Positions 1 through 64,000 of a DNA stretch of 64,000 nt are shown here, in pieces. Below the pieces are notes generated by a model. The model did not search any database, was not told the DNA's origin, and saw only the letters and a program-made list of their open reading frames with translations. The DNA is taken from assembly GCA_963383645.1 (NCBI GenBank), contig OY726560.1, positions 152,296,546 through 152,360,545 of the forward strand, read 5' to 3'. Position numbers and translations under genes: made by a program. Source of the stretch: Muscardinus avellanarius. Taxonomy: Eukaryota > Chordata > Mammalia > Rodentia > Gliridae. Numbering within the stretch: position 1 is the first letter of the stretch; each line of letters opens with the position of its first letter.

Positions 1-1369
1 GGTGCGAGCGAGGCTGGTTCCCTGCCCACAGCACTGAGTGGGGCCAGGGAAGCTGCGGGTGGGAAGGGGCGCGAGGCCACGGGGGCAGCCCACAGGGCCC
101 CATCGTCCTTGCCCCATGGTGTACCAGGTTGACTGCTTCCAGGTAAATACAAACATCAAGACCTGTAACATGCATCGGAGCACGTGGGGGTGAACGCATC
201 ACGGAGCTGTCAGCAGGCGCTCAGCTGGGGCTTCTAGGTGCTCGGTGCAACGCAGTCAGGACCAGATGGTTCCACGTCCCAGGCCAGCCTCAGGATCCCG
301 CCAGGACTCTCCGGCTTGCCAATTCCTAATTCTACCACTGACTTTGTTTTGTGCCCCAACTAAGTGAATCACCTATTTTACTCCAGTTTACATGGAACAG
401 GGTTTCCCTGTTCTAGCCCTTCAGGTTTGGGTGTGAATGCTGGGGCCACTTCCCGGGGCCCCCTGGCTGCTGCCCCGCGGGAGTGTCTGTGGTCACCGAC
501 AGGCTCGTGTCTGTTTTGCAATTTAGAACTCTGCATGAAATTCTGTTTTGGTAAAGGTTTTGGTGCTGAGAAATTCATTAAGTAGTTAAATAGTTAAATG
601 CATAAATCAGGGAAATAAAACTGCAAAGCAGCATGATTTCTCGGGGCCCGTCTGGTGTGAAAAACCCCGTCTGCAGGACAGGACCGGCAGTGGACATTTG
701 GGGCTGCAAATCTCTGAATGAAATGAACCATGCTGCACACACTCTGGTATTTTCCAGGGCCACAAAGATAACAGGAAGCTGTAAACCAGGCTACGGATGA
801 GGAAGGATGACCCGAGGTTGGTCAGCAGCCGGGAGTTCTCCCCTGCTCCGGGGTCAGAGACGGGGCCTGGTGGCCCAGGTGAGGGTCTGAGAGGAGGTGG
901 GCATCCTGCCCCGCCCCCTCCCAGATCCTGATGTGCTCGGTCCTCAGTTCTTGTGAGATTCTTCCAAACCCCGGGGACAACAGGCATGATGCCCTAGGAA
1001 GAGGCGGGGGACATCAAAGCCCCAGGGATGAGTTCTGTCCACAAAGCAACTCCCAGAAGGAGCGCTGCACCCTGTGTGTGCACGCGCACGGGCTACTCCT
1101 TGGAGAAAAGTTGTGGCTTATTTAGATGGCACCTCACACTTTTCTAAATTGGATCTGGGTGGTGCCATACATACTTTTCTAAAATGGGTTCGAGTCAACA
1201 TCAAAGCAGGTATTTTGCTTTGTCTGCTTGGAGTGATTGTAAAGGAAAGCGTCCAGGGTCACCAGGCTCCTCCTGAAGGGCACGGCTTGTGTTTTCCTGA
1301 CCTTGAGAGAGAGATGGTGCCCCTTCTGGGCAATGGCCTCAACCGTCTCTGCCATTCCTCCCAGCACTA
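1..1369. other. Single-copy GC-rich DNA, no gene seen
   Basis: I recognise no repeat or exon here. Short open frames exist on both strands, but they overlap each other, lack domain signatures and are what GC-rich DNA gives by chance. Around 1127-1190 there are two loosely similar stretches containing 'acttttctaaa', possibly an eroded tandem duplication. Confidence 0.5.
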
Positions 1370-1545
1370 ACTCCTACCTTGTACCTTACTGTTTATCTGT
1401 CTCCCTCCAGGTGAGCAAAGACTTAGCAAAAGCATGGACCTCATCTGTCATGTCCAGTAACATCTCCCAGCTCAGAGCCCTGCCCAGCGCGCTGTAAGCC
1501 CTGCCACATATCTACTGAGCAAATGACGGAGTGAATGATGGTGTC
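1370..1545 (+). repeat. L2 LINE 3' end, degraded
   Basis: The stretch follows the L2 3'-terminal pattern: a pyrimidine-rich part, then 'ccaggtgagc', 'catgtccag', and the closing 'acatatctactgagcaaatg' followed by 'gagtgaatgatgg', which resembles the L2 ending 'GCTCAATAAATATTTGTTGAATGAATG'. It is heavily diverged, so the boundaries are approximate. Confidence 0.5.
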
Positions 1546-1810
1546 AACCCTCCTGCATACCCAGCCCTCCATGCACACCGGGGACAGCTGCAGGGGCAAG
1601 GATGCAGTGCCCAGGAGCCCCAGCCCACTGCCTGCCACCTGCTGAGGCCCCAGCAACATCCCCAAACTAACTGTACCTACCCTCCCCCGCAGCACAGACA
1701 GCACCTCCCGCAGGACTGCGAAGGAGCATGCCTTGAGTTCACGCATGGATACAGTTCCCGGGGGTTTCTCTGGCACCTGGCAAGGCTCGGTCCAAGCACT
1801 ATTGAGTCCA

Positions 1811-1885
1811 AGATGGCTTTTATTGTTCCCATTTCAGAGGTGAGAAAACGGAGGCGCAGAAGTTGGGTAGCAGCGGCAAAGCCAG
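1811..1885 (-). repeat. MIR SINE fragment
   Basis: 'ttattgttcccatttcagag' followed by 'gtgagaaaacggaggcgcag' matches the reverse complement of the MIR core (TTATTATCCCCATTTTACAGATGAGGAAACTGAGGC). It is an ancient fragment; the ORF running across it is not a gene. Confidence 0.65.
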
Positions 1886-3026
1886 GCTTCACATTTCGTC
1901 TCCTGATGCCCCTGTTACAGCTACTCCGTCTCTGTCCCTTTCTCTACACTAATCTCTCCTTTATTTTCTCCCTCTCTTTTTTTCTTACAACACAAAGCAT
2001 GGCTTGGCATGGCTCCGGGAGACCTGCGTCCATCCTTCCTGTCCTGCAGGAGTGCTCTCTGGCCCAGCGCCATCAAGGCTGGAACGGGAGGCAGCAAAGC
2101 GGCCTGAATTTTTTTCTACATCAGCCCAGAGGACCCCTCGCCCTGCAGGGGGACCCGACTCCCACACCAGCCTAGGTGGGACTGGGACAGGTCCTGCAGG
2201 AGAGGAAGAACAGGCAGGGGCGTCTGGGCTGCGCTGGGGTAGCGTTTCATTTTGCCTTGTGTTGATGAGCGGCAGTGTCCCCAAGGCAAGGCCCAGCGTC
2301 CCCTGGGAGACTCGAGTTGCTTACCCAGGATCTTGGCAAAAGTCAGGTCAGAGATGAGGCATCATCTGTCCCCAGCTTCACTGCCTTGCCCGACCCCAGG
2401 CTCATCGGGAGGCAGGAGACTCAGGCCAGAGATGGACTTCGTCTCCGGCCATCTGAGGGGCGGTGCACCCTGGTGTCTTCCACCAGAGGCTGGAGGGAGA
2501 CAAAAGGATACGGGCCTGCTGGCTGCGGAGAGAGGGCGGAGCTAGTCGGTCAGAGAGGGCAGCACCCAAGAGGGGCTGGCAACTGCAGGAGCCAGGCGCT
2601 GCGTCGGACGGATGCACCTCTGCCCCCAACGGCAAGTTGTGCCTCAGTCTCCCTTTCTGTCCCTAAAGGGCTTACATGGAGTAAACCAGCTACCCTTTAA
2701 AGAGCCCTGTAGTAGTTTTAGGAGATGAATTGGAGAAGGAATTTGTAAGTCTTAAGAAAGGGAAGAAACAGTCTATCATCTCAGGCCCAGCCGACGGTCA
2801 AGGAGCTCACAACGTTCCCTCCTTACTGCCTGCTGTCTAGCACTTCTTGGTTTTGCAGCTTTCCCGTCTCAGCTGCCAATGTTGCTAGGCATCTATCCTT
2901 CTTTGCAAGCTCATCTTTCCCTCAAAATAGAGCTGGGTGGTTTTAGGGCATCGCCCCTCGTCCCCCATATACACACTTGATAACAATAAGGGTCACCAAG
3001 AAGGAGTACCTCTTATTAAAAAAAAA
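1886..3026. other. Single-copy GC-rich DNA, no gene seen
   Basis: Overlapping frames of up to about 140 codons occur in all phases, as expected for GC-rich DNA with few stops. I see no splice-bounded exon, signal peptide or known motif. A weak MIR-like hint ('tgcctcagtctccctttctg') lies near 2640. Confidence 0.45.
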
Positions 3027-3054
3027 GAAGAAGAAGAAGAAGAAGAAGAAGAAG
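3027..3054. repeat. (GAA)n microsatellite
   Basis: About nine GAA/AAG units follow a short A run. Translated on the plus strand it gives the run of glutamates that creates a spurious ORF. Confidence 0.9.
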
Positions 3055-3267
3055 GTAGAAAAAAATACTTGCAACTGCAAACAGAAATAATCCAAATGGC
3101 CAGAGAGGGCCTGGGAATGTGGGTTTCTATCAAGCTCCCCAGGGTGGGTTTTGTATCAAGCAAGTTTGAGAGATATACTTCAGGGTGTAGCTTTTGCTAC
3201 AGGCCCCATTTTTTCCCTTTTTGGCCAAGACTCACAGTAAAGAATACATCAATAAATCCATTCTAAT

Positions 3268-3408
3268 GCCAGGCATGGTGGTACACACTTGTAAGTCCAG
3301 TATTTGGGAGGCTGGGAAAGGAGGATTACAAGTTCACGGCCAGCCTCAGCTACTTAGTGAGGCCCTCTGCAACTCAGTGAGACCCTGTTTCAAAAAAATA
3401 AAGAATAA
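3268..3408 (+). repeat. B1-dID SINE, left (B1) half only
   Basis: It begins 'gccaggcatggtggtacac' with the 7SL/B1 box A-like head and runs through 'gtgagaccctgtttc' to the A-rich linker 'aataaagaataa'. There the next SINE begins directly. No ID half belonging to this copy is seen downstream, so it is either truncated or was interrupted in its linker. Confidence 0.85.
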
Positions 3409-3650
3409 GCCAGGCATGGTGGTGCTTATTTGTAATCCCAGCATTGGGGAGGCTGAGACAGGAGGATCTGGGTTTGCAGCCAACCTCAGCTACTTAGTGA
3501 GGCCCTTTGCAACTTAGTGAGACCCTGTTTCAAAATAAAGAATAAAAAATAGTGCTGGGAGTGTAGCTTGGAAGCAGAATGCCCCTGGGTTCAATCCTCA
3601 ATATGGCAAAAAAAATTTAAATAAATAATAAAAATACATAAATAAATACA
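3409..3650 (+). repeat. B1-dID SINE, full-length dimer
   Basis: A complete B1 half, linker 'aaaataaagaataaaaaat', and an ID-like right half ('gtgctgggagtgtagcttgg ... ctgggttcaatcctca') followed by an A/T-rich tail. It abuts the preceding B1 half head to tail. This is subfamily A, with the long 'acttagtgagg' segment. Confidence 0.88.
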
Positions 3651-4156
3651 TTGTACATTGCAAATTAATCTATCCACATATAAATGACCAGCTGAGAAAA
3701 TTTCATGAACGACTGTTCATCTGCACTCCACTCCTTTATTTTCCATTTTATTCAGACCATTCCACTCTATTCTTTATCTTCTCCTTAAAAGTGCTGGTTA
3801 CTACTCAGTGACCAATTTTACTCTCCAGTCAGCAGTTTGAAAAACATGAGGTGGGAATAAATGTCTTATCATTCTTTTGGTCTGGTGTGGACCTTATCAG
3901 TGGCTCCTGGAGCCAACCTCCCAGCTTAAGCTTCAGGCTCACCAGGCCCTTGATATAGGTGCTCATATCCAGGCCCCATCCGTGGGAGACTGTAAACAGT
4001 GGTAGAACCAGAGAGTCTGGGATGTCAGTATCACTCGGCTGGAGATGCTGATCCCAAAGACAGACAGCATGTCAGCATTCTCACCACTGTGACTCAAGTG
4101 CCTGGCACTAAACTCAGAAGAGGAAAGATTTATTTACCAATCTGAAGATTTCATCC
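3651..4156. other. Single-copy DNA, nothing recognised
   Basis: AT-rich, then mixed composition. I see no gene, known repeat or RNA gene. Confidence 0.4.
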
Positions 4157-4220
4157 TGTATGTATGTATGTATGTATGTATGTATGTATGTATCTATCTA
4201 TCTATCTATCTATCTATCTA
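4157..4220. repeat. (TGTA)n(TCTA)n compound microsatellite
   Basis: About nine TGTA units run directly into about seven TCTA units without interruption. The ORF crossing it (repeated M-Y-V-C) is an artefact. Confidence 0.92.
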
Positions 4221-4847
4221 CATGGCTAATTTTATGCTGTCTTTAAGCAGGGACCAGGGCTGGAAATCCTTAGGCCATCATGATGGGGATCAGAAAACAG
4301 AAAGGACAGAGAGAGGTTCAAAGCTAGATGAAGCTGGGCAAGGCCGGCCAGACACAGCTATATCTGGTCATGCCCAGGCCCCCTCCCCAGCAACCAAGTC
4401 CCTTTTCCAACACGAACACCTGCAACATGGCCACCTGCAGCACAGGAGGCCCGGGGGACCACACAGCTTCTGATTGGTCCATAAGGCCACCTCATGATCA
4501 CATGACACACCAATGTGCAGTCTGGCCAGTGTCGCATCCCTGGTATCAGACAGCTCCCAGAGTAAGTGGAAGAAATGAGTGTGCACTGAGTGACAGACAT
4601 CAATGTCCACAACACAGGCCGCCTCAGGCCACCAGAGGAGTGATTTATCCCTGGGCTGCACGGAATACCAGGGCACGGCTTCATGGCAACTGCTGATCTA
4701 CTTCAGAAGTGACCAGGCTTGTTTGACCCTGAGCTTCACATATACAACTGAAGATCATCCTTCTAGGTCTGGCACGTATCCATTACAACAGTCTAGATTT
4801 GTATTTGTTTTATTTCACAAACAAGCTCATACATGTGGGAGCCGGTT
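4221..4847. other. Single-copy DNA, nothing recognised
   Basis: Several overlapping frames of about 100 codons run on both strands near 4330-4690, with no domain signature and no support for coding. No repeat is identified. Confidence 0.4.
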
Positions 4848-5080
4848 CTAAGAACTTTCCAAATATTAACTTATTAGGTCCTCATAAAAACCCTACAGGA
4901 GAAAAACTGTTGCATGCCAGACCCCATTTGAAGTGTTCTGACCAGATCATCGTTAATCTTTGAGCCCATCCTCGAGGAGCAGAGATTATTGTTTTTTCCG
5001 CAGATGAGACACCGAGGTTCCCAGAGATTCTGTAAACCTGCTCCAAGTCTCACAGCAAGAAGCAGAGTTCAACTTTGAAC
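4848..5080 (-). repeat. MIR SINE, degraded
   Basis: 'attaacttattaggtcctca', 'gagattattgtttt', 'cagatgagacaccgaggttc' and 'caagtctcacagcaagaagc' follow the reverse-complement MIR order: tail, oligo-T/ATTATT, GATGAGGAAACTGAGG, then GGTCACACAGC. There is one extra or divergent stretch in the middle. Confidence 0.65.
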
Positions 5081-5976
5081 TCTCGTTAGGAAAAATGAGT
5101 CATACCAGGAGAATCTTTGAAATGGCATTTGATCTTAGAATTATTAGGTAGCTTTTACATTACTAGGAACAGCCACAGGTTAAGATGGGCCAAGCCCCGG
5201 GGTGAAAAGTTGTGTCTTCCTACACACAGAAATAGAGGCACAAACCAAAAAGACTCACGTAAGCCCCCACATGGGCAGGAGGCCAGTAAACCAAGAAACC
5301 CCCAGTGGCTGGTCGAACATTCTTAGGCTTCCATGTGCCCTCATTCTGTTAAAATGCAGCGACAAGGAAATTCATCACCACTTACGTGAATTCTTTTTTC
5401 AAATGAGAGGAAGAAAGCTCTATTCACTCGGAGACTTTTGTTCAAATACCGAGCTCTATTTTAATTTTCTAGTATCATGTATGACAGTCAGTACACCATC
5501 AAACAATAGCTTCAAATTCCAATTTGCCTTCACGGGGGACAATGTTGTTACTGCTGACTAATGCTTTTTCTCAGTTAGAGTGGCCGACCAATATTTTCTG
5601 AGTTGAAATATGTCTCTTAAAGTTGCTGCAGGTACTTCTGAGATGGAAATCCTTGCTCCAAATTTAGAAGAAAAGCCCCTGGAGTTTTTTTCTTTAAAGA
5701 ATAAAAAAACATGTACATATTTATTGGTAAAAACAAGTGACAAGATTTGTGAGTTTGGAGCTGCTCTATTTAGCTAAGGCATCCAAATATGTATTTATAA
5801 TCCTGAATTTATATTCAGATTGATAGAATTCCTGTGGCTAGGGGAGATTTTAACTGAAGGAGAAGGGTAATATTGAAATCCGTATGTAATAATTACTTTT
5901 CCATAGGTGGCAAACTGAAGCATGCTGTGATTCCTCAATTTCCTTCAGTTGGGTGCAAATATAAAAGTAATGGATT
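5081..5976. other. AT-rich single-copy DNA, nothing recognised
   Basis: No gene or known repeat is seen. An ORF of 119 codons (5202-5561) has no recognisable domain, is not flanked by convincing splice signals and is rejected. Confidence 0.4.
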
Positions 5977-6525
5977 ACACAATTATCAGTTATTGCTGTA
6001 TAAAAAAAAAACCCTGAAATACAGTCACTTCAAACCACTGTGCATGCTCCCAGTGGCTGTGTTGGAGGCCTGGATGGTCGTTGGTCTAGTCTTCCAGGGG
6101 CCCATCCCTGTGGGCTCAGGCAGCGGCCGCCCTGCTGGGTCTGATGGTGTAAGATGATGCACTCGCCTGCCAAGGGCCCTGGTACTAGTGTCAGCCGGGC
6201 CTCTATCTCTGTGCATTCTTACATTTCAGAATCCAGCTTGGGTTTTCTTATATGGTGCCATCATGTTCCAGGCAGGCAAGAGCTTCACGCGTGGTCCCTC
6301 ATCATGTACTTTTCTAGATAATGTTTCCTCACATGATGGCTTGACCATCCCAAAAGGATAAAGTCAGGAGGTGCAAAGCCCCTTAAGGCTTGGGTTCTGA
6401 AATTTATACTATTTCTACCACATCCTTCTGGCCAAGGCCAGGCGGGGCAGGAGACTCCACCTCTGGAGTCTAGGTGGAGGTGCTAAGTGTCACCATTGTT
6501 ATCTTTCCATCTCCCCCAGAGATGA
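5977..6525 (+). repeat. MLT1-type ERVL-MaLR LTR, degraded
   Basis: The start 'caattatcagttattgctgt' and later landmarks ('tcctcacatgatggcttg', 'ccccttaaggcttgggttct', 'tttctaccacatccttctgg', 'gagactccacctct') appear in the order of mammalian MLT1 LTRs. It is an ancient solo LTR with no internal region. The ends are approximate. Confidence 0.65.
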
Positions 6526-7944
6526 ACTGGACCCCTTAGCTTTCATCTCTCCACTGCAATGCATCAGAGTCTGTAAGCAGGCTGGCTACCAGCATGAGCC
6601 AGAGCAACCAGCTCAACAGCACACCCGGGAAGCCAACCTCCCCCCATGGCCTTGCCCAAGCTGTCCAATGCTTTCCTTAGAATTCTGGTCTCATCATGAA
6701 GGTCAGCCTGAGGTAAGAAAATAATTTAGTGGACACTAGAAAGTGGAAAACGAAAGGCTGTGGGGCTGTGCGGGGATGCGCGGGGATGCAGGCCCGTGAG
6801 GACCAGTGAGGACGAGCCGTCTTGCTTTCCCCATCCCCACTCCTCACATGCACGCCACACAGAAGGGTTCACCCCAAGGGAGCTTTTAAGTTTTCAACTA
6901 AATCATGAGCATATCCTGGAGGCATCTCAAATGCTCTCAACTATCCTTTGAAAAATTCCCTGAGCAGGTTCATGTCTCCAAAGTTGAATTGGAACAATCG
7001 TCTTCTTTTTTAACAAAAACTTGAAGTTTCTTGCTGATCCTGGCCCTCAGCTACTTCCTGTGGGATGGTGATCATTCTTGCTAAATGAGATGTTTTAGGA
7101 TCAGTCTGAGAACAGAGGCACATTTAGTTGTAGAATATCTTTGATGCGTAGGCCAAAATATTTCTGAATATTGTATATTATGGGTTTTTATCTTTAAAGT
7201 AAAATTCCATAGAAAATATAAATGAATTAGAGATATCTCTCCAGAGGCCAAGAAAATAGTAAGAATGTTTCTCCTTCCCCTGCTTAATCAACCCTTTTCT
7301 AAAGAAATTATCTTGCAATGTCATCATTAAAATGTATGAAAATGAAATTCTCCCAGGGTACCTTTCCTTCTCCCATAGAGAACATAAATGTGGCTAATCA
7401 TTTGCTTTTTAAAAGCGTTGATTTCTTTGTGACTCTTTATTTAAAGCTGTGTGTCATTCCAAAACCAGATACAGATTTTGTTTTCAGAGGTTACTTATGC
7501 CACGGGAAGCCGTGATGGCATTATCGGCCCACGTGGACTCGAATGCTCTTGTTTTCTGAGTAGACTTTAAATCAAAGCATTAAGTAGCGTTTAAACCCCA
7601 TGTCATTGTAAATTCCAAGCTTTAGATCCATGAAGCATGGCTTTTATGATGGAAATGACAGCTGACCCTCATCTGTAACTGATCCAGCAAACTAACTTTG
7701 TGGCTCTGTCAGGAATTCCCAACAAGCCTTGCAGAAGGTTTGGCGATATTTATGAATAGAGGAAAGGAAGCCCAAGCTCAGCGGCCAGCGAGTGTCTCCT
7801 GAGGGTTGACCAGTTGTCTCTTCAGTGCCCAGCTCTGTCTCCTGTCTTTCCCTGTTCCAGGAAGGGCTTCCTGGCTGCCTCTTTCAGTAAGTTCCTTTAA
7901 AACCAGCTTCTCTGAATTTACACCCTAGTAGCAAAGCCATCGCA
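6526..7944. other. Single-copy DNA with a possible conserved noncoding block
   Basis: No gene or repeat is recognised. The part around 7500-7700 has few CpG-decay signs and is rich in homeobox- and POU-like TAAT/TTAA words without being a repeat. That makes it a candidate conserved noncoding element, by inference only. Confidence 0.35.
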
Positions 7945-8190
7945 GCTTTCCTTTACTGAGTGCATCCCCCGTGCCCCACAGTGGCTGCGTCTTTAACGCT
8001 TTATGTCATTCAATCCTGCAACAACCCTGTGGCGTAGTTTAAGAATGCTTCTCCAGATTTTATTGATAAATAAACTGAGGCTGGGGGAGTTCAACAATCT
8101 CCCCCAGAGGTACGCAGATAATAATAAGCAAAGCTGAGATCCAAACCCAGGCTGGTCTGACTTAGAGTCTGATCTCTCCTGAAGCGCAAT
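7945..8190 (-). repeat. MIR SINE, nearly full length
   Basis: 'ttactgagtgcatcccccgtgccccac', 'catt-caatcctgcaacaaccctgtg', 'attgataaataaactgaggc' and 'gagatccaaacccaggc' follow the reverse MIR consensus from tail to tRNA-like head. The tRNA-derived end contains the B-box remnant. Confidence 0.75.
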
Positions 8191-8224
8191 AGTCTTAACA
8201 CTTAATTAACCATCGTCTTTGTGT

Positions 8225-8330
8225 TGTTTTCTCCCTAATTACTGTGTAAGCTCCTCAAGAGGAGAAAAGTGTTATATACGTCTATGGTATCTTCCAGGGT
8301 CACGGGCACAGACATTTAATAAAAGGAATT
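8225..8330 (+). repeat. L2 LINE 3' end, degraded
   Basis: 'tactgtgtaagctcctcaag', 'gtatcttccagggtcacggg' and 'agacatttaataaaaggaat' follow the L2 3' end (ACTGTAAGCTCCTTGAGGG ... CTCAATAAATATTTG). It directly follows a MIR. Confidence 0.6.
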
Positions 8331-11300
8331 TATCTGCTAGTTTTAAAAAATGGTATATTTGTCATGCGCTGGATTAGAAACCCTACATCTTTCCATATAA
8401 TTTTCAGTACCAGGATACAAAATAACTATCTTTAGCATTCAATTAAAATGTAATCAACCCCAAACTTGAAAACCAGCAGGCTGTGTTTGCAGGGAGCCCC
8501 TAGTAAGGCTGAAACCACATGGCGGGTGGGGGTGCAGGACAGGCCTGTCAGAGAAAGCCAAGGAATGTGCAGAGACCCATCAATCAGCCAGTCTTGGGAT
8601 TATCGGTGTCTCCTTCGATGCGCCACAATGCTCTGGATTTGAGAGGAGTGTTAGCATTAAAGCTTGATAAAGTCATATTCCTCTAACAAATTCTGCTGTC
8701 ACCTCATTAGATATAAAAAATAGAATGCTCTAGGACACTTGGAGATTATTTGGAGTAAAAATAACATTTTTTTCCTTTCAAAGGGAACTGAAACCCGTTG
8801 TCTAATTGCATGGTGAGCTGTTAGGACAGGCCGGGCGGCCAGCAGGGTCAGAGCCAGAGGTCTGGGAATGTAAACTGTCCTCCAGCTTAGGAGCATTTCC
8901 TCCCCAAAGAGAAATTGTTGCTCAAACCCTAATTGAGAGGTCAGTGGTCTTAGGACAGGCAGGAGATAAGCCACCAGCTATGTGAAGTCATGTTGGCTTT
9001 GATCTACCAGGCCTTTTGGCATAGAAAAAAAAAAAAACCACCAGCCATGAGCCAGAGGTTTGCTAATCTTCTCAAAGATAAGCCATAACTGTTTGGCCAG
9101 GATGGGGCTCCAGGACAGAGACACGGTTCCTCTGTGCACTGGGGTAAGCCTTGTGAATGGATCGGTCACTGCCTGACACCCTGGCCCACTCTCCCTCACC
9201 TGGCTCCATGACGCAGAGGTAACCTGTCCTCGCATTGCCTGCTCAAAAGAAGAGTCCGAAGAGAAGCCCATCGCATACCTGGCAGCCGCTGCCAGCCCCT
9301 TTGCAGGGGCCGCTTGGGAAGACAGCCTGTAGATGGCTTCCCCAAAGAAAGCTAGTAGCAGCAGAGCCTTGGTCAAAAAGAGGGAGAGAGAAAGGGATGG
9401 AGAGAGAGGGAGGAGAGAAAAGGAGAGAAGAAAGAATGAAGACTCAACTTATTCTGAGTCTCTAATGCCAAACACATGAAAATATAAGAATATTATACTT
9501 AAAAGAAAATATATGTAAAAAGTGAAAGGCTGTGCTGCTTCTCCGTCTCTCCACAACCAAAGGTTGATTTAGTAGAAATCAGTGAGGATGTGCACAAGAA
9601 AGGGATCTTCCTACAGAGCAGAGGGATCTTGAGAAGTCAGTAGAGGCTGCTTCCACCTGCCGACTAGGAAATGGCGTGTGTGGTCCATTCCCGGGGCTGG
9701 GATGGGCACAGGCCGGAAACACGGGCAGCACTGATGAAAGGGATCCCCTGCCGGGCAGCTCTGTGTGACCCTTCCAACTTTGCCATTTCCTCAGCTGACA
9801 CTTTATAAAGGTCCAGCCAAATGAGGTAGATATTTGAGGTGCTTTGTTAAGCAGATGAACCAAGATGCATAACCTGTGTTTGGGAAAGGGGGACTCCCCA
9901 GCAGCTTATATCCTTCATGGTAGATGTGGGGCCTCCAGTGGCTGAGTCCCTGAGAGGCACCACAGCCGCTGACACAGCCCAAGGTGGGCACCACCTGCAC
10001 TAACCCTCGGACCACCCAGCCTAGCAGCCGGGCATTTGTGGGCATGAGTGCGGCTTCGTACTTAGGAACCGTGACACGGTAATGACACTGCCCACAGGTG
10101 CAGGATGGGATGCACTGTCTGGATTTGACCTCAGACTCCACTAAACTCTCATGAAGAAGAGTAAATCTGTTGCCAAACCCTGACCCCCACCCCACCCCAG
10201 CTTTGAGCTTTTTCAGAGCTGGGGTTCTGCAAGGTTACATCATTTGGCTAATAAAGGTTGCCTCGCTAGTAAGAAGCAAAGGCAAATTTATACCTAGATC
10301 TTGGAGTATAAGTCAGAAAACATACTAGGGAGATACCATTCAGCAAGAGACCAGAGTTAACTTTGAACTTATAACTTCACAGTAAATGGGAATTTAGGAT
10401 GGACAGGAACCTCGGAAGGCAACTCCCACACAGTGCAGAGATCCCCACAGGTGGACATTCAGGCCCGAGAACCACCGTCTAGTGTCCATACCAGGTAGCG
10501 TTGCCCATCGCAGATCAGCAGGGGCATCCCTGCACCTAACAAAGTGATGCCAGTTACCATGACAGAGGGCAAGAGAATGTGGTGAATCACACCGTAGCTC
10601 TAGCTTTGCTGGCCAAGTCAAGTGACAGAGTCACGCTTAACCTCAGGGGGGATAGGGAAGCGCCATCCCACTATACACCATGGGGGAAAAGGCATCAGTA
10701 AATGTGTTAGTGGCTTTCCCAGTGCTCTTTTCATAAACACAGGGAGAAAAGGACGATCAATCAGCTCTGTTGAAATCAGCAGTCAATAGGCTTGAATTTG
10801 CTGATGTCTTCCTTGAGCCACTCAGTCAAAACTGTTGTCTGGCCTTCTACTGAGGAATGGTGCTGTCTCCACGTAGCTGGAGACAAGCCACAGCGGCCCA
10901 AGGGTCCTTTGGAAGATCCACCACTGAAGGTCCCCAAAGAGACAGCAGAAGGAGGCAGGGTGCACACAAGGGAAGGCTGCTCCTTTCGGAAGCTCTGGAG
11001 TCATACATCATGATAAAGCTGCTGACATCTCTGTCTGCCTGTACTAGTGATCTCCCAGGGTACCTGTCCCACACAGAAAAAGGAGAGGCAAGAAAGACAG
11101 ACAGCCAGGAAGAGGCATGGCATTGTATATAGGGAGGTTTCTTAGAAGTGCAAGATGGCACATTAGAAGTAACAAAACATGTTCCCGCAAAAGTCTTCAG
11201 TTCTCTAGAGGAAACAGAATTTCCAAATAAACCAGAAAACCTCATACATGGTCCTCCTTCTTCTATCTCAAATTCCTGTGTGCAGTCCTCAAAAAGCAGG

Positions 11301-11680
11301 CTGAAAAGTGGGCCTCTTAGGACATAGACATTTAATGACAACGTCTAAGCACCCCAAATTCCTGAACAATACCAGAGCTACCCTATTTAATACTGTTTAT
11401 CTCCAAAATATGCATTGCCTCATTATTATCATCAATCGGATATTTTCCCAAAGGAAAGAAATTAATTGCCCACCAGAAATGTTTTGAAATGTTTATATGT
11501 GTTGCTTTGTATAAGCATGAAAGTGAGTGGGTGGGAGCCTGTTTATAAATTAGCAAAGTGTTAGTAAACTCTGGTCCGACACTGATAAGGTTCATATGAA
11601 AGCCATCCCTGAAACTGTTGCCTGAATAATAAACAGGATCTGTGGCCTACCCTCTTCCAAGCATGCCTCCGTAGGTTAAG
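8331..11680. other. Single-copy DNA, no gene seen
   Basis: Apart from a purine-rich tract at 9376-9440, no repeat is recognised. Frames at 8978-9376, 9803-10195 and 10847-11341 reach 130-164 codons but overlap other frames and show no motif. A tandem TTT/GGG-like noncoding composition and scattered A runs argue against coding. Confidence 0.4.
9376..9440. repeat. Purine-rich low-complexity tract (GA-rich)
   Basis: An almost uninterrupted run of G and A on the plus strand (imperfect GAGA, GGAGAGA, AAAGG units). It is simple low-complexity DNA. Confidence 0.8.
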
Positions 11681-11937
11681 AAATGTGTGTTGTAGGGCCG
11701 GGCGTGGTGGCGCACACTTGTAATCCCAGCATTCGGGAGGCTAAGACTGGAGGATCGCGGTTCGCAGACAGCCTCAGCTACTTTAGTGAGGCCCTCTGCA
11801 ACTCAGTGAGACCCTGTTTCAAAATAAAGAATAAAAAATTGGGCAGGGGGTGTAGCTCGAAGGTCAAATGCCTCTGGGTTCCATCCCCAGACCCACAAAA
11901 AAAAAAAAAGGGAAAAAGAAAAAAAATGTGTGTTGTA
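11681..11937 (+). repeat. B1-dID SINE (subfamily A) with target duplication
   Basis: The SINE body is 11695-11923, starting 'ggccgggcgtggtggcgcac' and ending in an A/G-rich tail. It is bracketed by identical 14-bp direct repeats 'aaatgtgtgttgta' at 11681-11694 and 11924-11937. The clean duplication and intact CpGs indicate a fairly recent L1-driven insertion. Confidence 0.95.
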
Positions 11938-11977
11938 ACTGGAAGAAATGGGAAATGATGTATAAAAAAGAGATGGA

Positions 11978-12152
11978 GGCTGGGAGTGGTGGCACACACT
12001 TGTAATCCCCACGCTTGGAAGGCAAAGACAGGAGGATCACGCAGGTTTGAAGCCAGCCTTGCTGGCTTAAGAGACCCTGTTTCTAAATAAAAATATAAAA
12101 TAGGTCTGGGAGTATAGCCCAGAGGTAGAAGGGTTTCCAGAAAACCCCAGTA

Positions 12153-12153
<1 letters not shown>
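11978..12153 (+). repeat. B1-dID SINE (subfamily B)
   Basis: The B1 half has the short form 'ttgctggcttaagagaccctg', lacking the subfamily A segment. The right half reads 'ggtctgggagtatagcccag'. The tail has expanded into CA and GA repeats. 'agagatgg' occurs on both sides (about 11970 and 12363), a possible short target duplication. Confidence 0.9.

Positions 12154-12197
<44 letters not shown>
12154..12197. repeat. (CA)n microsatellite
   Basis: About 21 CA units arise directly from the 'taccacca' end of the preceding SINE, as is common for SINE tails. Confidence 0.95.
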
Positions 12198-12200
<3 letters not shown>

Positions 12201-12219
12201 CACCACCAAAAAACAAAAA

Positions 12220-12367
12220 CAAAGAGAGGGAGAGAGAGAGGGAGGGAAGGAGGGAGGGAGGGAGAGAGAGAGAGAGAGAGAGAGAAGAGAAGAGTAGAGT
12301 AGAGGAGAGGAGAGGAGAGGAGAGGAGAGGAGAGGAGAGGAGAGAGAGAGAGAGGGAGAGAGAGAGA
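12220..12367. repeat. (GA)n/(GGAGA)n microsatellite
   Basis: GA, GGGA and GGAGA units of changing period. The antisense ORF of 226 codons over this tract (serine/leucine runs) is an artefact of the repeat. Confidence 0.93.
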
Positions 12368-12464
12368 TGGCTGCGGTGTTGTTTGGGGCAATATTTAGAG
12401 AGAGACACTGAGCGAGAGCCAGAATCTCATAGTACAGCTGAGTCATCTGCGGCCACATGAATGG

Positions 12465-12595
12465 GCTTCAGTTTTCCTCCATTGCAAAATGGAAATGATA
12501 ATATTCCTATCCCTACAGGGTTTCTGCAAGGATTGAATACGATAGAGCTTAGAAGGCACCTCAGACCTGGCATAGAGAAAGTCCTCTGTGGGTAG
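12465..12595 (+). repeat. MIR SINE fragment
   Basis: 'tcagttttcctccattgcaa' then 'aatggaaatgataatattcc', 'ctacagggtttctgcaagga' and 'cctggcatagagaaagtcct' follow MIR in the sense direction. Confidence 0.75.
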
Positions 12596-12734
12596 GTGAG
12601 ATCCACTGTGGTCAAGAGAAAGGTGAGTTTTCTCATGAAATGGACCAATCGTCATGATGCCCAGTGAGGGTCTTTCTCAGTCATGACAAGAAGACCTTGC
12701 AATTCAGTGACCAGAAAGGAAGGATGGGATGCAG

Positions 12735-12850
12735 GAGACCGTGGACTCCCCCCAAGATCTGGGGAGTATCTCTGGATCTGCCACTAACCGTGAGTGATCT
12801 GGAGCAGGTCACTAAAAATCAGCTGGACCTCAGCTTCCACATCTGATTAA
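12735..12850 (+). repeat. MIR SINE fragment
   Basis: 'tctggatctgccactaaccg', 'agtgatctggagcaggtcac' and 'ctcagcttccacatctgatt' match the MIR order (CTGCCACTTACTAGCTGTGTGACC ... CTCAGTTTCCTCATCTG). Confidence 0.65.
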
Positions 12851-12875
12851 CAAGAAGACTGAATTAGCCAATTAA

Positions 12876-13042
12876 TTTATTTTTGTGGTACTGGAGATTG
12901 AACCCAAGATTCTACCTCTAAGCTACATCCCCAAAACTGTATTTTATTTTTTAATTTTGAAATAGGGTCTCTCACTAAGTTGTCAAGACTGTCCTCAAAC
13001 CTGTGATCCTTCTGTGTCAGCCTCCCAAGCATCTATGATTCA
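12876..13042 (-). repeat. B1-dID SINE, old, 5'-incomplete
   Basis: Reads as the reverse complement: T-rich tail, 'gtggtactggagattgaacc', ID half, then 'ttgaaatagggtctctcact' and 'gtcagcctcccaagc'. The B1 head is lost after that. It is more diverged than the other copies. Confidence 0.75.
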
Positions 13043-13504
13043 ATTGATAGCTTATCAAGAGCGGAACCAGAGAACAAATGTGGCAATGCCCTTTCACAGA
13101 GTCAGGGGCTCCGAGCTCTGCTGGTGGGGACCCTCCTTCCTTTACCTTTTTTCCGCCCCCACCCCCACTGTGAACAGAGTTCTCTGGGCCTTTGCAATGA
13201 TGGGCCCTGTACATCTTGCGTTGTGGTTCACAAGTAGCGCGGTGGTACTTCCCTAAGCAAAAGTCAATAAATGCTCATAGACATCTTATTCGCCGGATTC
13301 TAACATCTTCCTCCATGGGGTCCCAGTATTCTGTACTACTCTTGGTGTGAGTTCATGCCTGCAAGCACAGCTTTTTGGTTATCCATGACCATTTACAGAG
13401 AATTGATACTGGAATAAACACAGAGGTAACCATGAAAACAACAAATTTGGCCTCTGACCTCACAGGAATTTTCTAGAAGAGAACATAAGAAAATGGTGTT
13501 AGTC
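13043..13504. other. Single-copy DNA, nothing recognised
   Basis: No known repeat or plausible exon is seen. Confidence 0.4.
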
Positions 13505-13640
13505 TAGGAGGGTAGGATTTGGCTCCTGGTTCTTCTGCCAAGTTTCTTAATGTAATGGCCTCAAGCCACTTTCTAAACTTCTGGGTGTCCATTTCAACAG
13601 CAAGAGGGGAATAATAATAGCCACTTTCTATAGTGAATCG
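13505..13640 (+). repeat. MIR SINE, degraded
   Basis: 'gatttggctcctggttcttc', 'ccaagtttcttaatgtaatg', 'gtgtccatttcaacagcaag' and 'ggggaataataatagccact' follow MIR in sense. Confidence 0.55.
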
Positions 13641-15828
13641 AATAACTTACCAAAAGCATCCAACATATTGCCGCCAAACTGGGGCCTAAAGCGAGGCAAG
13701 TCCGTTTCCCTTGGTGGCTGGGGGAGAAGGGCGCCAGGCTGTTAAACAGCCAAGCCTTTATTTGTACCCACATCATAACAATGCCTGTCTACCCACCAGC
13801 CTGCCCTGCCCTGACCCAGTTTGAGGACCAAGATTGTCCAATTGTGCTCGCCTGGGCTCATTAATCATGCCACTCCTGAATGAAGGCTCAAACTGTCCCG
13901 GAGACCCTGGCAACCACCCCACAGACCACTGCTCCAGGCAGCCATTGTTCCAGGGTTTCCATCCTGTAGAGCTTGCCTGGAGTCAAGTCTTCCCCAGCCC
14001 CAAAGGCTGCACCGTGTAGCTTCAGGAAAGGACAAAGGGAGGCTTGGGTCCACACAGCTTGCGCAGGACGCAGCCACCAAACAGATCAGAGCTCCAGGCC
14101 AGTTCTTGGGCCCAGGTAATGGGCCAAGAGGAGGCAGAATAGAGGCGAGGAGATGCCACCCTCCAGCGGGCAGGCAGCACCCAGGAGGGGAGCCCTTGAG
14201 GCCCTGACTTCAAAGTTCTGCCGCGAGGAAGGGAAACGTCGAAGCCTCTTTTTATTCAGGCAAGACAGTTAAAGGAAGGATGAAGCCATGCACTCTCTGC
14301 AGCCAAGCCCTTCCTTCCATCCATGTGGCCACCACCTGGTGGCATTTGTTAGTTTGTTTGATAAAGGCTGAAAAGGATCATACCTAGCAGGGGAACACAC
14401 GCAGCATTTGATAGAGGCTCACCTCATGGCTCGGCTTCTTTGGAATCACTACATTTCACACCCTTGCACTTTGGGTTTCCAGCCACCAACCCTGATTTAC
14501 CAAACAAGGAAGACACAAAAGCCCTCTGTGCAGCCAAGTGTATTGATAGAGTGGTAGGAAGTGGTTTTGGGGGCTCCCTCAGCAGCACGATAATAATAGC
14601 CATTTGGGCTCAAGGCAGACATTTGTTACCCTCTCCACCACTCCTGCTCCCATGGGACTTTCTCTGCCCCTTCTGAGTAGATTTTATCTGTGCTCAGCCA
14701 TATGGAATTCTTTAGGTATATATTCATGCTAGCGAGGACTTCGGGGGTGCACACTACACCTAATTCCTTTTCATTTTTCCCAGGGACACCCAGGCAGGAT
14801 GCAATAGCACGAACTTGGTGCTGAATAGTTCTTTAGGAGTTCCTGAACTCTCCGTGGTAATAGCTTCAAAGGCGAGATTAGTGAGCATCTGTGGGCTACG
14901 TTCTTCCATATGCTGTCTCTGATCCTAACATTTCTCCCATTTTATAGGAGATGGAGGTTCATTTTGAAATCTCAGGAATATCTGGATTTCTTAAAGGTAC
15001 AGATTCCCAGGTATCTTTGGACATGGCTGTCCAGTCTCTCCTACCGTGTAGCCCTGGCTAGCACCCTGTATAGACAATTCTCGTGTGCAGGTAGATGCGT
15101 GGAGCGTGGAGTGGGGCTCTGTCCTGTCTGTCTGTCCCAGGCACATCCCAGGCCACTTCACTCGTGTCTATTCTTCCTAGTTATGGTGCACTGAAGGACA
15201 GCTCTACCTTACAGAAATTTTGGGGTGAAGTTGTTTTAGGAATCTGGGTTTTTCCATGGGTTGTAATTATTATCTACATGGGTAGGGAAACATTGAACAG
15301 CCCTGTCTTCTAAAAGTTCTTGGAGATGTTAGACTACCAATTTCCTAACGTGGCTTTAATTGAAAAAGCTACTCATCTCTCAACCCCATTAGAACCCACC
15401 AATCCCATATTACAAAAACCAATGCATAACAACTATCGGAAGTATCTTAGAAGACAGCATACGTGAACAGGCAGTAATGCAGCCTTGGCTTTTTAGAGCA
15501 CAAAAGGAGGCCTCTGGCCAGAAAATGAGGTGTATTGTTTTACTACAAGATTGGCTTTGCAGCAATTGCTTGAAGGCTTCTCTTATTTTTAACAATAAGC
15601 ATTTGTGCATGAATCCAGAACCTGCAGCACCCATGGGCTCCTGTAAAGAAGCACTAATCACCTTGAGAAGTCATTACAATTCATGCCTTTTAGTCCCATT
15701 TCCACGTCCCACATGATAACCTGTGCAAGCGATTGCAGATGGATTCATGAAGATGGGACTGACAGAGAGAAGACCCTGGAAATAAGAAGGTATTTTAATA
15801 ATTTCTTGCTTTTAAGAATTTATTCCAA
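13641..15828. other. Mostly single-copy DNA, one MIR inside
   Basis: Apart from a MIR at about 14877-14995, no repeat or gene is recognised. Short ORFs of 60-94 codons are on both strands and lack domains. Confidence 0.4.
14877..14995 (-). repeat. MIR SINE fragment
   Basis: 'agtgagcatctgtgggctac', 'gatcctaacatttctcccat' and 'tttataggagatggaggttc' match the antisense MIR (GAGCACCTACTATGTGCCAGGC ... CCATTTTACAGATGAGG). Confidence 0.6.
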
Positions 15829-15904
15829 GCTCGGCATGATGGCACAAGCTTGTAATCCCAGCATTCAGGAGTCTGAGACAGGAGGATCACCATTCAAGTG
15901 AGGA

Positions 15905-16084
15905 GCCAGGCGTGGTGGCGCACGCTTGTAATCCCCACGCTTGGGAGGCTGAGACAGGAGGTTCGCACAGGTTCGAAGCCAGCCTCAGCTACTTAGTGAG
16001 GCTCTCAGCAACTTAGTGAGACCCTGTTTCCAAATAAAATATAAAATGGGTCTGGGAGTATAGCTCGGAGGTAGAAAGCCTCTG
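15905..16084 (+). repeat. B1-dID SINE inserted in the LTR, A/B intermediate
   Basis: It starts 'gccaggcgtggtggcgcac' six bases inside the LTR and stops in the ID half at 'cctctggg', where LTR sequence ('gaagaggcc') resumes. About 24 bp of LTR present in the 60 kb copy is missing here. The head ('taatccccacgcttggg', 'cacaggttcgaagcc') and tail ('ggtctgggagtatagc') are subfamily B-like, while the middle keeps the subfamily A 'ctacttagtgagg' segment. Confidence 0.88.
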
Positions 16085-16226
16085 GGGAAGAGGCCTTAGT
16101 AGAATAAACTTAATTTCCTAGGGGGGAGGAATATCAGCTCTTCCAAGGCTCAGAGATAAGACCAAAGCTTCACAAAACCATCTGTTTACTAATCAACAAA
16201 CTCAGGAGATATCACTGGAGCAAGTC

Positions 16227-16310
16227 TGACACTCCTACTGAAAGGAGACCCTTCAAAGGACATGCAAATGACACTCCTATTGAAAGGAGACCCCTCAAAG
16301 GACATGTAAA
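16227..16310 (+). repeat. 42-bp direct repeat in LTR U3
   Basis: Two adjacent 42-bp units, 16227-16268 and 16269-16310, both starting 'tgacactcct' and containing 'gaaaggagaccc' and 'caaaggacatg'. They differ at four positions by eye. The reverse-oriented LTR at 60.3-61.3 kb has a single unit. Direct repeats in U3 upstream of the TATA box are where retroviral enhancers usually lie; enhancer function here is inferred. Confidence 0.85.
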
Positions 16311-16463
16311 TACCCTATGCAAATTCTGAGAGCTGCTTCCCAGAATCCCAAACTCCAACCAACAGAGGAAATGCAGACATATATACACCCCTAGCAGAGT
16401 CACCAAGACGGGGTTTTCCCTCTCTGGGAACCCTTCCCCTTTGGGGAGCTTTTCTCTCTCTCT

Positions 16464-16900
16464 TGCAGGTCTCGTTAGCTTTGAAAGAAGGTGGAGTGCA
16501 ACTGAAGGTACAGGGCCCGGGATACACTTGGGTAGTGACCTGAAGACCTCTGCTGGACATCAAGGCCAACCAGGGCCCCTAGGGGTGACCTGCATTTCTT
16601 TTCTGGCAGATTGCGTGGACTTTGGGAGAAAGCAGTTTGCAATGAAGGCACTTGGCCCGGGATACATTCGGGTAGTGACCTGAAGGCAGATACTGGACAC
16701 CAGAGTCCTGACAGCCCGTAGAGGTGTTCTGCCACTTTCCCTATTCCTTTCTGTCAGATCGCATGGACTTTGGGGGAAAGCAGCTTGCAACTGAAGGCAT
16801 TCAGCTTGGGATACCCTCAAGTATTGTCCTGAAGGCAGCTGCTGGACTCCAGAATTCCGACAGCCTCTTTGGGGTGTTTGGCCTCTTTTCCCTATTCCCT
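16464..16900 (+). repeat. Triplicated ~145-bp units inside the LTR
   Basis: Three diverged tandem units at about 16464-16601, 16602-16750 and 16751-16900. Each carries a 'ctg-cag-t-g-gtggactttg' type start, 'gcaactgaaggca', 'gggatac', 'agt-gtcctgaag' and 'ctgctggac'. The same three units occur in the reverse copy at about 60480-60914, so triplication preceded the spread of these two copies. Confidence 0.85.
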
Positions 16901-17203
16901 GCTGCTTCCAATAAACCTTTTACTCCCCTTCCTGCAGTCTGCGGGTGTCATTCTTCGCTCACCGTAGACAAGAATCTGGTAAGAAAACGCCGAGTTTCTT
17001 CTCAAGAAACTCTGTTTCATCTTTAATGAAACGCCGGGTTTCTTCTCAAGAAACCCCCTTTTCACAAGGACAGCCTCAGGTACTTAGTGAGGCCCTTTGC
17101 AATTCAGTGAGACCCTGTTTCAAAAATAAAGAATAAAAAACAGTAGGACTGAGGGTGTAGCTCGGAGGTAGAATACCCCTGAGTTCCATCTCTAGTGCCA
17201 CAC

Positions 17204-17220
17204 TAATAATAATAATAATA

Positions 17221-17257
<37 letters not shown>

Positions 17258-17258
17258 G
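17204..17258. repeat. (AAT)n microsatellite
   Basis: About 18 AAT units with one broken unit, grown from the tail of the split SINE. Confidence 0.93.
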
Positions 17259-18124
17259 TTTGTTCCAGATGTCTCAACAGAAAAAAAATAAGTTAACTTT
17301 ACAATGGTGTGGCCAAGACTACAGGGCTATTTTGCTTCCCCAGTAATTTTAATCAAAATAAACAACAGATATCTATGCAGAAATTAACAATCACTGAAAA
17401 ATTACAAATACATTGAATACATTGAAAGCATGTCTTTTTTTTTTTAAGGCAACATGACATTTTAATACAATGCAGTGCTAGGGTAACAATAAGGCTAAAA
17501 TTACATGCACAGTGGCCTGCATTTAAGAGTGGTGAGGCTGGTTATTTATTTGTGTGTGTGTGCTTTTGTTGGTGCATTACAGTCTCACGTCATAATGTAA
17601 ATCACGTTGACAATGACATGCCCCCTTCATTTCCCTCCCTCCCAGTACAGAGTGCCCAGATGGATGCTGGCATACACTCACATGTGTACACTGAAAGCAT
17701 TTCAGTTTCTCAATACATGTTTGTTCTGTTCTTCCAGAGGCCTAGACATGATCTATCTGCTGAATAGGCCAGGCTGTTAATCCCGAGCTCCCTGGGAGGA
17801 CACTGGTAGGTGGGGTGGGGGAGGGAGGCCACAGCATCTTCATAGATTTCAGTGCGGTCCACCCCAGTGGGTATGTGCTCTGTCTTCCTACATTCACCAG
17901 TTTCACCAGGACTATGTGAAGATTCAAAGTAACTGGTGTCAAAGGATTCCTGTTAGAGACAACTCTTACCTCCTCCACCAAAAAGAGAAGCAAGGACTGA
18001 GGGTTTATCGGCTCATGTTACTGACAAGACCGAAGTTAGGAATTGAGACCTGGGCTAGGTCTAGAGGCTCCAGTGACGTAAGTTGCCAGTCTTACTGTAC
18101 CACCCAGCCCTCCTCTCCAATGTT
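17259..18124. other. Single-copy DNA apart from a short L1 piece
   Basis: Outside the L1 3' fragment at 17567-17655, nothing is recognised. A T-run at about 17434 and no convincing ORF. Confidence 0.4.
17567..17655 (-). mobile_element. L1 3' end fragment, diverged
   Basis: 'ttgttggtgcattacagtct', 'cacgtcataatg' and 'ttcatttccctccctcccag' resemble the reverse complement of the L1 3' terminus at 30600-30743 and 55195-55363 (CACCAATAAAA end, GGGAGGG-rich part). It is a short, 5'-truncated and older copy. Confidence 0.5.
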
Positions 18125-18490
18125 GTGATGTTTAATTTTTGTACAGACTTGACTGGGCCCCATGGTGCCCAGCTATTTGGTAAAACATTAACACTGCATC
18201 TGAGAAGCTATTTTTGTATGAGATTGACACTGGAAGTGGAAGGTCTAATAAACAGGCTGCCCTCTCTAATGAGGCCGGGCCTCATTCCATCCCTTGGGGG
18301 CCTGAATGGATTATAATGCTGCCCCTTCCACAAGTATGAGGGACTGCTCCCACCTGCCCACCTTGCGCTGGGACATGCTTCTTTCCCAGGCTTCAAACTT
18401 GGACTGATACATCCACTCTCTTGGGGTCTTGAAGCTACCAGACTGGAACTGATGTTGCAGGACTGTGCCCACATTGTTCAAGTTGACCAG
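18125..18490 (+). repeat. MLT2-like ERVL LTR, partial
   Basis: 'gacttgactgggccccatgg', 'tgcccagctatttggtaaaa', 'gtatgagattgacactgg', 'gggcctcattccatccc' and 'gggcctgaatgga' match the MLT2 landmark order (CAACTTGACTGGGCCA...GTGCCCAG...TGAGATTAACATT...GGGCCTCATCCAATC). The 3' end is lost or diverged. It is an ancient element. Confidence 0.65.
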
Positions 18491-18554
18491 GATCCTTTTT
18501 ATTTGACCTGGGATCCAGAGATTCTAGGCAAGACATCGCTATAGTGGACGTGCA

Positions 18555-18660
18555 CACAACACACTCGGCTTAGCCTCCACTTCTTCAGCTCTAAAGTAAG
18601 GACAACACTTGGACATATCAAAAGACCAGCACGTAACAAATATTTAATAATTGGTAGCTA
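18555..18660 (+). repeat. MIR SINE fragment
   Basis: 'cttagcctccacttcttcag', 'ctctaaagtaaggacaac' and 'acgtaacaaatatttaataa' follow the 3' half of MIR. Confidence 0.5.
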
Positions 18661-20081
18661 GTCTCACTCCTGTAGGCCCAGAATGCCAAGAAACAGTGAC
18701 CTATTTTTTTAGTAGTAAAATTCATTCGAGCCAGTAGTTCTCAATCCTTCTGTAACCCCAAGATAACTAAAAAGAGTATGTAACCTATTAGTAGAAGCTG
18801 TTCATGCAGGTAAAGAGTAAAGGAAATGCACCCTCTCGTTTTATGTCAGAATTTCTAGGAAAACGGTATACATTGAAAAAAAAATATCTTCCTGATATTT
18901 TTGATAGGTAGGTCAACTTTCCTGTCCACCTTGGGAATCACTGATAAGCCATTAAGCTAGCTTATTAGAGCATGCCACAGCAAACATATCTTTAAATTAT
19001 GTCTCTAGCCAAAAATAATTTTTAAAAGAAAAAAATACCATTCAGAGCCAATCTATAACCCTCCCTCTGCCCCTTAAACAATAGAAGGAAGATAATTCAC
19101 GGTTACACAGAAGATTCTAATCATAACCCATCTCTAATATAACCATGGTGGTTAAGAGTGCGTCTGCTATTTTAAGTCCATAATTATTTTTTAATAGTAC
19201 TATCATTTCTTTCCATTAAGTCGGTGTCAGTGAACTAGAGCTTGGCCAAAAAAAAAAAAAAAAGTGAAAATGCATGTAGTCAAAAGTTGACTGATAATAG
19301 AAGTATGCCTTTTTTCTTAATCTCTGATTCCAAAATGAAAGGGATAAGAGAAACCAGGAAACATAACAAATGACAACTATTAATTTAGTGGGGGCGCAAT
19401 TTGCATAGTAATGCAGGAAATGTGCTGCTGATGATCACATTTGCCCTATCATTAGAACCCTGAGAAATGCTCAGAACTTGACTGTGTCCTCCACCCGTTA
19501 GGACTTTTTGATAACTAAGCCATCTTCAGGATATGCACTGTTCCCGCAGCCCAAATTGACACCCCTCATTCAGCATATTTTCCGTTTTTGAAAACTTGTA
19601 AATATACATTTGGGGAAAACAAACATAGAAATCACATTCACTTGGTGTTTGACCCATATCTTTTGAAGCATCCCCTTCCCAGTTGGAGCCACATGTCATA
19701 GAGGTTGTAGATTCAGTCTACATCAACATCGAGATCCCTGGTTTCAGGAATTTTGTCACCTGAATACCTTCTAGGATCCTACCCAGGGACATTAAACCAA
19801 CTAAGTTTTTTTTTCTTTTTACCCAAAGAAAATTCTAGAAAGAAAAGCCTAGCAGGAACTTGAGAAGTTAGAAAGTATAGGTGGAGGAAAAGCAAAAAAA
19901 GGAAAGGAACAAAAGATACAGAAATAAGAGTTCACTTCAGTTTAATTATCAAAGTTTTGCATTAATTATGCATTTTCCTACACTAATCTTAGTAACTTAT
20001 CTATCTAGAGTGCTGGACCACACCTTATCATTTCTTGCCTCCATTTATCCAGTCTTGTATGTTTTGGATCCATCTTTCTAT

Positions 20082-20245
20082 TCAGTTGAACCTCACTGTC
20101 AGAGGCCAGTTCAAACCTCAAACCCTCCAGGAAGTTATCCTTGATTGGGTTCAGCTGCCTGCAAACACGTACATCCTCGACTGATATCACGCATTTCATA
20201 CCTCTTAGGACAACTACTATTGGTTCTTCCTCTCTTATCATCTCT
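20082..20245 (+). repeat. L2 LINE fragment
   Basis: 'cagttcaaacctcaaaccct', 'ccaggaagttatccttgatt' resembles the L2 passage AGCTCAAATGTCACCTCCTCCAGGAAGCCTTCCCTGATT. Degraded. Confidence 0.55.
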
Positions 20246-20261
20246 TTCTAAATATCTTGCT

Positions 20262-20380
20262 TCATTTAACAAATGTTTACAGAGAATAGCAGACACTGTA
20301 GGCACCAGTAACATGGGGATGGTTGGAACAAAGCTCTCTGCCATCATGAAGTCTTTGAATATTTTTATAGTGGGTTAACA
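20262..20380 (-). repeat. L2 LINE 3'-end fragment, antisense
   Basis: 'catttaacaaatgtttacag', 'gcagacactgtaggcaccag' and 'gccatcatgaagtctttgaa' follow the antisense L2 pattern (ATTCAACAAATATTTATTGAG ... CCAGGCACTG ... CCCTCATGGAGCTT). Confidence 0.55.
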
Positions 20381-20846
20381 TGGCATACACATTGAATTTT
20401 TAGCAGGCATTGAGGACATGGGGGTGATACTGAATGGGTTAGGGGAGGAAAAGGGAGAATAAAAACTTAAACAGTAAGGCAATTCTTCCTCAATGCTGAG
20501 TACATGTGAACTGGGAGGAGAGTGTCCATCCAGTCTGAGCCATCCCTGCCTTTCTTCTTTACTGTGGGTTTCACAGGGTGAATATCTTCATATTTGGTAC
20601 ATTTTTTCTGGCCTGTAAAGGCAATTCAACTACTTCATCTCTTGCTCAACAGAAGCAGCAGCCATCAGCTTCTATACCAGGGGGAAAGCAGAGCTAGATA
20701 CAGTAAAGATGAATGTTGCTGAACATGGGACTCCAGCACGGTACCTTTCTCAGAAATTTTCAAGGGTGGTTTTGAACACAGGGAGCTTTCATCTCAGTGG
20801 ACTGCTCCTCAGAACCTAACTGAAGGAGCTAAGAGAAACCCCCCAC

Positions 20847-21295
20847 GATGGTTTGGAAATGGTGTGCTCCCCTGGGTTCCTGTGTTGGAAGCTTGGTCCC
20901 CAGTGTGTTCATGGGAGAAGTGGTGTGACCTTTAAGAGGTGGGAGAGGTGGTGTGACCTTTAAGAGGTGGAGCCTAGTGGTAGGTCACTGGGGTCATCAA
21001 TCCTGGAAGATGTGGAGGTTGTGCTCATAGCTAGCTCTCCTGAGATGGTTGTTCTATGAGAGTAAACCAGCCTTCCTCACACTGGGGCCTCCATCTTGCC
21101 AGCTGATCTCTCCTCTCGCATACTCCCACGCTGCCATCTGCCCTGGGAGCCTCGCCAGAGCCAACCAGAGCTGTGCCATACTTTTTAGAACTTTTGTCTA
21201 CAAAACTATGCGCTAAGTAATTCTATTTTTTATTATTTACCCAGCCTCAGGTAGTTTGTTGTAGCCATGGAAAATGAACTAATACCCTCCCTAAG
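20847..21295 (+). repeat. MST/MaLR-type LTR
   Basis: 'atggtttggaaatggtgtgc', 'ccagtgtgttcatgg', 'ggtggagcctagtggtaggt', 'cccagcctcaggtagtttgt' and the ending 'gaactaatac' are the order of MST/THE1-like MaLR LTRs. An internal 28-bp unit is tandemly duplicated (20913-20940 and 20941-20968, one mismatch). Confidence 0.7.
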
Positions 21296-22803
21296 GGCAT
21301 GGGTTTTGTTTTCTTCCTCCCTAGGAGCTCTACACTACCTAGCAGTAGGTGTTGTCTCACAATTTCTCAGGTTTACAACAGCTTGAAGACCGGAGGGGTC
21401 TGACCAACAATCCAGAGAAAGCGGGACACTCCTAAGTATCTACACGGAGGAGGACTGGGATCACAGTGCTCTCAAGAGACAGAGCCTGGACGGATTGTTT
21501 TGCAAGAGAGGGGCCAAAGAGCTGTTGAACGTTAATCCAGCAGCCAGGTTCCAAGTGCCCCTCCTTCTTCCTTTCTTTCTACAAAGGGCTTCTTTCAATA
21601 GGAGGAATTCTCACAATCTAACTTTGCCGGAATACTTTCTTCTCTTGATCCAGGGCCAGGCCGTTTCCCCAAGGACCCCTGTTCATGTCAGAGGTGGCTC
21701 AGAGTTGGTGAAAAGGGATCTGGGTTTAGTGGTAAGGTACTCGGTTTATTGCATGTTTTCCATTCAAGCAGCCAGGGTCTTATCTTCTCTCTAACTGCTT
21801 TTGCTCCAGGGTTGGCAAAGAAAGAGCAGAAAGTGTGAGCTGCCTACAGGCAAATCGCATACGGGCCTCTGCTCCTGAACCCCAAAGAAAATCCTCCAAG
21901 ATCTATTTTTATGTTTGGGATAAGTAGCACGTCCTGTGGCCGCTGCCACAGCAGAGTCACGTGGGTTCCTAATCTTGGCCCCAGCGGTACTGCAGTGGGG
22001 GTCTCAGCCAGCAAGGGCAAGACAACGGGAAGACGCTTCCGAGATGGAGTCAGCTGGGAAGTCCTCCGGGATGTTCAGCATCTCAGCACCATCTCATTTT
22101 AACACTTGACCCACAGAAAGGAAGTTCTGAGGGCAGTTCTGCTACTTGCAGAAATAAAAATCAAAATAGACCTCTTCTTCTATTGTAGGAAAAAAAATCA
22201 CTTTCAAATAAGATTCCAGAGACGCAACTCAGACTTGAATTCAAACCAAGATTTTGACATGAGCTCAGCAAAACAGCATGGAATAAATCAATCATGTATG
22301 CTACATGTTTCAATAAATATGCCAATGATAATAAAAATCTAGGTGTGGTCTTCAAAAGCCAGCGTTTCTTATATTAAATTCCCTGTAGCGCTTTTAAATG
22401 GAGTTGAATAACAAAATAAAGCAGTGTGTGTATTTATGGGATTCTTTTCTTCAGAAACTTTTTGACTCAAGTAAAATGCACCCCATATGTATGATAACTA
22501 AACTGCCTTTTCATGAGCCATGTATTTTCCTCTAACACCATTTTTCAGTTAATGAATGTTTCAAGGGACACTTTTCCAACTTCTCCCACTTCCCCCAGAC
22601 AAGATGTTCTAAGAAAAAAAAAAAAAACTGGGGAGGAAATACTTCACTACTATTTATAAACACGCGCAGTTCAGATCATGAAGGAAATGGGAAATTCACG
22701 TGTTTCCAGCACTTCAGATCGGAGTAAATGACTCCCAGGGCTTTTCATTAACTGATATTCAGTCCTAACAATCGAGATCAAGAGAGACCAGAGGATATTA
22801 AAA
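21296..22803. other. Single-copy DNA, possible conserved noncoding block
   Basis: No gene or repeat is recognised. The AT-rich stretch around 22240-22350 is non-repetitive and dense in TAAT/ATAAAT words, so it is a weak candidate for a conserved noncoding element. There is a poly-A run at 22613-22627. Confidence 0.35.
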
Positions 22804-22805
22804 CA

Positions 22806-22845
<40 letters not shown>
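22804..22845. repeat. (CA)n microsatellite
   Basis: About 20 CA units followed by 'tacacg'. Confidence 0.95.
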
Positions 22846-22848
<3 letters not shown>

Positions 22849-25428
22849 CTCTCTTTAATGGCATCAAGTTTAGAAAGAAAGAAGCCTTTAAAAAGAAAGC
22901 AAACCAAAAACCTCTCAAGAATATTTTTTCTGTCCCCTGATCCCACCTAGGAAAAGGTTGTCAGCAAGGCATAGATTGCTCAGCAGTATTTCCTGGTCAT
23001 CCATGCTGGGCCCCAGGACGCAGGGCTGACAGGGATGACCCCCGGGTGGAGGCACTGTGGCTCAGATTTCAGACTGGCAAGTATCAGGGAAACCCTGTGG
23101 AGGGGCTGATATGTGAACTTAGAGATAAGCTGGGGGCTGAGAAAAGGAGAAGATGGAGGAAGAGGTACCAGGCAGAGGGCTTGCAGCACAGGGAAAGCAG
23201 AGCCCCTCCTCCATCTGCAGCCCTGAGAGAGGGGCTTGGCCAAGCCCAGGCGGGAGGGTGGGCAGGGCCAGACCTCCAGCTGGCAGGCCATGCCCTGGAA
23301 TTTGTGCTCTGTCCCAAAGGGAGTTGGGGGGTGGTCCCCCAAGTGTTGTGACCCTGGGGTGACTACAGGGTGTAGCCAGTTTGGTGCTGCGCTTTTTCAA
23401 AATCACTTGAGTTGTGGAGCAGGAACTGAAGCCCAGGAAAGAAAGGCCCAGAGATTGGAAAGCTCCGGACAAAGCAGCCTTACCTATGTAGGGTTCCCTG
23501 CGACTGCACAATGGGGACCCCTCCCACCCGAGCCTTCACTGGGGTCCCGCGGAGCAAGTAGGTTATGTGATAAGATGCTCCCCCATTACAGAGTCCCCTG
23601 GTGGAAATGGAAGGTGGGTGGGTGGGGTCAGCTGATACCTGAGCCTCCCACTGAGTTCAGGCTCTCTGTCAAGAAGTCCTGGTCCCCGAAAGGCGTGTGT
23701 GAGTCATTATTGCGGCAGCTCGCAATAGGCTGCTATTATACTTTTAGTTTCCAATTTTCTTATCTCTTACAAATGCTGGATATTTACCTTTTAAATCAAA
23801 CCGAGTACAGCTAATATTTGGAAAATAGAATTTCACAACACACAATAAGACACCCAGATCTGTGCCTTTTTCTGCTCCAAACGACCCTTAGGGCTGAGAC
23901 TCTTTGCCCCCAAGGACTTTCAAAAGCAAAAGCCAGTCATGGTTCCCTACTTGGCCTTGAGGATAGTATGGTAGTTAAGAATATTATAGAAACATTCCAG
24001 AAACACGGATTAGACACTTAAGAAAACAACAACAAGAAAAATCACAAGCCTCTAAAGGTCCCAAGCCTGTTCTTAATCCTAAATGGATCAAACTAAACAT
24101 TGCCCCCCCCTCCCCCAAGCATTCATCTGGGATAAGAGATCCCGTGAAACTCTTTGGATGTGGAGTTTTTAAGCTTTTAAAGGTCAGATGGGAGCATAAC
24201 AGGGTGGTGACCTCTTTATCACCCAGGACAGCAAAATTCAGGCTTAGGATACAAAGACGCGGACTTTGATTCAGAGAAAATCACCAGCCTACACTTACGC
24301 CTTAAAAATTCCCAGATAACCTGAGAGTGACAAGAAACAGGGACCATAAATAAAGTTAAGTACCTCAAAGAAAAAAGACACCCAAACTGGCTTTGTTCTG
24401 TCCCACGGAGTAATTCTGTTTCATGCTACGTAATAAAGGAGCCCAATCTCGTCCTTTCTAGTTTTGTCTGATTTACTGAAAACACATTCCAGATAGAGTT
24501 CTCGAATCCTTTTTTCTGGCACAGTTCTCAAAAGACTTAAAGCTTCATGAAAACAGACCATACCAGAATAGTCTCACTTTTTCAGAAAACCAGGGATTAA
24601 TAAGAAGGAATGATCTGAGCCAACCATTAGTAGCCTCCAGGGGCCCTAGCACTGTATATTTTTGCTAGAAATATTAAATATCTTTAAGTGTATGTTTGCT
24701 CATAATTCCCATAATAAATGTTCTTTCATTTAATTTTATAAAATTTTAGTGCATTTTAAAAAATCTCAAATAAACTGGGAATGGTTCAATAAATGGTGGT
24801 TAGGCCACAGGAGTCTCCAGCTTCCTGCACCTCAGAATATCTGCTTAAAAACTCAGGTAAATTCCCCCAGGGTGGTTCCTACAGGCCCTGAGACATACCC
24901 TGAAGGTCAACTAGTGATCAGAAAAGTTAATGGTATTCAGGACCTTTGATTTTAAAAAATAATACCTGAAATGAACCAACCAACCACCACACTGTTATAG
25001 GAAACATTTGTGGTTCTACAGCCTTCTGAAATCCAATGGCCCTTCTATTGAAACCATGAAACTATTGAGACTATGGCTGGCATCATCAATTCACACACAT
25101 CAATAGAGCTGACTCCAGCCCTGCATCCGGAGAGGCCACTGACCCGGGCCTGAACATCTCCCTGCACAGTCACTGATTTGAGGACGAGTGATGCTGTAGT
25201 CAGACTCAACGGAAGCCAGTGGCTGCAGAGAGACTCGGCCACTCATAACACAACTGGGCTTGATCCTAGACCCAAGTGAGGCGTGCATGCCCATCTCGCC
25301 ACCAGGAGGCGAGACTGCTGAGAATGGCGCTCACAATCTCCTGACAGTGTACTGGGCATGTGAGAGGGAAACTGGGTCCTGGGGGTGTTATTTGAGCTCC
25401 TAAGACCGGACACCCATTCAATGTCATA
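22846..25428. other. Single-copy DNA, no gene seen
   Basis: A GC-rich part at 23000-23650 contains frames up to 192 codons (23236-23814) with no domain, no splice-bounded exon and overlapping frames in all phases. A faint MIR ('ggaactgaagcccaggaaag') lies at 23420-23470. No other repeat is recognised. Confidence 0.4.
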
Positions 25429-25663
25429 TCCTTGGGCTTCTTTTTTTTTTTTTTTGGTGGTACTAGGGATGGAACCCAGGGACTTTCTACCTCCGTGCTA
25501 TACTCCCAGGCCTATGTTATAGTTTATTTGGAAACAGGGTCTCACTGCTGAGAGCCTCACTAAGTAGCTGAGGCTGGCTTTGAACCTGGGTGATCCTCCT
25601 GTCTCAGCCTTCCAAGTACTGGGATTACAAGCATGTGCCACCATGCTCGACTTCCTTGGGCTT
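25429..25663 (-). repeat. B1-dID SINE with target duplication
   Basis: The SINE body is about 25440-25652 on the minus strand (T-run, 'ggtggtactagggatgg', 'tttggaaacagggtctcact', 'ccaccatgctcg'). The 11-bp repeat 'tccttgggctt' occurs at 25429-25439 and 25653-25663. Confidence 0.93.
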
Positions 25664-25773
25664 TTCTGTTATTCACATTCATAAATCTCTTTTTCATACT
25701 TAACCCAATTTGAGACCAGTTTTGAAGGTTTTTTTTAAAAAAATAAAAGTTAATTTCATTGATAAAACTGTAT

Positions 25774-26016
25774 ATAAAAGTGAGAACCAAGCCAGGCATG
25801 ATGGTACATGCCCGTAATCCCAGTACTTGGGAGGCTGAGATAGGAGGATTGCAGGTTTGAGGACAGCTTCAGCAAGTAGTGAGACTTTCATCAAACTAGA
25901 CTCTGTTTTAAAATGAAATAAGTAGGGCTGGGGGTGTATCTCAGAGATGGAGTGTCCCCTGAATTCAATTCCCAGTACCATAAAACAAAGGAATAGATAA
26001 AAATAAAAGTGAGAAC
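25774..26016 (+). repeat. B1-dID SINE with target duplication
   Basis: The SINE body is 25788-26002 ('aagccaggcatgatggtac' to 'cccagtaccataaaac' plus A-rich tail), flanked by identical 14-bp repeats 'ataaaagtgagaac' at 25774-25787 and 26003-26016. Confidence 0.94.
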
Positions 26017-27059
26017 TGTTGCTAATACAACTTTGGACAGTATATCCTTAGCGACACAAAGTCATAAGTGACTCAAACACATTGCTGAGTAGGGTTTGTT
26101 TTGCCATCAGTCACAGCTCAGTGTGGTAGGCTTCTCCTTCAGTGTCTGCAGTGCTCGTATTCCTTACAAAGTGAGATCAAAATGTAGGCTCGGTCCTCAG
26201 AGAAGGAAATGAGGGGCGTGGCAATTTATGATGGAACCAATGGCACGGGATACGTACCACGCACTCGAGTTATTATGGGGGTTTCAAGTCCAGTGACAGT
26301 AGAAGAGCTTGGACTCTGCATACAGTATGTGAAAACAACTATTTGGAATAGTTGCCGGATTAAATAGATGCTAGAAAGCAGCCCGAATCAGGTAGAATTG
26401 GAGGGCATTCAACCCTGGTAAGACTAAAGGTAGGCTGGGTGAGATCTGTTTATGTATCTTTCCTTAAAGGGACTCCACAGTCCACGAGATGTTGGGAAGT
26501 CAAGAAAACCACAACTTAGCTGGACTGAGGGAGGCAACTGAAGACGGAACTTGAGCAGTGGAAGAACTTGCACAGTGAGGGAGGAACTCACAGGAAGACT
26601 ACATGGAGGGGCTGACCCCTGATGTGCACACTGATGGGAGAGTGGCAAGGATCTGGACAGAGAGAAACAGCTAGAAGGTTGGAAAAACCAAGCAGAGATT
26701 TCAACCACTGGCCACAGCAGGGGAGATAGAGTGTTGAGTCAAACCCTGCTCAGATTACAGGAACTTGACAAATAGCTCAGGTTTCTTACAGAAGTTTCAG
26801 AAGGATCATTCATAGGCAAAAAGACTATGTCTTGAACTAAAGATTCAACCTTGGACAAGCCACAAGGCCGAACTAAACCCACCCTCACAAAGTCTATACC
26901 TAAGCCTTCACAAGTTCAAATGATAAGTTGGCAACTTAACTCTTGTGTAGAAAAATTCCACTGGGGTCCATTCAGTATACCATCCAAAATGTTCAGGAGT
27001 TCAGTTTTTTTTAATGATATGGAAAGAAATAAGTAATTATGGTTGATACACAGGTGTCA
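26017..27059. other. Mostly unrecognised; old L1 upstream part near the end
   Basis: From about 26740 the sequence ('caggaacttgacaaatagc', 'atccaaaatgttcaggagtt') loosely resembles the region upstream of ORF1 in old L1M/HAL1 elements, so the remnant listed next may extend this far left. Before that nothing is recognised. Confidence 0.35.
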
Positions 27060-27283
27060 AAGTAGACATTAAAACTAATTTTAAAAATGACACAAATATT
27101 GGAATTAGTAGACAAAGATTTTAAAGTACCTAGAAAAATATGTTACAGGGATTTAAAAAATATATGGTCATAGTGAAAAGATGGGGAAAATCAGCAGAGA
27201 AATGGAGCCAAATGAAAATTCTAGAAACAAAAACATAATGTACGAAATAAAAAGCTTACTAGATATACTTAACATCAGATTGG

Positions 27284-27286
<3 letters not shown>

Positions 27287-27329
<43 letters not shown>

Positions 27330-27345
27330 TACACACACACACAAG
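27287..27345. repeat. (CT)n(CA)n microsatellite
   Basis: About 19 CT units followed by an interrupted CA run, inside the old L1 remnant. Confidence 0.93.
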
Positions 27346-27499
27346 TTTAAGATAGTCTAGTCAATAGATAACTTATGGTTTGAAGAATAGAAATCATAAT
27401 AAAACAATAGATCAGAAATTGAATGGCTTATGGGACAATAATGAGTAGTCTGACATGCATTTGTAACTGTAGTCTCAGAAAGAAAAAAGAAAAAGAGTA

Positions 27500-27601
27500 G
27501 GGATATATATGTGTGTGTATATATATATATATGTATATATTTATATATATATATTCATATATATAAATATGTATATACACATATACAAATACATATATAT
27601 T
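27500..27601. repeat. (TA)n-rich microsatellite
   Basis: Imperfect TA/TG alternation with several interruptions. The antisense ORF over it (Y-I-Y-I runs) is an artefact. Confidence 0.88.
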
Positions 27602-27952
27602 TAAGAAAGTAAAGCCCAAAAGTTTCTACAAATTGGGTGAAAAACATTAACTCACAAATCTAAGAAATTCAGTTAATCCTAAAAAAGGAAAATACAGAGG
27701 AAAAAAAATCACAGATTCATCATTTAAAATGCTAAACCAAAATAAAAAGAAACTCTTGAAATAAGCAGCCAGGAAGTAGAAGAAATATATTACATTGGGA
27801 GGAAGGATGATTTGAGTGACTGCTGACTCCTTATCAGAAGCAATGACTGTCAGATGACAATGAGGTGTTACTTTTAGTACACTGAAAGAAAAAAACAAGG
27901 AAAGAGAGACAACTGTTAATACAGATTTTATATTCAGGAAAACTATCCTTTC

Positions 27953-27967
27953 AAAATTAAGGCAAAG
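27953..27967. repeat. Target-site duplication, left copy
   Basis: 'aaaattaaggcaaag' (15 bp), identical to 30744-30758. It joins smoothly to the old L1 sequence on each side, so the empty site can be read directly. The nick site on the opposite strand reads TTTT/GA, close to the L1 endonuclease preference TTTT/AA. Confidence 0.93.
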
Positions 27968-28792
27968 AGATATAGACTTCCGGGAAGATGGCGACCGAGA
28001 AAAGCAGGGCTTAAGAGTCCCGCTAACAACCAATCTCCATTACCACAAAAAGAGCGCCTTTCATAGCCAGAAAGCACCATCACCAGAAAAACAAAAAAAC
28101 CCACCAGGCTCCAGAGAGAAAGCGGACTGAGAACAGAGCTCAGGGCCACAGAGGAGACACACGCGCCCGAGGACGTGGCAGCAGCGCCATACTGCCGGCG
28201 GCAGCGGCGAACTCAACGGACGGCTACAGCAAGCCAGGTGAGCCGCTGCGGAACAGCCAGGTGGGATCTTTCAGCACAGACAGCATTTAAAGCTCCCAGT
28301 GGCTGAGCTCAGCACACGCTGCAGGGATTCAGAGTGGAAATCAAAACCAGAGAAGAAAAAATACGCCAGCCTCATGGCCGAGGGCGTGGCAGAGGCGCCA
28401 TATTGCCACCGGAGGCGGCAGCAGCAGTGAATTCACCGAGTCCAGTACAGCTACATCTGCGTACTCAAGAACAGTGAGTCAAATTGCGGGCCACAGAGGA
28501 GAAATCGCAGTATTGGGCCTCCTGGGACTTGACCCAGTGAGGGAGTGGTGGTGGCAGAGATATCACACCATAGGAGAACGTGCAACCTGGCACCCCCCAT
28601 AGTTTAAAGCAGCCTCTATCGACTCCCTGGGTCGGAGACTCTGTGATACAACCCAGTAAAGGAGTAGTAGGGTCTGAGATAATACAGACTCGAGATCCAG
28701 ACACCTTAAGTGAAGCCATAGTGACCCAAGGGAAGAACCCAGAGAAGGCACAAACCTCCGAAATCAAGGGAAAGAGGAATAACACTGGAGTA
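27968..28792 (+). promoter_or_regulatory. L1-type 5'UTR with internal promoter candidates
   Basis: The first bases contain 'aagatggcg' (27985-27993), which fits the YY1 site found at the start of mammalian L1 promoters. Two further YY1-like words on the other strand, 'cgccatact' (28185-28193) and 'cgccatatt' (28396-28404), lie in two similar GC-rich blocks, about 28160-28260 and 28373-28475, each reading roughly 'gagg-cgtggcag--gcgccat' then a GGCGGCAG-rich stretch. 'ggccacagaggag' also occurs twice (28144-28156, 28489-28501). The 5'UTR therefore looks internally duplicated, like promoter monomers. Promoter activity is inferred. Confidence 0.65.
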
Positions 28793-29683
28793 ATGAATGT
28801 GCACAACCCCACAACATCAGAACCTGATAAAACAGAAAATCAGAGATTTCTAGAAGATCAAATCAGGAAAATAACTGTAGAAATAATAGAGGTGCTTCGA
28901 AAAGAACTCAGAGAGAGCCAAAAAGAGATAAAGGATGCAATTAATGAAGTAAAGGCCTCAATTCAAAGCACAAACAACCGATTAGACCACATGGGGAACA
29001 GAATCTCGCTCTTAGAAGATGAGCAATCCAAAAATGAATGCATAGTTTCTAATCTAGAAAAAAATATCCAACAGCAGGAATCTGACATTGAAGAAATATG
29101 GGCCCATCTTAAGAGAGCTAACCTAAGAATAATTGGAATAGAGGAGGGAAAAGAAAGTGATACCAAAGGGATCAACAATCTCTTCAAGGAAGTAATAGCA
29201 GAAAATTTTCCAAATATAGAGCAAGAGGTTGATACACAGATCCAGGAAACTTATAGAACTCCCTTTAGACAGGATCGAAGAAGAGGATCCCCACGCCATA
29301 TAATTGTCAAAATGACCAATGTGGAAGCCAAGCAGAGAATCTTAAAGGCAACAAAAACAAAGGGCCAACTGACATTCAGAGGCAAACCAATTAGAATCAC
29401 TCCAGACTTCCCAAACCAAGTCATGAGAGCCAGAAGGGCTTGGAGTAACATATTCCAAACTCTGAAAGAAAACAACTTCCAGCCAAAAATTTCCTATCCA
29501 GCAAAACTTTCTATCAAATTAGATGGAGAAATAAGAAGCTTCCGTGACAAACAGAAACTGAAGGAATTTATGTCTTCAAAACCAGCGCTAGAGAAAATAC
29601 TCAAAGAGATTAACTACAAAGAAGAAATAGGTAACACTCACCAGAACCAGAGAAACAAGAGTTTCCATCCAACAGACAACTAA
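28793..29683 (+). CDS. LINE-1 ORF1 protein (ORF1p), intact
   Basis: It encodes a nucleic-acid-binding and chaperone protein that trimerises and coats L1 RNA in cytoplasmic ribonucleoprotein particles during retrotransposition. The first ATG in frame is 28793, giving 296 residues. The frame is open further up to a TAG at 28571, but that part has no ATG (28580 is GTG). Residues 17-108 are a leucine/isoleucine heptad coiled coil ('DQIRKITVEIIEVLRKELR' and onward). Residues about 109-205 form the RRM-like domain, opening NLRIIGIEEG and with SPRHIIVKM. The C-terminal domain follows with MRARRAW and ISYPAKLS, both typical of mammalian ORF1p. Human ORF1p has 338 residues, so this one has a short N-terminus. 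No stop or frameshift interrupts it. It is the only clear protein-coding frame in the window; whether it is expressed is unknown. Confidence 0.93.
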   Translation: MNVHNPTTSEPDKTENQRFLEDQIRKITVEIIEVLRKELRESQKEIKDAINEVKASIQSTNNRLDHMGNRISLLEDEQSKNECIVSNLEKNIQQQESDIEEIWAHLKRANLRIIGIEEGKESDTKGINNLFKEVIAENFPNIEQEVDTQIQETYRTPFRQDRRRGSPRHIIVKMTNVEAKQRILKATKTKGQLTFRGKPIRITPDFPNQVMRARRAWSNIFQTLKENNFQPKISYPAKLSIKLDGEIRSFRDKQKLKEFMSSKPALEKILKEINYKEEIGNTHQNQRNKSFHPTDN

Positions 29684-29759
29684 GATTGGTTATCTGTGGA
29701 GATTCATTATTTATGTTAGTCTTTTACCTATCTCTAAGTTGTATTGTTTGCCTTTATTG

Positions 29760-30415
29760 TTGTTAATTTTTAGGATTTCTAGTTGGAATATTAATATACC
29801 TTCAGATATAGCATTTGGAAATATTTTATCCAATTCTATTAGTAACTTTTAACTCTGTTTACATTGTCTTTGGATATACAATATTTTCTTTTATTTTTTA
29901 GGGAGTTTGTATATTCTTCTGTTGCCTGTGCCATTGAAATCATATCCAAGAAATCACTGCCAATTTCAATGTTGTGAGGTTTTATGACCCAGATTTTCTC
30001 CTAAAAGTTTATAGTCTTAAGATTTATATTTAGGTCTTTTATCTATTTTGAGTTAATACTTGTATATGGGATTAGGTAAAGGTCCAATTTTATTCTTTTC
30101 CATGTAATTATTATTTTTCAACAATATTTAGTTAAAAGATTATTATTTCCACCATCAAATGTTCGTGGAAACCTTGTCAAAAATAACTTGACAATATAGG
30201 GAAGAATTTAGCTCTAGGCTTGTATTTAACTCCAATGGTCTATATATCTGCCTTTAGAACAGTACTACACTGTTTCAATTATTGTAGCTTTATATGGTTT
30301 GAAATCAGAAAATATATATCTCCTAGCTTTGTTCTTTTTCAAGATCGTTTTGGGTATCTAGAATTCATATTCCATATTAGGATAGATTTTTTTCTGAAAA
30401 ATAAATATATAAATA
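29760..30415 (-). mobile_element. Old L1M ORF2 3' segment, antisense, inside the young element
   Basis: Plus-strand landmarks 'atccaattctattag', 'ttctgttgcctgtgcc', 'catatccaagaaatcactgc', 'tattttgagttaatac', 'aatggtctatatatctgcc', 'attgtagctttatatggttt' and 'ctagctttgttctttttc' follow, in order, the well-known antisense of L1 ORF2 3' coding sequence. By eye it is much more diverged from that consensus than ORF1 next to it is damaged. It fills the place where ORF2 of the young element should be. Confidence 0.8.
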
Positions 30416-30599
30416 TATGATAGTTTCACCTAAAAAAACAGAAAAAAATATGCTCTGGTAAGAAAGAAAGCAAAAAGAAATATTGAAATGCTATCTTTAA
30501 ATCATCAAACGCTTGGTATCAGACAAATGAAACTGTTATGTGAGATTATCATTTTTAATTTTGGATAAATTGCTATAATACTAGATGTCAACCACTAAG

Positions 30600-30743
30600 C
30601 CAAGCATGGGAAGGAGGGATGGGGAGAGAATGGGGTGGGGATCGGGTGGGGGCTGACTGGGCGATGTGTGCATGTATGTCTACAAAAGTTTGTATCCCAC
30701 TATGATATATGAATACAGTGCACCAATAAAATAAAATTTAAAA
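30600..30743 (+). terminator. L1 3'UTR end and polyadenylation region
   Basis: A G-rich stretch ('ggagggatggggagagaatg', 'ggggatcgggtgggggctga') is followed by 'gatgtgtgcatgtatgtc', 'tatgatatatgaatacagtg' and 'caccaataaaataaaattt'. AATAAA at 30725-30730 is a polyadenylation signal. G-rich tracts just upstream of the 3' end are a known feature of mammalian L1 3'UTRs. Confidence 0.8.
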
Positions 30744-30758
30744 AAAATTAAGGCAAAG
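30744..30758. repeat. Target-site duplication, right copy
   Basis: Identical 15 bp to 27953-27967, directly after the A-rich end of the inserted element. Confidence 0.93.
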
Positions 30759-30870
30759 CAATTTTCAGAAAAATAGAAACTTAGGAATAAAATTGTTTTC
30801 AGACATACTCCTCAAGAAAAGTGCAGGGAAGTTGTTCAGCCATGTTGGAATGTCAAGATAGATGTGGAGC

Positions 30871-31291
30871 ACCAGGAGAAAGTCAGGCCAGGGATGTGGG
30901 CACTGGGGACAGATGCCAAAGCTGATAATCCCGCTGCCTACTGCACTGGAAACTGGTACTACTGAGACCTCCAGTTAACCAAGCCAGTAGATTCTCTTTT
31001 TCATAAGCTAAAAATACAAAAAGTCTTGATTTTTCAGTGTCAGAGAATAGTCCTTTATAAGTTACAATCAAATTTTCAATCCAACAAAAACTATTTCATT
31101 TCAATTTTTTTCTAATAAGATATTAAAACAATGAATTCTAATTAAACTACTCATTAAAAGAATGTGAATTAAATCCATTTTTTATAAACTATTTCCACCC
31201 TCTACATTCTATGTCTATCAATACTTTCATATATATACATAGAATAAGTGACATTTACTTTATGTTAAACATATCTGTTTCTGAAGATATA
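30871..31291. other. AT-rich single-copy DNA, nothing recognised
   Basis: It may include more of the old L1 remnant at its left edge; otherwise no repeat or gene is seen. Confidence 0.35.
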
Positions 31292-31500
31292 TTCTTTTTT
31301 ATTTTTGTGGCACTGAGTATTAAACCCATAGGAGTCTACCTCCAGGCTATACCCCTAGCCTTTTTTTTCTTTTTATTCTTTGTTTTGAAACATCTTCTCT
31401 CTGGATTACTGAGAGTCTCTTTACATTGCTAAGGCTGTCTTCAAACTTGCGATTCTCCTTCCTGTCTCAGCCTCCCAGGCATGTGCCACCAGACGTGGCT
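31292..31500 (-). repeat. B1-dID SINE, diverged
   Basis: Reverse-complement order: T-rich tail, 'gtggcactgagtattaaacc', 'cctccaggctatacccctag', linker, 'ttgttttgaaacatcttc', 'cagcctcccaggcatgtgcc', 'gacgtggct'. It has several indels compared with other copies. Confidence 0.85.
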
Positions 31501-31620
31501 TATTTATTTATTTTTAAACTTTCATCCTTACACTGTTCTTCACTGACTGAGTTTCAGTTTAGCAATGAGCAAGCATCACATTTACACAATCAACAGCGTG
31601 ATTTATAAAAGGCCAGAATA

Positions 31621-31670
31621 GCCCAGTATGATGTATGAATATAATGCACCAATAAAATTTTTTAAAAAAA
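31621..31670 (+). mobile_element. Very short L1 3' end (5'-truncated)
   Basis: 'cagtatgatgtatgaatata' followed by 'atgcaccaataaaatttttt' and an A-run equals only the last ~50 bp of the L1 terminus seen at 30743 and 55363. Confidence 0.75.
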
Positions 31671-32086
31671 GAAAGTTTATAAAGATATAAAAGAAAGAAG
31701 GCCAGAGGACACAAAGAGATTCTGGATGCACATATTCATTTGAGGTGTATTATTTTGAGGAAATAAAATGGTTATTACTTTCCTCTTTTATTTTGTCACA
31801 AATCTCCAAAACTAGAAAAACACCAATAAGCCAACAAGCCAATGGGGAGACCAGCAAATGAACAGCAGCCTGGGGCTGGGAGTCAGATATACCGCAGGCG
31901 GAGGAGCTTCCTGCCTTCCCCTGTCATTCCATGAAATGTCCTGTCATGCAGGGCCCGGAGGGGCGGCCACACCCAGGAGAGCACAGCAGAGAAGGAGGGA
32001 ATTCTGTACCTACAGAGTCCTGCTCTGAAAACCACCTTCTACAGGATCCCTAAGGGTGAAGCTATGTGCAAAGTACATTTTGCTCG

Positions 32087-32088
<2 letters not shown>

Positions 32089-32131
<43 letters not shown>
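32089..32131. repeat. (GT)n microsatellite
   Basis: About 21 GT units followed by 'tgtcgttg'. Confidence 0.95.
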
Positions 32132-32949
32132 GTCGTTGTTTTCAAAAGTGTGGGAAATATAGTTGAAAATTCTCCAACAGTGCCTGATTGCTTGGGGAGA
32201 CAGCATAGCTAGCAAAATCAGAAGAATGAATAACATAAAAATAAGATTAAAATTGGCCTATTATTCCTATAATCTTTACATTGGCTCTCCTCTAGCAAAA
32301 AGGTAGAGGTTGCATCGGTTTCAGTTTCACCAAAAAGACCCGACATTTCTGCAAGAAGGTTGAACGATGTACGGCTATGGAAAGATTAACCTGCAACCTG
32401 GGCATACAGAATACCCCCTCGCACATCCTAGAAGCCAGTAGATAGTCTAGAAACCTCTTCTGCTAGGAGTATAAACAGAATGCTAATGAGAAGAGATAAA
32501 CATATTTTCCCTGTATCCCCAAAGCCAAAAACCGCAACCAACAGCCAGCTGCAGAAACTTATGGAATTGGCCCACAGAATATAGTATTACTAAAGGAGGG
32601 AAAGAAAGAGGACCGAATGACTTTCTGTTTTAGATTTAAAGTACTGGAGAGGACAAGGTGCTACTTAGCATTTCTACAGTCTAGAAAAGCTGCCTTTACC
32701 CAAACTGGCCTTCCAAGTATCCACTGTTTGCTACCACGGCATGGCCTTTATCTGCAAGAGCATCCCACTTCTGAAATCGGACCCGAGCGGGGAATGCTGA
32801 TAGACAGATGGGAAGGCTTCTGATGGTGATGCTCTCAGATGAGCCGAGGATACAGAGTCCCACCCACCCGAGTTTTCAAGTGTTGGCACACCATGAACAG
32901 GAAAGGGTTCAGCCTTCTGGGGCTGCCCCTCCTCATGAAACCTTTAGGG

Positions 32950-33075
32950 AAGATATTACAATTTTTTCCCATTTACAAATGAAGATACCAAAGCTCAGCA
33001 GCGGCTTGCCCCAAATGCCAGAGTATGCTAGTATGGAGAGACCGGAGGACCAGTGCTTGAGTCTGTGTGGCTCAG
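32950..33075 (-). repeat. MIR SINE fragment
   Basis: 'cccatttacaaatgaagata', 'ccaaagctcagcagcggctt' and 'gaggaccagtgcttgagtct' follow antisense MIR (CCCATTTTACAGATGAGGAAACTGAGGC...). Confidence 0.6.
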
Positions 33076-33382
33076 CCAGGGACACTTGACTCTTCTGGCA
33101 GGGGAAGCTGAATGCCCCGGAAGGATCAGGAGGACATTGTGCCACAGATTCCACCTGTATCTGATCTACACTGCCAGGAATGGTGAATGCTGGGATAAGA
33201 GTTGTGTGTTGCCTTTGGTTCATGGACAAAGACAAGCAATTGATGTACTGTACTTGTAGGGCGCAGCAGCTCTGCAGGATGGGAAATCTACATTAACTCT
33301 GCGTGAGCCGCATGGGCTTTGACCCAGGTGGGATGGGTCAGGGGTGAGAGGGTGGCTGAGTTGCGTGGGTGTCCTCTGCGTC

Positions 33383-33600
33383 ACCCTGCTACTTCTTTTC
33401 TTTTGGTGGTACTGGGGTTCTTGGAAGCCCTTCTACCTCTGGGCTACACTCCCAGACCTATTTTTTTATATTTTTATTTGGAAACAGGGTCTCTTAAGCC
33501 ATCGCAGCTGGCTTCGAACCTGCGCGATCCTCCTGTCTCTCCTTCCCAAGCGCGGGGATTACAAGCGTGGACCACCACGCCCGGCAACCCTGCTCCTTCT
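33383..33600 (-). repeat. B1-dID SINE (subfamily B) with target duplication
   Basis: The body is 33397-33586, with 'ggtggtactggggttcttgg', the short 'gtctcttaagccatcgcagc' and the head 'ccaccacgcccggc'. The 14-bp flanks 'accctgctacttct' (33383-33396) and 'accctgctccttct' (33587-33600) differ at one base. Confidence 0.93.
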
Positions 33601-34134
33601 GACCTGCGTTTCCTTCCTCCTCTGCAGAATGAGGGGTTGGATGGAGTGCTTACTAAGGGGCTGTTTGAATTCTGTAGAGGCTGGAGCACCCACGAGAAAG
33701 CAAAAGAGACTGTGTTATAAGCCTTCATACTGACGGTGGCATATTTTATCCAACAGATTGGAAAAGGTTGATGTTTAAAACTACTGGGTTGGTGAAGGGA
33801 TAATAAAACAGGTAATCTTGGCTCTGCTGGTGACTGGGTAAGTTGGATCAACCCTTTAGATAGCTATTAAAAATAACAGCATCGTTGCACATAATAAAAC
33901 ATAATGCATATATCCAATGGTACTGATATATCACTCTGGCAGTTACATATGCATATATTTGCACATGGAAGATTAACTGTAGTGCTATTTACTGTAACAG
34001 AAAGGCAGGGATGGCCTATGTACCCTTCATTGAGGGCTGGTGTATTACACTGTGCTACATCCAAATACATGGAACACTATACAGTCATTATAAAGAATGA
34101 GGTTAATGAGTGTGTGCTGTTAGAATAGCATGGC

Positions 34135-34377
34135 CAGAATAAAATATTTCTTTTGTGTGTGTGTGATCCTGGGGATTGATCCCAAACGTATTCTACCATC
34201 GAGCTACACCTCCAGCCTGATTTTATTTCTTATTTGGAAAGAGGTTCTTGTTAGGTTAATGAGAGTCTCACTGCTTGCTGAGGCTGGCTTTGGACCTGTG
34301 ATCCTCCTGTCTCAGCCTCCCAAGTACTGGGATTACAGGCCATACACCACCACGCCTGGCCAGAATAAAATATTTCT
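34135..34377 (-). repeat. B1-dID SINE with long target duplication
   Basis: The body is 34152-34360, starting with a GT-containing tail and ending at the head 'ccaccacgcctggc'. The flanks 'cagaataaaatatttct' (17 bp) are identical at 34135-34151 and 34361-34377, and a further 4 bp of match overlaps the SINE end. Confidence 0.95.
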
Positions 34378-34503
34378 AAGACAAAAACACAGAAAACAGT
34401 AGCGTATAAGTTCATTTGATATGGCTATGTGGGTTTAAAGGGTATATGTGCATATGCAGGTATAAATCCTTTCTGGAAGAATTGATTTTAAAAATAATTA
34501 TTA

Positions 34504-34930
34504 GCTGGGCATGGTGGCACATGCTTGCAATCCCAATACTTGGGAGGCTGAGACAGGAGGACTCCAGGTTTGCAGCCAGCCTTAGCAACTTAGTGAGGCC
34601 CTCCACAACTTTGTGAGACCCTGTTACAAAATAAAGAATAAAAGCCGGCATGGTGGTACACACTTTTAATCCCAGCATTTGGGAGGCTGAGACAGGAGGA
34701 TCACGGTTTACTGATAGCCTCAGCTACTTAGTGAGGCCCTTTGCAGCTCAGTGAGACCCTATTTCAAATTAAAGAATAAAAAATAGGGCTGGAGGTATAG
34801 CTAAGAGGTAGAATGCTTCTGGGTTCCATCCCAAGTACTGCAATAAATAAATAAGTAAATAAAATAGGACTGGGGGTGTAGCTTGAAGATAGAATGTTCC
34901 TGGGTTAAGTCCCCAGTACAAAAGAAAAAA
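34504..34930 (+). repeat. B1-dID SINE interrupted in its linker by another SINE
   Basis: The left B1 half is 34504-34643 and ends in 'aaaataaagaataaa'. The right ID half is 34865-34930 ('taggactgggggtgtagc ... ccccagtac'). Between them sits a complete SINE (34644-34864). Removing it restores one dimer. Confidence 0.88.
34644..34864 (+). repeat. B1-dID SINE nested in the linker of another
   Basis: A full dimer from 'gccggcatggtggtacac' to 'ccaagtactgcaataaata', with a tail of AAAT units that merges with the host linker. It is subfamily A. Confidence 0.88.
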
Positions 34931-35100
34931 TTGTCAAGTCATTGACATGGGAAAGGAACTTAGGGCCCAGGATAAAAGAGAGGGCTTTTTTTAAAAAAAA
35001 AAATTCTAGTACTTTCTGTATTCTTTGAAATTTTATATATATATTTACTTTTTCATAAAAAAACAAGAACAAAATAAAACTAGTTTAAAAACTGTTTTCC

Positions 35101-35217
35101 AGCCAGGAGTGGTGATGCAGGTCTACAATCCAAGCTACTCTGGAGGCTAAGACACAAGTTCAAGGCCAGCCAGGCCAACTTAGTGAGACCCTGTCTCAAA
35201 TTTAAAAAAAAAAAATT
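35101..35217 (+). repeat. B1-like monomer, old
   Basis: 'agccaggagtggtgatgcag', 'ggaggctaagaca' and 'cttagtgagaccctgtctca' with an A-tail, and no ID half. It resembles an older B1 monomer or a truncated dimer. Confidence 0.75.
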
Positions 35218-35534
35218 AAAGTGTTTTCAGTCTATCAGAAGTAAAGACAAGGACATAAAAACAGATCAAAGAAATTAGGTCAACCATGCTATATAAAATA
35301 TTATATATATACATATATCTTGTTACATATAGCATTACCTATAATATATATCCACTACATTTTGCATAGGTGTATATATATATATATATATATTTAAAAT
35401 TGAAATTAAGTATAAACATAGTATATATGGCATACTATATATGTAACATAAACATAAATATGTACTATCTAAGCACAACCCCAGCTGGATAATTTACTCA
35501 CCCAGCTGTTAAAGGTGGACAGCTCCTAAAATTC
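35218..35534. other. AT-rich stretch with TA-type low complexity
   Basis: Imperfect TA repeats occur around 35290-35460, including an uninterrupted TA run at about 35371-35392. No gene is seen. Confidence 0.6.
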
Positions 35535-35754
35535 CAGCCACTGGTGGCACATGCTTGTAATCCCAGCATTTGGGAGGCTGAGACCAGAGGATCCCGGTTC
35601 GCGGACAGCCTCAGCTACTTAATGAGACCCTCTGCAACTCAGTGAGACCCAGTTTCAAAATAAAGAATAAAAATATGGGACAGGAGGTATAGCTCGGAGG
35701 TCAAATGCCCCTGGGTTCCATCCCCAGACCCACAAAAAAATAATATAAAAAAAA
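35535..35754 (+). repeat. B1-dID SINE (subfamily A)
   Basis: From 'cagccactggtggcacatg' to 'catccccagacccac' with an A-rich tail. The right half reads 'gacaggaggtatagctcgg'. The first bases of the head are altered. Confidence 0.88.
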
Positions 35755-37204
35755 TAGCCCAACTTCTCTAATTTGCGTTTGTTTAATGTTCTCAAACCCC
35801 AAGAGAGAAGGAGTCAAAAATAGCTAGGCGCTTTGAAACCCTTTTGGAAAAGGCGCTCTGTGGCATACTTGGTGGGTTTTTTTTTTTTTTTTTTTTTTTT
35901 ACATTCAATGAACAAAAAAGTTCACTGTTCCGACCACCAAGAAAACGGCCAAGTTTTCAGAAACGCAGTCACATTTCTGGCTGACGTAAGGAGATTTTCC
36001 AACTGGGCTTTCGTCCGCACACGTCCGGGTGGTCTGCCTGACCTACCACAGCCTCCCCTGTGCCAACGATGTTGTTTGTAAAACTCAGTGTAAAAACAAA
36101 GCTTGTAAACTCATTGAAAGCCGGGGATGCTTTGTGAAAGGGAGACAAAGGTATGCACAGACCCCTCGATGGCCAAGACAGAGTCGATTCTTTTGAAAGA
36201 TGGAAAAGTTGCTTTGGACGGATCCCTTACGTCTTTATGGGGAAGTACAGCTGACTTGCAGTTCCTTCTGCAGAACTCAAGACTGATTTATTTCCATTGG
36301 GCAGATGAAAATACACACGGATTTCATGGGGACGACTGGACTTCATAAACTCGTCCCTTTTGCCACGCACAGACTTTGATCTTTCCCACGGGCCTGGTTC
36401 TGAGCTGGGTGCAGTCAGCTGCCGGTGTGACACGTGAGTCTGCGCCCCTTCCTGTCGCCTGTTGAAGTTGGCTGTGCTCATCAGAAAACAAACAGCGCCA
36501 GCTCTGGAGGAAGGGCTGTGCCATGGCAGGGCGCTTTGTCTAGAGCAGAGCTGTTCCGAAGCCCCCGTGGTCCAGGGCTGGAAGGCGGCCCGGCCGCCAC
36601 GTCTGTCTTCCCTTAGTCATCAGGGTGGACGCTGCTCCTTGGCCTGATCGGGTCTCTATCCCGTCTCTCACCCGTTGGTTTCCCAACTCAAAAAGGACTC
36701 CATGCCCCACGACGGAAACACTGTTCAATCTGCTCCACATAATTCACCAAAAGAAACAGCTGAGCTTGCAAAGGGCTGGCATTATTATCAGAGAATAATA
36801 GCCAGCTCCTGCTCAGAGAAGTGAAGACAGCCTGGAGACGCGGTCCCTGCCTGAGTACCGCTCTGTGGATCCTGAGCACCCAGCAACCAGGTCCCTGCCA
36901 CAGCTTTTGGGGGCTGTAGATTGCTGAAGGGGCCGGGGCAGTCACGGAGAGCTTCCTGAGGAGGCAGCATCTGAGTTGGGTCCTGGAGGGTGCACAGGAG
37001 TGCGGCCAAGGGAAGACGACAGGGAAGCACCTTCCAGGACAAAGGAAACAAGGAGACTTTAAAGGCACAAGTGTGGGGACGGCACAGACAAGCAGAAGGT
37101 GTTTTGGGGGCTGGAAAGTGAAGTAAAAGGTTGGCTGTGAGAGACAGTAGGCATATTTCACAGCATGCTCTGAGCTCTTGATCACCCTCTACAAAATGAT
37201 GGTG
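35755..37204. other. Single-copy DNA, no gene seen
   Basis: A T-run of more than 20 lies at about 35876-35900. GC-rich frames at 36227-36740 and 36688-37348 (up to 186 codons) overlap each other, have no domains, and one runs into the SINE at 37205. All are rejected as genes. Confidence 0.4.
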
Positions 37205-37514
37205 GCTGGGCGTGGTGACCCACCTTGTAATTCCAATACTCAGAAGGTGGAGACAGGAGGATTGCAGGTTCGAAGCTGGCCTCAGCAACTTAGTGAGACC
37301 CTGTTTCAAAAATAAAAAATAAAACAGAAGCCGGGCGTGGTGGCACACGCTTGTAATCCCCGCATTTGGGAGGCGGAGACAGGGGGATCTCGCAGGTTCG
37401 AAGCCAGCCTCGCTGGCTTAAGAGACCCGTTTCCAAATTAGAAAAGTATAAAAGTAGGTCTGGGAGTATAGCCCGGAGGTAGAAGGGCTTTCAGGAACTC
37501 CAGTACCACCAAAA

Positions 37515-37553
<39 letters not shown>

Positions 37554-37610
37554 AACAGGTATGGGGATGTAGCTGAGAAGCAGAATGTCCCTGGGTTTAA
37601 TTCCGGGCAA

Positions 37611-37611
<1 letters not shown>
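37205..37611 (+). repeat. B1-dID SINE interrupted in its linker by another SINE
   Basis: The left half is 37205-37329 ('gctgggcgtggtgaccc ... aaaataaaacagaa'). The right ID half is 37556-37611 ('acaggtatggggatgtagc ... tttaattccgggcaag'). A subfamily B SINE sits between them at 37330-37555. The outer copy ends in a CA repeat. Confidence 0.88.
37330..37555 (+). repeat. B1-dID SINE (subfamily B) nested in a linker
   Basis: 'gccgggcgtggtggcacac', 'cctcgctggcttaagagacc', 'ggtctgggagtatagcccgg' and 'ccagtaccacc', then about ten AAAT units. Intact CpGs suggest a recent insertion. Confidence 0.9.
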
Positions 37612-37657
<46 letters not shown>

Positions 37658-37667
37658 TGATGATGAT
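37612..37667. repeat. (CA)n(GAT)n microsatellite
   Basis: About 22 CA units followed by four GAT units, at the end of the outer SINE. Confidence 0.94.
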
Positions 37668-38335
37668 AGTTTTAGAAGAATTATCTGGGGTGCACAAAGA
37701 TTGTGATCTCTTACAGTTCTCCAGCTGGCTCTTGGCAGCCAGCCGTCAAGTCCAGCCTGTGAGATAATGAAGCCCTTGCTCCTGACTGCTCTGTAAAGGT
37801 TGCTTAAAAAAAAAAAAAAAGACGGTACACGCTAGAGGTTTTCAGGGAGCCACAGAGTAGCCGGGCTCCGTGAAGGGCACCAATGGACACAGAAATGTCA
37901 AGAAGTGGCCCCGGGGTGCAGGGCTCAGTGCCGGGGGCAGCGGCCGCCCCCTGAGTCCGCGATGGGCAGCGGTGCCCAGATACCATGTGCCCAGCAAGGC
38001 CACAGGGGCTGCGGGGCTTCTCTGCGGGAAGGTGGGAAGCAGAAGCGGAAGCAGAAGCGCGATGGTGTGCTGTACTGGCCAGCGCGAGGGAGCCGAGGCC
38101 CGGGAGGCGTGGGGGAGAAGCCTGCACCTCAGGAGGACCCCGGGCCTCAGGGGCAACCACAGTCAAACAGGTAACTCAGACAAGAGGTGGAGATTTTCAG
38201 CAGGATCCACTGATTCACCAACTCACCGGCAGTTCAAGAAAGAGCAAGGGCGGCCAGCGTGAAGAACAGGTCACCAAACAGAACAGGGAAGGTGAGAGTG
38301 ATCCACACACCCTGGAGGGTGTGGGGAAAGTCCAG
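37668..38335. other. Single-copy GC-rich DNA, no gene accepted
   Basis: Overlapping frames of 89-130 codons on both strands (37804-38347) have no domains. A short 'gaagcggaagcagaagc' internal repeat lies at about 38041. CpG content is moderate but not a clear island. Confidence 0.4.
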
Positions 38336-38570
38336 GTTGTATTCTGAGGTACTGGGGATGGAACCCTGGGGCATTCTACCTCCGAGCTACACCCCCAGCC
38401 CTACTTTTTAAAAAATTCATTCTTCATTTTGAAATAGGGTCTTAGTGAGTTGCAAAGGGCTTCACTAAGTAGCTGAGGCTGGCCACAAACCCGCATCTTC
38501 CTGTCTCAGCCTCCCAAACTATGGGATGACAAGCTTGTACCATGTCATCTGGTTCTAAGTTTTATTCTGA
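38336..38570 (-). repeat. B1-dID SINE (subfamily A) with target duplication
   Basis: The body is 38348-38558 ('ggtactggggatggaaccct', 'ctccgagctacacccccagc', 'ttgaaatagggtcttagtga'). The flanks 'gttgtattctga' (38336-38347) and 'gttttattctga' (38559-38570) differ at one base. Confidence 0.92.
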
Positions 38571-39139
38571 ATTTCATGTTTTAGGAAGTGTTTGGCACAC
38601 ACACAAAAACCCCTTTGCTAAGATTAAAAAAAGACATGCATGTGCATGTGTGCGTGCACACACACACACACACAGAGGAAATGAATACTAACTCCCCCTG
38701 ACCAACACAGATGAGAAATCCCAAGTCAAACACCAACAAGTGCAAATATACCTAAATAACTAATGTACCGTTATTATGTTTTCTTTATGATATAACTATA
38801 ATAATGGTTTAATATTGGCACATTCATTGATACAACTAGATATATCAATATATCCACTAACACTGTGATCATCTTTAAAAGCTTCTGAATAGTCAACGGG
38901 TAAGACAGTATTTCTGATTTTAGGATAGGATGTGTACGGATAATAAGATTGATTTATCTTAAACGGACAGCAAATATTTCTTTTAATGGTAAGACACCAA
39001 TACCACTATCAAGAGAGGTAAGAAAAAAAAAATCCACCGCCCTTTATGACCCCTGCAAAAAAGGTCAGCGAGGCTGGAGTGGAAATCAACATGGTTTAGA
39101 AGACACATTTTAAAAGCACCACAGAATGATTTATTATCT
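38571..39139. other. AT-rich DNA, nothing recognised
   Basis: A short CA run lies at 38657-38675. No gene or identifiable repeat otherwise. Confidence 0.4.
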
Positions 39140-39740
39140 TTAACCATCACAAAGCCAAACGACTTTTAATGATAATATTCGATGTTTCTAGAACAGATGG
39201 TAATAACCTCATTTTTCCTAAAGTACAGTTTGGTGATGAATTTTGAGAACATTGAAAACGCTCAGGTCCTATGACTTCGTAATTCCATTCTCAGTCATTG
39301 CATTAAGGAAATAATCAGCTCTACAGACAAATACTTATCTCTTTACCGTGGTATTGTTTATGCTTTAGACATGGCAACTATCTAAATGTTGATCAAGAGG
39401 AAAGTGGGGAATTATATTGAGTCAATATTGTTTATAAATCTTGCTTTTGATGAATATTTAATGCCACAGAACAATGCTTGCAGCATAATGTGGAAAAGTA
39501 TGACTTAAAATTAAGCACAGTAGATAGGTATGAGGTTTATTTTCAGATATAAATCCACTGCACATGCCCAGAAAATGACTGGGAGAGTAAACGCCAAAAT
39601 GCTAACGGTGATTATTCCTCTGGTGGAAGAGATGAGAGTGATTTCTCTGTTGATATGCATACTTCTTTTATATTTCCCAAATGTTCTATATTGCATATTG
39701 TTTTGCTTTCACATGGAGAACAATAACTATGAAACATTAC
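39140..39740 (+). mobile_element. Old L1ME-type 3' fragment
   Basis: 'aattccattctcagtcattg', 'ctttaccgtggtattgttta', 'caactatctaaatgttgatc', 'gaatatttaatgccacagaa' and 'tgtggaaaagtatgac' follow the order of the 3' region of L1ME-type LINEs. Strongly diverged. Confidence 0.5.
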
Positions 39741-41154
39741 TTTTGAAGCAAGGGGGGAAATTGTTATCTGGAATCGCTCATGAGGGCGGGAAGTTTCTCT
39801 GCAGGCTTAATAAGTTGTGCAGAAACATTCCACAAATCCGTCTTGCAGTCCTCCTCAAGGTTAGATTTCCCTGCCTGACCCTCCAAAACCACTTGAAGCT
39901 GTGATTTTGGAGCCTCTCAATGTGTCAAGTAGGTTTGCTGTAGCCACAACTTAGTGAATTTAAAAAAATAAATAAGATAAAAGAAGAAGTCATACGATGA
40001 AGGCGAAATCAGGCCTAGGGGGACTTTTGGAGTCATTTGTTCTCAATAGCTCTGCAAGGGGCCAGGCAGATCTGGAAGGGTCCAGCGCCACTTCCCCAGA
40101 AGGCATAACGGAACAGCCTGTGCCCGGTGGAGTAGAGCTGGGGCATCTGTAGAGATGATTCAGCCCTTTACACCGTGAGCTTCAATGAAACCTTCTAGGC
40201 GGTGGTGGGCTAGTGGGCAGATCCATCCTTACAGGACGTGACCCGCCAGAGCAGGCCGGAACCTCAACACACATGCCCAGTGTCTGGGTGGATGAGGGCG
40301 CGCCGCCCGCTCCCACACTCCTCCCTCTTGGGACTCCCAGGAAATCAGTGATAACCAAGCAGAACACTGTCTTGCCAAGTACAGATGTTCCTCAAGCCTT
40401 TCAGTGGTGCTCCAGTGGTCTAGATTGGGCCTGCGGATGGACACTGACCTCACAGCTTGCCTTGGACACAGGATTTGAACCAGCTCCACCTGGAAAGTCT
40501 TCGCGGAGGTCCTCAACCAGTTCCACCAACAGATCATAGACCCTGACCCAAGACCTCTCTAAACGGGCAGCTGTCTCCTCATGCATTTCTACTGAATACA
40601 CAGAGTGTGTTGAGGATCCAAGAACATCCGCACAGCGCACAGCTCCTGCTGGGCTTCCACCTGTCCTCTGCCAGCTAAAGCCATTCCGCCCCCTCGACCA
40701 CCGCGCCAAGGAGCAGGGCCTTCGTCTGACAGCTGAGGCTCCCCAAGAGGCAGTGTCCCCTCCTTCCCCCCTCCTTTTCCCAATGCCAGTGTTCCCAAGA
40801 GGCTCCGAGACCTAGCACATTGTCAAGGATTTAGTAGAATTAAATTAAAGGGATGATTTAAAAGTAGAGGCTCATCTATGTGAACAGCTGGATAAAGATG
40901 GGACTTACGCCATGGAGCCAGGATTTTATCTCCTGGGCTCTCTGCACATAGGGGACCCTGGGCTAGGCCTGCTGCTGGCTGCCTTGAACAAACAGCACCT
41001 ATCTGATACTCCAGCAGCATCGGGGTCATCAGCATTCTGGTCCCATCCTGCCTGGGCAATCCACACTGGAAATGTCCTACAGCCAGAAAGTGAAATTCAG
41101 AGACTTGTAGCTGGGCACAGGAAAGCCATCTGCAAGCACAGAAAGTTAAAAGTA
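39741..41154. other. Single-copy DNA, no gene seen
   Basis: No repeat is recognised. Overlapping frames of about 100 codons at 40213-40709 lack domains. Confidence 0.4.
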
Positions 41155-41480
41155 GGTTGGGGCATGGTGACGCACACTTTAAATCCCATCACCCGGCTCT
41201 TTCCATCCACCTCCCAGCTCCAGACTGCTTTATTAGGAAGTTCGAAGGCTGGATTGCTCCAGTCCCATCACCAGACAGGAGCCTGAGCCTCGGGCTGTCT
41301 CAGGGAGGTTGAGACAGGAGGATCGTGGTTCAGAGACAGCCTCAGCTACTTAGGCCCTTTGCAACTCAGTGAGCCCCTGTTTCAAAATAAAGAGTAAAAT
41401 AATAGGGCTGGGGTGTAGTGCGGAGGTAGAATGCCCCTGGATTCTATCCCCAGTACTGCAAAAAAAAAAAAAAAAAAAAG
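41155..41480 (+). repeat. B1-dID SINE carrying a foreign 108-bp insert
   Basis: The SINE head 'gggcatggtgacgcacactt' runs to 'aaatccca' (about 41186) and resumes at 'gggaggttgagacaggagg' (about 41303), continuing to 'cccagtactgc' and a 19-base A run. The middle (41187-41294) is not SINE but a copy of 41816-41940. Confidence 0.88.
41187..41294 (+). repeat. Local duplicate of 41816-41940, inside a SINE
   Basis: It shares 'catcacccggctctttccat', 'gactgctttattaggaagt', 'ggctggattgctccagtccc' and 'gcctgagcctc' with 41816-41940 in the same orientation. The downstream copy has about 17 extra bases. Because this copy breaks a SINE, the downstream copy is the likely source. Confidence 0.85.
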
Positions 41481-42227
41481 TTAAAGTAATGACTCCGTGG
41501 ACCCATCTTGACAAGAAGTCTGCAGAGTATCCCGCTCCCTGGACTGTGCAGCCACTTCAGAAAGACTAATGGCCTCCTATCTGCAAAGGGGCAAAGGCTG
41601 CGAGGCCGTTCACTCTGTTAGCGCTGCCCAGGCCCACAGCCTCCTCAGAGCCTGGTGGCCTGACACCCAGGGCTGGGTGACATCCCCCTCCCAGGGGGTC
41701 ACTAACGTATCACCAGACCAATTAGTTAACTGCTCCAACTGCTGGCTGGAGAACATGCTGTTTATTTTGAACTCTGCTTGCTTGGTGCTGGCAGGAGGAC
41801 AGGAGACATATAGATCATCACCCGGCTCTTTCCATCCGCCTGCCGCAACTCCTGACTGCTTTATTAGGAAGTCTGCAGGCTGGATTGCTCCAGTCCCAAC
41901 CAGTTACATCACCAGTTACATTAGAAGCCTGAGCCTCAGGTGCCCCGTGACTGTCATCTGATTGGTCCACTTTGCTTGCTTCCTGTCCATGTCTGTGTCC
42001 CAGCCATTGCCCCTAGAAACTAAAGACGATTGGTACCAATGAACTGAATTGACCAGTGAATCTGCTTCCATTGCAGTGAGGTCTAAAACAGTAACCCACT
42101 GGATTTCCTTCCCTGATCTTTGAACAATGGAGCCTCCCTTTTCACAGCCAACACATGTAGCTTGCTCTCTGATGCAGTGCATACACACATACACCCAGAC
42201 TCCTCTTGATTTTCACGCCCTTATAAC
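41481..42227. other. Single-copy DNA containing the source of the local duplicate
   Basis: 41816-41940 is the presumed source of the 108-bp insert in the SINE at 41155. It contains a small tandem ('ccagttacatcaccagttac'). No gene is seen. Confidence 0.5.
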
Positions 42228-42444
42228 AAGTTTCTCAACCTCAGCACTACTGGCATCTTGGGCTGGATAATTATCCGTGATGGGGGCTGTTTATCCTGTG
42301 CTTGTGGGATGTTTAGCAGCATCCTTGGCCTCTGCCCACAGATACCTGTGGTACCTCTCGCCCCAGTGTGACACCACAGATGTCTCCTGATGTCGCCAGG
42401 CATCCCTAGGGGGAAAAACATGCCCCCATTTGCAAACTACTGTG
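42228..42444 (-). mobile_element. MER20 (hAT-Charlie nonautonomous DNA transposon)
   Basis: 'gtttctcaacctcagcacta', 'ggctggataattatccg', 'gggatgtttagcagcatcct', 'tggcctctgcccacagatac', 'gatgtctcctgatgtcgcca' and 'catgcccccatttgcaaact' match MER20 in reverse orientation over nearly its full length of about 220 bp. MER20 copies are known to act as regulatory elements in endometrial cells; no such role is shown here. Confidence 0.85.
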
Positions 42445-43100
42445 TCCTTAGACCTAAAAGGGCGACATGACACACCATTTCTACTTTTTTTTTTTTTGCA
42501 GTCAAGAGATACTAGAGGTTTAGTAAGAAAGTTTCCTCCCTACAGTTTATTTCCTGGATTAAGCAAATCGAGGAGTTTAAGTAGTTGGGAAGAAGCCAGA
42601 GAGTTCATGTGAACAAGAAGCTTCCTTTAGAGGAGCCAGCGGTTGTTCCTTCAAATTATGAAGGACCTAAGGCATAGTCGAGCAAGGCCGCGGGACCCTC
42701 TGGTTGCATCTTCCAGTCCACTGGAGGAGCTTTGGTGGCGGGGGAGATGGCAGGATGGGCCCAGCATTCTCCACTGCACCTTCTCCATCAAGTGAGCTCT
42801 GGCCTGGCCGGTTGCCCCCACTAAGTCAGGAGAAGAATCAAAAGGCAGAGGGCTTCAGCTAAACTGAACACTCATCAGAAGCAAGAGCAACTACAGAACG
42901 GCGCCTGGCTGGGGGCAGCTGTGGAGTTCTCTCCCCAGGGTCCCCTGAACCCCTGCGACCCTCATTCTCAGACCTTAGCACCCTGCAGCATCCTCCCCTG
43001 GGAACTGGGAGCCACTGTCTCTTTAGGAGACAGGAGCCGAGTGTTATTCAAATCATTGCTCCTCAAGCTCAGCACATTGCTTGGACCACATTTGTGTTTT
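42445..43100. other. Single-copy DNA, nothing recognised
   Basis: A T-run lies at 42486-42497; otherwise no repeat or gene. Confidence 0.4.
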
Positions 43101-43310
43101 AGTAATAGCTGATATATACCAGGTACTTCGCTGTACCAGGTGCTAAACACTAAAATTTCACATACGGCACCTCATTCAAATGTCCCAACCCTAAGAGGTA
43201 TATACCAGATTCCCATTTTAAAGAAGGGAAGATTGAGGTTGAGGGACTTAGATGGCCTCTTCAGGTCTCCTGGCCTAGAAGAGAGAACCAACTCTGCAGC
43301 CCAGGCCTCT
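43101..43310 (-). repeat. MIR SINE
   Basis: 'ataccaggtacttcgctgta', 'acggcacctcattcaaatgt', 'aagaggtatataccagattc', 'ccattttaaagaagggaaga' and 'ttgaggttgaggga' follow antisense MIR. 'taccaggt' is repeated at the start. Confidence 0.65.
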
Positions 43311-46300
43311 CAGGCCCAGCCCCTCTATCCCAGAATACTCTTGGACACATAGCATATATATGATGAACAGAGGCACAAAAGAATGAATGAATTGGACTCC
43401 TCAGATGATCTTGCCTATCACAGCATTAGCTAGACTGAGGTAGCTACCAGGTGACCCAATTCTTTCATCAGAAGGAGATGTGGGGAGTCTAGATTTAATC
43501 TCCCTTTCTGGCCATGCAGAACATGCTCTGAGGGTAACTGGGAGTGTTCCTTGGAGCTTGGCGATTTTCCCCTTTTGGAAGGAAGCCACGGCACCCCCTG
43601 AGAACCGCTTTCCCTGGGCGTATGTATCTGTAGTCTCACAGGCTAGAATGCTCATGGCTGGGAGGTGGAAAAAGTTAAAGCAAAAGGCGAAAGAGAAATC
43701 GCTCTGGCCAGCGTTGGGTCTATTATCAACACCTCAGCCAGCTCTTGGACTGGAGTCTGTTCAAATTAGCGTCCTTGCCCTCCAGGTTCCCAGGACAAAG
43801 AGAGAGAGACACACAAACCCAGCTAAAGCTAACATGAGCTGAGGGTTGGCAAATGCTATAATCAAGGTCCAGACAAACCATCAAAACAGGGGGGAAGAGC
43901 TGATTCCACCCGGAGAGACGTGCAGCTGCCTCCCGAGGGAGGCTGAATATGAACTGGGCTTGAAGAAGTCACAGAGGACAGAGAGACTCACACAGCAGTG
44001 ATGCTGGGCGCAGACAATTCAGGAGCACGATCCTGGAGTGGTGGTGGGGGGAATCTACAGGAAAGTAGAGTCAGGCTGGAGCCGCTCTGGAGACACGTAG
44101 CCCGCCTCGGAGGAGAATCCTGCCTACTTCACTGAAAGCACCACTGCGTGTATACAGTTCTAGTTAGCATGGTGCAGAAGCAGCTTCTAAAGCAAGTGTT
44201 TGGGTGCGAGCTGTCACTTTGGGAGGAGAGCCTAGGAAGCGTTGATCAGATCATGGGGAATGGAGACAGGGCAGGGGAGGATGGCAGCCCAGGTTAAATT
44301 CATGAACAGGATATTGCTCGGTGTAACTGGGCCTGAGTCCCATTGGCGGGGAGGTGGGGGAACCAACGGAGCCGACTTGCAGTCTGCTGTGCGCCTCTTC
44401 CCAACTCTGAGCTCAGTGCCACTAGTTGGTGACTCAGACTCAGCCACTGCGGGAGTATTTACACCACAGAAATTGGCCAGTGCAGCCAATCAGGGCATCA
44501 CTTGTGTTCACTTTCTCCCAAGAGCTTACACACCCGCTTACTGGGACCTTGGACGGACGAAGTTGACATTCTCGAAGTACGAGGCACTTGGGGAGTCAGG
44601 GTATGTATCCCCCAACATCCATCAGTGTTACTCACCCCAAATTCCAGCCTGCCCCCTGGGACACGCAAACCTGCCACAGTCCTTGGGCGAGAGTCTTAGT
44701 TACTTAGTCTTCGGTAGAGACCATTAGCAAACTTATAGGGAGACACAGGGGTGTGACCAGGGCCCCAACACTATGGATCTGAACTTCTATGATTGTGCTG
44801 AATAAAATGTCTCCCACCTTGGGAGAACTTCTGAGTGGGTGGAACCCACACACTGCCCATCGGCCAGTACATATGCCTTCTCCTGTAAACTCAACAGACT
44901 GCCACGATGTCCTTTACCCAGGAGCTCACACACTGCCTAGAGACATTTCTACGCTTAACATGACACCAGGAACCCAAGAAGTCTTCAGATTCTTAACACA
45001 GTAAAATGGTATTTGTGGAGCAGATAGTTCAGGCTAATAAACCCCATCTTTCATGTGCCCAGTAATTCAAGTTAGTTCTACTACACCAAAAGTAAAATCC
45101 TAAATACATGAAGAGTAGGGCCTGGAAGATGACAAGTCTCCTTAAATAAGTCAGGACATACCTTCCCAGGGGCAGGCGCTCCACTTGCTGGGTCTTCCAG
45201 AGAATGAGGCTGGCTACCAGGTTCTTTCTCTCTGGGTCCCGGGATTGCCACTTGGGAAAGCTTCTAAAATGTAACTGTGCGCCTGGGGAGATTTGAGGAG
45301 TCAGCTGCAGGGTTCAGCTTGTGAACTCTGACATGCTCTGCTCAGCCACTGCTCGGGGACTTAGTGAGGGTGAGCAAAATATTCTGTCTCCAAAGTGCTT
45401 AGCGCTCCTTGGAAGCACAGCCACGTAGTGAGATAAGGGAGGTCAGGCAGCCAATCTATTGTGGGGCTCGGAGGGGCCAGAGCGGTGAGCCGGGGGGAAT
45501 GATGACAGGAGAACAGCCAGTGTTCATTCATTTGTGGGGGCTGAAATAGAAAATATAAAATGACGTCAGGAAAGAAATGACAGATAGAGGTTCTGACATT
45601 CGGTCCCTATAGTGTGCCTGTCCCCCCAAAAATGGTTGGCAGTGTTGGATGATAGACCCTGCCCCCCATTCACTGCAAAATCACCCCTTCCCAGCTTGTG
45701 TCCTGCATTGCTAATAAACAATGCCTCCTTCACTCAGCACTCCAAAAACAATCCTTTTGTTTAACCACAATTTGCAAAAACAATTTCTTCATTGTAAATA
45801 AATCCCTAGACGCTACGATATTCCCTGATCCAAGAAAACACAGGAACATATTTTATAAGCCCCGTGTCTTTCCAAACAAGGGACATTGTTTCACCATAGA
45901 AACGCTATTTTTAGGAATCCTCCTGACAGTCAGCCCTAGATGGGGCTCCTGCCGTGTGGAAATGAAGGCACACGGGAGTGGGAGCGAGATGCCCGGGGAA
46001 GGGGAGGTTGCGAGGGGGAGCGCGGGCTGTCTGCCCCTCTCTTACCCCCCCCCATGCCTGATGGTCTTAGAGTGAGCCTTGCAGCATTGAGGCCCGATCA
46101 GAAAGTCCTGCTGGAGCCAGAAACACAACCAACCAGTCCGTTCTGGTGCTGGGGGTCTCAGGGCTGTCAGGACAAGAGACAGGCTTCCCGGGGTCAGGCT
46201 CAGAGGGTGCTGGTCCCTGGTACATGGAGCAAAGGTACCTGTGCAGCAGAGGGGATGTGCGGCAAGCCACGGGCCTCCTCCGGCAGTGGGGTGGTTGGAA

Positions 46301-47774
46301 ACAGAGGGTCTTTCTCCGCTCCTCTCTCCAGCTAAGAGTGGGTTGACCAGCAGCTGCCCTCTAAGAGACTCTCCTCCTGAGAGCACTGGGGGAGCTGAAG
46401 AGCATGTGCCCCACCTCAGTGATGCCAAACCAACCCTGCCCTAGAAGAGGAGCACACCCCGCGCAGAGGCACTCAGGTGGGAGCCCCTGTGAGGACTGGG
46501 GATTGTTACGCAGCAATGTCCAGCACCTGCCGTGGCTCCCAGCTGCCCACAGCTGCACCAAAATCAAATGCCTCCCACATACATGCCAAGCTTGTGACAT
46601 TCTTATTGTTAGGACCATTTGCAGTTCTTATTGTTAGACCCATTTTCGTTGCCTGATCTAGTACCTTTAGCACAGAACCTTTTTCACCTTCTTAGGGTGG
46701 CTGAGCTCACTCAAGGAAACAGGACCAAGAGGTGGATCTCATGAGCTCCTCAGAGCTCTTCAGACCACGTCAGCTAAAACCTTGCAGCCTCCTGAGCTGA
46801 AGCCCCCACGCCCTCCCCTCACTGGCACGGGGCCTGGTGGGTTGGAAATTAAGTGTCAATAAGCGCAAAGGACAAGGTCGGGGGAGGGGAGGCCTTAGCC
46901 ATTGGAATCCTGCTCTTGGGGAGCGCCTCAGAGCAGCCCATGGGCCCACCTTGGAGAGGTGCCCAGCACGCAGGATGGAGGAGCCCAGCGATGCCCCCAG
47001 GCTGTTCTGCTGCCCACCCTTGGGGGCAGCATTCAGTGTGCTCATGCGCAGTCCCTGCGCAGCCCCATTCCCCTCCTCCCTGCTCTCAGTATCTGAATCC
47101 CCAGCTCCTCCACCCAGTGATCAGAGACACCGGGAATGTGGGCAGCGCACGCTTTTGCTGTGAATCTGCCAAGTACACGGAGGCTCAGCTGTGTGAGGAG
47201 GGGTGGGGACTTTGCGCGGCACACTCAGTGCAGGCCTGAGCCAGCCGCGGAGCAGGCAGCGCCCCTTTCTGTCCTCTCCATCCTAGGTGGTGGGGACCGA
47301 GCAGGCCGGTTCAATCAGGGTAAAACTCTGGGGAGAGGTTTGCTGGGCATTTAGAGACAAAGCTCTCTCTCTCCTGCTGGACTTGGGGCTGCTGGCACAT
47401 GGACTGGAGGCTGGACCCCAAAAGGAAGCAAAGCCACTGGATGAACCCCATGACATAGCCTGAGCCCCAGACCAAACTCTGATTAAGCTAGGTACACCTC
47501 TAGACTGTCAGTTTAAGAATAAACAACGGTTGCCTGGGGCCTAGGGCACCTTGGATGGACGCTGTCATCACTGTCATGGTACCTTGCGAGGCCCTGCGGG
47601 GCCCTGGGCTGTGGCGGGTATCCTTGTGGCTGTCCCCAGGGCGCTGCACTGGCCCCTGCAGGGCCGGCTGCTTCTCAATGGCCAGCCTCTCTCCTGGTGG
47701 TAGGATTGCTGGCTGTGCAGGGCCGACAGAGGTGGGCTCGCCTGCCTCCTCCAGTGCTCAGAGACCTCTGCTTC
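43311..47774. other. Single-copy GC-rich DNA, no gene accepted
   Basis: This is the longest stretch without a recognised repeat. Frames of 120-161 codons (e.g. 44242-44727, 45940-46335, 46837-47239) occur in several overlapping phases and contain no domain or signal I know. A short doubled word 'ttcttattgttag' lies at 46600-46637. I cannot exclude a single small exon. Confidence 0.35.
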
Positions 47775-48957
47775 AGCCAGAAACCTGGCATCATCCTTAA
47801 ATCATTCTTGATTCCTCTGGTCCCTCGCTCCCTGAATCCAATCAATCATCATGTCTGATTAATTCCACCTGCAGACAGCTTTCGACTCCATCCACCACTC
47901 TCGCGTCCGACTTCACCCGAATCTGCCTCCCGTCGTGGTTCCTGAGATCTGCAGTAGCCCTCCAGGCCCCACCTCCACACGCAACTCCTGCAGTGCTGTC
48001 TCCACCTGACACTAGGGAGCCATGGCGAAACAGAAATGGGGCCATGACGTCCGCCCTTCCCCACTGACATGCCTTAAATCCTCTGTGGGCTCTGCATACA
48101 AAGTCCTGGCCAGATGGGGTCTCTGGACCTTACGGAGCTCTCCTCTGCCTTGAGCTTCTATTATTTCCTATTGCTGCTTTCACAGATTACCAGTTTCAGC
48201 AGCTTCAAACAATGCGAGTGAATTCTTATAATTCTGCAGGTCAAAAGCCCCACAGGGTTCTTACCAGACTAACTCCCAATGCGATAGACTGCAGCCCTTT
48301 CTGAAGCTGTGGGAGGTACTGGTTTGTCTTTCAGATGTCTCCAGGCTCCCGCACCCCAAGGCTTGCGGCTCCTTTATGTTCTGTCTTAGTGTCTCTCTGG
48401 CCCTTCTTGGATCATCACATCTTTCTCTGACTTGCAGCTAGGAAAGGATCTCCATTTCTAAAGGCACCTGTGATTAGACTGGGGCCGCTTGAATAATCTG
48501 GAACACCTATGCTTTCAAGGTCTATTATCTTAATCTGCAAAGTCCTCTTTGCCACATTAGGGAAGGTATTCTTTGATTTCAGAGATTAGGGTATGAACAC
48601 CTGTGGGGGTTGCTTCTCTACAGACCACAGGTCCTTTGCACGTGTTTTTGTTATTTATGAAATGTTTTGTACCTACCTACTTACCTGGACCACATGTTGA
48701 CTCCTCAGAGGGACCTTGCAAACACCCACTTTCCATTAGGCCCTCCTGGTTACTCTGCTATGGCTCCTGTTTCTGTCCTTCATGGCCTTCTAACAATCCG
48801 TACCAGGCAAAATTGCCTAATTATTAGCTCAGTATTTTGTCCACGAAGCTACAAACACCACAGAGACGGACCCTTACTGACCACTGCATACCACTAACAC
48901 TGCTGGCCACATGATAGATGCTCGATAAACACCGAGTGCATTAATGAATGAGAGCAA
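47775..48957 (+). mobile_element. L2 LINE 3' part, split by an LTR
   Basis: The left part (47775-48157) resembles the end of L2 ORF2: 'aacctggcatcatcctta', 'cttgattcctctggtccctc', 'ctgaatccaatcaatcatca'. The right part (48628-48957) has 'tttgcacgtgtttttgttat', 'ctcctcagagggacc' and the terminal 'catgatagatgctcgataaa' with 'attaatgaatgag'. An MLT1-type LTR lies between. Coding capacity is lost. Confidence 0.6.
48158..48627 (+). repeat. MLT1-type ERVL-MaLR LTR inside L2
   Basis: It starts 'ttattatttcctattgctgc' and includes 'cagattaccag', 'attcttataattctgcaggt', 'gggaggtactgg', 'taatctgcaaagtcctcttt', 'gccacattagggaaggta' and ends 'ctctacagaccaca'. The order fits an MLT1-type LTR in the plus orientation. 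Confidence 0.6.
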
Positions 48958-49693
48958 CTGACCCGAAACTTTAAGGTCAGCCCTGTCTCCTCCAGGACCA
49001 GTCCTGAGGACAGGGCTCCAAACTAGATTCCTGGGATTCAATATCCAGCCTCCCTGGCTGCAGCTCCAACCCTGCCCGGGGCCCCAGTCACATCCCCCCT
49101 CTGATGCTCCTCCTGCCTTCATCACCTGCATGCCCTGCACTTGCTCCCAGGACCCCTGGATTAGGGCCCGCTCCTGAACCCCTGCAGGGGAGGGGCTCAT
49201 CCCTCCCTAGCACGCCTCAGAGGTGTTAATCACCCACGCTGTGTGTCTCCCTATAACTATCCTGAGTGTAGTGGAGCCTGGAGGAGAGTGTGCTCTCCTT
49301 GGCTCACTGTGGGATTTGTAAGACCACCACCACAGACACTCGGCACCTGCCCAGCACCTCTGTCCTGCCTGGCTGTCCCAGGACTCCTCGTGCTCGCTGC
49401 CCCTGCCCCACAGAGGTCCACAGCACCCAGGCCCTAGGAGGCCATGTCTATACTCCTGGGCGGGGTCCTGGCCTTCAACTTCTGTGCTATGCTGCGAGTT
49501 TCACCTTTAATGCCAATGCTGAGGTTACTTTTAATGTCAGAAATAGGCACAGCTCCTGAGAAAATGAAGGATTTGGTCTAATGGTGTTTACCAGGTCTTC
49601 TGCTGAGAGCAACGCAAAAGGAGCCACCATGAACATCACGCCTGAGAGTCTCATTAGACAGTAGAGACAAATAACGCCTTGAAATAACAAGGG

Positions 49694-49694
<1 letters not shown>
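48958..49694. other. Single-copy DNA, no gene seen
   Basis: GC-rich, with frames up to 108 codons that lack domains. No repeat is recognised before the CTG tract. Confidence 0.4.

Positions 49695-49751
<57 letters not shown>
49695..49751. repeat. Pure (CTG)19 trinucleotide repeat
   Basis: Nineteen uninterrupted CTG units on the plus strand (CAG on the minus). The antisense frame 49654-49893 reads it as polyalanine, but that frame has no other coding support. Confidence 0.96.
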
Positions 49752-49753
<2 letters not shown>

Positions 49754-52713
49754 ACAGGGAGGCAGAGGGGTCCCCAGGCTTCTGTGTCACCCACCATCCC
49801 ACTAAGGGGAAACTCATTATTGACTGTGCTGCCCTGGACTGTGGGGTGGGAGGAGCAGTGGGACCCCACACAGAAGGCTGGGGTTAGAAGCAAGGATTAT
49901 TAACAAGCCTTGACTTTTTCATTTAAATGTCATTTCTGTCTAATTCCAACAGGACAGAGCCTCAGATGCCAACCGGGCCTCTGGAATAACAAGGTGCTCT
50001 CTCTCCGCCCTCATCTCTGGGCCAGGAGGTGCCTGTCCGGCTCGCAGGAGCCCCGCAAGGAGGGATCGAGGTGACTCACAAGGTCATCTGGAGCAGAGGA
50101 CAGCTGTCCAACCAGCAGTGAACGCACAGTCCTCCTGGGGCCCTGCTTTGCAGAGTTGCTCCCCAGATGCCAGAGCACTCAGATGGGAAAATTGCTCAAC
50201 AGTAGTAAAACCATCTTCAAGATAAAAGATGGAGCCGGGAGCCAACAGGCACCATCAGGGCAGTTCCATCAGCGTCTAGCCAAGCTGGGGAGAGCCTGAG
50301 GCAGCCAGAGGGCCAGAGGCAGGTGACACTGTTCATCTCGGTATCCCATTGGCCTTGCTCGCTTCTGGAATCTTTCTGCAGGACCACTGGGAAAGCGCTG
50401 GTGGGACATGGGACATGTCTCCATCTCCTTGCAAGCTGACATTGGTCCCTAACTCCAGGCCTCGGTTATGGTAACAGCGTTGTATTAATGTGGCGTGATC
50501 TGCCAAAACATTCTAGTCATGTTTTGCTGGAAGCCAGAGAGAAGACAAAGAAAGCTATAAAAAAAAAAACAAAAAAAAAAAACAAGCAAAGCAGACTGCC
50601 TGGCCTGTCTCTCTGAGGTGACACCAGCGATTTTCCCATGAAAATAAAGAGAGCAAGGAATAATTAAGAGGGTGGGGAAAATAAGCAGCAGAGGAGCCCA
50701 TCTGTAAAAACAGGAGTGCTTTAAATGAATCCGAAGAAGTCAAAGAATAGTTATTGTTTCATTCTGAGGTCATTCAAATTTCTTGAAAATTGAGAGCCTT
50801 TAAAAGAGCAATCAATGTTAATTTTGTCATTTTTTTTTTTTTGGGTGGTGGTTGTTGGTTGGTTGGTTCTTTTTTTATTTTTCCCCTATCACCAGCATCT
50901 TGCAAGGTTACGTGCATTTCAAAGTAGCTCTGATATGACAGGGGCTCCGTGGGGCTTCCATCCTAATCCAGGTAAGTAAAGAGCGGATTAAAGCAGTAAT
51001 TTTCAGTAGCTAAAAAAAAAAAAAAAATTAAAAACCTACAGAGGCACAAGTGCTACCAATTATATCTCAACACAAGCCAGTATCTCCTTCGGCTTTGCGG
51101 CCTCGGAGGAAGCAAACAAGATCACTGTCGACCAGGGTGTTCTCGCGGAGAGCCCGGAACATGCTCCGAGCATTAAAGGGGAGATATCTCGCATGTGCAA
51201 TTACTCAACACATCTTTAAAACTGTAAACACTTGTTCACATGTGGAGACGTTTAGGGCCGCTCCGGCTTGGAAAACCCACCTGGCAGGCGGGTTTCCTCC
51301 GTTTCTCTCCAGTAGAGTAACGGTCCTCAGCGCCCACTCCTCCTCTGAGAGCCAAAGTCAGTGGAGAAATCATTAAGGAGCGGGGGCAGGAGTTCACACA
51401 CTGCTATTTTTATCCGGAGCACTCCCTCTTTCCCTCTCTGGATTGATCTCCTCCCATAAACCTCGCCCCCATCTTTCGCCCATCCCACCCCGCGCATCTG
51501 GGAGCGCACCCACACAGGAATGCCATCTGGCTTTCGGCTAGCCGCCTTCTCCAGCTTTGATTGGTAAGAAGCATGGGAACTCTGACATTTCCAAATAAAC
51601 CCAGCAGAGGAAGGTTGCTCAGGCTGCTCCTTTACACCGTGGCGGACTGTGTGGCCCCAAAGCGAATATCCACCAAGCACGCAAAATTCAGCTCATCCAA
51701 TGTGCCCACAAAGCGTGTGCAGGACCGAGACCCCCAGCCCATGAGCATGGCGTTAAATAGAAAGCAAGGAGGATTCGTTCTCCCGTCCGCTGCCCTGGGC
51801 CTGGCTCGCTGAGAATCCTACTCAGGCCTATGTGTGGATCACAACTTCCTCCATCTTGGGAAAGACCCTGCAGACCATCCTGCTGCCAACTCGTGGGCGC
51901 CTCCTTCTCTCTTTCTCTAGGGCCAATGGTACACGTCTCCGGCCAGGAACTGATCGTTTTGCTTTTCTGATTTAATTTGCCATCTTGAGGCCCCTTGGAA
52001 GACAGCAGAGCCAGTTCCCTGGCCTCTTGGATCTACGCACTTTCTGGGCTCTGCAAAGATGTTTCCAAGAGAATGAGCTCAAAATTCTCAGGGAAGTGGC
52101 ATCCAGCCAGAGAAAGAGGGCAGTAAATTAGTGAGACATTAAAATTTCACTTTAAGAGAAAATTTTACCATCACCAAATTATGCCAAATTCTGGATTTGG
52201 TGATTGGTAAGGAGTTTTTTTCCGAAATGAAATGATGTCTAAACGCTGTTTGTTTTAAAGGACGTAATCCAGAGTAGTAAAACATGAACTAATCCCACCC
52301 GAGTAAGAGTTCTTTCTTCCCCAGCAGACCTCTTCCAGGCTCCAGTAATTTCGCCGTTAATGGGCAGAGGACGAGTAATCAGCTAAGAAATGGGTACCTC
52401 TAGCGCTGAAGTCATTTAATTTGTGCCAGTAAATGAGAACAGCCCAGGTGCTCGGGAGTCGTTAGCTCTGCCCCAAACATCTCCCACGTTGGCCAGCAAT
52501 TAGAACCCAGGACGGGGAGCTGAGTGGCCTTGGTAAAGAACCCGCCCCCACCAAGGACATGGTGGGGGGTGAGGTCCAGCTCTTTGAAGAGCCGAGCCGT
52601 GTCAGCCACAAAGCTTCAGGAAGTCATCAGACTTGACGAGGAGGCAAAGACACAAGTCATGTTAATAAATTAACATGAGGTAATACTTTCTAACTAGTGA
52701 TAGAAGTTCTCTG
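49752..52713. other. Single-copy DNA, possible conserved noncoding region
   Basis: No gene is seen. Around 50740-51010 and 52130-52450 the sequence is repeat-free and rich in homeodomain-like words such as 'ttaattttgtc', 'cggattaaagcagtaatttt', 'ccagtaatttcgccgttaat' and 'gtcatttaatttgtgcc', as often seen in conserved enhancers. This is inference from composition only. GGTT-type low complexity lies at 50842-50870 and A-runs at 50559-50583 and 51012-51029. Confidence 0.35.
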
Positions 52714-52925
52714 GACCCTGAAGCCAGATTATGGAAGTTGGAATCCTACCTAGGTACTTGCAGTTAGTTATTTACTAACTGGATATTTTTGTCTCCGTTT
52801 TCTCACCTGCAAAATGGGGGCGACATTTGAACCTGCCTGAGGTTTAAATGAGTTAACAATGCCTGAGAACTGCCTGGAAGGCCCACAGGCACACGGGAAG
52901 CCTTTCATAAGTGCTACGTTTGATG
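52714..52925 (+). repeat. MIR SINE, nearly full length
   Basis: 'ctggaccctgaagccagatt', 'ttactaactggatatttttg', 'gttttctcacctgcaaaatg', 'ggtttaaatgagttaacaat' and 'cctttcataagtgctacg' follow MIR in sense. Confidence 0.75.
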
Positions 52926-52960
52926 ATTCCTGCCACCATTTGGTTATTTATCTTGCTTGA

Positions 52961-53170
52961 TTTTCTTTTTCAATACCAGGAATGGAACCCAGGGGCATTG
53001 CACCCCTGAGCTGCACCCCCAGCACCATTTTTTAGTTTAGTTTTTTTTTTTTTGAAACAGGGTCTCACTGAGTTGTGAAGGGCCTAAGTAGCTGAGGCTA
53101 TCTGCAAAACGCAATCCTCTGGTCTCTGCCCCGGGAATGCTGGGATGACAGGTGTGTGCCACCATGCCTG
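52961..53170 (-). repeat. B1-dID SINE (subfamily A)
   Basis: Reverse-complement order: 'aataccaggaatggaaccca', 'cctgagctgcacccccagca', T-run linker, 'ttgaaacagggtctcactga', 'ggatgacaggtgtgtgccac', 'catgcctg'. Confidence 0.9.
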
Positions 53171-53254
53171 ACCTCCTATCTCACTTTATTTTTATGCCAT
53201 CAGTCAAATATGGCTGCCCACATTTGGAAATGGTGGGCCCAGCAATGGCAACGG

Positions 53255-53620
53255 TAATGGCTTCGACTTAGTGCTTAACATGTGCCAGGTTTTGATCTCC
53301 ATGTTCTGTATTAAAGGTATGCCTTGGAAACCAAATCCAACAGCCACCTGTTTTTATAAATAAAATTTAACAGCGCACACCATGCCAACTCATTTATGTG
53401 TTGTCTCTGGCTGCTTTGGGCCATAACAGAACTGAATTACTGTGACAGAGACTAGACAGATTGCCAAGTCTAGAAAAGGCACTATCTGGTCCTTTACAGA
53501 AAGTATTGGCCAACATCTGCCCTACATATTTAGCTAAATTAATTCTCCCAGGAACCTCTAAGATAGGTTTTGTTGCCTATTTTTGTGTCAGGAGGCCAGG
53601 ACTCAGATAAGGGCAGGGGT
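53255..53620 (-). repeat. MIR SINE split by a DNA transposon
   Basis: The left part has 'ttagtgcttaacatgtgcca' (about 53255-53311). The right part (about 53516-53620) has 'attaattctcccaggaacct', 'ctaagataggttttgttgcc' and 'gtcaggaggccaggactcag'. They rejoin as an antisense MIR with the hAT-type element between. Confidence 0.55.
53314..53512. mobile_element. hAT-Charlie-type nonautonomous DNA transposon
   Basis: 'ccaaatccaacagccacctg', 'tttttataaataaaatttaa', 'ttatgtgttgtctctggctg', 'gacagagactagacagattg', 'actatctggtcctttacaga' and 'aagtattggcc' follow a common mammalian hAT-Charlie family with GGCAAACT-type ends. I do not assign the exact family name. Confidence 0.65.
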
Positions 53621-54125
53621 ATGCCTGGAATCTCTAAACTGGGGGCTTGACCCCCCACTTGACTCCCACACATTCCCCTTCCAGCAGTGCTCTGCTAGCA
53701 CAGGATCATCAGTGTCCCCCACAGCGGGAGATGAACCTGTAGAGGCCAGGAGGAGCACCACCGTCCTCCGTGGAGAGGAGGCTGTCCACAAGGCCAAGTC
53801 ACCCTGGGTAGCGAGGCCCGGAGTCATCTTCCTCACACCACGGCTCACACGCAGTCCTGCTGCAGCCGTTCGGGGAGGCCCGCCCACAGTACACGTGGGC
53901 GCTCTGTGAGTCTGTCCCCCAGCTTGGCTGGCAGCAGCTCCAGAGCTTTCACAAGGAATCAACCCGAATCCATCCTCAGAGAGGGGTGGTAATACCGATT
54001 TACCAATGGTGTGGCAATTACCCAGAAATTTGTCAAACTTCAGATATGTTCAAAAACTGGTGGCCATTGCTACTAGATGGAGAGGGTTTTAAGAAATCTG
54101 CTTGTTGGAAAACTATCTCAGGTTG
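53621..54125. other. Single-copy DNA, nothing recognised
   Basis: Frames of 108 and 119 codons on opposite strands (53583-53962) have no domains and partly overlap the MIR. Confidence 0.4.
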
Positions 54126-54232
54126 TGGAAACAGGGTCTCCTAAGCCAGCGAGGCTGGCTCCGAACCAGCGCGATCCTCCTGTCTCCACCTCCCAAGCAC
54201 GGGGATGACAAGCGTGCGCCACCACGCCCAGC
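54126..54232 (-). repeat. B1-dID SINE (subfamily B), B1 half only
   Basis: 'ggaaacagggtctcctaagc', 'cagcgaggctggct', 'gatcctcctgtctccacctc' and 'ccaccacgcccagc'. The ID half and tail are missing, an unusual 3' truncation for an L1-mobilised SINE. Confidence 0.87.
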
Positions 54233-55194
54233 GGATGTCTTTGAAGACCAAAGGATGCACACACCCATATCGTGGTGACCATCGCCTTCCACTTCAGTCT
54301 CTGAGCAGTCAGTTTCTAAATACCTCATCTGCAATCTCATCTAGTCAGAATCCAGCCCCTGAAAGATGCTTACCCTGAGGCCGCTTCTCTGCACCTTCTG
54401 ACCCAGCCGACGAGCTCTGAACCGCGGGGTTCTCCTTGCTGAAAATCCTGGGCTTGTGGGGAGACTGAGGAGGTTTGCATGGTTTGGGTTTTGGCTTTAG
54501 TCCATCTCTTTATTCCTGCTGCCAAGCTCTGTGAACTCCTTGTCGAGATCTGGACTCCTGGCCAGTCCCAGCTTGAGGACTTGACTTTGTCCTTGACCTC
54601 GGAGAGGTAGCAGAAGCCCAGAGGAAGCAAGGGCAGGAGCCCAGCAAAGATTTGGGGGAAGACAATGCTAGACAGCGGCATGAGCCAATGTCCTGTGGGG
54701 ACAATGTGCTTGGGGTTTGGCAAAACATGAAGGGGGCAAAGAAGGGGTACAGGGAGAGTGGCAGTGGTGAGTCTGGAGACAGCACCAGGCCATGCAGGGC
54801 CTCCGAATCCACAGTGAGGGCTTGGGCATTGTGCTTCTGGGTGGGAAGGGGGAGACACTTCCAGAGGTGCCTGGCAGAGCAGCAGCTGGAGAGCCAGGCA
54901 ATGGAGCCAAAGGTTCTAAAACCCAACTGGAATCAAAATCCAGTTTTGTGGGGCTGTCAAGAGTGGGATCGGTATTTTCAACGCGGCATGCACAGAGAAA
55001 TATCGCAGGAAAAAAAAAAAAAAAACAGATGCTTCCCCTAATCAGCAATAACTAGGAGGAAAGGGGCAACAGGAAGTGGTCGAGCTATAGAAAGGGCCCT
55101 CTAGTGAAGCAATTAAGGTGACCAATCAGAGGGTATGGAATAGGGGAGGATGGAGCCTCTTTAAAAAGCAGGAGGTACATAAACAAATGTATCA
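54233..55194. other. Single-copy DNA, no gene seen
   Basis: Frames of 126-162 codons on both strands at 54370-55055 overlap each other and contain no domains. An A-run of 16 lies at about 55010. Confidence 0.4.
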
Positions 55195-55363
55195 AAGTTA
55201 ATCACCAAACAAGCATGGGATCGAGGGAGGGGGAGGGAATGGGATGGGGGCTGGATGAGGGCTAATTGGATGATGTGTGCTTGTATATCCTCTCAAGTCT
55301 TGTATTCCAATGTGATGTATGATTACAATGCACCAATAAAAATAAATTTAAAAAAAGAAATAG
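55195..55363 (+). mobile_element. L1 3' end, 5'-truncated
   Basis: 'acaagcatgggatcgaggga', 'gggatgggggctggatgagg', 'gatgtgtgcttgtatatcct', 'gtgatgtatgattacaatgc' and 'accaataaaaataaattt' match the terminus at 30596-30743. It ends in an A-rich tail. Upstream similarity stops at about 55195. Confidence 0.85.
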
Positions 55364-56362
55364 GAAAAAAAAGAATAATGAATACTATGAGGAATACGAA
55401 AAAATAAATCCAGTTTTGCCTCTATGACCTGCTCAATGACCTGCTCAAACTCGCACCAGCCTGGCCCTTCTCCACCGGCGGCACGAGCCTCGCCCATCCT
55501 CAGCGGAGCCCGTTTTCCACTTCAGAACCTTCTTCCACCACCCACAAGAGCTCGGAAGAGCCCTGCTGGTTCCCTCCAGTGCCAGCTTCCAAGAGAGGCC
55601 GCACCAGCGCCAGCGCAGTGCGGAGGTAGTTCTGCTCCAGTCACCATTTCTAAGACTTCGCAGGCTTTTTGTAATTAGATTCCTGTCTTTTCTTTAAACG
55701 TCTCACTGATGCGGTTTTTGTGTTTGTTCGCTCCTAATCGCTTTCCCCAAGCCCTGTAGTTCCTTTTATTGTGTGATTTTGCACAGCACATGGATTTTCA
55801 GAAATGCTACCACGTTACTGTACAGTTGACCACAGTCCCCACTTCGGAGCAGTATTGTGTTGGTTAGCACTTCCAAGGCAGTTCTTAACTCATGAGCACA
55901 GAATAAATGTGATAGTAACTCACCGTGAGTACCGTTGGCGTGTTAGTATTTAAAAGGGCCTCTCCGGCAGCTATGTTAGAATCAGCTGCTGGGGAGCAAA
56001 AATGGAAAACCCTGAGACCCTAGACAAGGCATCGGAAAACCAACATGAGCAGCGGTGGCAGCTGGGCCAGACAGTAACTGGAGTTATGGCTGGCGCTATT
56101 GTACGGGCTTATTCAACCAGATCTGCTGATGGACTGGTATGGGACGGGAGCGAAATGCTGACCTCGGGTTTGGCCTGCACAGGGAGGGGTTGGCAAGGAG
56201 CAGGATGTGGGGCCCTCGAGAGGACTCTGGCAGGTCTGTTCCCACTCCAGGGAGGCCACCTGCGCAGTCACGTCCTCTCTGTCCCTCACGGCCCATCTCA
56301 GGGGCCCCATCACCCTGGCCGTCCTTGCCCCCAGCAGCCATCAGTGTGATGTTCTGCATTCG
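55364..56362. other. Single-copy DNA, no gene seen
   Basis: A doubled 'tgacctgctcaa' lies at 55424-55447. Short frames lack domains. Confidence 0.4.
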
Positions 56363-56460
56363 TTGCTAGACTAGTAGGCCCCATGAGCAAGGCACCACGT
56401 CTTACTTGCCCTTTGTCCTCTGAGCATGTAGTAAATGCTCAGAAAATATTTCCTAAAATA
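56363..56460 (+). repeat. L2 LINE 3' end
   Basis: 'gctagactagtaggccccat', 'gagcaaggcaccacgtctta' and 'gcatgtagtaaatgctcaga' then 'aaatatttcc' follow the L2 3' terminus. Confidence 0.7.
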
Positions 56461-57244
56461 AGTAGATGAGCCAGTAAAGAGAGAGGCACCATCTTTCTCT
56501 ATGAAGCAACTTCCACCCCCAAGTCCCCACCCCAACAGGAATGGTTACCTTCCATCAATAGCTGGGCCATTAGCAATCAAGGATCCAGCCCTGGGCCAGA
56601 GCCAGCGCTTCTCAGCACGGATGCTACTGGTACTTGGGATGAAATTTTTCTTTCAGAAAACTTGGTAGCCTCAACCCCAAAGACTAATGCCTGGCTTACC
56701 CTGGCCCCTGCAGGAAGCCAACAACCCTGGCCTGGACCTCAGTCCCAGCATTTTATGCTGGTGGCCATCACAATTCCTGTTCAAAACGCCCCATGATCTG
56801 AAAAAAAGACACAGCCGCAAGGAATGTGCTATACAAATGCTGTGGGTTTAATCATCCATGTATTGAGAAAGGTAGGTACATCAGCTCAGGAGAATCTACA
56901 GTTCAAGTCCAGATGTGCTAAGCTGGGTCCTGATGCAGTCCTGGGCAGCCCGGCAGGGATGGTCAAGCTAGCCATGCTTGACCGATGAGACCCTGACAGG
57001 TTCTGGAGCCTCCAGGCCCACGGTGGCAGAAGAGCTCCGGTCAGCACCTGCCCACTGCAGATTGGAGGATGGACCTTTGGAGAGGAACGTGACACTCTCA
57101 AGTTCACCAGCAAGGTCTGACAGCCATTTCCCACCGTCATTCACAGTAAAATGGAAAGTCACCGCATGTTACAGCCTTCTTGGGCCTCCCCCAGGAATCC
57201 ACCCCCGGATGGCTGGCTCCTGGCTGCCAAGGAGAGAAGAGCAC
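56461..57244. other. Single-copy DNA, nothing certain
   Basis: A short stretch at 56606-56660 ('cttctcagcacggatgctac', 'tacttgggatgaa') may be a MER20 remnant. Otherwise no repeat or gene. Confidence 0.35.
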
Positions 57245-57320
57245 AGGGCAGGGGCGGGACTGCCCAGTGAGAGGACCACCAGGGCAGGGGCGGGACTGCC
57301 CAGTGAGAGGACCACCAGGG
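57245..57320. repeat. 36-bp tandem duplication, perfect
   Basis: Units 57245-57280 and 57281-57316 are identical ('agggcaggggcgggactgcc' then 'cagtgagaggaccacc') with a partial third 'aggg'. Perfect identity suggests a recent event. It gives the repeated peptides seen in frames on both strands. Confidence 0.95.
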
Positions 57321-58383
57321 AGCCCATCTTCACCCCACGGCATGCTGCATCAGTTGTGGGGCTGTGCATGGGTATGGCCAGACGATTCTGGAAAAATATC
57401 ATCTAAGCCAATGACTAGCATTGCAGGGGCTTCGGTTTCTCTCCAACTGAGAAAAATAAATGTAGCTGCTTGCTAAGGTGCCTATTGAGACATTTAAGAC
57501 CATAGGGGAAGCTTAGCAATTCAAGCCGCCTCCATTTTGGTTTTTTTTTAAAACAATGCAGGGATGAAGGCCCATTCTGGGGTTCTTGGCCTATCAGCCT
57601 ATCGGGTTACTTTTAACTTACCTGTTAAGGTGCAGCACAGAGGCCCCCAGAGGTCTCTCGCAGCTGGCCGAGCTTGCACAACAAGAAGGGCTTTCATGGG
57701 GGGCCCGGGGCCCAAGAGTGCAGCCAGCCGGTCCATCAGTCCATCGGTATTCCTCAGCAGAGCTTTACATCTCGGCCACTCAGGTGGAAAGAGAGAACTG
57801 GCCTGTCGCCTGGGGTCACAGATGAATGGAGCCGATGGGGGAGCAGGCGCACATCACAAGGGCCTTGGTGATGTGGGGAGGAGGGTGTCTGGTTCAGAGA
57901 TAAGACTGGAGTCGGGGAGGCTGCGGGTCCCAGCGGCTGGTTGATAGGCGAGGGGACAACACAGCATTGTTGATCACAGTCAGCAACCTCCTCCCGGACA
58001 AGACGAGGGGCCGGCAGGGCTCAGGTGGGTGCTGATGGGCGCGATATCTCCAGCTGCTTCTGGGAGGCTTAGTTTCCAAGAATAAATGGTCAGCTTTACA
58101 TTCCACTCACACACACTTGCTTGGTGGCCTCAAATAATTTTCCATTCTACACGACCTGAAAAATTCAACGCGGCCTTGGTGGAGTGTTTCTGCTGGGGGG
58201 CGGGGCACAAGCACAGGGGTTAGGAAGCCGGGCTCCAGAGGTCCACTCCAACTCTCGCCCGCAGAAGGTGTCCAGTGAACAGCAGCCGTCTTCTTACCGT
58301 GAACAGACTGACGGCAGCCACTGGGAACATCTAAAAACACAGGCACGGGCGGAGGGGCTTGCCGTTGATTATGTCTTCAGTTT
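57321..58383. other. Single-copy DNA, no gene seen
   Basis: Overlapping frames of up to 126 codons at 57564-57944 lack domains. No repeat is recognised. Confidence 0.4.
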
Positions 58384-59295
58384 CTTTCATTAATGTGCTA
58401 GTTTCCAGTGTACAGAACTTTTGCTTCCTGCATTAAATTTGTTCCAATTTTGTTGGTTTGTTTCTAATGCTATTGTACATGGGTTTGTTTTCCTGACTTG
58501 TTTCAGGAAGCTCATTGTTGGTATATGGAAACACTACTGATTTTTGTGTGTGTGTTGATTTAAGAAAGCAGGGGAAATCTCTCCTGTAGCCTTACTGAAT
58601 TTCTTTATTGATCCTAATAGTTTGTTGGTGGAGCTTTTGAGGTCTTCTGTTTTTAAGATCATACCATCTACAAGTGGAAACAACTTCTTTCTTTCCAATT
58701 TGGATGTCTTTTCATTCTTTCTCTTTCCTGGTTTCTCTGGCTCAGCTTTCCAGTGCTTTTGAATGGGAAGAGGGAATGCCCTTCTCTCGTTCCTAGTCTC
58801 AGAAGAAAAACTTTCTGCATTTTCTGCCGAGTATGTCAGCTGTGGGCTTGTTGTCCGTCACTTATTTGGGGTGGCCATACATGAGAATTTTCATCATGAA
58901 AGGATGTTGAATTTTGCCAGATGTCCTTTTCTGCATCTAGTGACATGATTATATGGTTTTTGTCCTATGCTGTTAATGTGGTGTGGTGTATCTCATTCAC
59001 TGACTCCATCTTTGTATCCCAGGGATAATCTCACTTGATCAGGGTGAATGATTCATTTACTGTGCTGTTAGGTTTGATTTGCTAGTATTCTACCGAGGGT
59101 TTTGCATCTACGTTTGCCAGGGATATTGGCCTGTGATTTTCTTTGCTGGTAGTGCCCTTGTCTGGCTTTGGTATCAGGATAATGCTGGCCTTGTAAAATG
59201 AGTCTGGAAGTGCCTATCCTTCTTCGTTTATTTGGAAAGAAATTGAGGATTGACATTTATTCACCAGTGAAGGCATTCGATCCTGGGCTTTTATT

Positions 59296-59538
59296 TGTTG
59301 GGAAATGTGTGTATGTGAATGAGTGTGTGTGTGTGTGTATGTGTGTGTGTGTGTGTGTAGTAGGGCACTGGGGATTAAACCAAGAGACATTCTATCTCTG
59401 AGCTATACCCCCAGCCCTATTTTATTCTTTATTTTAAAACAGAGTCTCATTAAGTTGCAGTAAACCTGTGATCTTCCTGTCTCAGCTTCCCAAGACCTGG
59501 GGTTACAAACATGTGCCACCACACTGAGCTGTTGGCAA
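59296..59538 (-). repeat. B1-dID SINE in the inverted L1
   Basis: The GT-rich tail (59305-59358) precedes 'gggcactggggattaaacca', 'ctgagctatacccccagccc', 'ttttaaaacagagtctcatt' and 'gccaccacactgagc'. The flanks 'tgttgggaa' (59296-59304) and 'tgttggcaa' (59530-59538) are a likely target duplication with one mismatch. Confidence 0.85.
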
Positions 59539-60011
59539 TTTTTTAAAGTCATGTACTTGATTTTCTTAATTGTTATTAGTCTGTTCAGATTTTCTGTTTT
59601 TTCATGATCCAGGCTGGGTAGGTTGTATGCACCTCAGAGTTTTTCCATTCTTTTGATTTACCCATTTGTCCATATGTAATTAAATTGTTCACCGTGGTCC
59701 CTTAGGGTTCTTTTTGCTTTTGTGATCTCAGATGTCTTAGCTCCCCTTTCACTTATAATTTGTTTGAATTTTTTTCTTCATTAAAGTTTTGTCAATTTTG
59801 CTTTATCTTTTAAGAAAATAAACTTTTAGTTTAATCAATTATTTATATTGCCTTTCTAGTGTCCATTTTATTTACTTCTGCTCTGATCTTTATTATTTCC
59901 TTCCTTCTGATGGCTTTGAGCTTAGTTGGTTCTCCTTTTTCTAATTCCTTGAGAATAAATTAGATTATTTTAGATACTTATTTTTTAATTGGAGGGAATT
60001 ATTACTTTAAT

Positions 60012-60247
60012 ATTTCTCTTAGAAGCCAGGCATGGTGGCACATGCTTGTAATCCCAGCACTTGGGAGGGTGAGACAAAAGGATCACAGGTTCGTGGGCAG
60101 CTTCAGCTGCTTAGTGAAGCCCTCCACAACTTAGTGAGACCCTATTTCAAATAAAGAATAAAAAATAGGAACGGGGATGGAGCTCAGAGGTGGAATGCCC
60201 CAGGTTCAATCCTCAGTTCTGCCAAAAAAATAAAATTTCTCTTAGAA
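60012..60247 (+). repeat. B1-dID SINE with target duplication
   Basis: The body is 60025-60234 ('gccaggcatggtggcacat' to 'ctcagttctgcc' and A-rich tail). Identical 13-bp flanks 'atttctcttagaa' lie at 60012-60024 and 60235-60247. Confidence 0.95.
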
Positions 60248-60337
60248 CTGCTTTTATTTCATCCTGTAGGCTCTGTTATGTTGTATTTCCACTTTCATTT
60301 GTTTCAGTGGAAAAAATCACATATTCATGAGTCAGAA

Positions 60338-61272
60338 TGAAATGGGGGTTTCTTCTGAGCCCCCCAAGATGAAACGGGGGTTTCTTGAGAAGAAACTTGG
60401 CATTTCCTTACCGGGTTCTTGTCTACGGTGAGCAAAGAATGACACCCGCAGACTGCAGGAAGGGGAGTAAATGGTTTATTGGAAGCAGCAGGGAATGGGG
60501 AAAAGTGGCTGAACACCCCAAAGGAGCTGGAACTCTGGGGTCCAGCAGCTGCCTTCAGGACAATACTTGAGAGTAGCCCAAGCCGAATTGCCTTCAGTTG
60601 CAGGCTGCTTTCTTCTAGAGTTCACGTGATCTGCCAGAAGGGAATAGGGAAAAGTGACTGAACACCCCAAAGGGGCTGTCAGAGCCCTGGTGTCCAGTAG
60701 CTGCCTTTAGGTCACTACCTGAGTGTTGCCTGAGCCAAGTGCCATCAGTTGCAAACTACTTTCTCCCAGGGTCCACACAATCTGCCAGATAAAAGGTTTA
60801 GGTCGCCCCTAGGGGCCCTGGTCAGCCTTGATGTCCAGCAGAGGCCTTCAGGTCCCGAGCCATGTGTCCTCAGTTGCACTCTGCCTTCTCTCAGGGTTAA
60901 CACGACCTGTGAGAGAGAGAGAAAAGCTCCCCAAAAGGGGAGGGGGTCCCGAGAGGGAAAAACCCCAATTGGTGGCCAGCTGGGGCCTTTGCCCCAATGT
61001 CTGCGTGTCCTTTTTTGGTTATGGTGAGTTTGGGATTCCGGAAATTCTAAGAAGCAGCTCTCAGAATTTGCATAGGGTATTTGCAAGTCCTTTGAAGTGT
61101 CTCTTTTCAGGAGTGTCAGACTTGCTCCTGGGTTTGTTGATTAGTAAACCGAAGGCTTTGTGAAGCTTTGGTCCTTCTTATCTCTGAACGTTGACCCCTT
61201 TGCCCCTCAGGAAATTGACATTTTTCTCCCGAGGCCTCTTCCCTTTCTGCCTATTTCCTTTCTATCTCCTCA
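60338..61272 (-). mobile_element. Solo LTR of the same ERV family as 15899-17064
   Basis: On the minus strand it starts TGAGGAGATAG (61272) and ends CCCATTTCA (60338). The flanks are identical 4-bp 'agaa' at 60334-60337 and 61273-61276, and removing the LTR restores L1 sequence across the site. The antisense AATAAA lies at 60475-60480. It carries the three ~150-bp units (about 60480-60914) but only one copy of the U3 42-bp unit, and the TATA-like word of the other copy is absent. 935 bp long, with no internal viral genes. Confidence 0.93.
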
Positions 61273-61546
61273 AGAAGAATTAATATCATTAAAATGTCCA
61301 CATTGTCCAAGGCAGTCTACAAACTCACTGTATCTATATTGAACTTTCAATGGTTATTTTTCACAGAGATAAGAAAAAATCCTATGGACTCATATGGACC
61401 CACAAATGACTCAAATATACAAAAAGAGTAAAGCTGGAGGCATCATACTATCTAATTTCAAAATATATTATAAATCTATAGTAATCAAAATAGCATCATA
61501 CTAGCATAAACAGACACATAGACCATTAGGAAAAAAGAGAGACCTA

Positions 61547-61627
61547 GTTTGCCATAGTGGTACACACTTGTAATCCAGCCACTCAAGAAGCTGAAGCAGG
61601 AAGATCACAAGTTTGAAGCCAGCCTGA
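61547..61627 (+). repeat. B1 fragment in the L1
   Basis: 'gtttgccatagtggtacaca', 'cttgtaatcc', 'aagatcacaagtttgaagcc' and 'agcctgaga'. A left-half fragment of about 80 bp without ID half or tail. Confidence 0.7.
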
Positions 61628-62159
61628 GAGCCCAGAAATAAGCCCTCCCATTTCTATGATCCATTGACTTGAGACAAAGGTGCCAAGAACACACAATGCA
61701 GAAAGCCAAGTCTCTTTAAGAAACTGTATGGGGAAAACAATATCCATGTGCAAAAGAATAAAACCGGAACCTTACCTCACACCATATGCAAAAGACAAGT
61801 CAAGACTTGAACACGAGATCTGAAATTATAAAGCCACTAGAAGAAAAGAGAGGGGGAAATCTTGACCTGGATCTTAGAAAGGATATTTTTGGATAAGACC
61901 CCATTAGGATAAGAAACAAAGTCAAACTAAAAAGCATCTGCGTAATTATTAAATAACCAATGAAGAGACAACCTGCAGAATGGGAGAAAAGATTTTCAAA
62001 CTATGTATCTGATAGGAGGTTGACATCTAAAATATATAACTCAAAACAACTTAATTAAAATAATCTATCTAAAAATGGGCAAAGGACCTGAATAAACATT
62101 TCTCAAAAGGAAACATATAAGTGACAAACACGTATATGAAAAAAAAAATGCTCACTGTC

Positions 62160-62363
62160 GCCGGGCGTGGTGGCGCACACTTGTCATCCCCGCGCTTGGG
62201 AGGCGGAGACAGGAGGATCTCGCAGGTTTGAAGCCAGCTGTGCTGGCTTAAGAGACCCTGTTTCCAAATTTTAAAAAAAGTATAAAAATAGGTCTGGGAG
62301 TGTATCCCCGAGGTAGAAGGGTTTCTTTCCAAGAACCCCAGTACCACCAAAAAAAAAAAAAAA
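62160..62363 (+). repeat. B1-dID SINE (subfamily B)
   Basis: 'gccgggcgtggtggcgcac', 'tgtgctggcttaagagaccc', 'ggtctgggagtgtatccccg' and 'ccagtaccacc' with a long A tail. 'aaaatgct' on both sides is a possible short target duplication. Confidence 0.92.
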
Positions 62364-62400
62364 ATGCTGCCACTAATCATCAGGAAAACGCAAATCAAAA

Positions 62401-62615
62401 CAGCAACGAGCCGGGCGTGGTGGCGCACGCTTGTAATCCCCGTGCTTGGGAGGCGGAGACAGGAGGATCGCGCAGGTTCGAAGCCAGCCGTGCTGGCGTA
62501 AGAGACCCTGTTTCAAAAATATAAAATAGGTCTGGGAGTGTAGCCCGGAGGAAGAAGGGCTTCCAGGAACCCCAGTACCACCAAAAAAAAAAAAAAAAAA
62601 AAAACCAGCAACGAG
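62401..62615 (+). repeat. B1-dID SINE (subfamily B) with target duplication
   Basis: The body is 62410-62604 ('gccgggcgtggtggcgcac' to 'ccagtaccacc' and a 22-base A-run). The flanks 'cagcaacgag' lie at 62401-62410 and 62606-62615 (the last g is shared with the SINE start). Intact CpGs suggest a young copy. Confidence 0.94.
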
Positions 62616-63430
62616 CTCTCATCTCACACCTGTTAGAATGGCTTATATTAAAAATAGGAGATAACAGTGTTGATAAGGATTTGTAGAAAAGGGAAGATTC
62701 ATATGCTATTGGTGGGAATGTAAATCAGTATTGCCATTATGGAAAATAGGAATGTCCCCCCAAAATAAAATACAGCTATTATATGATCCAGCAATTCTGT
62801 TCCTGGGTATATATTCAAAGGAAATGAAATCAGTTTATTGTAGCATCATTCACAATAGCCAAGATATAGAATCAACCTAACCAGCCATCATTGGATGAAA
62901 AAAGAAAATGTGAAACACATACACACAATGGAATACTATCCAGCCTTTAAAAAGAAGGAAATTCCATCATTTGTAACAAAATGGATAAATCTGGAAGATA
63001 TTATGCTTAGTGAAATAATCTAGGCACAGAAAGGCAAGTACTACATGATCTCACTTATGTATAATACCTAATAAAGTTGAACTCAAAGCAGAAAGCAGGA
63101 TGGCGGTTACCAGTAGCTTGTGGGGAAGGGAATGGAGACATGTTAATCAAAGGAAGTAACATTTAAGTCAGAGTGAATTAATTCTGATAATACCTTAGGC
63201 AGCATGGTAACTATAGTTAATAATAACATATTTTGTGCTTGAGAATAGACATGTGTTTGTGTACTAAGACAGTGAGTCTTAGTGTCCTTACCAACAACAA
63301 CAACAAAAAAATGATAGTGATAGGTGTGTTAATTAGCTTGATTTGACCATTTCACAATATACATGCATCAAAACATCATATTGTATACCATCTATATATA
63401 CTCTTGTCAATTATATCTTCTTAGTAAAAA

Positions 63431-64000
63431 CCTGGAAAAATCAAATAAAAGGACAAGAAAATCAATGCAGACCTGGAACAGAGCTAAGCTGGCCAAAAAG
63501 TGTCAAAGTGATAACTTCCAAGTCTTTGCCTACCACCTGAACTTGCCTGGAGGATGGAGCACCCCAGGATGGAGCACCCCACAGAGAGCCTCAGGGAGGG
63601 AGTCTGCCCCAAGCATGCCTGCTGTGGGGACTCTGCAGGCTGCTTACCCTCTCTAGAAAGACTTCCACTTCCTTGCCTGGAAGATAAGGGAATTGGAGTC
63701 CCTCTCTTAAGTTTTTATCAGATCAAAATTCCTGATTGTTATGAGTTATATATTAATTGACTATTTAAAAGGCAAGATTGTACATTTTTAGTTTTGCATA
63801 AGTATACACCTGAATATAAGATAATGCTACTGTGGGACAGGTTCCCATTTTTTTACTGAAAATATTAAATATATAATATATATTTTATAATTTAGTTATA
63901 AATAGTGCACCACAAATGTGTATGTGTGTGTTATATAAAATTGAATATATAATATTTAGAGAGGTAGATGGCATACTCAAATGTATGATTTATTATTTGG
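63431..64000. other. AT-rich DNA, nothing recognised
   Basis: A 15-bp doubled word 'ggatggagcacccca' lies at 63552-63581. The end is TA-rich. No gene is seen. Confidence 0.4.

What the first reader, a model, noticed from the sequence alone, without database searches (positions are those of the whole stretch)
27968..30743. Recently mobilised ORF1-only L1 composite with intact ORF1 and no ORF2
Seen: a 2.78-kb insertion inside a perfect 15-bp target duplication, with a 5'UTR that looks complete, an unbroken ORF1 and the resident L1 3' terminus, yet no ORF2. Known: mammals have 'half-L1' (HAL1) families that code only ORF1p and rely on L1 ORF2p in trans. Inferred: this is a member of such a family, or a single chimeric cDNA. 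An intact ORF1 in a non-autonomous element raises the question of whether ORF1p benefits its own RNA or acts as a parasite of L1 particles.
Basis: partly seen in the sequence, partly recalled or inferred. Interest (0 to 1): 0.75.

Follow-up and report, generated by a model that had tools for sequence, protein, structure and literature searches.

The report
Young, abundant ORF1-only half-L1 family
This insertion belongs to a family with about twenty thousand places in one mammalian genome, a jumping element that kept only the first of its parent's two genes and shares its tail with parent elements that still have both, so it most likely moves by borrowing their copying enzyme.

Summary
Confirmed: 27968-30743 is a full-length retrotransposed element in a perfect 15-bp target duplication, with 5'UTR, an open L1 ORF1 frame, no ORF2 and an L1 3' terminus. 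It is not a one-off cDNA: the ORF1-to-tail junction occurs 19,741 times in the same 2.5-Gb genome (<=3 mismatches; control 0). It is a HAL1-type (half-L1) family with a 305-aa ORF1; this copy alone of 57 aligned has lost that start codon. Twenty copies sampled at exact junction matches lie on average 1.5% from their subfamily consensus and 5 of 20 keep ORF1 open over the part seen. An older HAL1 form keeps about 66 codons of ORF2 before the same antisense segment. Autonomous L1s are present too: all 14 scored L1s with ORF2 open for at least 1270 codons were fetched, and 12 carry the same ~900-bp tail, though that L1 junction occurs only 784 times. So the 'antisense segment' is a 3'UTR shared by a non-autonomous element and its presumed helper. 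Likely mechanism: Pol II transcript, own ORF1p, L1 ORF2p in trans. ORF1 is conserved between lineages (dN/dS 0.22-0.33), but within the young family shared and private changes do not differ, so selection on HAL1's ORF1p is not shown.

The parts
27953..27967 (.). 5' copy of the 15-bp target-site duplication
27968..27974 (+). 7 extra bases at the 5' junction of this copy
   Evidence: 13 of 25 full-length copies align from 27975
27975..28765 (+). 5'UTR; begins GACTTCCGGGAAGATGGCG (ETS/YY1-like by recall); contains two ~42-bp related repeats
28766..28768 (+). family start codon of ORF1, AAG in this copy
   Evidence: ATG in 56 of 57 aligned copies, AAG in the window copy only
28793..29683 (+). ORF1 as open in this copy (296 aa; family frame 28766-29683, 305 aa), L1 ORF1p
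29684..30586 (+). tail module: decayed old L1 in antisense; 29838-30583 also forms the 3'UTR of autonomous L1s here; 29690-29837 shared only with the old HAL1 among the copies examined
30587..30743 (+). L1 3' terminus and A-rich tail, with G-rich tract 30608-30661
30744..30758 (.). 3' copy of the target-site duplication

Best explanation
A full-length copy of a young, high-copy HAL1 (half-L1) family. Shown: the junction exists at 19,741 sites; copies have own target duplications and A-rich tails; one copy has a 5' inversion; ORF1 is open in the youngest copies; autonomous L1s with open ORF2 and the same 3'UTR exist in the same genome. Inferred: RNA polymerase II transcribes it from its own 5'UTR, its ORF1p coats the RNA, and ORF2p of the autonomous L1 nicks the target and reverse-transcribes it in trans, helped by the shared 3' end. 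History, inferred from intermediates: an L1 lost ORF2 after about 66 codons and gained a tail of old antisense L1 DNA (old HAL1); the young form lacks a further ~350 bp including the ORF2 stub and ends in the L1 terminus. The antisense tail also became the 3'UTR of most of the ORF2-open L1s examined.
For: 19,741 junctions, reversed control 0. Own target duplications in 21 of 25 full-length copies against 75 of 600 cross pairs. L056 has a 5' inversion, L007 and L046 are 5'-truncated. ORF1 of 305 aa open in 27 of 28 ORF1-selected copies (the window copy being the exception) and, counting one with an in-frame deletion, 20 of 29 copies selected by the tail. Old form with ORF2 stub: C10 copy and L061; 40 of 40 scored hits span the stub-antisense junction. 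14 of 150 scored L1s have ORF2 open for 1270-1278 codons, and 12 of these 14 carry the same tail.
Against: No expression, protein or mobility data. Open ORF1s could be a mark of youth only: within the young family shared and private ORF1 changes have the same N:S (Fisher p 0.72). ORF1 may not descend unbroken through HAL1s. Orthologous empty sites were not seen. Trans use of the L1 found here is inferred from the shared tail and from papers on other L1s.
Confidence: 0.85

Rival explanations
1. HAL1 is a plain internal deletion of an autonomous L1 that already had the antisense 3'UTR; no module passed from HAL1 to L1.
For: Both share the module, junction 2 and the L1 end. Module distances are nearly equal: young HAL1-L1 7.6%, young-old HAL1 9.0%, L1-old HAL1 9.3%. 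Outgroup proteins lean to young HAL1 ORF1 being nearer to L1 than to old HAL1 (6 sites against 2).
Against: The HAL1 module extends further 5' (29690-29837, and further in old HAL1) than in the 12 L1 tails. The two old HAL1 copies whose ends were seen stop where the module meets the L1 terminus. The L1 form is rare, 784 junctions against 19,741, and 2 of 14 open-ORF2 L1s keep the plain 3'UTR.
Confidence: 0.3
2. ORF1 is a passenger: HAL1 RNA uses ORF1p and ORF2p of the autonomous L1, and its own ORF1 decays after each burst.
For: N fraction of shared changes 0.66, private 0.69 (29:15 against 136:62, Fisher p 0.72). 15 of 20 exact-junction copies have a broken ORF1.
Against: Subfamily consensuses all have an open frame (the old one has one gap in an A-rich run). 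dN/dS between consensuses 0.22-0.33; against the private-change control young-old p 0.015, HAL1 branches p 0.07, but the path may include life as an autonomous L1.
Confidence: 0.35
3. A single chimeric cDNA made by template switching, or an assembly error.
For: The composite structure alone.
Against: 19,741 copies of the junction on many contigs, own duplications.
Confidence: 0.01

Closest known systems
HAL1 (half-L1) families of mammals (Smit 1999; Bao and Jurka 2010, not held; known here through citing papers)
   Same: Non-autonomous L1 derivative coding only ORF1p (PMC5753468 passage); independent origins in mammals (same passage); HAL1 families in the tables of PMC3183009 for guinea pig (HAL1-1H, -3D, -1G, -1E_Cpo) and marmoset (HAL1-1C_Cja) (passages).
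   Different: No family name could be matched here. In the passage seen, the Spermophilus tridecemlineatus row lists no HAL1. A tail shared with an autonomous L1 was not mentioned in the passages seen.
Autonomous L1 of the same genome (L103 type)
   Same: ORF1 consensus 93.6% identical, same tail from 29838 on, target duplication.
   Different: Has ORF2 with an open frame of 1278 codons; different 5' start and a repetitive GC-rich 5'UTR; lacks 29690-29837.
SVA and LAVA composites
   Same: Composite, mobilised by L1 in trans (start of the abstract of PMC7353768 in the listing).
   Different: They carry no L1 ORF1 coding sequence (recalled).

Membership tests
HAL1 (half-L1) | Codes L1 ORF1p | tested here: met
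   Pfam and solved structures; family frame 305 aa. The window copy lacks the family start codon.
HAL1 (half-L1) | No ORF2 | tested here: met
   No such frame in the window element; colinear copies have the same structure
HAL1 (half-L1) | A multi-copy family, not a single deleted L1 | tested here: met
   19,741 junctions
HAL1 (half-L1) | Spread by L1-type target-primed reverse transcription (duplications, A-rich tail, 5' truncation) | tested here: met
HAL1 (half-L1) | Depends on L1 ORF2p in trans | not testable with these tools
   Candidate helper present: 14 of 150 scored L1s with ORF2 open for >=1270 codons
Autonomous L1 | ORF2 with endonuclease and reverse transcriptase | tested here: not met
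Single chimeric cDNA | Junction unique in the genome | tested here: not met

The most novel reading that the evidence does not exclude
An autonomous L1 with open ORF2 took its 3'UTR from its own non-autonomous half-L1 relative. Host DNA captured when the old HAL1 was born (antisense old-L1 sequence) passed into the autonomous L1, while the young HAL1 ends in an L1 terminus, so helper and parasite now share a ~900-nt 3' end and the parasite outnumbers that L1 form about 25 to 1 by junction count. This would be a genetic record of competition and module exchange between L1 RNAs sharing one machinery.
Probability: 0.5. Interest if true: 0.8.

Novelty: new member of a known kind. Interest (0 to 1): 0.6.

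Why it matters
HAL1s raise an open question: why does a parasite of L1 keep a protein gene? Here is a family with many recent copies, open ORF1s, an older relative, and a candidate helper L1 sharing its tail, all in one genome. That makes cis-preference of ORF1p, the role of the 3'UTR in recruiting ORF2p, and exchange of 3' ends between helper and parasite testable, by statistics over some 20,000 copies and in cultured cells. It also suggests that an L1 3'UTR can be replaced by a module shared with a non-autonomous relative.

Tried and rejected
Rejected: single chimeric cDNA and assembly error. Rejected: the tail as an accident of this copy. Also mended at that check: 7 of 12, not 8 (my note), L1 tails lie within 0.41% of their consensus. 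Not kept: ORF1 selection (omega 0.62, p 0.02), because private changes, used as an inner control, show the same N:S. Not kept: HAL1 monophyly from 21 split sites against 0 and 1; that split is unrooted and outgroup proteins do not back it (at 12 HAL1-versus-L1 residues the outgroup agrees with HAL1 8, L1 2, other 2; at 12 old-versus-rest residues with old 6, rest 5, other 1; at 11 young-versus-rest with rest 6, young 1, other 4). Dropped: 'CTAGATG' before the L1 end as proof of insertion into an L1 3'UTR.

Led nowhere: the species was not identified. The nearest named ORF1 proteins are marmot and Spermophilus at 50-55% identity; unnamed fragments reach 71-76%. Rfam: no match in the window. Counts of the 5' end, junction 2 and the old HAL1 3' end were asked for and never answered. 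Bao and Jurka 2010 is not held.

Rows dropped: L009 (the window again) from alignments; L083, L086, L098, L099 from the old-HAL1 consensus (L061 and the C10 copy added); unaligned left parts of L070 and L079.

Full report
A 2,776-bp element (27968-30743) lies in a perfect 15-bp duplication. It has a 5'UTR, an open ORF1 frame with both L1 ORF1p Pfam domains, about 900 bp of AT-rich sequence and the last 157 nt of an L1. Seven bases at the left end look private to this copy: 13 of 25 full-length copies align from 27975 and 23 of 25 from 27968-27976. The family's ORF1 starts at 28766 (305 aa); 56 of 57 aligned copies have ATG there and the window copy alone has AAG. So this copy is open only from the next ATG, 28793 (296 aa), and may itself be a poor source of ORF1p.

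It is a family. The genome of the window is held (2.497 Gb, 104 contigs). ORF1 DNA gave 1,372 first-look candidates; the 40 scored are all printed as 100% identical. The middle segment gave 1,048, the 40 scored being 98-100%. Of the 28 copies taken through ORF1 (window included), 25 are full-length, two 5'-truncated (L007, L046) and one 5'-inverted (L056); identity to the window is about 97-99%. A 40-mer over the ORF1-tail junction occurs 19,741 times with up to 3 mismatches, the reversed pattern never. Target duplications: 21 of 25 own flank pairs pass (>=11 nt, at least two non-A letters) against 75 of 600 cross pairs.

Age and coding state. Copies fetched by similarity are biased to young ones: ORF1 is open from 28766 in 27 of 28 taken through ORF1 and 20 of 29 taken through the tail, one with an in-frame deletion. 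A less biased set, 20 of the listed exact junction matches, all on contig 1, has 5 of 20 open over the part seen, one with an in-frame deletion; exact matches still lean to youth, and the first codons were not fetched. These 20 lie on average 1.5% from the nearer of two subfamily consensuses, 6 in the window's subfamily at 0-0.9% and 14 in the other at 0.8-4.1%. With a usual mammalian neutral rate (recalled) that is several million years, less for the window's subfamily.

An older form exists. A copy on contig C10 (L035, L059, L060) has the same 5' start, ORF1 80% identical to the window, then about 66 codons of ORF2, then the antisense segment (86%), and a target duplication that closes before an L1 3' terminus found further on. 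L061 has the same order and its similarity ends at the same place without the L1 terminus. A query over the ORF2-stub/antisense junction had 2,253 candidates; all 40 scored cover nearly the whole query. Relative to L061 the window's family lacks 346+8 bp here and ends in the L1 terminus.

The helper. A search with the ORF2 C-terminus of an L1 beside a HAL1 copy gave 142,398 candidates; 14 of the 150 scored lie in open frames of 1270-1278 codons. One (L103) was fetched nearly whole: ORF1 of 305 aa, ORF2, and a 13-bp target duplication. The tails of all 14 were fetched: 12 carry window-equivalent 29838 to the L1 end, with the same junction 2; 2 carry a plain L1 3'UTR. In 7 of the 12 the module is within 0.41% of their consensus, the other 5 at 1.4-2.1%. 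The ORF1 of one plain-tail L1 has a frameshift. The junction specific to the new L1 tail occurs 784 times, reversed control 0. So HAL1 and this L1 share a 3' end, and HAL1 is about 25 times more numerous by junction count. Part of the module is antisense to L1 ORF2: 30219-30308 matches L103 ORF2 in reverse (E 8e-7), and old copy L061 does so at E 2e-9.

Who gave the tail to whom. The HAL1 module is longer than the L1 one at its 5' side, and the old HAL1 ends where the module meets the L1 terminus. This favours an origin in the old HAL1 and later transfer to L1. Module distances (7.6, 9.0 and 9.3%) are too even to decide. I hold the transfer at 0.5.

Selection on ORF1. Between consensuses dN/dS is 0.22 (young-old), 0.24 (young-L1), 0.30 (window subfamily-old) and 0.33 (two young subfamilies, 11 N and 8 S). 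Against 75.1% N expected from non-coding changes these have p 1e-4, 1e-4, 0.002 and 0.11. But private changes inside ORF1 give 69% N, and against them p is 0.015, 0.020, 0.096 and 0.44; for the HAL1 branches as polarised (22 N, 19 S) it is 0.07. Inside the young family shared changes (29 N or stop, 15 S) do not differ from private ones (136, 62; Fisher p 0.72). Indels: none in ORF1 against 57 substitutions between young HAL1 and L1, 5 against 56 in the tail. Outgroup proteins allow that the young HAL1 took ORF1 anew from an L1. So constraint between lineages is likely, and constraint during life as a HAL1 is open.

Mechanism. Work in human cells (PMC2666806, abstract) reports that Pol II-made transcripts need ORF1p as well as ORF2p, and a review (PMC4859970, passage) notes movement of a marked ORF1 construct and links it to HAL1. 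The likeliest cycle is own promoter, own ORF1p on its RNA, ORF2p borrowed, target-primed reverse transcription. The G-rich tract in the shared end (30608-30661) may help recruit the machinery; that is inference.

Literature. HAL1 is a known kind (PMC5753468, PMC4161310, PMC4859970, passages); HAL1s are listed for guinea pig and marmoset (PMC3183009, passages). The listings of searches showed no title or abstract start on an L1 sharing its 3'UTR with a HAL1; most listed papers were not opened, and the main HAL1 paper could not be read.

Noticed in passing
window 55210-55356 and 31619-31670: Two other L1 3' ends (80% and 83% to the element's 3' end).
   Followed up: partly
window 28766-28768: Family start codon of ORF1 reads AAG in this copy only (1 of 57 aligned), so the 'intact' ORF1 begins 27 bases downstream.
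   Followed up: yes
L056 (C8:6984144-6988024): HAL1 copy whose 5' part (27974-28714) is inverted next to the rest, as in L1 twin priming.
   Followed up: no
L062 (C2:59996830-60000881): Old HAL1 antisense segment up to 30398 followed by sense L1 ORF2 C-terminus; another chimera or a nested insertion.
   Followed up: no
L002 (C23:46178792-46182672): HAL1 copy inserted inside the ORF1 of another HAL1 copy (92-93% pieces on both sides).
   Followed up: no
L103 351-1268: The autonomous L1 has a GC-rich, internally repetitive stretch of several hundred bp in its 5'UTR that HAL1 lacks, and its 5' start lacks the leading GACTTCCGGGAAGATGG of HAL1 (one copy seen).
   Followed up: no
P0028 (public protein record): An entry named exonuclease III of Chlamydia trachomatis has L1 ORF1 Pfam domains joined to an endonuclease-type stretch; it looks like mammalian L1 contamination.
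   Followed up: no
window 3268-3535, 34508-34781, 16596-16898, 57244-57320: Tandem pairs: two SINE-like dimers (~140 bp units), a 149-bp pair and a 36-bp pair (100% matches).
   Followed up: no
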